From: Gammaproteobacteria bacterium
GTDB lineage: Bacteria > Pseudomonadota > Gammaproteobacteria > Pseudomonadales > Azotimanducaceae
DNA length: 39,638 bases
NCBI GenBank assembly: GCA_002704225.1
Contig: PAFU01000046.1
Span: 30,601-70,238 of the forward strand
Direction of reading: 5' to 3'
Under the pieces are notes generated by a model. That model had not been told where the DNA came from, did not search any database, and worked only from the letters and a program-made list of their open reading frames with translations. This document shows, in pieces, positions 1 to 39,638 of the stretch. Each line of letters begins with the position of its first letter. Position 1 is the stretch's first letter. Made by a program: the position numbers and the translations under genes.

Positions 1-1
1 A

Positions 2-139
2 GTCCTCGCGCGAACGCTAGAGCAGGCGGAACAATTGGAGCTGTCGGTGACCCTGCTAGCAACATTGTGGGACGTGGACCGTCCGGAAGACTGGGCGCGG
101 TTTCAGCGCATGACGATTGATTCGGTTGGCTCAGGCTAG
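2..139 (+). CDS. C-terminal end of a TIGR04282/DUF2064-like glycosyltransferase (5' truncated)
   Basis: An open frame enters from the left edge and ends at TAG 137-139, giving the last 45 residues of a protein. The segment LLATLWDVDRPEDWARF resembles the conserved end of nucleotide-diphospho-sugar-transferase-fold proteins of the TIGR04282/DUF2064 type, where a D-x-D-x-P-E-D-L/W motif closes the domain. The stop sits in the palindrome CTAG, which also supplies the stop codon of sufE on the other strand, so the two genes converge with a 4-bp overlap. With only the tail visible, substrate and full length are unknown. Other Rossmann-type sugar transferases end similarly, so the family call is tentative. 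Confidence 0.5.
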   Translation, partial: VLARTLEQAEQLELSVTLLATLWDVDRPEDWARFQRMTIDSVGSG

Positions 140-546
140 GTAGCGTAGCCGCGGGCGACTTCTTTGACGCGGCTCACCATGGCGCGCAGTCCATTGCCTC
201 GAGTGACGGATAGGTGGGCCAGCAGGTCCAACTGGCTGAAGATCTCCTCAATATCCAGCCGCTGGATGTCAGCCGCGCTCCGGTTTTGAATCGCGATCAG
301 TACAACGGCAATCAGGCCACGAACGATGTGGGCATCACTGTCCATGTTGAACCTAAGCTGCTCGTCGGTGGATTCGTAAGTTAGCCAGACTTGGCTTTGG
401 CAGCCGCGAATCAGATGGTCTTCAGTTTTGTCCACATCCGGCAAGCCGGGCAGTTCCTTCCCGAGGTCGATAATGAAACGGTATTTGTCTTCCCAATCGT
501 CGAAAAACTCAAAGGTGTCCAGCAGCTCATCTAGGGTCACCCTCAA
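136..546 (-). CDS. sufE: Cysteine desulfuration protein SufE
   Basis: SufE accepts persulfide sulfur from the desulfurase SufS and passes it to the SufBCD scaffold in the cytoplasm. The 136-residue product has the family's usual size and the diagnostic HLIRGCQSQVWL segment, with the acceptor cysteine at residue 49. It is the last gene of the suf operon. The sufT stop overlaps its start by a few bases, so translational coupling is likely. The start drawn here is TTG at 546; GTG at 540 (two codons in) is an equally credible alternative. The stop is shared head-on with the converging glycosyltransferase gene through CTAG. Family identification is secure; only the start is uncertain. Confidence 0.93.
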   Translation of the reverse strand: MRVTLDELLDTFEFFDDWEDKYRFIIDLGKELPGLPDVDKTEDHLIRGCQSQVWLTYESTDEQLRFNMDSDAHIVRGLIAVVLIAIQNRSAADIQRLDIEEIFSQLDLLAHLSVTRGNGLRAMVSRVKEVARGYAT

Positions 547-1070
547 AACACTCCCAGTTCGAGCTGCGCTTCTTCACTCATCATGTCGCGGGACCAAGGA
601 GGATCGAATACCAATTCAACGTCCACGTCGTTCAAGTTTGGTACTTGTCGCACTCGATCCTTCACCTCTTCGATCAACACTGGACCCATGCCGCAACCCG
701 GTGCGGTCAGCGTCATATCGATTTCAGCTCGTGCAGCATCGATTTTGACGTCATAGATCAGGCCCAGATCCGCGATGTTGACCGGAATTTCGGGGTCGTA
801 AACGGAACGCAGAGCGTGCCAAATGTGGTCGACATCAACTTCACAAGGCTTGTCGCTAGGCTCGAAGATCAAGGGTTCCACGGTCAAGCCAATGGCGTCG
901 GCGTCGGCGCCAGCGATGCGGGCCATGTTGCCGTTAACGATGACGGTAAAACTGCCACCCAACGTTTGGGTCAGGGTGATAAAGGCTCCAGCCGGAATCG
1001 TAACAGGGTCGCCTGTAGGGACTAACCGGCCGGGACAGTCCCGAGTCGTGGTGACAATGCGTCTTTCCAT
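543..1070 (-). CDS. sufT: Putative Fe-S cluster assembly protein SufT (MIP18/DUF59 family)
   Basis: SufT is an auxiliary Fe-S maturation factor of the MIP18 (DUF59) family. The 175-residue product has an N-terminal beta-rich half (about 1-80, with the GGSFTV segment) followed by a DUF59 domain (about 83-165). The domain carries the hallmark V-Y-D-P-E-I-P-V-N-I-x-D-L-G-L-I-Y stretch and the T-A-P-G-C-G-M-G motif with its conserved cysteine. The N-terminal extension plus DUF59 architecture is typical of SufT rather than stand-alone PaaD-like proteins. It lies 3 bp downstream of sufA and overlaps sufE, placing it firmly in the suf transcription unit. Confidence 0.92.
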   Translation of the reverse strand: MERRIVTTTRDCPGRLVPTGDPVTIPAGAFITLTQTLGGSFTVIVNGNMARIAGADADAIGLTVEPLIFEPSDKPCEVDVDHIWHALRSVYDPEIPVNIADLGLIYDVKIDAARAEIDMTLTAPGCGMGPVLIEEVKDRVRQVPNLNDVDVELVFDPPWSRDMMSEEAQLELGVF

Positions 1071-1073
1071 GGT

Positions 1074-1481
1074 CTAAGACGACCGAGTGGCGTCAGTGGA
1101 GAGGTCGGACGCAGCTGCCGCGCCGCCATCCGAGTCTTCAGTCTCGTCAATTAAGGCGAAGCTTTCACCGCAACCGCAGTAGCTGGTGGCATTCGAGTTT
1201 TTAAATACCAAGGCCGAGTTCAGGCCTTGGGTCACCATGTCGATTTCTGTGCCATCTACCAAGGGAAGATCCTGATCCTTGATGCAAACGGTGACGCCAT
1301 CGTTTACTACGAGTAAATGATCGTCGGATTCGGCAGACTCGAGAAAATCCAGCGTGTACATAAAGCCATTGCAGCCACTCTCTTTAACCCCTAAGCGTAG
1401 AAAGTTAGTGTGCGTTTGTTGCACCTGAACGCGAATATGCTCTTGAGCGCGTTTAGAAACGGTAATTTGCGGTGTGCTCAT
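1074..1481 (-). CDS. sufA: A-type Fe-S carrier protein SufA/IscA-like
   Basis: A-type carriers accept Fe-S clusters from the scaffold and deliver them to apo-proteins. The product is 135 residues with the three expected cysteines: one in ESGCNGFMY and two in the C-terminal C-G-C-G-E-S-F motif. After the motif there is an unusual tail of about 25 residues rich in Asp, Ala, Ser and Thr, which is absent from compact family members. The gene follows sufS by 29 bp and precedes sufT by 3 bp. Its place inside the suf operon favours the SufA name over IscA or ErpA, although sequence alone does not separate the subfamilies. Confidence 0.88.
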   Translation of the reverse strand: MSTPQITVSKRAQEHIRVQVQQTHTNFLRLGVKESGCNGFMYTLDFLESAESDDHLLVVNDGVTVCIKDQDLPLVDGTEIDMVTQGLNSALVFKNSNATSYCGCGESFALIDETEDSDGGAAAASDLSTDATRSS

Positions 1482-1510
1482 AATCGATATCTCAATGGTA
1501 TGGGCTTTGT

Positions 1511-2710
1511 TTAAAGAAAAGTCGCGGCTTTTGCTACACCATTTATCAGTGCATCCACGTCGTCTTCGTTGTTGTACAGGCTAAAGGATGCTCGCACCGT
1601 GCCGGGGATACCTAGCCGAGTCATTAACGGCATGTTGCAGTGGTGACCTGTCCGCACGGCAATGCCTTGCTGGTCGAGTAGCGTGCCGATGTCGTTCGGA
1701 TGACTGCCGTCCAGCAAAAACGAGATTACCGATGCCCGCTCAGCCGGTTCGCCAATGAGGCGCACCCCGGGAATTTGTCTTAACCCTGACAACGCCTTAC
1801 GTACCAGTGCCGCTTCTTGTTCAATCAGCGCATTCAAGGGCAGTTTAGCGATGTAATCAAAGGCAGCGCCCAGTCCAGCACAGCCTGCAATGTTGGGTGT
1901 GCCAGCCTCGAAGCGGAAGGGCGCCGGTTGATAGGTGCTGGACTCAATGCTGACGTGGTCAATCATTTCTCCGCCTCCCTGCCATGGTGGCAGGTCGTTC
2001 AGCAGGGCCAATCGACCGTACAGAATGCCGATACCGGTTGGGGCGAACATTTTGTGACCTGAGAATACGTAGAAATCGCAGTCCAGCGCCTGCACGTCGA
2101 TGGTTGCGTGCAGCACGGCTTGGGCCCCGTCCACCAACGTCAGGGCCCCTACCTGTTTGCCTTGCTCGATAAGCTTGGCAACCGGGTTGATAGATCCGAG
2201 GCCATTGCTGATGTGGGTAATGGCCACCAGCGCCGTGTTGTCTGTGATGAGGTCCGTCGCATGGGCGAGGTCAAGATCTCCGCCATCGGTAATGTCGATG
2301 GCTTTGATGTTCGCGCCGGTGCGCTGAGCTAAGAGCTGCCAAGGCACAATGTTCGAGTGGTGTTCCAGTTGACTGATCACGATGTCTTGGCCGGGTTTTA
2401 CCCGCTCCCCGATCACTTGGGCGACCAAGTTGATGCCCTCAGTGGTGCCTCGGGTAAAGATCATCTCTTCGCGATGGGCTGCGTTGACGAAGGCTTGAGC
2501 CTTATTGCGACAGTCTTCCAGCAGTGCAGTGGCCTCCTCAGCTAGCTCGTGGGCAGCCCTGTGCACGTTAGCGTTATGCTGGCGATAGTAGTTACTGATG
2601 GCAGTAATCACGGACTCAGGTTTTTGCGTGGTCGCCCCATTATCCAGATAGACCAGTGGCTTGCCGCGACTGCTGCGTGTCAGGATGGGGAAGTCGTCAC
2701 GAATGTTCAT
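1511..2710 (-). CDS. sufS: Cysteine desulfurase SufS
   Basis: This PLP-dependent group II cysteine desulfurase converts L-cysteine to alanine and a protein persulfide that SufE relays to SufBCD. The 399-residue frame shows the PLP-lysine motif FSGHKMFAPTG (Lys about 220) and the persulfide cysteine in RTGHHCNMPLM (about residue 358), as expected for SufS rather than IscS or NifS. The frame is open further upstream, but the start is set at ATG 2710. This gives the standard N-terminus (NIRDDFPIL, then V-Y-L-D-N-G-A-T-T-Q-K-P) and an ATGA overlap with the sufD stop. Confidence 0.95.
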   Translation of the reverse strand: MNIRDDFPILTRSSRGKPLVYLDNGATTQKPESVITAISNYYRQHNANVHRAAHELAEEATALLEDCRNKAQAFVNAAHREEMIFTRGTTEGINLVAQVIGERVKPGQDIVISQLEHHSNIVPWQLLAQRTGANIKAIDITDGGDLDLAHATDLITDNTALVAITHISNGLGSINPVAKLIEQGKQVGALTLVDGAQAVLHATIDVQALDCDFYVFSGHKMFAPTGIGILYGRLALLNDLPPWQGGGEMIDHVSIESSTYQPAPFRFEAGTPNIAGCAGLGAAFDYIAKLPLNALIEQEAALVRKALSGLRQIPGVRLIGEPAERASVISFLLDGSHPNDIGTLLDQQGIAVRTGHHCNMPLMTRLGIPGTVRASFSLYNNEDDVDALINGVAKAATFL

Positions 2711-3807
2711 GATTGTTCTCTGGCTCCGCCCACAAGAGCGGTCAGCGCTTGATCGGCTAATGGGCCATCGATGCACTGTCGCAGGAATCCTTGGCTGAGC
2801 AAAGCTTCCGCGGCTGTTCGATCGATGCCGCGACTGGTCAGATAAAACAGCGCGTCCTGCGAAATGGTGCCGACGGTTGCGCCATGGGAGCAACTGACAT
2901 CGTCTGTATAAATTTCCAATTCAGGCTTGGTGTTGATGGTTGCGTGTTCGCCCATGCCCAAGTTCTTGTTCGACAGTTGGGCGTCGGTGCCCGCAGCGCC
3001 CTCGTGAATGTGGATGCGTCCGTTAAACGTGCACTTGCCACCATTGGCAACGATGTTGTGGACTGTTTGTTTGCTTTGGCCGCGTGGTTGCCGGTGTTCT
3101 AGGGTTACCTGTTGGTCCAGTGCCATTTTGCCATCGACTTTGCCCGCAGAAACCAGTGTGGCTTCAGCGCCTTGGCCGTCCATGATGATGTGGATGTCTT
3201 GTCGGCGCGAGCCGCACCCAGCCACATGATTGTTTAACTGATACTGAGCGCCGGCTTGTAGGCGAACATTCAGGTACTGCCAGTGTGAGGGCGCGTTGTC
3301 CAGCGCATTGCGGGAATGCTGCACGTGGGCATTAGGCGCCAGATCAATCCAGATCGACTGCTGGGCATCGTCACTGGCGTCCGCGCTCTCCAACAGCGTG
3401 AGGCTGACGCCAGCAGCGACGCGAATCAACATGGGTCGCGTGTTGCCTGTGTGGTTGATGACGATGGGCTCATCGGTTGATGCGGAAACATCCACTGTTA
3501 TGACGCGGTCGGCATAACACAGGCGAGCGATGGCTTCCGGGGCCTGATCCACGTCGAAGCCGACGAGGGGACCGTCAATCGGTTGGTTGAGCGCAACGCC
3601 GTTTTGGGTTTCACCGCTGATGTTCGGGTCGATCATCGGACGCTGTGTTGCGGCCACGAACGGCGCAGGCTTGGTGTACTTCCAGCGTTCCCGGTGGGCA
3701 GGGCAGTTAAGCGCCTGCGCCAACCGCTCGGGCAGAGACCCCACGTCAGGTAGACCGGCGAGCCATTCCGGGGTCGCCAATGTTTCGGGCAGCGTTAGGT
3801 CAGCCAT
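2707..3807 (-). CDS. sufD: Fe-S cluster assembly protein SufD
   Basis: SufD pairs with SufB in the SufBC2D scaffold, where it supports iron entry and cluster assembly. The 366-residue product ends in a C-terminal beta-helix/helical region with the family's most conserved segment, DDVSCSHGATVGTI, containing the functionally important histidine, followed by LFYLTSRGI. It is somewhat shorter than E. coli SufD. The start ATG 3807 overlaps the end of sufC by 13 bp, and its stop overlaps the sufS start (ATGA), so the genes are translationally linked. Confidence 0.94.
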   Translation of the reverse strand: MADLTLPETLATPEWLAGLPDVGSLPERLAQALNCPAHRERWKYTKPAPFVAATQRPMIDPNISGETQNGVALNQPIDGPLVGFDVDQAPEAIARLCYADRVITVDVSASTDEPIVINHTGNTRPMLIRVAAGVSLTLLESADASDDAQQSIWIDLAPNAHVQHSRNALDNAPSHWQYLNVRLQAGAQYQLNNHVAGCGSRRQDIHIIMDGQGAEATLVSAGKVDGKMALDQQVTLEHRQPRGQSKQTVHNIVANGGKCTFNGRIHIHEGAAGTDAQLSNKNLGMGEHATINTKPELEIYTDDVSCSHGATVGTISQDALFYLTSRGIDRTAAEALLSQGFLRQCIDGPLADQALTALVGGAREQS

Positions 3808-4550
3808 GCGTACCCTTTGGCTTCCAGTTCCAGGGCCAGAGATTTGTCACCGGATTCGATGATCTTACCGTTGGACAGTACGTGTACGAAGTCTGGCACG
3901 ATGTAGTCGAGTAGCCGCTGATAGTGGGTAATCAACACCACACCGTTGTCCGCGCGACGGTAGCGATTAACACCCTCGGCAACGACTTTGAGTGCGTCGA
4001 TGTCCAATCCCGAGTCGGTCTCATCCAGCAGAGCAAGCTTAGGCTGCAATAACAGTAACTGCATGATCTCGTTGCGTTTCTTTTCTCCGCCGCTGAAGCC
4101 TTCGTTCACTCCCCGCTTGAGAAAGGCAGGGTCCAGATCTAACGAGCCGGCCAATTCACGTACCTGTTTCATAAAGGTCGCGGTATTGGGCTGTTCGTTT
4201 CCCCGGGCACGGGCAAGGGAGTCGATGCTCGCCTTGAGGAACTCCATATTGCTGACGCCAGGGATTTCTACCGGATATTGGAATGCCAAAAACAGGCCGA
4301 GTTGGGCGCGCTCAAAGGGTTCCAGTTCCAGAAGACCTTGCCCGTCGAGTGTGGCGGAGCCGCTGTCCACGGTATATCCGGGGCGTCCGGACAACACATT
4401 GGCCAAGGTAGACTTGCCGGATCCGTTGGGCCCCATAATGGCGTGCACCTCACCGGGTTTCACCTCGAGGGTCAGCCCTTTGAGAATGGGTTGGGCACCT
4501 TCGTCGGTAACAACGCTTGCGTGCAGGTCTGATACATTGAGTAGGCTCAT
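3795..4550 (-). CDS. sufC: Fe-S cluster assembly ATPase SufC
   Basis: SufC is the ABC-type ATPase of the SufBC2D complex and drives conformational changes during cluster assembly. The 251-residue protein contains Walker A (GPNGSGKST), the ABC signature in [11 protein letters not shown] with the SufC-specific KKRNE context, and Walker [13 protein letters not shown]. The frame continues upstream, but ATG 4550 is the start because it gives the canonical beginning ([12 protein letters not shown]) and forms an ATGA overlap with the sufB stop. It has no membrane segments and acts in the cytoplasm. Confidence 0.96.
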
Positions 4551-6040
4551 CCAACAGCACCTTCCAAGCTGACTTCTAGTAATTTTCCTGCCTCGACGGC
4601 AAATTCCATGGGCAACTCGCGAAACACCTCTTTGCAGAAACCGTTCACGATCATGCTGACCGCTTGTTCGGTTTCGATGCCGCGTTGCTGACAAGCAAAC
4701 AGCTGATCGTCGCTGACCTTCGATGTACTCGCCTCGTGTTCGATCGTGGCGGAGTTATTTTTGTTCTCGATGTAGGGGAACGTATGCGCTCCGCACTGAT
4801 CGCCAATGAGCAGCGAGTCGCACTGAGTAAAGTTACGTGCGTTGTGAGCGGTGGGTGAGATGCGCACCAAGCCCCGGTAGCAGTTTTCGCTACCGCCAGC
4901 ACTGATGCCCTTGGATACGATGGTGCTCTTGGTGTTCTTGCCCATGTGGATCATTTTAGTGCCGGTATCCGCCTGCTGACGATTGTTGGTCAAGGCGACG
5001 GAATAAAATTCGCCCACAGACTCGTCGCCCCGCAGTACAACACTGGGGTATTTCCAGGTGATGGCTGAACCGGTTTCGACCTGAGTCCAAGAAATTTTCG
5101 CTCTTGGTCCGGCGCACAGCCCCCGCTTCGTCACGAAGTTGTAGATGCCACCCTTGCCATTTTCATCGCCTGGGTACCAATTTTGCACCGTGGAGTATTT
5201 GATTTGGGCATCGCCCAAGGCAACCAGTTCCACGACGGCCGCGTGCAGCTGATTTTCGTCGCGCATTGGGGCAGTGCAGCCCTCCAAGTAGCTCACATGG
5301 GAGCCTTCGTCGGCGATGATCAGGGTGCGCTCAAATTGACCCGTATTTCTTTCGTTGATTCGGAAGTACGTGGACAGTTCCATAGGACAGCGCACGCCCT
5401 TGGGAATATAGACAAAAGAACCGTCGCTGAAGACCGCAGAGTTCAACGCAGCGTAATAGTTGTCGCGTTGAGGAATGACCGAGCCAAGGTATTTTTGCAC
5501 CAGTTCGGGATGACTGTGCACCGCCTCGGAGATTGGGCAGAAAATCACGCCGGCTTCGGCCAAGGTTTCTTTGAACGTAGTCGCGATGGACACGCTGTCA
5601 AAGACCACATCCACGGCGACATTGGCGCCAGCAGGTGTGCCAATCGCGGCAGGATCCGGCACAACGCCGGCTAGGGCCGCCTGTTCGTGCAGAGGTATCC
5701 CCAACTTTTCATAGGTGCGCAGCAATTCAGGGTCGACCTCATCCAAGGACCGAGGACCATCTGTCTGGCTCTTGGGAGCTGAATAGTAGGAAATATCTTG
5801 AAAGTTGATGGGCGGGTAGTGCACATGGGCCCATTTTGGCTCGCGCATTTCCTGCCACTGAGCGAAGGCTTTGAGTCGCCATTCGGTCAGCCATTCGGGT
5901 TCTTTTTTCTGCGCGGAAATGTAGCGCACCACAGATTCATCCAGCCCCGGTGGAAGCGTTTCTGACTCCACGTCAGTGACGAATCCGGCGTGATACTCGC
6001 TGCCGGCTTCGACTAGGTCATCAACACTGGAATTGCTCAC
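4547..6040 (-). CDS. sufB: Fe-S cluster assembly protein SufB
   Basis: SufB is the scaffold subunit on which the Fe-S cluster is built in the SufBC2D complex. The product is 497 residues, close to the family norm. It contains long conserved blocks such as [48 protein letters not shown] and [13 protein letters not shown]. The start is set at GTG 6040, preceded at a good distance by AGGAGA. An upstream in-frame ATG at 6079 would add 13 residues but lacks a ribosome binding site. It is the first gene of a seven-gene minus-strand suf operon. No iscR- or sufR-like regulator gene lies beside it. Confidence 0.95.
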
Positions 6041-6109
6041 AGAGTCTCCTGTTGTGGGTGCGAATTGAGTGCGGATCAAAGGCCGCTGTCTCAGTATTTA
6101 GGGCGGCGA

Positions 6110-6138
6110 AGTTTACAGGCAGCTTTGCGTGCAAGCAA
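6110..6138 (-). promoter_or_regulatory. Possible sigma-70-type promoter of the suf operon
   Basis: On the minus strand TTGCTT (6138-6133) is followed, after exactly 17 nt, by TAAACT (6115-6110). These match the first three positions of the -35 consensus and four of six of the -10. A start near 6103 would give a leader of about 60 nt before sufB. Such weak matches occur by chance, so this is only a candidate. Confidence 0.25.
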
Positions 6139-6144
6139 AAACCA

Positions 6145-6165
6145 CCGCCTTTGCTATCAACTAAG
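6145..6165 (-). promoter_or_regulatory. Motif shared with the alaA/msrB intergenic region (copy 1)
   Basis: The plus strand reads CCGCCTTTGCT then ATCAACTAAG. The blocks CCGCCTTT and ATCAACTAAG recur at 11981-12006 in another divergent promoter region. Here the motif lies directly upstream of the candidate suf -35 box, the position of many activator sites. The binding protein, if any, is unknown. Confidence 0.22.
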
Positions 6166-6420
6166 AGTGGGGGCAAATCCTGTTGCTGCAAGAGAGATGG
6201 CCGTCCCAGTCGAGCGGTCTGCGCAGTAAAAGCTAGACAATGTCTGGCGCGAGTGAAATTCCTTCGCTTAGGCCATTGATGGTGAAAATATGTCGATAAA
6301 ACGGCAACAATCTCTTGTTGGCTGATTCATACTGACATCGGCGAGGGTTGGGATGAAGGTGCGGTAGCAGTCTCCCCCAAGTGCTTGCTTTTCAACCATC
6401 ACGCGGCAAAGGTTCAATTC

Positions 6421-7053
6421 ATGCCCAAGCTTCAACGGCTCCCGGAAGAACACATAGATTTCGCCTACGGCATTTTTCTTTTGCAAGACTCCCACCGGTT
6501 GATCAAAGCGCTGAAGCGCCGGTATCAACCGAACGTTCACGGCACACGAACCTGGGGTTCGGCCTTTCTGCTGATGGACTACCTGCAGGAAAATCCGCCG
6601 GCCAAGGGACGTAAAGTCATGGAACTGGGCTGCGGGTGGGGGGCTAGCTCGGTTTTCTGTGCCCATCACTACGGGTCCAAGGTCACAGCGGTAGATCTCG
6701 ATCCAGCGGTGTTTCCTTATGTTGATGTCTTTGCTGAAATCAACTCGGTGAAACTCACGAACAAATGCTCGGACTTTACTCGGTTGACCGGGCCTTTGTT
6801 GGGGCAACACCAAGTCATCATCGGCAGTGATATTTGTTTTTGGGACAACCTCGTGAAACCCCTGAAGCTACTGGTTAATCGAGCGTTCAAAAACGGCACC
6901 AAACGCATCGTCATCACCGATCCTGGCCGCCCGCCGTTTTACGAACTGTGCGACCAATTGTCGAAAAGCCACCGAGTGTCGCTGCAAGAATGGTATGCCA
7001 TTGAACCCGACCGCGTTGTCGGTGAGGTGGTCGAGATTCGCCCGCGGCGTTAG
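6421..7053 (+). CDS. Class I SAM-dependent methyltransferase
   Basis: The 210-residue protein has a Rossmann-like methyltransferase core. Motif I is VMELGCGWGASSVFCAHH, an acidic residue follows in VTAVDLDPAVF, and IIGSDICFWDN is the post-motif strand that often carries the catalytic or substrate-contact residues. The composition resembles METTL-type (Methyltransf_16-like) protein methyltransferases, but the substrate cannot be inferred. The frame is open back to 6385. I chose ATG 6421 because AAAGG precedes it at a suitable distance and the upstream residues are not conserved-looking. It converges with the next gene, with a 4-bp overlap of stop codons. Confidence 0.8.
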   Translation: MPKLQRLPEEHIDFAYGIFLLQDSHRLIKALKRRYQPNVHGTRTWGSAFLLMDYLQENPPAKGRKVMELGCGWGASSVFCAHHYGSKVTAVDLDPAVFPYVDVFAEINSVKLTNKCSDFTRLTGPLLGQHQVIIGSDICFWDNLVKPLKLLVNRAFKNGTKRIVITDPGRPPFYELCDQLSKSHRVSLQEWYAIEPDRVVGEVVEIRPRR

Positions 7054-7406
7054 GGCGCGGCTGGTGTTTTGGGGGGCTCCCGGTCCGCCGGACAGCCCAG
7101 ATAGCGCCGATAGGCAGCGATCAATTTTCCCCGTAACGCCGGCGCTTCCGTACGCTCAATGGTCAGCAGCAACTGGGTGGCGACGTTGTCTGGCGCTTCA
7201 CCGGTCATGGGTTGTTTAGGCGCATCGGCAGACGCACAGCTTTCCAGCAGCCCTTGATCCATCGACCCTGATGGCGGCGTATCCATTGGGGTCGGTGATG
7301 GGTCTGAGGCATGTGCTGCGAGGCACCAAGACACCAAGCCAACCAGCAGCGCGTGCGTCGTGCGCGGACGGTAGCCGGGGCTGGGGCGATGCAAAGTATC
7401 ACTCAT
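7050..7406 (-). CDS. Small secreted hypothetical protein
   Basis: I do not recognise this 118-residue protein. Residues about 14-33 form a plausible Sec signal peptide: a basic stretch (GYRPRTT), a hydrophobic core (ALLVGLVSWCLA) and a likely cleavage after AHA. The mature part is Pro/Ser-rich at first, then has a helical region ending in AYRRYLGCP. Two cysteines in the mature part could form a disulfide in the periplasm. The frame extends upstream to 7709, but that part is antisense to tusA; ATG 7406 makes the signal peptide N-terminal. The gene is divergent from tusA and convergent with the methyltransferase gene. Confidence 0.55.
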   Translation of the reverse strand: MSDTLHRPSPGYRPRTTHALLVGLVSWCLAAHASDPSPTPMDTPPSGSMDQGLLESCASADAPKQPMTGEAPDNVATQLLLTIERTEAPALRGKLIAAYRRYLGCPADREPPKTPAAP

Positions 7407-7541
7407 GGTTGGAATGCTGCAGAAACTTTGCGCGGAATGCACCCATTCGTCGCAGGGACAGTCAGGTTTTGTATTTGGGACTTGGTGTGAATCCCGCCCC
7501 AAGTGGCCTAACATCTTACGCTGATTAACAGGGGATGCTTG

Positions 7542-7787
7542 GTGGAATACGACACACAACTCGACGCGCGCGGACTGCGCTGCCCTGAACCTTTGATGCT
7601 GGTTAAGAATACGATTCGCGGTCTTAGCCAAGGCAATGTGCTGCATGTGCTGGCAACGGATCCGACCACCGAGCGGGATTTGGAGCACTTTTGCCAGTTC
7701 ATGAAGCACGACTACCTCAAGATTGATCGAGAGGGCTGGCAGGACGACAGCAGCGTTCTGCAGATCTGGATTCGGAAGAACGGTTAG
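7542..7787 (+). CDS. tusA: Sulfur carrier protein TusA
   Basis: TusA carries persulfide sulfur, for example towards 2-thiouridine formation in tRNA. The product of about 81 residues has the family motif LDARGLRCPEPLML with the acceptor cysteine at residue 14, and a typical C-terminal IWIRK strand. The start is GTG 7542, seven bases after AGGGG; TTG 7539 one codon earlier is possible. The ATG at 7535 is out of frame. It heads a compact plus-strand operon, with epmC beginning 5 bp after its stop. Confidence 0.92.
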   Translation: MEYDTQLDARGLRCPEPLMLVKNTIRGLSQGNVLHVLATDPTTERDLEHFCQFMKHDYLKIDREGWQDDSSVLQIWIRKNG

Positions 7788-7792
7788 CGACT

Positions 7793-8365
7793 GTGGATGC
7801 CCAGACGACCATCACTGATGAGGCATTGGCGGGGTCTATCGCCAGCGCGTTTGAGGACTGTTTCGCGTCCTTTGACACGGTTTTGGTGGGTGGTGCCGAG
7901 GAACCCCTTTACCGGCCATCTCAAGGTGACGAACCTGCCAAGCTGGTGTTTCGAGAAGACTTTCCCGCATCGGCCCTGCATGAGATTGCCCACTGGTGTA
8001 TCGCCGGCCCACGGCGTCGGCAGCAAGAAGACTTTGGCTACGAGTACATTTGCGGCCCGCGCAGTGCAGAACAGCAGGATGCCTTTTTTTCTGCAGAGCT
8101 GAAAACTCAAAGTCTCGAGCGTGCCTTTGCAGCGGCGGTGGGGCTTGAGTTTCGACCCAGCGCCGATAACTTGGAGGCCGATGTCGAGGCGTTCTCCGCT
8201 GCGCTGGATGCCTACGACGTTTCGTTGCAGGCCTGGCTGACCAGCGCCTCGGGCGAACGGGCTCAACGGTTTCTGCAGCGTCTGAGCTTACTCAAGATGT
8301 CTTTGGCCGAGGGTTCGGCAAAAGCGAGCAACGCTCCCGATGACCAGATCGGAGCCGTTCAATGA
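7793..8365 (+). CDS. epmC: Elongation factor P hydroxylase EpmC (YfcM family)
   Basis: EpmC hydroxylates the modified lysine of elongation factor P, completing the modification that helps ribosomes pass polyproline. The 190-residue protein matches YfcM: ALHEIAHWCIAGPRRRQQEDFGY contains the conserved His-Glu-Ile-x-His-Trp-Cys cluster, and SLERAFAAAVGLEF and DNLEADVEAF are also typical. It starts with GTG 7793 just after tusA and its stop overlaps the following ATG (ATGA). The EF-P modification partners epmA and epmB and the efp gene itself are not in this window. Residues after about 170 look non-conserved. Confidence 0.9.
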   Translation: MDAQTTITDEALAGSIASAFEDCFASFDTVLVGGAEEPLYRPSQGDEPAKLVFREDFPASALHEIAHWCIAGPRRRQQEDFGYEYICGPRSAEQQDAFFSAELKTQSLERAFAAAVGLEFRPSADNLEADVEAFSAALDAYDVSLQAWLTSASGERAQRFLQRLSLLKMSLAEGSAKASNAPDDQIGAVQ

Positions 8366-9441
8366 CAGACAAAGTCGAGTGCGTTGTGATCGGTGCTGGG
8401 GTAGTGGGTTTGGCCGTTGCGGCACAGCTTGCTGCGGCCGGGCGTGAGGTGATTGTGCTGGAACAGCATTCGGCCATTGGTACTGAGACCAGTTCGCGCA
8501 ACTCCGAAGTCATTCATGCGGGTATTTATTATCCCAGAGGCAGTCGCAAGGCCGAGCTTTGTGTGCGCGGCAAAACCCTGCTGTACGAACACTGCGATGC
8601 CTACGCGGTGCCCTACAAACGATGCGGCAAGGTGATTGTTGCCACCAGTGATGCACAACGTCAGGTGGTGGACGGGTACATTGCACAAGCCAGCGCCAAT
8701 GGCGTGACGGATTTACGCTGGATTGGACAGGCGGAACTGAACGCCTTGGAACCCGAGGTGATGGGCGTTGGCGCCGCTTTGTCGCCGTCTACGGGAATTG
8801 TTGATTCCCATGCCTACATGATCAGCCTGCAAGGCATTCTCGAAGCCAATGGCGGCTTCATCGCCTTTCAGAACACCGTGCAGGGCATTGACCATGCCAA
8901 CGATCTCTTGGTGCGCACCAACCAAATGACGCTGGCGGCAGACTGGGTGATCAACGCCGGCGGTCTGCATGCGCCAGAGTTGGCTCAAAACGTCCCGGGG
9001 TCACCCAAGGCGCATTACGCCATTGGTCATTACTACACCTATTCCGGAGCGCAGCCCTTTGGACGGCTTGTTTACCCAACGGCAGAACAGGGCGGTCTAG
9101 GGGTTCATGTAACCCTCGATCTGGGTGGGCAAGTAAAGTTCGGCCCGGACATACGCTGGATTGATTCGCTGGACTACACCTTTGACGACAGCAAGCGGGC
9201 GGACTTTGTCGACGCCATACGCGCTTACTATCCGGGACTGGATGAAGATCGACTGCAGCCCGGCTACACGGGCATTCGACCCAAAATTGATGGCCCGGGC
9301 GCTGCAGCCGATTTTCTGATTCGCGGTCCCAAGGATCACGGTGTATCTGGCCGCATTGATTTACTGGGTATTGAGTCGCCGGGGCTTACGGCATCATTGG
9401 CCATCGCCGAAGCGGTACGCGAGGTGGTAGACGTTGAGTGA
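8362..9441 (+). CDS. FAD-dependent oxidoreductase, L-2-hydroxyglutarate oxidase (LhgO)-like
   Basis: The 359-residue protein is a member of the DAO-type FAD oxidoreductases (COG0579). The N-terminal dinucleotide fold is CVVIGAGVVGLAVA with an acidic strand end at VIVLEQHS. The segment SSRNSEVIHAGIYYP is highly characteristic of L-2-hydroxyglutarate oxidase/dehydrogenase proteins, as is YTGIRPKIDGPG near the C-terminus. A likely reaction is oxidation of L-2-hydroxyglutarate or a similar 2-hydroxyacid to the 2-oxo acid, with electrons passed to the membrane. The substrate is an inference from family. It overlaps epmC by 4 bp and the next gene by 8 bp. Confidence 0.82.
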   Translation: MTDKVECVVIGAGVVGLAVAAQLAAAGREVIVLEQHSAIGTETSSRNSEVIHAGIYYPRGSRKAELCVRGKTLLYEHCDAYAVPYKRCGKVIVATSDAQRQVVDGYIAQASANGVTDLRWIGQAELNALEPEVMGVGAALSPSTGIVDSHAYMISLQGILEANGGFIAFQNTVQGIDHANDLLVRTNQMTLAADWVINAGGLHAPELAQNVPGSPKAHYAIGHYYTYSGAQPFGRLVYPTAEQGGLGVHVTLDLGGQVKFGPDIRWIDSLDYTFDDSKRADFVDAIRAYYPGLDEDRLQPGYTGIRPKIDGPGAAADFLIRGPKDHGVSGRIDLLGIESPGLTASLAIAEAVREVVDVE

Positions 9442-10645
9442 TTCCGGCTTGGCAGCTTCCGCGCTAAAAATAGGCTTGGTCGTGAACCCCATGGCTGGTA
9501 TTGGCGGCGCGGTGGGTCTGCAGGGCAGTGATGGGTCAGCGCTGCAACGCGAGGCGTTAAAGCGTCACGGGGTGCCGCGAGGCTCAGAGCGCCTGACCGT
9601 TTTTTTTCGCGCCTTAGCCCAGCGACTGCCGGCGCAGTCGTCGGCGATTACTTGGCTGACTTGGGGCGGTGCCATGGGCGCTGACGCTCTGAATGCTGCC
9701 GGTTTATCGGGCCAAGTGTTTGGCACACCCGACCCACACTCGACAGCGACGGATACGCGCCAGGCCATTGAGATACTGTGTGCCAGCGGCATCGATTTGC
9801 TGGTCTTTGTCGGCGGCGACGGTACCGCCAGAGACGTGCTTGCCTCGGTTTCGGAGCAGACCTGCGTGCTGGGATTGCCGGCTGGGGTCAAAATGCACAG
9901 CGGTGTTTTCGCCATCAGTCCGGTCGCGGCGGCGGAGATTGTTGTTGGCTTGGTACAGGGTCAACTGATCGGTCGTATGGCTCGAGACGTTCGAGACTAT
10001 GTGCCAAACACCAGAAGCCCGGCGATGGATAGCCGCGCCGCGGTGGTGACCAAACGCTACGGTGAATTGTGGGTGCCGGAAGCGGTCGGTTACTTGCAGC
10101 AAATGAAAGTAGGCGGCAAGGAAGACGAAGGGCTGGTGGTGCAGGAAATCGCCAGCTATTTCGTCGATCATCCGGACCGCTATCAGGACAAAGCCTTGGT
10201 GTTGGGTCCCGGCAGCACAAACATGGCCATCAAGCAGGCGCTGGGTTTAAACGGCACCCTGCTGGGATGCGATGTGCTGATGCCCAACGGGCGTACCTTA
10301 GAAAACGCCACCCAGGAGCAGTTGTTGACGCTGAGCGCCGATTACCCACTGCATGTGGTGATCAGCTTCACACGTCATCAGGGTTTTTTGCTTGGGCGTG
10401 GCAATCAGCAACTCAGCCCAGAGGTCATGCAAGGCCTTAACTGGAAACAGGATGTCACGGTGCTGGGGTCACGCAGCAAGCTGGATACGTTGGCTCAACG
10501 CCCCATGCTGGTGGATACCGGTGATGCGTCCTTGGACGCCACGTTGTCTGGACTGGTCAGTGTGCTTGCTGGCTACGACGATTACCTGCTTTATCGCGTG
10601 AGCAACACGTTGTTGCCTGACACGCCATTGCCCGATCCGTCTTAG
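9434..10645 (+). CDS. ATP-NAD kinase family protein (COG3199/AcoX-like)
   Basis: This 403-residue protein has the NAD-kinase fold: KIGLVVNPMAGIGGAVGL at the N-terminus and the GGDG nucleotide-binding motif in VFVGGDGTARDVL (about residues 127-130), followed by LPAGVKMHSGVFA. It belongs to the long ATP-NAD kinase family rather than to PpnK, so NAD phosphorylation is plausible but not shown. The start is TTG 9434, nine bases after GAGG and overlapping the upstream stop by 8 bp; TTG 9449 is an alternative. It is the last gene of the tusA-epmC-oxidoreductase unit and converges on the aminotransferase with only 10 bp between the stops. Confidence 0.82.
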   Translation: MSDSGLAASALKIGLVVNPMAGIGGAVGLQGSDGSALQREALKRHGVPRGSERLTVFFRALAQRLPAQSSAITWLTWGGAMGADALNAAGLSGQVFGTPDPHSTATDTRQAIEILCASGIDLLVFVGGDGTARDVLASVSEQTCVLGLPAGVKMHSGVFAISPVAAAEIVVGLVQGQLIGRMARDVRDYVPNTRSPAMDSRAAVVTKRYGELWVPEAVGYLQQMKVGGKEDEGLVVQEIASYFVDHPDRYQDKALVLGPGSTNMAIKQALGLNGTLLGCDVLMPNGRTLENATQEQLLTLSADYPLHVVISFTRHQGFLLGRGNQQLSPEVMQGLNWKQDVTVLGSRSKLDTLAQRPMLVDTGDASLDATLSGLVSVLAGYDDYLLYRVSNTLLPDTPLPDPS

Positions 10646-10655
10646 GCCGACGCGG

Positions 10656-11900
10656 TTACTGCCGATATGTCGACAGGAAGCGTTTCAACCGGCCGATGGA
10701 TTCGTGCAGCTGCTCTGTGTGGGGAAGAAACACCACGCGAAAGTGGTCTGGGGTTGGCCAGTGAAAGCCCGAGCCCTGAACCATTAGTACTTTTTCCGCC
10801 AGCAGAAAATCCAAAATAAAACGCTCGTCGTCCTCAATGTTGAATTGTGCCGCGTCGATTTTTGGAAACAGATACAGCGCACCCTTGGGCTTTACGCAGG
10901 ACACACCGTCGATTTCGTTCAGCAGTTCCCAGGCCACATTGCGCTGCTCAAACAAACGTCCGCCGGGCGCGGTGAGCTCAAAGATGCTTTGGTGACCGCC
11001 CAAGGCGGTTTGAATGGCATGCTGTGACGGCACGTTAGAACACAGCCGCATAGACGCGAGAATGTTCAGTCCCTCAATAAAGTCTGCTGCACGTTCCCGT
11101 GCACCGCTCACGATCATCCAGCCGGTTCGGAAACCCGCCACCCGATACGACTTGGATAAACCGCTGAACGTCATGAACAGCAGATCGTCTGCGTAAGACG
11201 CCAGCGGAATGTATTCCTGATCTTCGAATAAAATTTTGTCGTAAATTTCGTCGGCAAATACCACCAGATCATGTTCCCGAGCGATTTCGATTAGCGCCTT
11301 CTGCATCTCCGGTGAATACACCGCGCCGGTGGGATTGTTCGGGTTGATCACCACGATGCCGCGCGTGTTGGGCGTGATTTTGCTGCGTATGTCAGCAAGG
11401 TCTGGCTGCCAGTCGTCTTCCTCATCACATAGGTAATGAACCGGTCTGCCACCGCACAAGTTCACCGCGGCGCTCCACAGCGGAAAATCCGGGCAGGGCA
11501 CCAGCACTTCGTCGCCGTCGTTGACCAGCGCCTGCATGGACATCACCACCAGTTCGGATACGCCGTTGCCGATGTAAATATCTTCGACGTCTACGTCACG
11601 AATGTTGATTTGTTGGCAGTACTGCATCACGGCCTTGCGCGCAGCGAATAACCCCTTGGAGTCGCAGTAACCCTGAGAGTTGGGAATGTTGCGAACCACG
11701 TCGCGGAGGATTTCCTCCGGCGCGCTAAAACCCCAGGGCGCTGGGTTGCCAATGTTCAGCTTTAAAATCTGATGGCCTTCCGCCTCCAGTTGATTGGCTG
11801 CGGTCAGCACCGGTCCGCGGATGTCATAACAGACATCGGCGAGTTTATCCGACTTGCGAATCGTGCCCGTGGGCGATGGGAGCGGCTGTACCTGGTTCAT
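10656..11900 (-). CDS. alaA: PLP-dependent aminotransferase, AlaA-type (glutamate-pyruvate)
   Basis: The 414-residue product closely resembles E. coli AlaA. Shared blocks include KLADVCYDIRGPVL, LKLNIGNPAPWGF, QGYCDSKGL, EDIYIGNGVSELV and VLVPCPDFPLW. The PLP lysine lies in SGLSKSYRVAGFRTGWM. It would form alanine from pyruvate with glutamate as amino donor. ATG 11900 is chosen because AGGAAAG sits five bases upstream; an in-frame GTG at 11924 lacks this. It is divergent from msrB, with a 125-bp gap. Confidence 0.9.
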   Translation of the reverse strand: MNQVQPLPSPTGTIRKSDKLADVCYDIRGPVLTAANQLEAEGHQILKLNIGNPAPWGFSAPEEILRDVVRNIPNSQGYCDSKGLFAARKAVMQYCQQINIRDVDVEDIYIGNGVSELVVMSMQALVNDGDEVLVPCPDFPLWSAAVNLCGGRPVHYLCDEEDDWQPDLADIRSKITPNTRGIVVINPNNPTGAVYSPEMQKALIEIAREHDLVVFADEIYDKILFEDQEYIPLASYADDLLFMTFSGLSKSYRVAGFRTGWMIVSGARERAADFIEGLNILASMRLCSNVPSQHAIQTALGGHQSIFELTAPGGRLFEQRNVAWELLNEIDGVSCVKPKGALYLFPKIDAAQFNIEDDERFILDFLLAEKVLMVQGSGFHWPTPDHFRVVFLPHTEQLHESIGRLKRFLSTYRQ

Positions 11901-11980
11901 GTGCTTTCCTAAAGGCTGTTTCACGCTTCGGCATCAATCGTCGATGGCAGAAGAATGATCGAGAGCACTAGTCTAAGGTG

Positions 11981-12006
11981 CCGCCTTTGGCTTAGCATCA
12001 ACTAAG
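11981..12006 (-). promoter_or_regulatory. Motif shared with the suf upstream region (copy 2)
   Basis: The plus strand reads CCGCCTTTGG, CTTAGC, ATCAACTAAG. It shares CCGCCTTT and ATCAACTAAG with 6145-6165, with five extra bases between the blocks. Here CTTAG and CTAAG also form a short inverted repeat. It lies 81-106 bp upstream of alaA and 20-45 bp upstream of msrB. Function is unknown. Confidence 0.22.
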
Positions 12007-12025
12007 TGGAGAAAAAGGGGGCAAT

Positions 12026-12436
12026 GTGAGCACAGAAATCGAAAAGGTCGTGAAAAGCGACGAAGAATGGCGAAATCAACTGTCACCGGAAGAATACGCG
12101 GTTGCTCGCCAGGCGGGCACCGAGCGGCCGTTTACGGGGGTGTATTGGGATGAAAATCGTCCGGGCACCTACTTGTGCAAGTGCTGCGACAGTCCACTGT
12201 TCGATGCCGGCACCAAATTCGACGCCGGTTGCGGTTGGCCAAGCTTCTACGCACCACTGAAATCCGACGCCGTCATTAACCGTGAAGACAATTCCTTGGG
12301 CATGCGCCGCATCGAAGTGCTGTGCGCCCGCTGTGACGCGCACTTGGGGCATGTGTTTCCTGATGGGCCTGCGCCCACCGGGCTGCGCTACTGCATGAAC
12401 TCCGTATCCTTAACTCTGGATGCCGATTCCAACTAG
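12026..12436 (+). CDS. msrB: Peptide-methionine (R)-S-oxide reductase MsrB
   Basis: MsrB reduces the R epimer of methionine sulfoxide in oxidised proteins. The 136-residue product has the two zinc-binding Cys pairs (C51/C54 and C100/C103), the GCGWPSF segment with C69, and the catalytic cysteine at 123 in LRYCMNS. This is the cysteine, not selenocysteine, form. There is no signal peptide, so the protein is cytoplasmic. The start is GTG 12026, preceded by a strong AAGGGGG ribosome binding site. It seems to be a single-gene unit. Confidence 0.95.
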
Positions 12437-12523
12437 AAAAATTGAAGTACGCCCGGTGTTTTGTTGCACAACCGAGCGTCACGACATCAGCAACAACCGA
12501 CGAACTATTCTGGGGAGAAATAC

Positions 12524-14047
12524 ATGAGTCCAGCGGATATCGCAGCCACACAGCCGGATAAGGCTGCCTACATCATGGCAGACACCGGCGACGTAGTGAC
12601 CTTTGCCGAACTTGAAGCCACTGCCAACCAAGGAGCACAGCTGTTTCGCTCGCTGGGTCTGCAGCGCGGCGATCACATCGCCATTTTGTTAGAGAACCAT
12701 CCACGATTTTTTCAAATCTGCTGGGCAGCCCAACGCTCGGGCATTTATTTCACTGCCATCAGCTGGCGTCTCCAGCAGCAGGAAGTGGACTACATTGTGA
12801 ACAACTGCGAAGCCCGAGTATTTATTACCTCCCATGCGCGCAAGGAGGTGGTTGAGCCGCTGTTGGGCAAAATGCCCTTGGTAGAACAATGCTACATGCT
12901 CGACGGTACCATCGACGGTTTTGCTAGCTGGGAAGACGCCATCGCCGCCATGCCTGATCAGCCCATTGCCGATCAAAGTGAAGGCGCAGCCATGCTGTAT
13001 TCCTCCGGTACGACAGGCTATCCCAAGGGCGTGAAGCGACCGTTGCCGGAACAGGATTACGGTGTTGAAGAGGGCATTGATCTGTTGAAAGTGCTTTATG
13101 GCGCGACGGACGAATCCATCTATTTGTCGCCAGCACCGCTGTATCACGCCGCACCGCTGGCCTTCACTATGAACTGCATTCGTACTGGGGTACCCGTGGT
13201 GGTGATGGAGCACTTCGAAGCCGAATTCGCTCTCGAGTGCATCGAGCGTTACAAGATCACGCACAGCCAGTGGGTGCCCACGATGTTCGTGCGCATGCTC
13301 AAGTTGCCGGAAGAAACGCGCCTGAAATACGATGTCAGCTCCTTACGCTGCGCCATTCACGCCGCAGCACCGTGTCCGATTCCCATCAAGGAGCAAATGA
13401 TCGACTGGTGGGGGCCGGTGATTTACGAGTATTACGCAGGCACCGAAGGCAACGGCTTCGTGCAGCTTAATTCCGAAGAATGGCTGGCGCACAAAGGATC
13501 CGTTGGCAAGCCGCTGACCTGTGAGCTGCATATTTGCGACGAACACGGCGAAGAAGTGCCCGTAGGCGAGTCAGGTACCATTTACATGGACGGCGGCGGC
13601 ACCTTCGAATATTACAAAGACGAAGGCAAAACCAACGACTCGCGCCACCCCCAGGGCTGGTCAACCTTGGGCGATGTGGGCTACTTGGACGAAGACGGTT
13701 ATCTGTACCTGACCGACCGCAAACACTTCATGATCATTTCCGGCGGCGTAAACATTTACCCGCAAGAAGCCGAGAACGCCCTGATCACCCACGACGCCGT
13801 GGTGGATGTGGCCGTGTTCGGTGTGCCGAACCCAGACTTCGGCGAAGAAGTGAAAGGGGTGGTGCAGTTGCGCGATGCGTCCATGGCGACACCGGAGATG
13901 GAGGTCGAGCTGCTCGATTATTGTCGCTCTCAACTGTCCAGTATCAAGTGCCCGCGCAGTATCGACTTCCGCGATGAACTGCCGCGACACCCCACGGGCA
14001 AGCTTTATAAGCGTTTGCTCAAAGACGAATACTGGGCAAACCAGTAG
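12524..14047 (+). CDS. AMP-dependent acyl-CoA synthetase (FadD-like)
   Basis: The 507-residue adenylate-forming enzyme should activate a carboxylic acid to its CoA thioester via an acyl-AMP. The ATP/AMP motif LYSSGTTGYPKGVKRPL begins near residue 158. YEYYAGTEGNG is motif A5, GDVGYLDEDGYLYLTDRKH is the hinge region, and the catalytic lysine is at about 493 in HPTGKLYKR. ATG 12524 follows GGGGAGA at six bases; the longer frame to 12461 is not supported. The closest resemblance is to medium/long-chain or steroid-side-chain acyl-CoA ligases, but the substrate is open. It stands alone, converging on the next gene. Confidence 0.85.
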   Translation: MSPADIAATQPDKAAYIMADTGDVVTFAELEATANQGAQLFRSLGLQRGDHIAILLENHPRFFQICWAAQRSGIYFTAISWRLQQQEVDYIVNNCEARVFITSHARKEVVEPLLGKMPLVEQCYMLDGTIDGFASWEDAIAAMPDQPIADQSEGAAMLYSSGTTGYPKGVKRPLPEQDYGVEEGIDLLKVLYGATDESIYLSPAPLYHAAPLAFTMNCIRTGVPVVVMEHFEAEFALECIERYKITHSQWVPTMFVRMLKLPEETRLKYDVSSLRCAIHAAAPCPIPIKEQMIDWWGPVIYEYYAGTEGNGFVQLNSEEWLAHKGSVGKPLTCELHICDEHGEEVPVGESGTIYMDGGGTFEYYKDEGKTNDSRHPQGWSTLGDVGYLDEDGYLYLTDRKHFMIISGGVNIYPQEAENALITHDAVVDVAVFGVPNPDFGEEVKGVVQLRDASMATPEMEVELLDYCRSQLSSIKCPRSIDFRDELPRHPTGKLYKRLLKDEYWANQ

Positions 14048-14062
14048 GCGGTAGCCGAGGGG

Positions 14063-15004
14063 CTATTGGCTGAGGACGTTCGCTGGCGAAAACTGGTCGG
14101 TCAGCGGGCGTGTGTCTGCATCCCAGTCGGGTTTTTTCTTGCTCAAAGCCGCCAGCGTTCCAGCGTACCTCGTAATGGGTACGCCGTAGGGCTTAAGCCC
14201 GTCTTGCAAAGCCGCTGCGCGGGCACGCAGGGTTCGGGTGTCTAAGGCATCGCGCTGATCCGCTGGCAATTTCGCCTGAGGCACCAAAATCACGCGGTTG
14301 CCGGTGGAGGATCCGCGAAAATTCAGAAAGTCGCCAAATACGGCGGCATAGGTCGCAGACTCAAAGTCGTAGAGCTGACTGCTGGCAAAGGTGTTGGCGA
14401 CCAATACCCCGTCATCGCTGAGCAGTGCTCGCATCTCTTCCAAAAATTCCACGGTCATCAAATGCTCGGGAATGTACTCGCCGTTAAAGGCGTCCAATAT
14501 GATCAGGTCATAGGTCAGACCCCGCAGGGCAGAGCGTTTGCCGTAGACCCGAGCGTCTTGAATGATGGCGCGATTGTATTCGTCTTCCCGATAACCAAAG
14601 TACTCCTTGGCCACACGAACCACCGCCTCGTCAATCTCCACCGTATCAATGCGAGCATTGGGGAGTAGGTCGCGCAGGGCCATGGGCAATGTGCCGCCAC
14701 CCAAGCCGACAATAAGCACGCTGGCGGGGTTTGGGTTCAGCAGCAGGCTGGCCATGGACATTTGCGTATAAGAAAACACCATTCTTTTGGGGTAATTCAG
14801 GTTGACGCAGGTTTGAGTGCTGTCTTCGCGTTTCAGCGTGAATTTGAGACAGCGCAGACGGTTGCTGTCTTCCACAATGATACGGGTGTAGACCGAGCGC
14901 TCTTCATGCAGGACTTTGGCGTGGGTAGGGCCGGTTAAGCCCGAAAGCAGTAGGCCAAAAGTGAGGGTAAGGCACAGTCCAAGGGCGGGAGCGGTTCGGT
15001 TCAT
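14063..15004 (-). CDS. Spermidine-synthase-like protein with N-terminal signal peptide
   Basis: The 313-residue protein has an aminopropyltransferase/methyltransferase-like Rossmann domain. Its motifs are VLIVGLGGGTLPMAL, a DTVEIDEAVV acidic strand, and DLIILDAFNGEYIPEHL. Before it is a clear signal sequence (residues about 5-29, hydrophobic LGLCLTLTFGLLLSGL, probable cleavage after THA). The soluble domain would therefore sit in the periplasm or stay anchored to the inner membrane, which is odd for polyamine synthesis. Related fused MFS/spermidine-synthase proteins have this domain behind several membrane helices; the matching membrane half lies at 15787-16371. A polyamine role is not established. 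Confidence 0.75.
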   Translation of the reverse strand: MNRTAPALGLCLTLTFGLLLSGLTGPTHAKVLHEERSVYTRIIVEDSNRLRCLKFTLKREDSTQTCVNLNYPKRMVFSYTQMSMASLLLNPNPASVLIVGLGGGTLPMALRDLLPNARIDTVEIDEAVVRVAKEYFGYREDEYNRAIIQDARVYGKRSALRGLTYDLIILDAFNGEYIPEHLMTVEFLEEMRALLSDDGVLVANTFASSQLYDFESATYAAVFGDFLNFRGSSTGNRVILVPQAKLPADQRDALDTRTLRARAAALQDGLKPYGVPITRYAGTLAALSKKKPDWDADTRPLTDQFSPANVLSQ

Positions 15005-15318
15005 CGGGTTCTCAATGTAAGTCAGATCCAGCGGCTACTGTATTCGACGGTTCGCTGATTACCAACCAAGAAGCAACACAAAGAGCAGGTTGAGAATCAC
15101 TTTTCGCCGCAGCGTGGCGGATTCCCGGAGTTGGCCCTTGAACTCTGCTCATGTTGTGAGCGGACTGCACAGATGCAGAGAGCTGACCCTATGGCCGCGA
15201 ATCGATGTTTTAGAATGAATCGTGAAATTTGGATCGTTTCATAGCTGAAAATTATTTGGTGGAGTGACGCAACAGATGGCTCTGGGCTGGGACGAATCTC
15301 ATAAAAATAGGAGATAAG
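15005..15318. other. Non-coding, A+T-richer spacer before a small plus-strand gene
   Basis: These 314 bp lie between the divergent starts of the spermidine-synthase-like gene (minus) and the 127-residue gene (plus). The right half is visibly more A+T-rich than the flanks. An imperfect inverted repeat is present: ATGAATCG at 15215-15222 and CGTTTCAT at 15235-15242, matching at 7 of 8 positions, which could be an operator. I see no RNA gene, transposase remnant or terminal repeats. Confidence 0.4.
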
Positions 15319-15702
15319 GTGATGGGTTTGATATTTGCAGCAGTTGCATTGTTCATTGCCGCTTGGCAGTTGCATTTGCAACGTATGGAAATTCGGCAAG
15401 GAAACGAGATAAAAGAGCGAAGCAACCACTTGGAAAGGCTTAGAACCGCCGCGGAACTTGTGAAAACTGAGGTGGAGTTACGGGGAAAAATCATCGCAGA
15501 TAAGAAAGCAAAAAACGCTGATTGGGACGCTGCGATTGAGCCCCATATTGCGAAGGTAAATCGAACGTTAAGACCTTCATTACGTAACATTCAACTCGAA
15601 ACCATAAAGTTGCATGGTGGCGACATATCAGAGCTGCGTGAGCTTCCGCGGCATTTGTATCAAGCGAACGGCGAAACGCCATACGACATATCTGCGCGGT
15701 AG
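15319..15702 (+). CDS. Small membrane-anchored coiled-coil hypothetical protein
   Basis: I do not recognise this 127-residue protein. Residues 3-17 (GLIFAAVALFIAAWQ) form a single membrane segment. They are followed by a charged, heptad-like helix (about 18-75) and a basic C-terminal region. This architecture suggests an inner-membrane anchor with a cytoplasmic coiled coil. AGGAG at 15309-15313 supports a start at GTG 15319 or ATG 15322. Base composition is lower in G+C than the neighbours, and the gene sits antisense between two genes that normally go together, so it may have been acquired by transfer. Confidence 0.55.
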   Translation: MMGLIFAAVALFIAAWQLHLQRMEIRQGNEIKERSNHLERLRTAAELVKTEVELRGKIIADKKAKNADWDAAIEPHIAKVNRTLRPSLRNIQLETIKLHGGDISELRELPRHLYQANGETPYDISAR

Positions 15703-15786
15703 TTTGGATAGCGACTCGAAATTGCCGGTGCTGGGGAATTAGGGGTTAAATGAAAAACGCCTTGTGCTATTCCTAGGTAATGTCTT

Positions 15787-16371
15787 TCACTTTCGAGCTG
15801 CCAACACAGCCACCCCCGCAACCACCAACAGCACAACGGTCAGCAACGTCAGCACGGTATTCACCTCAAACCACAAAATAAAATAGAACGACGTCATCAG
15901 CGTGCCAATCGCACTGCCCAGCGTTGAAACAAAATACAGCGTGCCCGCCACTTTGCCGCTTTCCTCAACCTTGGTCACCAGCAGCCGCACGGAATAGGGC
16001 GAGATCATGCCCAAAATCACGGTAGGCAAGATAAACAAGAACGCAGACGCCACCAGCGACCCGTATCGCGGGTCTTCTATGCGCAAAAAGATGAACTCCA
16101 TCACGGGCTCGGCGAACAGTATCAACGGGTACAGCAGAATCGCGCCGAGCGCGAAGATGCCGGCAAAACGATTGAGTGACGGGTTATGCACCGAAAGCCT
16201 GCCGCCGAGGAGGTAACCGAGTGACAGCGAGAGCATGAACACGGTGATGATGCTTCCCCACACGTAAACGCCGCTGCCGAAGTAGGGGGCGAGTATGCGT
16301 CCGCCCAGCAGTTCCATCGACATGATGACGAAGCCGCCGCAGAAGGCGAGTATGTGGATCAGCGGTACCAT
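15787..16371 (-). CDS. Six-helix membrane protein, membrane half of a spermidine-synthase-like (fused-MFS type) system
   Basis: The 194-residue product is almost entirely membrane segments, about six by eye (near 4-26, 34-56, 68-95, 103-128, 143-163, 169-191). The start, with F-x-I-M-S-M-E-L-L-G-G-R-I-L-A-P-Y-F-G, is characteristic of the N-terminal membrane domain of fused MFS/spermidine synthase-like proteins. There the helices precede a soluble synthase-like domain. Here the soluble part is a separate gene at 14063-15004 on the same strand, after a 782-bp interval. The 194-residue length suggests a complete stand-alone half rather than a broken gene. Transported substrate, if any, is unknown. 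Confidence 0.72.
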   Translation of the reverse strand: MVPLIHILAFCGGFVIMSMELLGGRILAPYFGSGVYVWGSIITVFMLSLSLGYLLGGRLSVHNPSLNRFAGIFALGAILLYPLILFAEPVMEFIFLRIEDPRYGSLVASAFLFILPTVILGMISPYSVRLLVTKVEESGKVAGTLYFVSTLGSAIGTLMTSFYFILWFEVNTVLTLLTVVLLVVAGVAVLAARK

Positions 16372-16396
16372 GTGTTTTCCGAATTGGGTGGGGGTG

Positions 16397-16420
16397 CGCA
16401 GCTTCGACGCCGAAGCTGCG
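16397..16420. terminator. Perfect 10-bp-stem hairpin, possible terminator
   Basis: CGCAGCTTCG (16397-16406), loop ACGC, then CGAAGCTGCG (16411-16420) form an uninterrupted 10-bp stem. It lies between the stop of the rhodanese gene and the start of the membrane gene, both on the minus strand. Neither side has a T-tract, so it is not a classical intrinsic terminator. It may slow RNA decay or end transcription with Rho. Confidence 0.45.
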
Positions 16421-16440
16421 TTGAGTGTCCTAGGCTCGGT

Positions 16441-16842
16441 CTATCGGCGCTTGGGTTCCACGTCTTCGGTGGCCGCGCCGCTGTCTTTCCAGCCGCGGTA
16501 TCCATCGCCGATGTGGCAAACACGTTCCAGTCCCATGTCTTGCACGGCCTTGGTGGCCAGCGCAGAACGCCAGCCGCTTTGGCAGTAAAAGACCAGTTTC
16601 TTGCCCGAGGCGAACACGTCTTTGTGATAGGGCGAGGACGGATCTACCCAAAACTCCAGCATGCCGCGTGGGGCATGAAAGGCGTTGGGTACTTTGCCTT
16701 CGCGCTCCAATTCCCGTGGGTCGCGTAGGTCCACGAACACTGCGTCATCGTCTTCCAACAGTGCTTCGGCTTCTTCAATGTCCAGTGTCTCAACTTCCGC
16801 CAGCGCGCGGTCAATTAAGTCTCTGTGGGTTACTTTCAACAT
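16441..16842 (-). CDS. Rhodanese-like domain protein
   Basis: This single-domain rhodanese of 133 residues transfers or carries sulfane sulfur in the cytoplasm. Conserved features are FVDLRDPRELEREGKVPNA and the active-site loop LVFYCQSGWRSALA, with the catalytic cysteine in YCQSGWR. The frame runs upstream to 16947, but ATG 16842 is supported by a GGAG site and gives a typical N-terminus (LKVTHRDLI). It follows the enoyl-CoA hydratase by 31 bp on the same strand. Whether it is a sulfurtransferase of a defined pathway cannot be told. Confidence 0.88.
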   Translation of the reverse strand: MLKVTHRDLIDRALAEVETLDIEEAEALLEDDDAVFVDLRDPRELEREGKVPNAFHAPRGMLEFWVDPSSPYHKDVFASGKKLVFYCQSGWRSALATKAVQDMGLERVCHIGDGYRGWKDSGAATEDVEPKRR

Positions 16843-16873
16843 AATGAACTCCGTATTGGATTTGGCGGGCGGA

Positions 16874-17644
16874 CTACTTGCCCTGCCAGTTTGGCGCGCG
16901 CTTCTCGGCAAAGGCCTTGGGGCCTTCGATAAAGTCTTCGCTACCAACCATGGCTTTCACTGAATCGTATTTGCCTTCCATGGCGTCTTGCAGCGATGCA
17001 CTGTCTAAACTCTTGTAGACCACGTCTTTGCTGGCGCGTATGGACAACGGTGCGCAGGCACAGATTTGTTTGGCCCAGTCCATCGCGGCGTCCATTAACT
17101 GGTCATGGGGTACCACGTCGTTGACGAAGCCGAGTTCCTTGCCTTCTTCCGGGCTGACATGGCGTCCGGTCAAAATCATGCCCAGAGCGCGCTTGGGTCC
17201 GATCTGGCGTGGCAGCCTGTTCAGTCCGCCGGCCAGTGCGGCCAAACCGACTTTGGGCTCGGGCAGCGCGAATTTTGCGTTTTCAGATGCAATGATCAGG
17301 TCGCAGGCCAGAGCGATCTCAAAACCACCGCCCATGGCCACGCCGTTTACCGCGGCGATAACGGGCTTGTTCATATCGAAGCGTGAGGTCAGGCCACCAA
17401 AACCGCGTGGGGTAGGTACACGCTCGCCGCCTTCGGCTTGGTAGCGCAAATCGTTACCGGCGCTGAAACCTCGGCCTTCGCCGGTGATGATGGCGACCCA
17501 CAAGTCATCGTCGGCAGCAAAATCATCAAATACCTCACCCAACTCGGCGTTTGCTAGGGGATGCAGGGCGTTCAACCGATCCGGTCGATTGATGCGCACG
17601 GTCATGATGTGATCGGCTTTCTCTACAATGGAATATTCACCCAT
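16874..17644 (-). CDS. Enoyl-CoA hydratase/isomerase family protein
   Basis: The 256-residue crotonase-fold protein probably hydrates enoyl-CoA intermediates of fatty-acid or related breakdown. The oxyanion-hole segments are GFSAGNDL and AVNGVAMGGGFEIALACDLIIA. Both glutamates typical of true hydratases are present, in GGGFE and in ALPEPKVGL. The C-terminal end AFAEKRAPNWQGK is also typical. ATG 17644 follows GAGGAGAGAG. It lies 48 bp after the histidine phosphatase gene, within a minus-strand run of four genes. CoA-substrate specificity is unknown. Confidence 0.9.
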   Translation of the reverse strand: MGEYSIVEKADHIMTVRINRPDRLNALHPLANAELGEVFDDFAADDDLWVAIITGEGRGFSAGNDLRYQAEGGERVPTPRGFGGLTSRFDMNKPVIAAVNGVAMGGGFEIALACDLIIASENAKFALPEPKVGLAALAGGLNRLPRQIGPKRALGMILTGRHVSPEEGKELGFVNDVVPHDQLMDAAMDWAKQICACAPLSIRASKDVVYKSLDSASLQDAMEGKYDSVKAMVGSEDFIEGPKAFAEKRAPNWQGK

Positions 17645-17692
17645 AATCTCTCTCCTCAAATACTCTGCTGTGAATCAATTAGGTCATCGACT

Positions 17693-18316
17693 TTAACTGA
17701 AGGGCTTGCGGTGTGCACAGTTGTTGAAATCGATCAGCTCGTTGGTGTCGCTGGAGCCTCGTATGCGTATTTGGGTCAGGCTGCAGTTTTCGAAGTGGTA
17801 GCGTCCCCATTCGGTAGGGGTGTCGTGCATCAGCTCACCAAGGGCGATGGCCATGGCTGCACCATGGCTGACCACGAGCACCGTTTCGTCTTCGCTGTGG
17901 GCGGCGCTGATGTCTTCCAGACTTTGCCGCATGCGTTGGCCAACCGTTGAAATCGCTTCGCCATTGGGTGGTGCCCAGCTGGTGTCTTCGTTTAATCGTT
18001 GGATCAGGTTGTGTTCGCTGTTCAAGTCGGTAAAGCGCATGTCCTCCCAGTCGCCAATGGACATTTCCGCTAGGCCATCCACCACTTGGTGGCTCGCCTT
18101 TGAGGACGGAGCCGCCAACGCTCCGGTGTGTCGGCAACGGTCGAGGGGGCTGGTATATACCGCCGCAAGGTTCTCTTTTTGGCTCAGGTGGCGACCGGTC
18201 AAATAGGCCTGCCAGCGTCCGCGTAGGGTGAGGGGCGTATCGGTGGAGCCGTGCCAGCGCCCAAGTTTGTTCGCGGAGATTTGGCCGTGCCTGAGAAGAA
18301 GAAGTCTTGGTGCCAT
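17693..18316 (-). CDS. Histidine phosphatase family protein
   Basis: This branched phosphoglycerate-mutase-type phosphatase of 207 residues has the catalytic RHG at residues 9-11 (LLLLRHGQISANKLGRWHGSTDTPLT). The second histidine is in VLVVSHGAAMAIAL, and a conserved arginine is in YTSPLDRCRHT. The substrate is not evident; family members act on phosphoglycerate, cobalamin intermediates and others. No cobalamin genes are near. ATG 18316 follows AGGA and removes a non-homologous upstream extension. It is 43 bp downstream of the symporter gene. Confidence 0.87.
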   Translation of the reverse strand: MAPRLLLLRHGQISANKLGRWHGSTDTPLTLRGRWQAYLTGRHLSQKENLAAVYTSPLDRCRHTGALAAPSSKASHQVVDGLAEMSIGDWEDMRFTDLNSEHNLIQRLNEDTSWAPPNGEAISTVGQRMRQSLEDISAAHSEDETVLVVSHGAAMAIALGELMHDTPTEWGRYHFENCSLTQIRIRGSSDTNELIDFNNCAHRKPFS

Positions 18317-18359
18317 GATGAGTCCTATGAACGCTGGGAAATAGGGTTGCCTGTGGAAA

Positions 18360-19595
18360 CTAAGTCGTAAACCGTTTGGCCACCAAACATCCGACCAAGT
18401 CGCCTTCAACGTTTACCGCTGTTCGGAAGGTGTCCAGTGGCCGTTCGATCAGCAGCAGCAGTCCAATGGCTTCCAGCGGTATGCCAACGGCGAGTAGCAC
18501 CATTTGCATACCGGCCATGGAGCCTGAGGGAATGCCCGGCGCGCCGACGGATGACAGCATGGCGACAAGGAAAATGGCGACGATCCCCGTGGTGCCCAGT
18601 TCAATGCCGAACATATAGGCCAAAAACACGGCGGCGATGCCCTCAAACAGCGCGGTACCGTCCATATTGGCGGTGGCCCCCAAGGGCAGCACAAAGGCGC
18701 TGCGTGCAGAGTCAACGCCAAGTTTGGTTTGGGCCGTGTTCATGGACAGCGGTAGGGTGGCGGCGCTGGACGAGGTAAACAGGGCGGTGATCATGGGCTG
18801 GCTGACCGCCCGTAAAAACTGCAGCGGATTCATGCCGGACACCAGCCAGGCAATGGCTGGCAGTACGATCAGACCGTGGAACAGGGTGGCGGCGAACACG
18901 ACGCCGGCCAATTGGCCCAGAGCCGCCAGGGTGGAAAAGTCGATCTTTTGTGCCAACTGGAAGGTGATGGCAAACAGGCCGATGGGCAGTGTGGTGAGTA
19001 CCCAGCCCGCCAGCTTGTAGGTGACTTGGGCGAGTTCGTCAAAGATTTTGGGTATCGCTGAGTCTTCCGGCACTGTCATGGCGGCGGCTAGGCCAATGAA
19101 GATTGCGCCAACCAAGATGCCTAGCACATTCATTTCGCTGAGCGCATTGAACGGGTTGATTAGCATGCGCTGCAGCAGATTATTCAACAGACTGAATGTG
19201 GAGCCGTCACCGGGGTCGATCAGCCGAGCGGATTGAGCGGTGACGTCGCCGAGTGCGCTGGCGTCCTCGATCAGTGGCGGGAATGCTGTCCACGGATGAT
19301 AGAACAAGACGACCACCAGACCGATGCACACGGCGATCCCGGTGGTGGTGAGGTAGTAGGCGATGGTCACCGAGCCCAGTCGGCCCATTTGTCGGGACGC
19401 GCGCAGTTGCATCACGCCGGCGATCAGTGAAAAGAAAATCAGCGGGGCGATGACCATTTTCAGTGCGGAGAAGAAGGCCGTGCGCAGCAACTGGGTGAAC
19501 TGATCCAACCAGACGATGTCGGGCAGGGTGACAGCGGTCAGCCATCCCAAAACGGCGGAGGCAAAGATCAACGGTGCAAACCAGCGTGAATTCAT
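18360..19595 (-). CDS. Dicarboxylate/amino acid:cation symporter (DAACS/SDF family)
   Basis: The 411-residue inner-membrane transporter belongs to the sodium:dicarboxylate symporter family (GltP/DctA type). It has many hydrophobic segments and the diagnostic substrate/cation-binding stretch LPLGATANMDGTALFEG. A Ser-rich loop (FTSSSAATLPLSM) precedes it, and VGAPGIPSGSMAGMQ follows. It would take up glutamate, aspartate or C4-dicarboxylates with Na+ or H+; the sequence does not decide which. The start ATG 19595 follows AGGAACC. It is the first gene of a four-gene minus-strand run and divergent from apbE. Confidence 0.9.
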   Translation of the reverse strand: MNSRWFAPLIFASAVLGWLTAVTLPDIVWLDQFTQLLRTAFFSALKMVIAPLIFFSLIAGVMQLRASRQMGRLGSVTIAYYLTTTGIAVCIGLVVVLFYHPWTAFPPLIEDASALGDVTAQSARLIDPGDGSTFSLLNNLLQRMLINPFNALSEMNVLGILVGAIFIGLAAAMTVPEDSAIPKIFDELAQVTYKLAGWVLTTLPIGLFAITFQLAQKIDFSTLAALGQLAGVVFAATLFHGLIVLPAIAWLVSGMNPLQFLRAVSQPMITALFTSSSAATLPLSMNTAQTKLGVDSARSAFVLPLGATANMDGTALFEGIAAVFLAYMFGIELGTTGIVAIFLVAMLSSVGAPGIPSGSMAGMQMVLLAVGIPLEAIGLLLLIERPLDTFRTAVNVEGDLVGCLVAKRFTT

Positions 19596-19766
19596 TCGAG
19601 GGTTCCTAAGTCTTCAATCCGGCAGTCGTTAGATCGCCGCAAACCGAGAATGTTGCCTCGTGAGGCGTGAATTAGCAAAAGCGCAGTTTCTGTTCTGCTA
19701 TGGGGTCTTCTGGTCGTTGCGGGCAGGGTAAGATGGGCGAATTGTTTGAGTGGAAAGAACGCGAAC

Positions 19767-20840
19767 GTGAACAAAAAATTGCTGCGGTTATCTGTGTTGT
19801 CCCTCGGGTTGGTTGTGTTGGTTGGCTGTGGTTCCGACTCGCAAACCACGGAGCAGGCGAACGGTGCGGGCGCCGCGGGCGCAATCGAAAACTATCGGCT
19901 GCTCGAAGGGTCAACCATGGGCACCTACTACCGGGTGCAGTATCGCCAAACCGAACAGTGTGCTGTGGCGACGAACGAAGTGGATCGCCTGCTGGTGTCG
20001 TTCAACCAGAGCTTGTCAACCTACATCCCAAGCTCTGAAATCAGTGGGTTCAATCAGGCGCGGGCTGAGACCTGGGTGTCCCTGACACCGCGCTTCAGCG
20101 GTGTGCTGCAGGCGGCGCTGCAGATTTGGCGCGAAAGCGAGGGGGCTTTTGATGTCACCATTGGCCCCTTGGTAAACCTGTGGGGTTTTGGGCCTACGGA
20201 GGTGGTGGAACTGCCCTCTGACGAGAGTCTACGTCAAGCTGCGCGTTGGGTTGGTATGCAGCAACTGCAGTTTGATTGGGGCAACAGCGCCGCCCGAAAA
20301 AACATCGACGAGGTGTATGTGGACTTATCTGCTCTGGCCAAGGGCTTGGGTGTGGACGAAGTAGCGGATTATCTGGTGGCCTCGAACTGCGCTGACTTTA
20401 TGGTGGATATCGGCGGTGAGATGCGAACCTTGGGCCAGAGTCCCTCGGGGAGACTGTGGCGTATTGGGGTTGAGCGGCCGGTGCCGGGTCAGCGGGGATT
20501 GATACAGAAGGTGTTAGCGGTATCGGGTCAGGGTATTGCGACCTCTGGCGATTACCGAAATTTCCGTCAGGTAGACGGTGTTCGGGTCGATCATGTGATT
20601 GATCCCCGCAGTGGGCGGCCGGCGGACAACCGCGTGGCGTCGGTGACCGTGATTCATCCCCAGGCCCAATTCGCTGACGCCTACGCCACGACCATCATGG
20701 TGCTGGGGGTTGACGATGGCATGGCTCTGGCCAAACGGTTAAAACTTGCGGTGCTGATTATCGAGAAAAGCGCTGATGACACATTTGTTGAGCGCTATAC
20801 TACGCCCATGCGGACCTTCTTTGTTGCGCCTTCGGAGTAA
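19767..20840 (+). CDS. apbE: FAD:protein FMN transferase ApbE (lipoprotein)
   Basis: ApbE covalently attaches FMN to threonine in the NqrB and NqrC subunits of the sodium-pumping NADH:quinone reductase and related proteins, on the periplasmic side. The 357-residue product starts at GTG 19767 with a lipoprotein signal (NKKLLRLSVLSL core, lipobox LVGC). Conserved parts are GSTMGTYYRVQY, SEGAFDVTIGPLVNLWGFG, VDLSALAKGLGVD, DIGGEMRTLG, and HVIDPRSGRP with the magnesium-site neighbourhood. nqrM follows after 3 bp. The nqrA-F genes, usually just upstream, are absent here. Confidence 0.93.
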   Translation: MNKKLLRLSVLSLGLVVLVGCGSDSQTTEQANGAGAAGAIENYRLLEGSTMGTYYRVQYRQTEQCAVATNEVDRLLVSFNQSLSTYIPSSEISGFNQARAETWVSLTPRFSGVLQAALQIWRESEGAFDVTIGPLVNLWGFGPTEVVELPSDESLRQAARWVGMQQLQFDWGNSAARKNIDEVYVDLSALAKGLGVDEVADYLVASNCADFMVDIGGEMRTLGQSPSGRLWRIGVERPVPGQRGLIQKVLAVSGQGIATSGDYRNFRQVDGVRVDHVIDPRSGRPADNRVASVTVIHPQAQFADAYATTIMVLGVDDGMALAKRLKLAVLIIEKSADDTFVERYTTPMRTFFVAPSE

Positions 20841-20843
20841 ACT

Positions 20844-21083
20844 ATGGATACCTTAATCGTCGCGTTTTTCGTCATGCTGGGCTTGGTTACTGCCATGGCC
20901 GTTGGCGTAATCTTTGGTCGCAAACCCATCGCGGGCAGCTGTGGCGGCATGAAGGCTCTTGGCATGGAGATGGATTGCGAGGTCTGCGGCGGTGACCCGG
21001 AGTACTGCGAAAAATCGCCCTTCGTTTCCTCGCCAGCCGCCAGTCAATCTCAGGATGATCTGGCTCAACGCGTCGGCAAGTAG
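20844..21083 (+). CDS. nqrM: Na+-translocating NADH:quinone reductase maturation protein NqrM
   Basis: NqrM (DUF539) is needed to insert iron between subunits NqrD and NqrE of the Na+-NQR complex. The 79-residue product has one N-terminal membrane helix (about 3-24) and the GRKPIAGSCGG motif with Cys33, followed by Cys45, Cys48 and Cys55 in the D-C-E-V-C-G-G-D-P-E-Y-C cluster. The C-terminal tail beyond about 60 is variable. It is co-transcribed with apbE, and the lolC gene begins 20 bp after its stop. Confidence 0.92.
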   Translation: MDTLIVAFFVMLGLVTAMAVGVIFGRKPIAGSCGGMKALGMEMDCEVCGGDPEYCEKSPFVSSPAASQSQDDLAQRVGK

Positions 21084-21103
21084 CCGACGCAGACCGCTGA
21101 AAC

Positions 21104-22360
21104 ATGCGGGCTAATCTCACCACGTTTATGGCTCTGCGCTACGCGCTGGGCCGTTTTGGCGGCGCGCAGCGGAACGGTGCGACGGGTGCAACCTCGGTGG
21201 GTTCATTGGCGCTGGCGGGCCTGATCATCAGCATTGCCGTTCTGGTCTTCGTGATGTCGGTGGTGAATGGGTTTGAGCGCGAGTTGCGTGAGCGATTGTT
21301 GAACGTCTTGCCACACATGACCGCTACGTCTCAGCGAGGTATGCCCACAACAGCATTAGGGGATTTAACGGTGCTGCCCAACAACAGCGGTCTGGTGGCG
21401 TTGGCTCCCATGGTGCGCAGCAGTGGGTTGATCGCGGCCAACGGTGAAGTGCGTGCGACGCAAATCACCGGCATCGACGCTGCCTACGGCAGTGTCAGTG
21501 CGCTGGGTGACTTCATGGTGTCTGGACAGCTCGCTGATCTCCATCACTCCCGATTTGGGGTGGTCTTGGGCGGTCGACTGGCGGATCAATTGAGTCTGCA
21601 GGTGGGTGACGATGCGGTGCTGCTGCTGCCGGATCAGAGGGTCAGCATCGCCGGTGCACTGCCGCGCCAAAAGCGTTTTTCTGTCGTTGGGATTTTTCGC
21701 AGTCAGTCGCAACTCGACAGCAGTGGTATCTTTATCGGCCTAGCTGATGCCCAACGTTTGCTCCGCCTGCCAGGACGGGTGCATGGGGTTCAGGGGCGTC
21801 TGCACGATTTGTTTGGCAGTGGCAGCGCCAGTCAGTATCTCTACCAACGCTTTGCCGCGAACGATCTACGGGTGCGCTCATGGATGGTCGAGTTTGGGAC
21901 GCTTTACCAAGCCATCTCCGTGCAAAAAGCCACGTTGTTTTTGCTCTTTTCACTGCTCATCGCCGTTGCGGCGTTTAACCTCGTCTCCGGCTTGATCATG
22001 ATTGTCGAGCAGCGACGCGGTGATATCGCGATTTTGCGCAGCATGGGGGCCAGTCGCCTTCAAGTGCTGGCCTTGTTCTGCATGCTGGGTACATTGCTCG
22101 GCGTGGTGGGAACACTCGCCGGCGTGGCTACGGGATTGGGCCTCGGATGGTTGTTGCCAGCACTGGTAAACGGTGGCTCGGCACTGTTTCAGTATGATCT
22201 GATGTCTCAGTATTTTATTTCTTATTTGCCCGTGCAGGTATTGCCTGAGGACCTGCTGATCATCAGTGCCTTGTCCATTGGCGCTGCGCTGTTGGCTAGC
22301 CTGTATCCTGCATGGCGCGCCATGGGTCTGATGCCTAGTCGAGTACTCGCCAATGAATGA
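21104..22360 (+). CDS. lolC: Lipoprotein-releasing ABC transporter permease LolC
   Basis: LolC is an inner-membrane subunit of LolCDE, which extracts mature lipoproteins for hand-over to LolA. The 418-residue protein shows the family plan: one N-terminal membrane helix (about 30-55, with VFVMSVVNGFERELRERLL after it), a large periplasmic domain, and three C-terminal helices (from about 280). EQRRGDIAILRSMGAS is the cytoplasmic coupling segment. It is named LolC because it comes before lolD; sequence alone does not clearly separate LolC from LolE. The stop overlaps the lolD start by 8 bp. Confidence 0.9.
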   Translation: MRANLTTFMALRYALGRFGGAQRNGATGATSVGSLALAGLIISIAVLVFVMSVVNGFERELRERLLNVLPHMTATSQRGMPTTALGDLTVLPNNSGLVALAPMVRSSGLIAANGEVRATQITGIDAAYGSVSALGDFMVSGQLADLHHSRFGVVLGGRLADQLSLQVGDDAVLLLPDQRVSIAGALPRQKRFSVVGIFRSQSQLDSSGIFIGLADAQRLLRLPGRVHGVQGRLHDLFGSGSASQYLYQRFAANDLRVRSWMVEFGTLYQAISVQKATLFLLFSLLIAVAAFNLVSGLIMIVEQRRGDIAILRSMGASRLQVLALFCMLGTLLGVVGTLAGVATGLGLGWLLPALVNGGSALFQYDLMSQYFISYLPVQVLPEDLLIISALSIGAALLASLYPAWRAMGLMPSRVLANE

Positions 22361-23057
22361 ATCCACGATCATATTGAACGCCAAAGGCATCGAAAAACGC
22401 TTTGCGCAAGGCGATGCATCCATTGAGGTGCTCGGCGGTGTGGATCTGTCGTTGGCGGCAGGGGAACGCGTTGCCATTGTCGGTCGCTCGGGCTCCGGCA
22501 AGAGCAGCTTGCTGCATGTGTTAGCGGGGCTGGACGACGTGAATCAAGGCCAAATATTTGTAGCCGGCGAACCGATGGCTGCTGCCAGTAACGACGCCAG
22601 AACCGCACTCAGGCGAAAATACATGGGCTTTGTCTATCAGCAGCATCACCTGCTACCGGAATTTTCGGCGCTGGAAAATGTCGCTTTGCCGCTGCGTCTT
22701 AACGGTTTGTCGCAAACGATCGCGGAACAACAAAGCCGTAAATTATTAGATCGGATTGGTTTGGGAGCCCGCGTACAGCATCTGCCGGGTGAGTTGTCTG
22801 GCGGTGAGCGCCAGCGGGTGGCCGTGGCCCGGGCTCTAATCCATCAGCCTAAACTTGTGATGGCAGACGAACCTACGGGCAATCTTGATACCACCAGCGC
22901 GGCTGAATTGATGGCGCTGATGGTGGAACTGAGCGAGTCCAGCGGTGTGGCCTTTTTGGTAGTGACTCACGACCCCTCCATGCTGCATCAATTTGATCGG
23001 GTGCTGACGTTGGTCGATGGCAAGCTGCAGGCGGTTTCCGCAGATGACGACGGATAG
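22353..23057 (+). CDS. lolD: Lipoprotein-releasing system ATP-binding protein LolD
   Basis: LolD is the ATPase of LolCDE. The 234-residue protein has Walker A GRSGSGKSS, a Q-loop in VYQQHHLLPEFSALENV (the H-H-L-L-P-E-F stretch is characteristic of LolD), signature LSGGERQRVAVARAL, Walker B LVMADEPTGNLD and the switch histidine in VVTHD. It overlaps lolC (8 bp) and lolE (14 bp), consistent with stoichiometric, coupled translation. Confidence 0.95.
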   Translation: MNESTIILNAKGIEKRFAQGDASIEVLGGVDLSLAAGERVAIVGRSGSGKSSLLHVLAGLDDVNQGQIFVAGEPMAAASNDARTALRRKYMGFVYQQHHLLPEFSALENVALPLRLNGLSQTIAEQQSRKLLDRIGLGARVQHLPGELSGGERQRVAVARALIHQPKLVMADEPTGNLDTTSAAELMALMVELSESSGVAFLVVTHDPSMLHQFDRVLTLVDGKLQAVSADDDG

Positions 23058-24294
23058 CCCGATTCCTGCTGCTGCGGTTAACGGCACGAGTCTCGGGCTG
23101 ATCGCTCGAATGGCTGGTCGCATGCTGCTTCATGGCGCGAATGGTTTTGCTCGCTTTGTGACTTGGGTGTCGTTGATTGGTTTGGTGCTCGGCGTAGCCA
23201 TACTGACCTTGGTGGTCAACGTGATGAACGGTTTCGATCACGAACTGCGCCAACGTTTGCTGGGCAGTATTCCTCATGTATCCATCGCCCAGACCCCGCT
23301 GTCGCCGGCGCTTCAGGCAGCGCTAGAGTCCGACCCTCAGGTACAAAGCTTGGGCAAGTATTATCAAGGCTTCGGCGTGGTTGCCGCTGGGGCGAAAACC
23401 CAGCCGGTGCGCGTTATTGGCTTTGCCGGTGAGGAACTGGCCAGCATGAATGCCATCGCCTCAGTGATGCAGCGGGGTGAACTGTCTAACCTGCAGACGA
23501 CGACTGATGCGCTCGTCATGGGCGAACCCTTAGCCCGGTACCAAGGCCTTTCCTTGGGTGATCCGGTCATGATTGGGGTGACGGTGAGTCGGGGCGACAG
23601 CGTCACCTTGCGCTGGCTCAGGCTAAATCTGGTCGGCACGTTCGAAATGGGCGCGGAAACGGACTACAGCATGGTGCTGGTGAATCTTGATGGTCATACC
23701 GATACCTACTGGGGTGAGTTAGGGCAGGTAGGCACGCGGGTGATGCTGGACAATCCGATGCAGGCGGGTGGCTTTGGGCGGCGGCTTCGTGAGTTGGAAC
23801 CGGCTGTTCCTGTGGACACTTGGGAAGACGTGTATGGCGAACTGTTTCAGGCCGTGCGCATGGAAAAGACCATGATGTTTGTTTTGTTGTTGTTGGTCGT
23901 GGCGATCGCAGGTTTCAATATCATCGCCGGGCAATCAATGATGGTGCATGACAAACGAGCCCAGATCGCCATGCTGCGAACACTTGGGGCTGACCGTCGG
24001 TTTGTGCTGTCACTGTTCTTGTCCCAAGGCGCGGTGGTGGCGGTATTTGGAACAGCCACTGGCTTGGGTCTGGGCATGCTGCTGACGGTATACGTGAACG
24101 ACGTGGTGAATGTTCTCGGTGCCATCAGTGGTCAGCATCTGCTGGACGGATCCTATTTCGTGTCGGTACCCACCCAGATTGTGTCGTCAGATGTTCTGAT
24201 CATTGCGCTGCTCAGTTCAGGTATTGCGCTGCTGTCGTCCTGGCTGCCAGCCCGGCGGGCCAGTCAGCTCAATCCCGCGCGATATTTGCACTGA
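23044..24294 (+). CDS. lolE: Lipoprotein-releasing ABC transporter permease LolE
   Basis: This is the second permease of LolCDE, 416 residues. An N-terminal helix near 40-65 (WVSLIGLVLGVAILTLVV, then NVMNGFDHELRQRLLG) is followed by a periplasmic domain and three C-terminal helices. The cytoplasmic segment is DKRAQIAMLRTLGAD. The ATG at 23044 inside the end of lolD is preferred to the upstream in-frame TTG at 23017, because it gives the usual short N-terminus. It differs substantially from LolC, so the system is the heterodimeric LolCDE type. It ends 23 bp before the convergent DUF2062 gene. Confidence 0.9.
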   Translation: MTTDSPIPAAAVNGTSLGLIARMAGRMLLHGANGFARFVTWVSLIGLVLGVAILTLVVNVMNGFDHELRQRLLGSIPHVSIAQTPLSPALQAALESDPQVQSLGKYYQGFGVVAAGAKTQPVRVIGFAGEELASMNAIASVMQRGELSNLQTTTDALVMGEPLARYQGLSLGDPVMIGVTVSRGDSVTLRWLRLNLVGTFEMGAETDYSMVLVNLDGHTDTYWGELGQVGTRVMLDNPMQAGGFGRRLRELEPAVPVDTWEDVYGELFQAVRMEKTMMFVLLLLVVAIAGFNIIAGQSMMVHDKRAQIAMLRTLGADRRFVLSLFLSQGAVVAVFGTATGLGLGMLLTVYVNDVVNVLGAISGQHLLDGSYFVSVPTQIVSSDVLIIALLSSGIALLSSWLPARRASQLNPARYLH

Positions 24295-24317
24295 TCGGGT
24301 GAGACTCTGGGACCGCA

Positions 24318-24854
24318 TCAACGGTCTGATGTAGTTGCTCTGTTTGCCCTTTCTCGACGGCGTTTACGCCATCGCCGAACAACACGATTGCGCCAAATGA
24401 AATAGGTGGCGGTGAACCCGACGCTGCCACTGATCAGCCCGCAAAAGAAGGCTCCGACCACGAGGGGTTTACTGATCGTGAAAAAGTTCGCAAACAGCCA
24501 GTCAAATGTGATTTCTACGTCCAGATCCGCAGCGTCAATACCCAGTATCCAGGCACCCAGACGGTAAGAGGCATAAAACATGGGTGGAATGGTGATGGGG
24601 TTAGTGATCCAAACCAGTGCCACGGATAGGGGTAGATTCACCCGCGTGACGATGGCAATTAGGGCAGCCAGCAGCATTTGGGACGGTACCGGGATAAAGG
24701 CGGAGAAAAGACCGACAAAGGCCGCGCCAGAAACCGAGCGCCGGTTGAAGTGCCAAAGCTCCGAGCGATTGAGCCAACGAGCCACAGGCCGCAGGGCGCT
24801 TATCTCACGCAAACTGTCGCGACTTGGGATTAATTTACGCCATCGGTCTTTCAT
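24318..24854 (-). CDS. DUF2062 domain-containing membrane protein
   Basis: The 178-residue protein matches DUF2062. FVGLFSAFIPVPSQMLLAALIAI and NLPLSVALVWITNPITIPPMFY are the typical hydrophobic blocks with conserved Pro and Asn-Pro residues, and a further membrane helix lies near 135-155. The C-terminus is strongly basic (RRWRKRRRERANR), suggesting a cytoplasmic end. Function is unknown in the family. Its position between lolE and comEC matches gene order in Pseudomonas. Confidence 0.88.
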   Translation of the reverse strand: MKDRWRKLIPSRDSLREISALRPVARWLNRSELWHFNRRSVSGAAFVGLFSAFIPVPSQMLLAALIAIVTRVNLPLSVALVWITNPITIPPMFYASYRLGAWILGIDAADLDVEITFDWLFANFFTISKPLVVGAFFCGLISGSVGFTATYFIWRNRVVRRWRKRRRERANRATTSDR

Positions 24855-24960
24855 GATGTTGTTTTAATGATTGCCGTCGTTCGCTTCAAATGTTGTACGT
24901 CACGCGTTTGTCCGTTTTTCCACCAGCGTGCCTCACAGCCGAGCTGTCTGAGCGGAAATA

Positions 24961-27132
24961 TTGATTCTATCTCGTCCAATGCGGCGCTCTGTTCGTGGCG
25001 TGTGGTGGTGCACGTTAGCGCTCTTCGCCGGTTTGGGCGTGGGGCTGGCTTGGCATCGGGCTCACTCACAGATCATACCGGAATGTGCGGCGGGTGTTGA
25101 TTTAGAGGTTAGGGGGCAGGTGTTGGCTGCTGATCGTAAACCTACCGGTGAATGGTCGTTAGATGTGCGGGTGATGGGATATGACGAGGGGCAGACGCTC
25201 AAGCGTCCCTCAATGCCGCAGTGCCAGAACTTGGTCGGTAAGCGGCTGTTGGTTCGATGGCGTGCACAAGAACGGATTCAGGCGGGTGAGCAGTGGTTGT
25301 TTACTCTGAAATTGCGGGTGCCTTGGGGGGCAGCGAATCCGGGCGGCTTTGATTACCGGCGTTGGCTGCTGGCCAGTGGCTACTCCGCAACGGGCTACAT
25401 CAAGAAAGGTAAGAAGTTGCTGATACCGAATGCTGTGCCGTTCAGGCCGCGCTGGGTAGCCCACATCCGTGGTTCGCTCGAGCGCCAGGCGCTGGTACAC
25501 GCAAACACCCTGCGGGCTCTGGTGACTGGCAATGGCAGTGCGGTGGGTGCCGGCACATGGGATCGCTACCGGCGGACCGGAGCAATCCATTTGTTGGTGG
25601 TTTCTGGCCTGCACGTATCGGCGCTGGCCGTTCTACTGTTCGCCTGCGTTGGCTATCCGTTGCGCTTAATTAGCGTTGGCAAGGCGAGGGCTTATGCGCA
25701 ATTGGTCAGCGCCTTGGTCGTTTGCCTATGCGCCGTATGGTTTGCGTGGTTCACTGGCGCGGGTTCGCCCGTGACGCGTGTGGCGGGCATGTTGGTTTGC
25801 TTGCTGGCCTTGCGATTGGTGGGACACCTGGTGTCTCTGTGGCGAGTGTTGATCGTTACCCTCGTAGCATCGACGCTGATCTTGCCGCTGCAGGTCTTTC
25901 ACGCGGGGTTTTGGTTGTCCTACGGTGCCGTGGCCGCCTTGGTAGGTTTTTTCTCCGCGAGGCATCCTGTCTGCGGCACCGTGTCTGCTCTGGTGCAGGC
26001 GCAAATCGTGCTGTCGCTTGGGCTATCGCCCTTGCTGGTACTGCTGCTGGGCGAGGCATCCTTGCTGTCCATGCCCGCTAATTTTTTGACCGTGCCCATC
26101 GTCACCCTAGTGACCGTACCGATGCTGTTTTCGGGTCTGGCCCTTGGCTTGCTGCCGCACTGGTTGCCAGCGTCTTCTGCCATACAGAGCCTGTCGACAC
26201 TGACGTTGCAGGTGGCCGACTTCAGCTTGGCGCTGGTTGACGTGTTACTTACTGCGTTGCTTCACAGTGTGCCGCAACACAGTGCCAGCGTCGGCTATGT
26301 CGGCGTCTGCACAGCGATTGCAGCCTTAGTTGGTGGGATCGCTGTATTGATGCCACTGTCGATTCATGCGCGAGTTGGGTTGCTGTTTGTGATTGTCCCG
26401 CTCGGACTGCAGGAGTCTCAGGTCCCTCGCTTCGGCGAGGCCTGTGTGCGGGTTGTTGATGTCGGGCAGGGCAGCGCGGCAGTGATCGACACTGCTGGGC
26501 ATCGTTTGCTGGTGGATACCGGGCCCCGTTTTGGTTCCGGCGATATGGGTCGATCGCATATCTTGCCCTTACTCCGGTCGACTGGGTCTCATAATTTGGA
26601 CTTAGTCTTACTCAGCCACACCGACTTGGATCATGCGGGAGGCATGGCCTTTTTCCGGTCTTACTTTGATGCAGTGCCGGTTATCGGTCCGGACGATTGC
26701 GTTCATGGACGCATGTGGTTGTGGGATGGGGTCAGATTTACGACCTTGCAGGCGGTTGGATTGACCTCGGATAACGACCGTTCGTGTACGTTGCTGATGG
26801 AGACGGAACATCATGCCGCCTACTTGAGCGGCGATATTTCTAGGCGGGCCGAACAAGCGCTACTAGCCCATCTGCCAAGCAATGTTGCTTTTCTGCTTGC
26901 GCCTCATCATGGCAGTGCCAGTTCGTCCTCTATGCCCTTCGTGCGCCAGCTTGCGCCTGAGGTATTGGTTTACAGTGCAGGAAGGACAAATCGCTATGGT
27001 CACCCGCACCCGCGCGTGGTGCGGCGCTACACATGGGAGGAAACACGCCAGTTGAGCACCGCCGATCACGGAGCCATTCAGTGGTGCTCTGCGCCGATGG
27101 CAAGTGTTCGTACACAGCGCGACAGGCTGTGA
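24961..27132 (+). CDS. comEC: DNA internalisation competence protein ComEC/Rec2
   Basis: ComEC is the inner-membrane channel for single-stranded DNA uptake. The 723-residue protein has three parts: an N-terminal DUF4131 region (about 1-170); a multi-helix Competence domain (about 175-480, with TGAIHLLVVSGLHVSALA and FTGAGSPVTRVAGM); and a C-terminal metallo-beta-lactamase-like domain. The last part begins VRVVDVGQGSAAVI, contains LLSHTDLDHAGG (His about 553) and ends with LLAPHHGSASSSS. All three parts are intact. TTG 24961 is used as start; ATG 24979 is the alternative. No other competence genes are in the window. Confidence 0.92.
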   Translation: MILSRPMRRSVRGVWWCTLALFAGLGVGLAWHRAHSQIIPECAAGVDLEVRGQVLAADRKPTGEWSLDVRVMGYDEGQTLKRPSMPQCQNLVGKRLLVRWRAQERIQAGEQWLFTLKLRVPWGAANPGGFDYRRWLLASGYSATGYIKKGKKLLIPNAVPFRPRWVAHIRGSLERQALVHANTLRALVTGNGSAVGAGTWDRYRRTGAIHLLVVSGLHVSALAVLLFACVGYPLRLISVGKARAYAQLVSALVVCLCAVWFAWFTGAGSPVTRVAGMLVCLLALRLVGHLVSLWRVLIVTLVASTLILPLQVFHAGFWLSYGAVAALVGFFSARHPVCGTVSALVQAQIVLSLGLSPLLVLLLGEASLLSMPANFLTVPIVTLVTVPMLFSGLALGLLPHWLPASSAIQSLSTLTLQVADFSLALVDVLLTALLHSVPQHSASVGYVGVCTAIAALVGGIAVLMPLSIHARVGLLFVIVPLGLQESQVPRFGEACVRVVDVGQGSAAVIDTAGHRLLVDTGPRFGSGDMGRSHILPLLRSTGSHNLDLVLLSHTDLDHAGGMAFFRSYFDAVPVIGPDDCVHGRMWLWDGVRFTTLQAVGLTSDNDRSCTLLMETEHHAAYLSGDISRRAEQALLAHLPSNVAFLLAPHHGSASSSSMPFVRQLAPEVLVYSAGRTNRYGHPHPRVVRRYTWEETRQLSTADHGAIQWCSAPMASVRTQRDRL

Positions 27133-27162
27133 TGGGGCAGGCTATTGGCTCGCCCAGACGTG

Positions 27163-27696
27163 CTACCTGCCCGGAACCATGGCGGCGTCTGCGTGACGTA
27201 CCATACGGTGGAGCGATTCGATCAACTCGTCTTGTTCAACGGTGGTCAGAAATGAGCCGATCTCAAAACGATCGCCCCGATGTACGAGGGCCACACTCTT
27301 ACGGTACCAGGGGTGTATGGCCTGATTGATGTGGATTTTGGTGAAGAAACGCTCCCAAACCTCGGTTCTATCGGGTCCGTCAATGCCGGTTTCCAGACGA
27401 ATCTCATCGGCGCTGAAGACGATGACTTCCTGCAGGCTGGTTCGCCTCAGACACCGCCAGAGGCAGTAGCTGAGGAATGCCATTTCCAGGCCGGTAAATG
27501 GTAGGACCAGCCAGTAGCCGAAGAAGACGAAGGTGATTGCGATGCCAAAGGAAACCAACATCATGAAGGCGAGAAAGTATTTGAGCGCGCGCCAGCTCAA
27601 GGAATGATTGGGCTGTAGAACAATCTGACCAACGGTTTGGTTTAGGTCTGTCTCGTTCTTGCTGTCGGCCTTGTCAAAATACTCGCAGCGGATCAT
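27163..27696 (-). CDS. DUF2244 domain-containing membrane protein
   Basis: The product of about 177 residues has two adjacent membrane helices, ALKYFLAFMMLVSFGIAITFVFFGYWLVLPFTGLE and neighbouring residues, preceded by the NHSLSW motif typical of DUF2244. A soluble C-terminal beta domain follows (VIVFSADEIRLETG). The motif SWRALKYF and the WLVLPFTGLEM block are the basis for the family call. ATG 27696 gives the expected length, with GAGGAAA 12 bases upstream; ATG 27744 would add 16 residues. Function is unknown; DUF2244 genes often lie near cytochrome oxidase genes, which are not seen here. Confidence 0.8.
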   Translation of the reverse strand: MIRCEYFDKADSKNETDLNQTVGQIVLQPNHSLSWRALKYFLAFMMLVSFGIAITFVFFGYWLVLPFTGLEMAFLSYCLWRCLRRTSLQEVIVFSADEIRLETGIDGPDRTEVWERFFTKIHINQAIHPWYRKSVALVHRGDRFEIGSFLTTVEQDELIESLHRMVRHADAAMVPGR

Positions 27697-27768
27697 CGAT
27701 TGGTCGTTTCCTCGGTTCTGAACCTGGGTTCGGTTTCTGGGCATTGCAGGTCAATGGCCAATCCGATG

Positions 27769-27799
27769 CTTGAAAAATCTTAAATCAGTCGCCACTGAT
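27769..27799 (+). promoter_or_regulatory. Possible sigma-32 heat-shock promoter of clpB
   Basis: CTTGAAA at 27769-27775 is identical to the sigma-32 -35 consensus. After 14 nt comes CGCCACTGAT, a partial match to the -10 consensus CCCCATnT. Transcription would begin about 70 nt before the clpB start. The context (clpB is a classic heat-shock gene) strengthens an otherwise moderate match. Confidence 0.4.
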
Positions 27800-27876
27800 T
27801 GCAACAGGAGGCAGGTGAAAGACTTGTCAATCGTAACCGGCAGTGAGCTTTTGGCTAGCTTTTGGGAGGTGGTCTC

Positions 27877-30501
27877 ATGACATCGACGCAGTTGACCCAG
27901 CGGGTGGAGGAGGCTCTGTCGGTGGCCCATGGCCAGGCGGTCTCCCTGGGTAATGCAAGTCTGGAGCCGGCCCATGTCGCCTTGGCGATGGCGAATGCTG
28001 ATCAGTCTTTACTCAGCCAATTGGCCCAATCAGCGAGCGGTGATATCACGCCGCTGCGTAACGCCTTGACCACCGTTGTGAATGATCTTCCGACGTTGGG
28101 ATCACCGGGCGGTCAGTTGTCGGGCAGTCCGAGCTTGCAATCGTTACTGACCCAAGCTCAGAAACTGGCGGAACAAGCCGGCGACGAGTTCATTGCCGAA
28201 GACTGGGTCGTGCTGGCGTTTTTTCAGGATCCAAAAGTTGCCGAAAGTCTCGCGGCAGTAGGTATCAATCAGCGGGCGGCCTCGGCATTCATTGAGTTGC
28301 AAAGACAGGGTAGAACAGTGGAACAAAAAAACGACGAAGAAATGCGCAATGCGCTGGAAAAATACACCCAAGATCTCACGGATCTGGCAGAACAAGGGAA
28401 GCTGGACCCGGTGATCGGTCGGGACGAAGAAATACGCCGTACCGTGCAGGTTCTGCAGCGACGTACCAAGAACAATCCGGTGCTTATCGGAGAACCCGGT
28501 GTGGGTAAGACCGCCATCGTGGAAGGGTTGGCACAACGTATCATCAATGGCGAAGTGGCGGACAGTTTGAAAGACAAGCGCGTGCTGTCGCTGGATTTGG
28601 GGGCGTTGATTGCCGGTGCCAAGTACCGGGGCGAATTCGAGGAGCGACTCAAGGCTGTGCTGAACGATTTAGCCAAACAAGAGGGCAACATCATTCTCTT
28701 CATCGATGAGTTGCACACCATGGTGGGTGCCGGCAAGGCGGATGGTGCGATGGATGCGGGCAACATGCTCAAGCCTGCGCTTGCTCGCGGTGAGCTGCAC
28801 TGTGTCGGAGCAACCACCTTGGATGAGTATCGGCAGTACATCGAAAAAGATGCGGCGCTGGAGCGACGGTTCCAGAAAGTGCAGGTCGATCAACCGGATT
28901 TACAAGACACGGTCGCCATACTGCGTGGTCTGAAAGAGCGCTATGAGGTGCACCATGGTGTGGATATTACGGATCCGGCCATTGTTGCTGCCGCCAATTT
29001 ATCTCATCGATACATAACTGACCGGCAATTGCCTGACAAGGCCATTGACCTCATTGACGAGGCCGCAAGCCGAATTCGCTTGGAAATGGACTCGAAGCCG
29101 GAAAGCATGGATGTGCTAGACCGCCGACTGATGCAGTTGAAGATGGAGGTTGAAGCACTCAAAAAAGAAAGCGATGACGCCAGCAAAAAACGCCTCGATG
29201 ACCTGCGCGGCGAAATAGCCGATATTGAAAAAGAATATGCCGCGCTGGATAAAATCTGGGAGGCTGAAAAACAGACGCTGAAAGGGTCGCAAGACACCAA
29301 GGAAGAGTTGGAAGCGGCCCGCCTGCAGTTCGAAGCGGCCAAACGTGAAAGCGATTTGACCCGCATGTCCGAGCTGCAGTACGGCGTCATCCCAGATTTA
29401 GAGAAACGTTTGGAGCAGCAGACCGCGAGTTCGGACGCTGGCGCGCCTGAAGAGGGTAGTCAAACCCGGCTGCTGCGTAACAAGGTGACGGCGGAAGAGA
29501 TTGCCGAGGTGGTGGGCAAATGGACGGGCATTCCTGTCGCTCGCCTGCTGTCCCAAGAGAAAGAGCGCTTGTTGCACTTGGAACAGGCACTGGGTGAAAA
29601 AGTCATCGGCCAGTCCGAGCCTATTACCGCCGTGAGTCAGGCGGTCCGTCGTGCGCGCGCCGGGTTATCTGATCCCAGCAAACCGAACGGGTCCTTTATG
29701 TTTCTCGGGCCTACCGGCGTTGGTAAGACCGAACTTTGTAAGGCCTTAGCGGAGGTGCTCTTCGACAGTGCTGACGCGATGATCCGCGTGGATATGTCCG
29801 AGTTTATGGAAAAACATTCGGTAGCACGCCTGATTGGTGCGCCCCCGGGCTATGTGGGCTATGAAGAAGGGGGCTATTTGACCGAAGCCGTGCGCCGCAA
29901 GCCCTATTCGCTGATTTTGCTGGACGAAGTAGAGAAGGCTCACAACGATGTCTTTAACATTTTGCTGCAGGTCCTCGACGACGGCCGTTTGACCGACGGT
30001 CATGGCCGAACCGTAGACTTCAGCAATTGTGTGCTGGTGATGACCTCCAATCTCGGTTCAGAGGCGATTCAAGCCTTTACCCAAGACAGTACGGATAGCG
30101 ATGACACAGAGGCGTTTAATCAGCGGCTCAACGACATGGTCATGGGCATCGTGGCACAACATTTTCGGCCTGAGTTTATCAACCGTGTTGACGATGTGGT
30201 GGTGTTCAAACCCCTGAGTTCTGAACACATCCAGCGCATTGCGCAGCTGCAGCTTGGCCTGTTGAACCAACGCCTAGCCGAACAAGCGTTGAGCCTGACG
30301 CTCAGCGAGCAAGCCATTCGGGCAGTATGCGAGGCTGGCTATGATCCGGTTTACGGTGCCCGGCCGCTGAAGCGCGCGCTGCAACGCTTGGTGGAAAACC
30401 CCCTCGCTCAGGCCTTGTTGGGGGAAGGTTTCGAGCCCGGAACGGCGCTTTACGGCGATTGGCAGGGGGATCGGCTGGTCGTGTCTGTTGTTGAAAAGTA
30501 G
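27877..30501 (+). CDS. clpB: ATP-dependent disaggregase chaperone ClpB
   Basis: ClpB is a hexameric AAA+ machine that, with DnaK, rescues aggregated proteins after heat stress. The 874-residue protein has the N domain (1 to about 150), NBD1 with Walker A GEPGVGKT (from residue 205) and Walker B IILFIDE, the M-domain coiled coil (about 400-530), NBD2 with Walker A GPTGVGKT (from 611) and Walker B LILLDE, and a C-terminal domain. ATG 27877 follows GGGAGGTGG; the upstream in-frame TTG 27862 is unnecessary. It is slightly longer than E. coli ClpB, with a few extra residues in the M-domain/NBD2 boundary region. Confidence 0.96.
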
Positions 30502-30537
30502 TTGTATAAACATACAGTAGTTGGTATTTATACAGTA
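30502..30537 (+). promoter_or_regulatory. Tandem LexA-like (SOS) boxes overlapping a start codon
   Basis: The site TTGTATAAACATACAG (30502-30517) differs from the gamma-proteobacterial LexA consensus half sites (CTGT, N8, ACAG) by a single base. A second, weaker copy ends at 30535. The half site ATACAGTA is repeated exactly at 30512-30519 and 30530-30537, 18 bp apart. The second copy runs into the ATG of the next gene. The boxes begin immediately after the clpB stop. Confidence 0.38.
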
Positions 30538-30926
30538 TGGAAAAGCACGATACAGAACAAGCCGACGCCCAGCAGCCGCTTCAGCTGGCTTTGACAGTCG
30601 ATACAGCGCCGGTCTCTCAGCCCGAGAACTCCGACGGAACGTATGATGTGCCGGCAGTCAGCGATGTCGAAAGCCATTGGCGTGAGGTGAACAAGTTGAC
30701 CAAGGCCTTGCGCAAGCGGGGCAGAGTGTCTCGGCGCATAACCTACAAGGCGACAAGCCAAAAGAGCCTGTGGCTGCCTAGCGAAGCCAATGGTCAAAAA
30801 CAGGACCGGAGAGAAGTGGGGTTGCAGGTGTGTCGACATCTGGTGGCTGCGCTTCGGCTGCAACACCAACAGGAGCTTTCCGAGCGAGAAGCGTCTAACG
30901 CCTCGGAAGCTCAGCGATCGGCCTAA
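30537..30926 (+). CDS. Hypothetical protein behind LexA-like boxes
   Basis: I do not recognise this 129-residue hydrophilic protein. Residues 1-45 are acidic and probably disordered. Residues about 46-112 form the likely folded part, with a very basic stretch (KLTKALRKRGRVSRRITYK) that could bind nucleic acid and a helix (VGLQVCRHLVAALRLQHQQEL). The end is Glu/Ala/Ser-rich. There is no signal or membrane segment. No ribosome binding site precedes ATG 30537. Because the promoter-like and LexA-like sequence abuts the ATG, a leaderless or very short-leader transcript is possible. It lies 35 bp after clpB but probably has its own control. Confidence 0.6.
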   Translation: MEKHDTEQADAQQPLQLALTVDTAPVSQPENSDGTYDVPAVSDVESHWREVNKLTKALRKRGRVSRRITYKATSQKSLWLPSEANGQKQDRREVGLQVCRHLVAALRLQHQQELSEREASNASEAQRSA

Positions 30927-31077
30927 GCACGACGGTCACTGAATGCGTCGGCAAAAGCACTGCGAAAAGCGCCGCTTAAAGCCTCAGAAAAGCGCGAGGT
31001 AGTCGCAAGCCAACACTGCTATTCGAGCCCTAACACCGTTATGATGCGTCATTAAGCAGGCGCGCCTAGGGGATAGT

Positions 31078-32268
31078 ATGTCATCAGCGGTAGAATTGGC
31101 TTTGAATGCGGTGATCGGTCGCCCGACCGAACCCGTGATGCTGGACACCCCTCTGAGCGTTGATCAATTGCCAACGCCGGCCTTGGTGCTTGACCGAGAG
31201 ATCATGACCGCCAACATTCAGACCATGTCCCAACATCTGGGCAAGTACGGCAAGGGGTTTCGTCCTCACGCCAAGACGCACAAATGCCCAACCATCGCCC
31301 GACTGCAAATGGAGGCAGGCGCGGTGGGGATTTGTACCGCAAAAGTCAGCGAAGCAGCTGTGATGGTGCATGCCGGCATCGAATGCGTGTTGATTACGTC
31401 GCCGGTTTCGACGCCCGACAAGGCCAGTGCCGTGAATGCGATCCTTGGCTCACGGGTCACCCTGTTGTTGGTGGTTGATTCCATGGAAGGGTTCGCAGCG
31501 CTGGCATCAGCGATTGATGACGACAAGCGTGTCGGCATCTTGCTGGATCTTGACGTGTCGATGGGCAGAACAGGCATACGCGACGACGCGCTCTTTTTGC
31601 GGTTGTTAGAAGCAGTGCACAGCGATGACCGCTTTTACTTTGCCGGCATTCAGCATTACGCGGGTCATATCATGCACATTCCAGAGTTTGAGAAACGCCG
31701 CGAAAAGTCTCTCCGATCTTGGGAGCGGCTGGCGAGCAAGTTCGATTTGCTGGAACAGCAGGGTGTAACGCCGGATATCGTAACCGGTGGCGGCACTGGG
31801 ACTTTTGATATTGACGTGACTCTTGATCCGCTGACAGACATTCAGGTGGGTAGCTACATCTTCATGGACGAAGAGTATCGTCAGGTTGCTGGGCCCACCT
31901 CAGACCGTTTTCAGGGATTCGATCTGGCGTTGACCGTGGCCTGTACGGCGATCAGTCAGCCGCAAAATGCGACCATCACCGTTGACGGCGGCTACAAAGC
32001 ATTTGCTTCAGACAGCGTTAATCCCGTATGCGATGCGCTTCCGGATCTGCAGTTTCGATTTGCTGGGGATGAGCACGGCGTGCTGATTCTGCCTTCTGAA
32101 AATCCCGGTGATAATGAAATTTCTGCGGTGCGGCTTGGTCAGGTGCTGGAATTTGCGGTTCCTCATTGCGACCCGACGGTCAATTTGCATGATCAATACT
32201 GGATCCGCGAAGCCGACGGCATGATTCACAGCCTTTGGCCCATATCGGCCCGCGGCTGCTCGTGGTAA
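31078..32268 (+). CDS. D-threonine aldolase/DSD1-family PLP enzyme
   Basis: The 396-residue protein is a fold-type III PLP enzyme with an alanine-racemase-like N-terminal barrel. LPTPALVLDREIM leads into FRPHAKTHKCP, where the lysine after P-H-A should bind PLP. GICTAKVSEAAVM and VTGGGTGTFD follow. The C-terminal D-serine-dehydratase-like domain has PHCDPTVNLHDQYW, the usual metal-ligand region. Likely activity is retro-aldol cleavage of D-threonine-type 3-hydroxy-D-amino acids, or D-serine dehydration; which one is not decidable. ATG 31078 follows AGGGGATAG. exbB starts 25 bp later, so they may share a transcript. Confidence 0.8.
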   Translation: MSSAVELALNAVIGRPTEPVMLDTPLSVDQLPTPALVLDREIMTANIQTMSQHLGKYGKGFRPHAKTHKCPTIARLQMEAGAVGICTAKVSEAAVMVHAGIECVLITSPVSTPDKASAVNAILGSRVTLLLVVDSMEGFAALASAIDDDKRVGILLDLDVSMGRTGIRDDALFLRLLEAVHSDDRFYFAGIQHYAGHIMHIPEFEKRREKSLRSWERLASKFDLLEQQGVTPDIVTGGGTGTFDIDVTLDPLTDIQVGSYIFMDEEYRQVAGPTSDRFQGFDLALTVACTAISQPQNATITVDGGYKAFASDSVNPVCDALPDLQFRFAGDEHGVLILPSENPGDNEISAVRLGQVLEFAVPHCDPTVNLHDQYWIREADGMIHSLWPISARGCSW

Positions 32269-32293
32269 CGGAAGAATTCGCAGGGCTTGTTGA

Positions 32294-32896
32294 ATGCTAG
32301 AAATTTTTCAAGACGGTGGCTTCCTGATGCTGCCCATCGCGTTTTGCAGCGTCATCGCCATGGCGATTTGCCTCGAGCGTTGGTGGTCGCTGCGCCGGGC
32401 ACAGGTGTTGCCTGAGCCGCTTATGGCGCGAATGCATGATACTTCCGGCTGGCCTAGCAGCAGCACGGCGCTGAACGAGTTGGGTGAAACCTCGCAATTG
32501 GGCTATGTAGTAGCAGTGGGGCTGGCCAACGTTTCACAGCCCAAGGACGAATTCCAAAAAGCAAGGCAAACTGCGTTGGACATTACGGCACACAGCTTAG
32601 AGCGTCATTTGACGGGGCTCGGTGTTGTTGCGTCGATTTGTCCGCTGCTGGGTATTCTCGGTACCGTGGTGGGGCTGATTGAGGTGTTTGATCAACTGTT
32701 CGCCGCCGGGCAGACCGACTCGCAATTGCTGGCGGGAGGTATTTCCACCGCGCTGATTACCACGGCAGCGGGACTGTCGGTAGCCATTCCAGCCTTGGTT
32801 TGTCATCGCGCGCTGCTGCGCCATGTCGATGCACTCTTGCTCGAGATTGAGGCGGTGAGTGATCGGTTTTTTGATCAAATGAGAAAGGACGCTTAA
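32294..32896 (+). CDS. exbB: ExbB/TolQ-family proton channel protein
   Basis: ExbB-type proteins form the pentameric part of a proton-motive-force motor with ExbD. The 200-residue product has three membrane segments: near 8-28 (GGFLMLPIAFCSVIAMAIC); near 110-135 (LGVVASICPLLGILGTVVGLIEVF); and near 148-172 (ISTALITTAAGLSVAIPALV). The last two contain the conserved Pro/Gly and Thr pore residues. No tonB gene is adjacent. The exbBD-(msbA)-lpxK-kdsB position is conserved in many gammaproteobacteria. The exbD GTG starts directly after its stop. Confidence 0.9.
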   Translation: MLEIFQDGGFLMLPIAFCSVIAMAICLERWWSLRRAQVLPEPLMARMHDTSGWPSSSTALNELGETSQLGYVVAVGLANVSQPKDEFQKARQTALDITAHSLERHLTGLGVVASICPLLGILGTVVGLIEVFDQLFAAGQTDSQLLAGGISTALITTAAGLSVAIPALVCHRALLRHVDALLLEIEAVSDRFFDQMRKDA

Positions 32897-33364
32897 GTGG
32901 CACGGGTGAGAGCCGCGCGCCGCGAACCCGGAATCGAAATAACGCCACTGATTGACGTGGTGTTCTTACTACTGATTTTTTTTATGGTGTCTTCGAACTT
33001 TGTGCAAAACCGAGTCATCCATGTGTCACTGCCGGAATCCGATAGTGCGTTGGCTGGCAGTGGTGAGATATTGCAGATAACCGTTACCGCCGCTGGCGAC
33101 TACTGGGTCGCCGGACAAGACCTTGGCCGTGATATCGAATCTCTGGTGGTGGCGGTTGATGACTACGCGCGGGTGCTGACGGTGGATCAGCTTGCCGCGC
33201 AGTCGGTAGAAATTCGAGCGGATGCAAATGCAACGCATCAGTCGGTGATACGCGTGTTCGACGCTTGCGCCTCTGCCGGATTTGTTCAGGTGAGCCTAGC
33301 CACTGCCATGTCCGCGCAGACGTCTGAGTTCGCGCCATCGCAAAACTCTGATCCCAACCAATAA
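32897..33364 (+). CDS. exbD: ExbD/TolR-family biopolymer transport protein
   Basis: This is the partner of the preceding ExbB. The 155-residue protein has a short cytoplasmic N-terminus and one membrane helix containing the essential aspartate (Asp20 in ITPLIDVVFLLLIFFMV). A periplasmic domain follows, with DANATHQSVIRVFDACASAGF, the region typical of ExbD/TolR. It starts with GTG 32897 immediately after the exbB stop, with AAGGAC as ribosome binding site. The C-terminal 20 residues are low-complexity. msbA::lpxK begins 12 bp downstream. Confidence 0.9.
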   Translation: MARVRAARREPGIEITPLIDVVFLLLIFFMVSSNFVQNRVIHVSLPESDSALAGSGEILQITVTAAGDYWVAGQDLGRDIESLVVAVDDYARVLTVDQLAAQSVEIRADANATHQSVIRVFDACASAGFVQVSLATAMSAQTSEFAPSQNSDPNQ

Positions 33365-33376
33365 CCGGAGCCGGTC

Positions 33377-36250
33377 ATGGCTGAAGACGCGAAACGCAAA
33401 TCAGACTGGTCGATCTATCGTCGGCTGCTGGGATATGTAGGGCACTATTGGCTGCTGCTGATCTTCGCTCTTATTGGGTTTGTTACTGCGGCGGCAGCGG
33501 AAGGGTACTTTGTCAGCTTGTTCGGTAATTTGATCGACGGTTGGGACGATGCTCAAGTCCGCGCGGCGGCGACCATACCCATCATGATGGCCGTGGTGAC
33601 CATGATGCGAGCCTTGGGGGCGATCCTCGGCGAAGCCGCGATGTCTCGGGTGTCCTTTGGCGTGGTCTACGATCTGCGTGAACAGCTGTTTGGCCACATT
33701 CTAAAATCTCCCAGCAGCTATTTTGATAGTGCAACCCAGGGTCATATTGTTTCGCAGATCACCTTTACGGTGACCCAACTGAGGGATACGGGCACCGATG
33801 CCCTCAGAGCGTTGATTCAAGACGGCTTGAAGGTGTTGGCCTACTTAACCTTTATGTTGCTGATCGATTGGCGACTGACGATGTTGTTCATCGCCATGGC
33901 TCCGGTTCTGGGTTTGGTCGTGGCTTTCGCCAGTAATCGCTTTCGTCGGATCAGTCGCCGTATTCAGCATTCCATGGGCGATGTGACCCATGTGGTCTCA
34001 GAGGTTGCCAGTGGCTATCGAGAGGTCAAGATTTTTGGCGGACAAGAACAGGAAGAAAGCCGCTTTCTCTCGGCGAGTAAGGTCAACCGCCAGCAGAACA
34101 TGAAAATGGTGGTGACCAAGGTGTTCAGTTCCCAAACCAACGAAACCATCATTGCTCTAGGGCTCTGCGGGTTGATCTTGGTGTTGTACAGCCCTGACTT
34201 TGGTGTGCAGCTGTCCAGCGGTAAGGCCGTGGAATTCTTGGTATTGGCAGGCATGCTGGGTCGTCCGATTCGCAAGCTCTCGGAAATTAATGCGAAGCTG
34301 CAGCGCGGCTTTGCGGCGGCAGAAGATATTTTTAAGCAGTTAGATTCCGGGATCGAACAAAACACAGGCGTTTTTGAGCTTGAACGCGCTCGCGGTGACG
34401 TGGCGATTGACGGTGTCAGTTTTCGTTACACGCCGGAAGGTCCAGACGTTCTCCACGGTGTTAGCCTGAATATCGCCCCTGGTCAGACCGTAGCGCTGGT
34501 TGGTCGGTCCGGTAGTGGTAAATCTACCTTGGCCAGCTTGTTGCCCCGATTCTATGATGTGGGGCGCGGTAGTCTGTCGCTGGACGGCACCCCGATCGAA
34601 TCCTTTGAACTCGGTAATCTGCGCAAACATATCTCCTTCGTGAGTCAACAGGTCACCTTATTCAACGATACGCTGCGCAATAACATTGCTTATGGCGACA
34701 TGGCAGAGGCTACGGACGAAGAGATCAATCAAGCCTTGCAGCGCTCCTATGCCGATGAGTTTGTTCGCAACCTACCCGACGGGCTGGAAACCTTGGTTGG
34801 CGATGATGGCGTGTTGCTGTCTGGCGGGCAACGGCAGCGAATCGCTATTGCCCGAGCGCTTCTGAAGGATGCCCCGGTGCTGATCATGGATGAGGCCACG
34901 TCGGCGCTCGACAACGAATCAGAAAAGTACATTCAGGCCGCCTTACAAGAGGTCATGGTCGGTCGCACAACATTAGTGATCGCCCATCGCTTGTCCACCG
35001 TAGAGTCAGCGGACGTGATCGTGGTGATGGATCAAGGCAGGATCGTGCAGCGGGGCAGCCACAAAGAACTGCTTAGCCAAGAAGGTTTGTATGCCGATCT
35101 CTACAACGCGCAGTTTCAGGATGATGAAGAGCCGCCGTCTGCACCGGCGAGGTCCGCGACACCGGTCGCGGCAGTCTCAGCGGCACAGTCTCGATCCGGG
35201 GCACTGCTGGGGCAATCTGCCAATGCGGTTACTAGGGCGTGGTACAGCGACGCGTTGTGGGTAAAAACGCTTATGCCATTGGCATGGCTTTACGGGTGGA
35301 TCAGCCGGCGTCGTGCCGTGAGGCAGAAGGCGCTCGGTCAGCAGCGTGCTGCTGAAAATTTCGCGCGCCTGCCAATCATCGTTATTGGCAACATTACTGT
35401 TGGCGGTACGGGCAAAACACCGATGGTGGTGGCGCTAGTAAACTTTTTAACGTCTGGCGGGTTTGCACCGGGCGTTGTGTCACGTGGCTACAAGGGCAAG
35501 CTCAGTCGTCAAGGTGCGCTCATACCTGCTGGAGCGTCGCCGGGCTTGTATTCGGACGAAGGGGTGATGCTAAAACACAAACTGCATTGTCCGATCGCCA
35601 TCGCGGCGGATCGGACTCGGGGTGTTGAACTGCTACGTCAGTCCGGCTGTGATGTGGTGGTAGCTGACGATGGCTTGCAACATTATGCCATGGCGCGTGA
35701 CGTAGAAATTGCCTTGGTCGACGCGACTCGCGGCCTAGGTAATGGTTTGCTGTTGCCTGCTGGACCACTGCGAGAGCCTGTGGAGCGGCTGCGTGAAGTG
35801 GACTTTGTGGTCAGCCACGGCGGAGCATCCGGCTTGCACGCGGGTGAATACACGATGACCACTGAACCTGTGCGTTTTCGACGTTTGAGTGATGGCGTGC
35901 AGGCTTCTGTCGAGGCTTTTCAGGAGCAGCACCCTTGGGTTCGAGCACTGTGCGGTATTGGCAATCCAGACCGGTTTTTACATACCCTTGCTCAAATCGG
36001 GGTGTCCGTTGAGCCGCATGTGTATCCTGATCACCATGGCTTTAGTGGCGATGAGCTCGACTTTACTGATGGTTCACCCATTGTCTGTACCGACAAGGAC
36101 GCCATCAAATTGAGCGAGCTGGATATCGATTTAAGTCATGTCTGGGCACTTGAAATCGCCATAGACCTCCCCGAAGACTTTGCTCAAGCGTTAACGTCGC
36201 TGCTCCAAGAACGGCGCATTAAACCCGGCGCGAACGAGGGCGCCCTCTGA
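33377..36250 (+). CDS. msbA-lpxK: Fusion protein: lipid A flippase MsbA joined to tetraacyldisaccharide 4'-kinase LpxK
   Basis: One uninterrupted 957-codon frame encodes two enzymes of lipid A biogenesis. Residues 1 to about 580 are a complete MsbA: a six-helix exporter domain (about 15-325), Walker A GRSGSGKST (from about 376), signature LSGGQRQRIAIARALL (about 481), Walker B VLIMDEATSALD and IAHRLSTVE. Residues about 581-617 are an acidic then Ala/Ser/Pro-rich linker. Residues about 618-957 are a complete LpxK: membrane-anchor segment LMPLAWLYGWI, P-loop GNITVGGTGKTP (about 672), VSRGYKGKL, DDGLQHYAMARDVEI, LLLPAGPLREP, and C-terminal VCTDKDAIKL. No start codon with a ribosome binding site is seen at the LpxK boundary. 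LpxK phosphorylates lipid A disaccharide and MsbA flips the core lipid A. Both sites are predicted cytoplasmic, so the topology fits. Confidence 0.92.
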   Translation: MAEDAKRKSDWSIYRRLLGYVGHYWLLLIFALIGFVTAAAAEGYFVSLFGNLIDGWDDAQVRAAATIPIMMAVVTMMRALGAILGEAAMSRVSFGVVYDLREQLFGHILKSPSSYFDSATQGHIVSQITFTVTQLRDTGTDALRALIQDGLKVLAYLTFMLLIDWRLTMLFIAMAPVLGLVVAFASNRFRRISRRIQHSMGDVTHVVSEVASGYREVKIFGGQEQEESRFLSASKVNRQQNMKMVVTKVFSSQTNETIIALGLCGLILVLYSPDFGVQLSSGKAVEFLVLAGMLGRPIRKLSEINAKLQRGFAAAEDIFKQLDSGIEQNTGVFELERARGDVAIDGVSFRYTPEGPDVLHGVSLNIAPGQTVALVGRSGSGKSTLASLLPRFYDVGRGSLSLDGTPIESFELGNLRKHISFVSQQVTLFNDTLRNNIAYGDMAEATDEEINQALQRSYADEFVRNLPDGLETLVGDDGVLLSGGQRQRIAIARALLKDAPVLIMDEATSALDNESEKYIQAALQEVMVGRTTLVIAHRLSTVESADVIVVMDQGRIVQRGSHKELLSQEGLYADLYNAQFQDDEEPPSAPARSATPVAAVSAAQSRSGALLGQSANAVTRAWYSDALWVKTLMPLAWLYGWISRRRAVRQKALGQQRAAENFARLPIIVIGNITVGGTGKTPMVVALVNFLTSGGFAPGVVSRGYKGKLSRQGALIPAGASPGLYSDEGVMLKHKLHCPIAIAADRTRGVELLRQSGCDVVVADDGLQHYAMARDVEIALVDATRGLGNGLLLPAGPLREPVERLREVDFVVSHGGASGLHAGEYTMTTEPVRFRRLSDGVQASVEAFQEQHPWVRALCGIGNPDRFLHTLAQIGVSVEPHVYPDHHGFSGDELDFTDGSPIVCTDKDAIKLSELDIDLSHVWALEIAIDLPEDFAQALTSLLQERRIKPGANEGAL

Positions 36251-36993
36251 TGAACATACACATTGTGATTCCCGCTCGGTTTGCGTCCACACGTTTGCCG
36301 GGTAAGCCCTTGGCGGATATCGCCGGTGAGCCCATGATCGTCAGAGTGGCCGCACAAGCCGCCCGCAGCATGGCCAATGATGTGGTGGTCGCCGTTGACG
36401 ATCAGCGAGTAGCGGATGTCGTGATCGCCGCGGGCTGGCAGGCAGAAATGACCCGAGAAGACCATGCGTCTGGCTCGGACCGGGTGATGGAGGTCGCATC
36501 ACGACGCGGTTGGTCTGATGATGATATCGTGATTAATGTGCAGGGTGACGAACCCTTGGTGCCACCTCAAGTCATAGACCAGCTTTGCCAAGGGATGTTG
36601 GCTCAACCAGAGGTGGCTATGGCGACCTTGTCGGAGCCCATCAGCGATATCGATGATTTTCTGAATCCCAATGTGGTCAAGGTTGTCGCCGATGATGCGG
36701 GTTTGGCGATGACATTTTCGCGTTCACCCGTACCCTATCCTCGGGATGCCGAAGGCCGCGACGTGCCAGATGGTGCGGCTCGACATGTGGGGATCTACGG
36801 GTTTCGCGTCAGCGCACTGCGTCGCTTTATCGCGCTGGGCGAATCTTCTTTGGAGGGTATTGAAAAACTAGAGCAGCTGCGTTGGCTGCAGGCCTCGCTA
36901 CCGTTGCTGGTCCTTCAGGCTGAAGTACGTGTGCCCGGTGGTGTCGATACACCGGACGATCTGGCAAGAGTGCAGGCGCTGTTTAGCGCCTGA
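36250..36993 (+). CDS. kdsB: 3-deoxy-manno-octulosonate cytidylyltransferase KdsB
   Basis: KdsB activates KDO as CMP-KDO for lipopolysaccharide inner-core synthesis. The 247-residue cytoplasmic enzyme has the nucleotide-binding N-terminus VIPARFASTRLPGKPLADI, the conserved VNVQGDEPLVPP, FSRSPVPYPRD, HVGIYGFR and EKLEQLRWL. Its ATG shares one base with the msbA::lpxK stop (TGATG), indicating coupled translation. The small Trm112-like gene that commonly sits between lpxK and kdsB is missing. It ends in tandem hairpins facing the SDR gene. Confidence 0.95.
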   Translation: MNIHIVIPARFASTRLPGKPLADIAGEPMIVRVAAQAARSMANDVVVAVDDQRVADVVIAAGWQAEMTREDHASGSDRVMEVASRRGWSDDDIVINVQGDEPLVPPQVIDQLCQGMLAQPEVAMATLSEPISDIDDFLNPNVVKVVADDAGLAMTFSRSPVPYPRDAEGRDVPDGAARHVGIYGFRVSALRRFIALGESSLEGIEKLEQLRWLQASLPLLVLQAEVRVPGGVDTPDDLARVQALFSA

Positions 36994-37020
36994 CTCCATC
37001 AACGTCGTGTTCGGCGACGT
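36973..37020. terminator. Tandem hairpins at a convergent gene junction
   Basis: CAGGCGCT (36973-36980), loop GTTT, AGCGCCTG (36985-36992) form a perfect 8-bp stem that includes the kdsB stop codon. Ten bases on, ACGTCG (37002-37007) and CGACGT (37015-37020) form a 6-bp stem with a 7-nt loop. They lie between the converging kdsB and SDR genes, so a bidirectional terminator is likely. T-tracts are lacking, so efficiency is uncertain. Confidence 0.45.
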
Positions 37021-37022
37021 GA

Positions 37023-37790
37023 CTACTTAGGTGCCATACGGATAGCACCGTCCAAACGAATGGGCTCACCGTTGAGATAGGCGTTCTCAACAATCTGCTT
37101 GCTCAGGGAGGCAAACTCGTGAGGCAGGCCCAATCGCTTCGGGTACTGAACCATGTCGATCAGCGGATCGCGTACCTGGTCTGGCGCGCCTTCCATCATC
37201 GGTGTGTTGAAAATGCCAGGGGCGATGGTGCAGATACGTACGCCCTGGCGAGACAGGTCGCGGGCGATTGGCAGGGTCATGCCTGATACGCCGGCCTTAC
37301 TGGCTGAGTAGGCTGCCTGACCAATCTGGCCGTCAAATGCAGCAACAGATGCGGTATTGATCACCACTCCACGCTCCAGTGCTTCGCCTTCTGGTTCGTT
37401 GACTTGCATGATCGCCGCGCACTTGCTGAGCACTGAGAACGTACCGATCAAGTTCACCTGCACAATGAAATTGAATTTGGCGATGTCGAGAGCGCCTTCG
37501 CGTCCAACTGTGCGAGAGGCAGCACCGATGCCGGCGCAGTTTACGTTGACGTGGATCGCGCCAAAGTCTTCGGCGATCTGATTCACTGCATTGCTGACGG
37601 ATTCGTCGTCGGTAACGTTTACCTGATAAGCACGGGCATCGCCAAGTTCGTTGGCAGTGGCGTTGGCCAAGTCTTCATTCAAGTCCAAAATGGCGACTTT
37701 GCCGCCATTGGCGATAATCATCTCTGCAGTGGCTCGGCCGAGACCGGAAGCGCCACCGGTAATGACTGCTACTTTTCCCTCAATGTTCAC
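37023..37790 (-). CDS. Short-chain dehydrogenase/reductase, 3-hydroxyacyl-CoA dehydrogenase-like (HSD17B10 type)
   Basis: The 255-residue SDR enzyme has the NAD(H)-binding TGGASGLG (residues 11-18), D-L-N after the second strand (NAD preference), the NCAG motif (VNCAGIGAA), the catalytic serine in INTASVAAFDG and YSASK with the active Tyr and Lys. The segments RTVGREG and GIFNTPMMEG closely resemble type II 3-hydroxyacyl-CoA dehydrogenases that act on short or branched acyl-CoAs, so oxidation of 3-hydroxyacyl-CoA is the best guess. The gene is divergent from alkB with a 71-bp gap and stands alone on the minus strand. Confidence 0.87.
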   Translation of the reverse strand: MNIEGKVAVITGGASGLGRATAEMIIANGGKVAILDLNEDLANATANELGDARAYQVNVTDDESVSNAVNQIAEDFGAIHVNVNCAGIGAASRTVGREGALDIAKFNFIVQVNLIGTFSVLSKCAAIMQVNEPEGEALERGVVINTASVAAFDGQIGQAAYSASKAGVSGMTLPIARDLSRQGVRICTIAPGIFNTPMMEGAPDQVRDPLIDMVQYPKRLGLPHEFASLSKQIVENAYLNGEPIRLDGAIRMAPK

Positions 37791-37861
37791 AGGCTTTCCT
37801 TTTGTTGGTTGTGAAAACCTCCCTAGTATACCCTAGCCCCTGAACAGATTTGGATTTACGA

Positions 37862-38404
37862 ATGCGTTTCATCGAGGGTTTTTTGTCGCCGGGTCAGGCC
37901 CACGACTTGTTGGCTCAACTGGAAGATTCCGACTGGATTGAATGGCAGCGCGAAACCTTCAGGATTTTCGGGCGTCAGGTCGATGCACCTCGCACCCTGT
38001 CTTGGTTTGGTGACGCAGGCCTGAATTATCGCTATACAGGCATCGACCACCGCGCTGTTGGTTGGCCGGAGCCGCTACAGCGCTTAAAAACTCGGGTGGA
38101 ACAGGCAGCGGGGCAGGTGTTCAATTTTCTCTTGCTCAATCGATACGTTGATGGGTCTGAATACATGGGTTGGCATCGTGATGATGAACATGGGTGTCGC
38201 GGCGATATCGCTTCGCTCAGCCTCGGTGCGCCTCGGCGCTTTAGCATTGATCAGTCGATTTCCCAACAGCAAGCCCGTCGACAAACGCTTGCTTTGGGCA
38301 ATGGTTCCTTGCTGGTGTTTGACGGTCGTCAACGACATTGTCTGAGAGCGACTAAGAAGCCCTGCGGTGTCAGGATCAACCTGACCTTTCGTCTGATCAG
38401 CTGA
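37862..38404 (+). CDS. alkB: Alpha-ketoglutarate-dependent DNA repair dioxygenase, AlkB family
   Basis: AlkB-type Fe(II)/2-oxoglutarate dioxygenases reverse 1-methyladenine and 3-methylcytosine damage. The 180-residue product has the iron ligands His105 and Asp107 in YMGWHRDDE and His159 in RQRHCLRAT, plus the 2-oxoglutarate arginines in RINLTFR (171 and 177). The substrate-lid segment APRTLSWFGD and short length resemble ALKBH2-like members more than E. coli AlkB. ATG 37862 is preferred; an in-frame TTG at 37850 exists. Its stop shares one base with the murB start. Confidence 0.9.
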   Translation: MRFIEGFLSPGQAHDLLAQLEDSDWIEWQRETFRIFGRQVDAPRTLSWFGDAGLNYRYTGIDHRAVGWPEPLQRLKTRVEQAAGQVFNFLLLNRYVDGSEYMGWHRDDEHGCRGDIASLSLGAPRRFSIDQSISQQQARRQTLALGNGSLLVFDGRQRHCLRATKKPCGVRINLTFRLIS

Positions 38405-39420
38405 TGATTCGTTCAGAAATTTCCTTAAAAAACACGTTGGCCCTGACGTCATCGGCAGACCATGTTGCTGCTGTGGACTCGGTTGCCGACGCTCAAGATG
38501 CTATCGAATTTGGCCGAAGAAACGACGCTGAACTGCGCTGTCTGGGAGAAGGCTCTAATGTGGTCTTGATGCCGCGCGTGTCGGGTCTCATTTGTCGTGT
38601 GACTCAGGCCGATATCACCCTTGTGAATACCGACGCTGAGAGCGTGACCGTAAGCGTAGGTGCGGGGAAAAACTGGCATGAGCTGGTGCAAGAGACTCTC
38701 GCCCAAAATTGGTACGGATTGGAAAATCTGGCGTTAATACCGGGTTCTGTCGGTGCTGCGCCAGTGCAAAACATTGGCGCGTATGGGGTAGAAGTTGCAG
38801 AGCGCTTGGTGTCAGTGGACGTTGTTCGAGGCGATGGCTCGGTGCATAAAATGAGCGCTGCAGATTGCGAATTCGGTTATCGGGACAGTATTTTTAAGCG
38901 GCGGGTTGCTGACGGTTCTCAGCCTCTACTGATTTTGGCGATCACGCTGCGGCTGAGTAAACGGCCGGTCGTGAATCTTTCGTATCGTGATCTGGGTAAA
39001 GCATTGGGTCTCAGCGAAACGAAAACTTCGGTCTTACCGTCACCCCAACAGGTCGCAGAAGCCGTTATATCGATCCGTCGTGCCAAGTTGCCAGATCCGG
39101 GCGAGCACCCCAATGTGGGAAGCTTTTTCAAAAATCCGGTGGTGGACGAAGGTGCTGCAGCCCGTCTAGGTGAACTGGGGGCGACGCCATACGCGTTCAA
39201 CGGTGGGTTTAAAGTGTCGGCTGCACAGTTAATTGACTTGGCCGGCTGGAAGGGCGTTCGGCGAGGCGATGTGGGCTGCTGGCCTCAGCAGCCGCTGGTT
39301 CTTATCAATTACGGTCAAGCCACCGCGCAGAATGTGTTGGACTTTGCTAACGACATTCAGCGCAGTGTATCCGATACGTTTCAGGTAGAACTGGAACCTG
39401 AGCCATCCGTTTTATCCTGA
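38404..39420 (+). CDS. murB: UDP-N-acetylenolpyruvoylglucosamine reductase MurB
   Basis: MurB is the FAD enzyme that reduces UDP-GlcNAc-enolpyruvate to UDP-MurNAc in peptidoglycan synthesis. The 338-residue protein is the type I form: FAD-binding LGEGSNVVL, YGLENLALIPGSVGAAPVQNIGAYGVEV, the proton-donor serine in NVGSFFKNP, and the C-terminal glutamate in VELEPEP. The start overlaps alkB (TGATG). Its 3' end overlaps the converging frame at 39381 by 40 bp. Confidence 0.95.
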   Translation: MIRSEISLKNTLALTSSADHVAAVDSVADAQDAIEFGRRNDAELRCLGEGSNVVLMPRVSGLICRVTQADITLVNTDAESVTVSVGAGKNWHELVQETLAQNWYGLENLALIPGSVGAAPVQNIGAYGVEVAERLVSVDVVRGDGSVHKMSAADCEFGYRDSIFKRRVADGSQPLLILAITLRLSKRPVVNLSYRDLGKALGLSETKTSVLPSPQQVAEAVISIRRAKLPDPGEHPNVGSFFKNPVVDEGAAARLGELGATPYAFNGGFKVSAAQLIDLAGWKGVRRGDVGCWPQQPLVLINYGQATAQNVLDFANDIQRSVSDTFQVELEPEPSVLS

Positions 39421-39638
39421 CGGTCGGAACCGCTGGCTATGGATACTCCTTGAGCGCGTAGAGCGGTTTCTCGTTCTCGACGCTTCACTTCGCGAGGGTC
39501 GTTCGATGCTCTATCGGGTCTGCTCGGTTTGGCAGGTGCTACCCCAACTTTTGCCTCTGGAACCACAGATACTGGGGTTTCTGCTGCTGAATCCTCTTCT
39601 GTCGCTGAATCCTCTTCTGTCGCTGAAGGCTCTTCTGT
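39381..39638 (-). CDS. C-terminal tail of a large protein, probably ribonuclease E (5' part beyond window)
   Basis: The minus-strand frame is open from the right edge to a TGA at 39383-39381, giving 85 residues. It begins with near-perfect copies of Ser-Ala-Thr-Glu-Glu-Asp, then a Pro/Ala/Val part, then a basic patch (PREVKRRERETALRAQG) and a Ser/Gly/Thr end. This disordered, alternately acidic and basic composition, together with the position facing murB, fits the degradosome-scaffold tail of RNase E, as in Pseudomonas where rne opposes murB. No catalytic domain is visible, so the name is an inference from position. Confidence 0.5.
   Translation of the reverse strand, partial: TEEPSATEEDSATEEDSAAETPVSVVPEAKVGVAPAKPSRPDRASNDPREVKRRERETALRAQGVSIASGSDRQDKTDGSGSSST
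39587..39638 (-). repeat. 18-bp in-frame tandem repeat, cut by the window edge
   Basis: CTGAATCCTCTTCTGTCG occurs at 39587-39604 and again, identically, at 39605-39622. A third copy with two changes begins at 39623 and is cut at the edge. On the minus strand it encodes a six-residue repeat (S-A-T-E-E-D) in the presumed RNase E tail. More copies may lie beyond the window. Confidence 0.85.

Follow-up and report, generated by a model that had tools for sequence, protein, structure and literature searches.

Fusion of msbA and lpxK in one reading frame is conserved in a gammaproteobacterial family and recurs outside it

An open reading frame in which an MsbA-type lipid A flippase continues into an LpxK-type kinase raises the questions of whether this arrangement is genuine, how widely it occurs and what it might do for the cell. 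Both proteins act in a pathway that is essential in most Gram-negative bacteria and have been studied as antibacterial targets. The frame lies on the plus strand of the window, i.e., the whole stretch of 39,638 nucleotides that was analyzed, at positions 33377 to 36250 (stop included). It starts with ATG and encodes 957 amino acids. An ordinary msbA-lpxK pair has a stop between the two genes; here, no stop was found in the 957 codons. Reading of the sequence revealed a Shine-Dalgarno (SD)-like GGAG 6 nt 5' of the ATG (33367 to 33370, plus strand). Open reading frames and Pfam matches identified an exbB/tolQ-like gene (MotA_ExbB; 32294 to 32896) and an exbD/tolR-like gene (32897 to 33364) upstream, the latter ending 12 nt from the fusion gene, and a kdsB-like cytidylyltransferase gene (PF02348; 36250 to 36993) downstream, all on the plus strand. 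The ATG of the downstream gene overlaps the TGA of the fusion gene by one base; the name kdsB is presumed from protein family and gene order.

Pfam and NCBIfam profile matches divided the protein into an MsbA part (aa 1 to 583; 33377 to 35125, plus strand) and an LpxK part of 337 amino acids (aa 621 to 957; 35237 to 36247, plus strand). The homology ends of the two parts enclose a linker of 37 amino acids (35126 to 35236, plus strand), which agrees with the length of about 37 residues and the acidic start given in a preliminary description of this DNA. Pfam detected ABC_membrane at aa 26 to 296, ABC_tran at aa 359 to 509 and LpxK at aa 631 to 943. The MsbA equivalog model TIGR02203 matched aa 13 to 582 over model positions 1 to 572 of 572 with 677.7 bits (cut-off, 602), and a second MsbA model, NF008381, scored 569.1 and missed its cut-off of 867. 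The LpxK part scored 296 bits with PF02606 (cut-off, 27) and 218.7 bits with TIGR00682 lpxK (cut-off, 91.95; aa 635 to 930). In a 47-row alignment, the MsbA residues G376, S378, G379, G381, K382, T384, S482, G483, G484, Q485, D505, E506 and H537 were invariant. We take aa 376 to 384 to be the Walker A region, aa 481 to 485 the signature, D505 and E506 the Walker B residues and H537 the H-loop. The LpxK part opens with W622 and Y623 and contains a P-loop region (aa 671 to 681) and DDGLQH (aa 764 to 769); D727, D885 and H886 are conserved among relatives. The P-loop and these acidic and histidine residues are presumably active-site residues. The earlier claim that MsbA and LpxK share one frame of 957 amino acids is borne out by the uninterrupted open reading frame from 33377 to 36250, and the claim that both are complete by scores above the curated cut-offs of TIGR02203, PF02606 and TIGR00682. 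At the level of the sequence, the fusion is confirmed as genuine, with both proteins complete.

A structural model generated with AlphaFold2 from the 47-row alignment showed two formed domains (mean pLDDT, 79.5; pTM, 0.51). The linker was predicted to be disordered, with pLDDT values under 50 at aa 581 to 615, and the N-terminal helix of the LpxK part was kept (633 to 660). Because pTM is 0.51, the model does not fix the placement of LpxK relative to MsbA. In a fold search with the model, the best PDB matches were MsbA structures. The fusion resembles MsbA of Pseudomonas aeruginosa (9bd6) and Escherichia coli (6bpl) over the whole length of MsbA, in the membrane domain and in the ATPase motifs; the fold search gave identities of 47 to 48% with the P. 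aeruginosa chains and of 40% with 6bpl. In contrast to the listed MsbA chains, the fusion continues through a linker into an LpxK domain. The LpxK part aligned with the solved LpxK structures 4ehw and 4ehx (E about 2e-21), with 4ehw over residues 11 to 306 of this part. It shares with LpxK (4ehx, 4itl and others) the full domain, the P-loop, the DDG.QH and D-H stretches and the N-terminal helix, whereas the usual LpxK start of its own is absent from the window and the helix is preceded by the linker. In E. coli, msbA and lpxK follow each other in the co-expressed ycaI-msbA-lpxK-ycaQ operon, according to PMC10328246. The gene order is thus shared, but the E. coli genes are separate and the window encodes one polypeptide.

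Profile searches of the window's own genome (G000) revealed one PF02606 match, which is the fusion; no second LpxK was found with this profile. TIGR02203 gave 38 matches, one of which, again the fusion, exceeded the cut-off (runner-up, 443 bits).

The distribution of the fusion was analyzed in the window's genus (40 genomes, window included) and family (f1, with genera denoted g8, g60, g160 and so on). All 35 genomes of the genus with a readable joint were fused, which speaks against an assembly error. Of the remaining genomes, G029 has its locus on a contig that ends before MsbA, and G006, G011, G027 and G033, which are 58 to 70% complete, had no LpxK match. A first f1 set (the window and 58 loci) was fused in 57 of the 57 loci with both sides present; contig ends truncate the remaining two, L049 and L053, and L053 is a second contig of an already counted genome. 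A family profile search covered 206 f1 genomes, 176 of them with a match to E 1e-200, and part of these were read. A second set of 40 f1 loci, chosen mostly for irregular scores or stop flags and including some ordinary members, contained 25 fused loci, 14 with separate genes and 1 with LpxK without MsbA. Among all 97 f1 loci read, 82 were fused, 14 were separate and 1 had LpxK without MsbA. The fused loci directly read span 26 f1 genera, and the fusion is retained in proteins that share as little as 42% identity with that of the window. L223 and L245, counted among the 82, have an open joint, but their assemblies interrupt MsbA further upstream; in L048, L232, L249 and L250, a stretch or contig ends within MsbA. 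Separate genes were found in g60 (5/5 read), g160 (1/1) and g8 (8/14; the other six g8 loci are fused), and the fusion is dispensable, since g60, g160 and part of g8 have separate genes. In one g8 locus (L231, genome G386), a single TAG interrupts the frame shared by msbA and lpxK. A further locus, L248 (G445), shows the apparent first MsbA residues in frame before LpxK and no MsbA match nearby, which would reflect either loss of the interior of MsbA by deletion or a misassembly.

Beyond f1, a profile scan of named genomes gave 80 loci among the matches listed, of which 12 were fused, 44 separate and 24 without MsbA nearby; the 44 were scored as separate because an MsbA-like frame lies on the strand of lpxK, which in L125, L137 and L176 was recognized by a weak distant match alone. 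All six loci titled SAR86, a group of marine bacteria, among the matches listed were fused and none was separate. L115, titled "K189A clade bacterium," was also fused and grouped with f1 rows in trees. In a class-wide sample of 369 genomes, at least 10 genomes outside f1, with nine family codes, had a stop-free match spanning both parts among the best rows (to E 1e-215). Nine of ten candidates were read and all nine were fused; the tenth is G849, for which its congener G944 was read. Among the matches listed, stop-free spanning ones occurred only in f1 in an order-wide sample (390 genomes; to E 1e-262) and only in G000 and G671 in a phylum-wide sample (398 genomes; to E 1e-235). The strict E-value lists of these three samples would miss weaker or more divergent fusions, and the counts are lower bounds. 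The fusion is real, and it is conserved and recurrent in f1 and beyond rather than a lone case.

Several apparent fusions were rejected on reading. In G160, which lies outside f1 and has an open frame of 968 around LpxK, MsbA ends in another frame and LpxK has its own start. Frames of 905 to 1377 amino acids in f49, f123, f102, f79, f152, f65, f197 and f98 looked fused because the frames of the profile search run through stops; 11 of 11 were separate. A further 20 loci with a spanning match and stops (7 from the order sample and 13 from the class sample) were likewise all separate.

To reconstruct the history of the fusion, 163 loci were classified for a tree of MsbA plus LpxK, of which FastTree used 157 rows and a mixture-model tree 63. 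At least nine changes between the fused and the separate state were counted on the FastTree tree and 10 on the mixture-model tree. AU tests were performed on a quick tree, with groups named after a first tree had been viewed. Forcing all fused rows and the separate f1 rows into one clade cost 384 log units (AU p 7e-135), which rejects a single origin of all fusions. These trees indicate that other gammaproteobacterial families gained the fusion apart from f1. The family f1 forms one side of a branch with a support of 94.8, which is not decisive, and on the FastTree tree its rows are not one group. A clade of f1 plus SAR86 was not rejected (AU p 0.70) and outscored the unconstrained tree by 9.65 units, and one fusion event may have preceded both. 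On the FastTree tree, the separate g8 rows form a fully supported group beside the fused g8 rows, within an otherwise fused clade. The best reading of this topology is that part of g8 appears to have re-split the fused genes later; for g60 and g160, the tree is compatible with gain and loss alike. As for the origin, the two genes are frequently neighbors, and many genomes have them in one frame interrupted by a single stop; losing that one stop, with the spacer becoming the linker, would probably suffice.

The joint itself was compared among the fused loci. The window linker is acidic at its beginning and then rich in Ala, Ser and Pro. Linkers measured 19 to 48 amino acids (median, 37) in 57 fused f1 loci by pairwise ends and 20 to 52 in 100 fused loci by profile ends. 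Many are acidic at the start and variable afterwards, followed by the conserved W-Y of LpxK, and overall they are poorly conserved. Between the end of MsbA and six codons into the LpxK domain, an ATG, GTG or TTG occurs in frame just once in the window, as a TTG six codons into the domain that lacks an SD-like site. This matches the earlier observation that no LpxK start with a ribosome binding site is present. Start codons were then counted in a stretch covering the 25 codons before LpxK and its first 3 codons. In 100 fused loci (79 from f1, 12 named and 9 from the class sample, with at least two genomes counted twice, as the rows of L108 and L064 and of L109 and L102 are identical), any ATG, GTG or TTG occurred in 74, an ATG in 29, a start with an SD-like site in 5 (GTG or TTG) and an ATG with an SD-like site in 0. 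The corresponding numbers for 78 adjacent separate pairs, which are not random (20 were chosen for a single shared frame and some others for long frames), were 77, 55, 28 and 19. Five of 83 separate loci, with genes more than 200 nt apart, were dropped from this count, and L050 to L052, fused loci with LpxK cut by contig ends, belong to the 82 fused f1 loci and lie outside the 100. As far as the sequence tells, the earlier statement that LpxK would be produced solely within the fusion holds, as does the 1:1 ratio of MsbA to LpxK unless the chain is cut.

Nei-Gojobori dN/dS values between the window and L094 were 0.022 for MsbA, 0.296 for the linker and 0.053 for LpxK. In ten close pairs, they ranged from 0.015 to 0.084, from 0 to 0.503 and from 0.04 to 0.168, respectively (one LpxK value was not computable). 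These values indicate that both domains are under purifying selection in the compared pairs and that the linker is constrained more weakly and evolves fast.

The best reading is that the gene encodes a bifunctional envelope protein that ties the 4'-kinase to the lipid A flippase, to which we assign a probability of roughly 0.6. The N-terminal 583 amino acids would form an MsbA half-transporter, expected to dimerize, and the C-terminal 337 amino acids a putative LpxK that retains the active-site stretches and has an N-terminal helix of its own for membrane association. Each ATPase domain would be followed by a flexible linker, so that a dimeric flippase would bear two kinases at the cytosolic face of the inner membrane, provided that the protein is made and stays whole. 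The gain would lie in a fixed stoichiometry and in co-locating lipid A synthesis with its exporter, which is simpler than a direct one-step hand-over of lipid IVA.

The main rival, improbable but to be taken seriously, is a near-neutral fusion, in which an in-frame stop was lost between two products already located at one membrane, and the fusion persisted harmlessly without functional coupling. Many separate msbA-lpxK pairs do share a frame interrupted by one stop (many of these were picked for that), and the poorly conserved linker, the repeated origin of the fusion and its apparent splitting within g8 fit this explanation as well. What argues against it is that the fusion has persisted in 26 f1 genera, at identities down to 42%, when a single nonsense mutation plus a start would be enough to separate the genes. 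A bolder reading, which we consider rather unlikely, is that the fusion acts as a covalent hub of lipid A assembly and export, in which the tethered kinase senses or tunes the ATPase cycle of MsbA, or the reverse. If so, entry into the last cytosolic steps would be matched to export, for which species with separate genes would need regulation.

It is less probable still that the fused frame yields two proteins, by cleavage in the linker or from an additional internal start of LpxK. The predicted disorder of the linker would permit cleavage, and the start-like codons that 74 of 100 fused loci have close to the joint would permit minor internal initiation outside the window. However, the window offers just the TTG inside the LpxK domain, the combination of ATG and SD-like site is absent from all 100 fused loci, though GTG or TTG has such a site in 5, and no common motif was noticed by eye among 57 linkers.

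Direct channelling, in which LpxK passes lipid IVA to its own MsbA and lipid IVA is flipped before Kdo addition and late acylation, is very doubtful. Substrate channelling from 4'-phosphorylation to flipping had been suggested in the preliminary description, and the presence of both enzymes in one chain would suit it. In E. coli, however, the LpxK product lipid IVA, itself a poor substrate of MsbA, proceeds to WaaA and then to the late acyltransferases, according to PMC8151780. G000 keeps a WaaA-type gene (PF04413, 1 match) and acyltransferase genes (PF03279, 2 matches), and the hand-over is doubtful because the genome still encodes enzymes acting between LpxK and MsbA. An assembly or base-calling artefact that deleted a stop, conceivable in a 63-contig assembly with 6.65% contamination, is already contradicted, since the frame is likewise open in dozens of separately assembled relatives, including the single-contig G434, G368, G448, G449 and G562.

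A search of titles and abstract openings, with subscription journals mostly outside its scope, found no publication naming an MsbA-LpxK fusion, and literature on K189A/HTCC2089 contained, among the matches listed, nothing on this gene. Databases may have annotated such proteins automatically as multifunctional. The recurrent natural fusion together with natural splits in one genus provides a ready experiment on whether the synthesis of lipid A and its export are brought physically together at the inner membrane, and the fusion offers structural work a single chain with two steps of the pathway.

The searches also yielded observations on lipid A genes in general. Neither an LpxK nor an LpxC match was found in nine of nine f1 genomes, G049 and G496 to G499 (g11), G052 and G450 (g14), G478 (g163) and G495 (g166), which are 79 to 100% complete and are candidate LPS-less lineages in a mostly fused family. 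The f1 genome G470 has LpxC and no LpxK match, and G480 has no LpxK match. G000 contains two LpxC-family matches (C31:13603-14418 and C27:61046-61861), and two each were also found in G038, G445 and G386. Elsewhere in the window, positions 21104 to 24294 encode an ABC ATPase flanked by two FtsX-type permeases, a gene order that we take to be LolCDE-like, followed by a ComEC-type gene at 24961.
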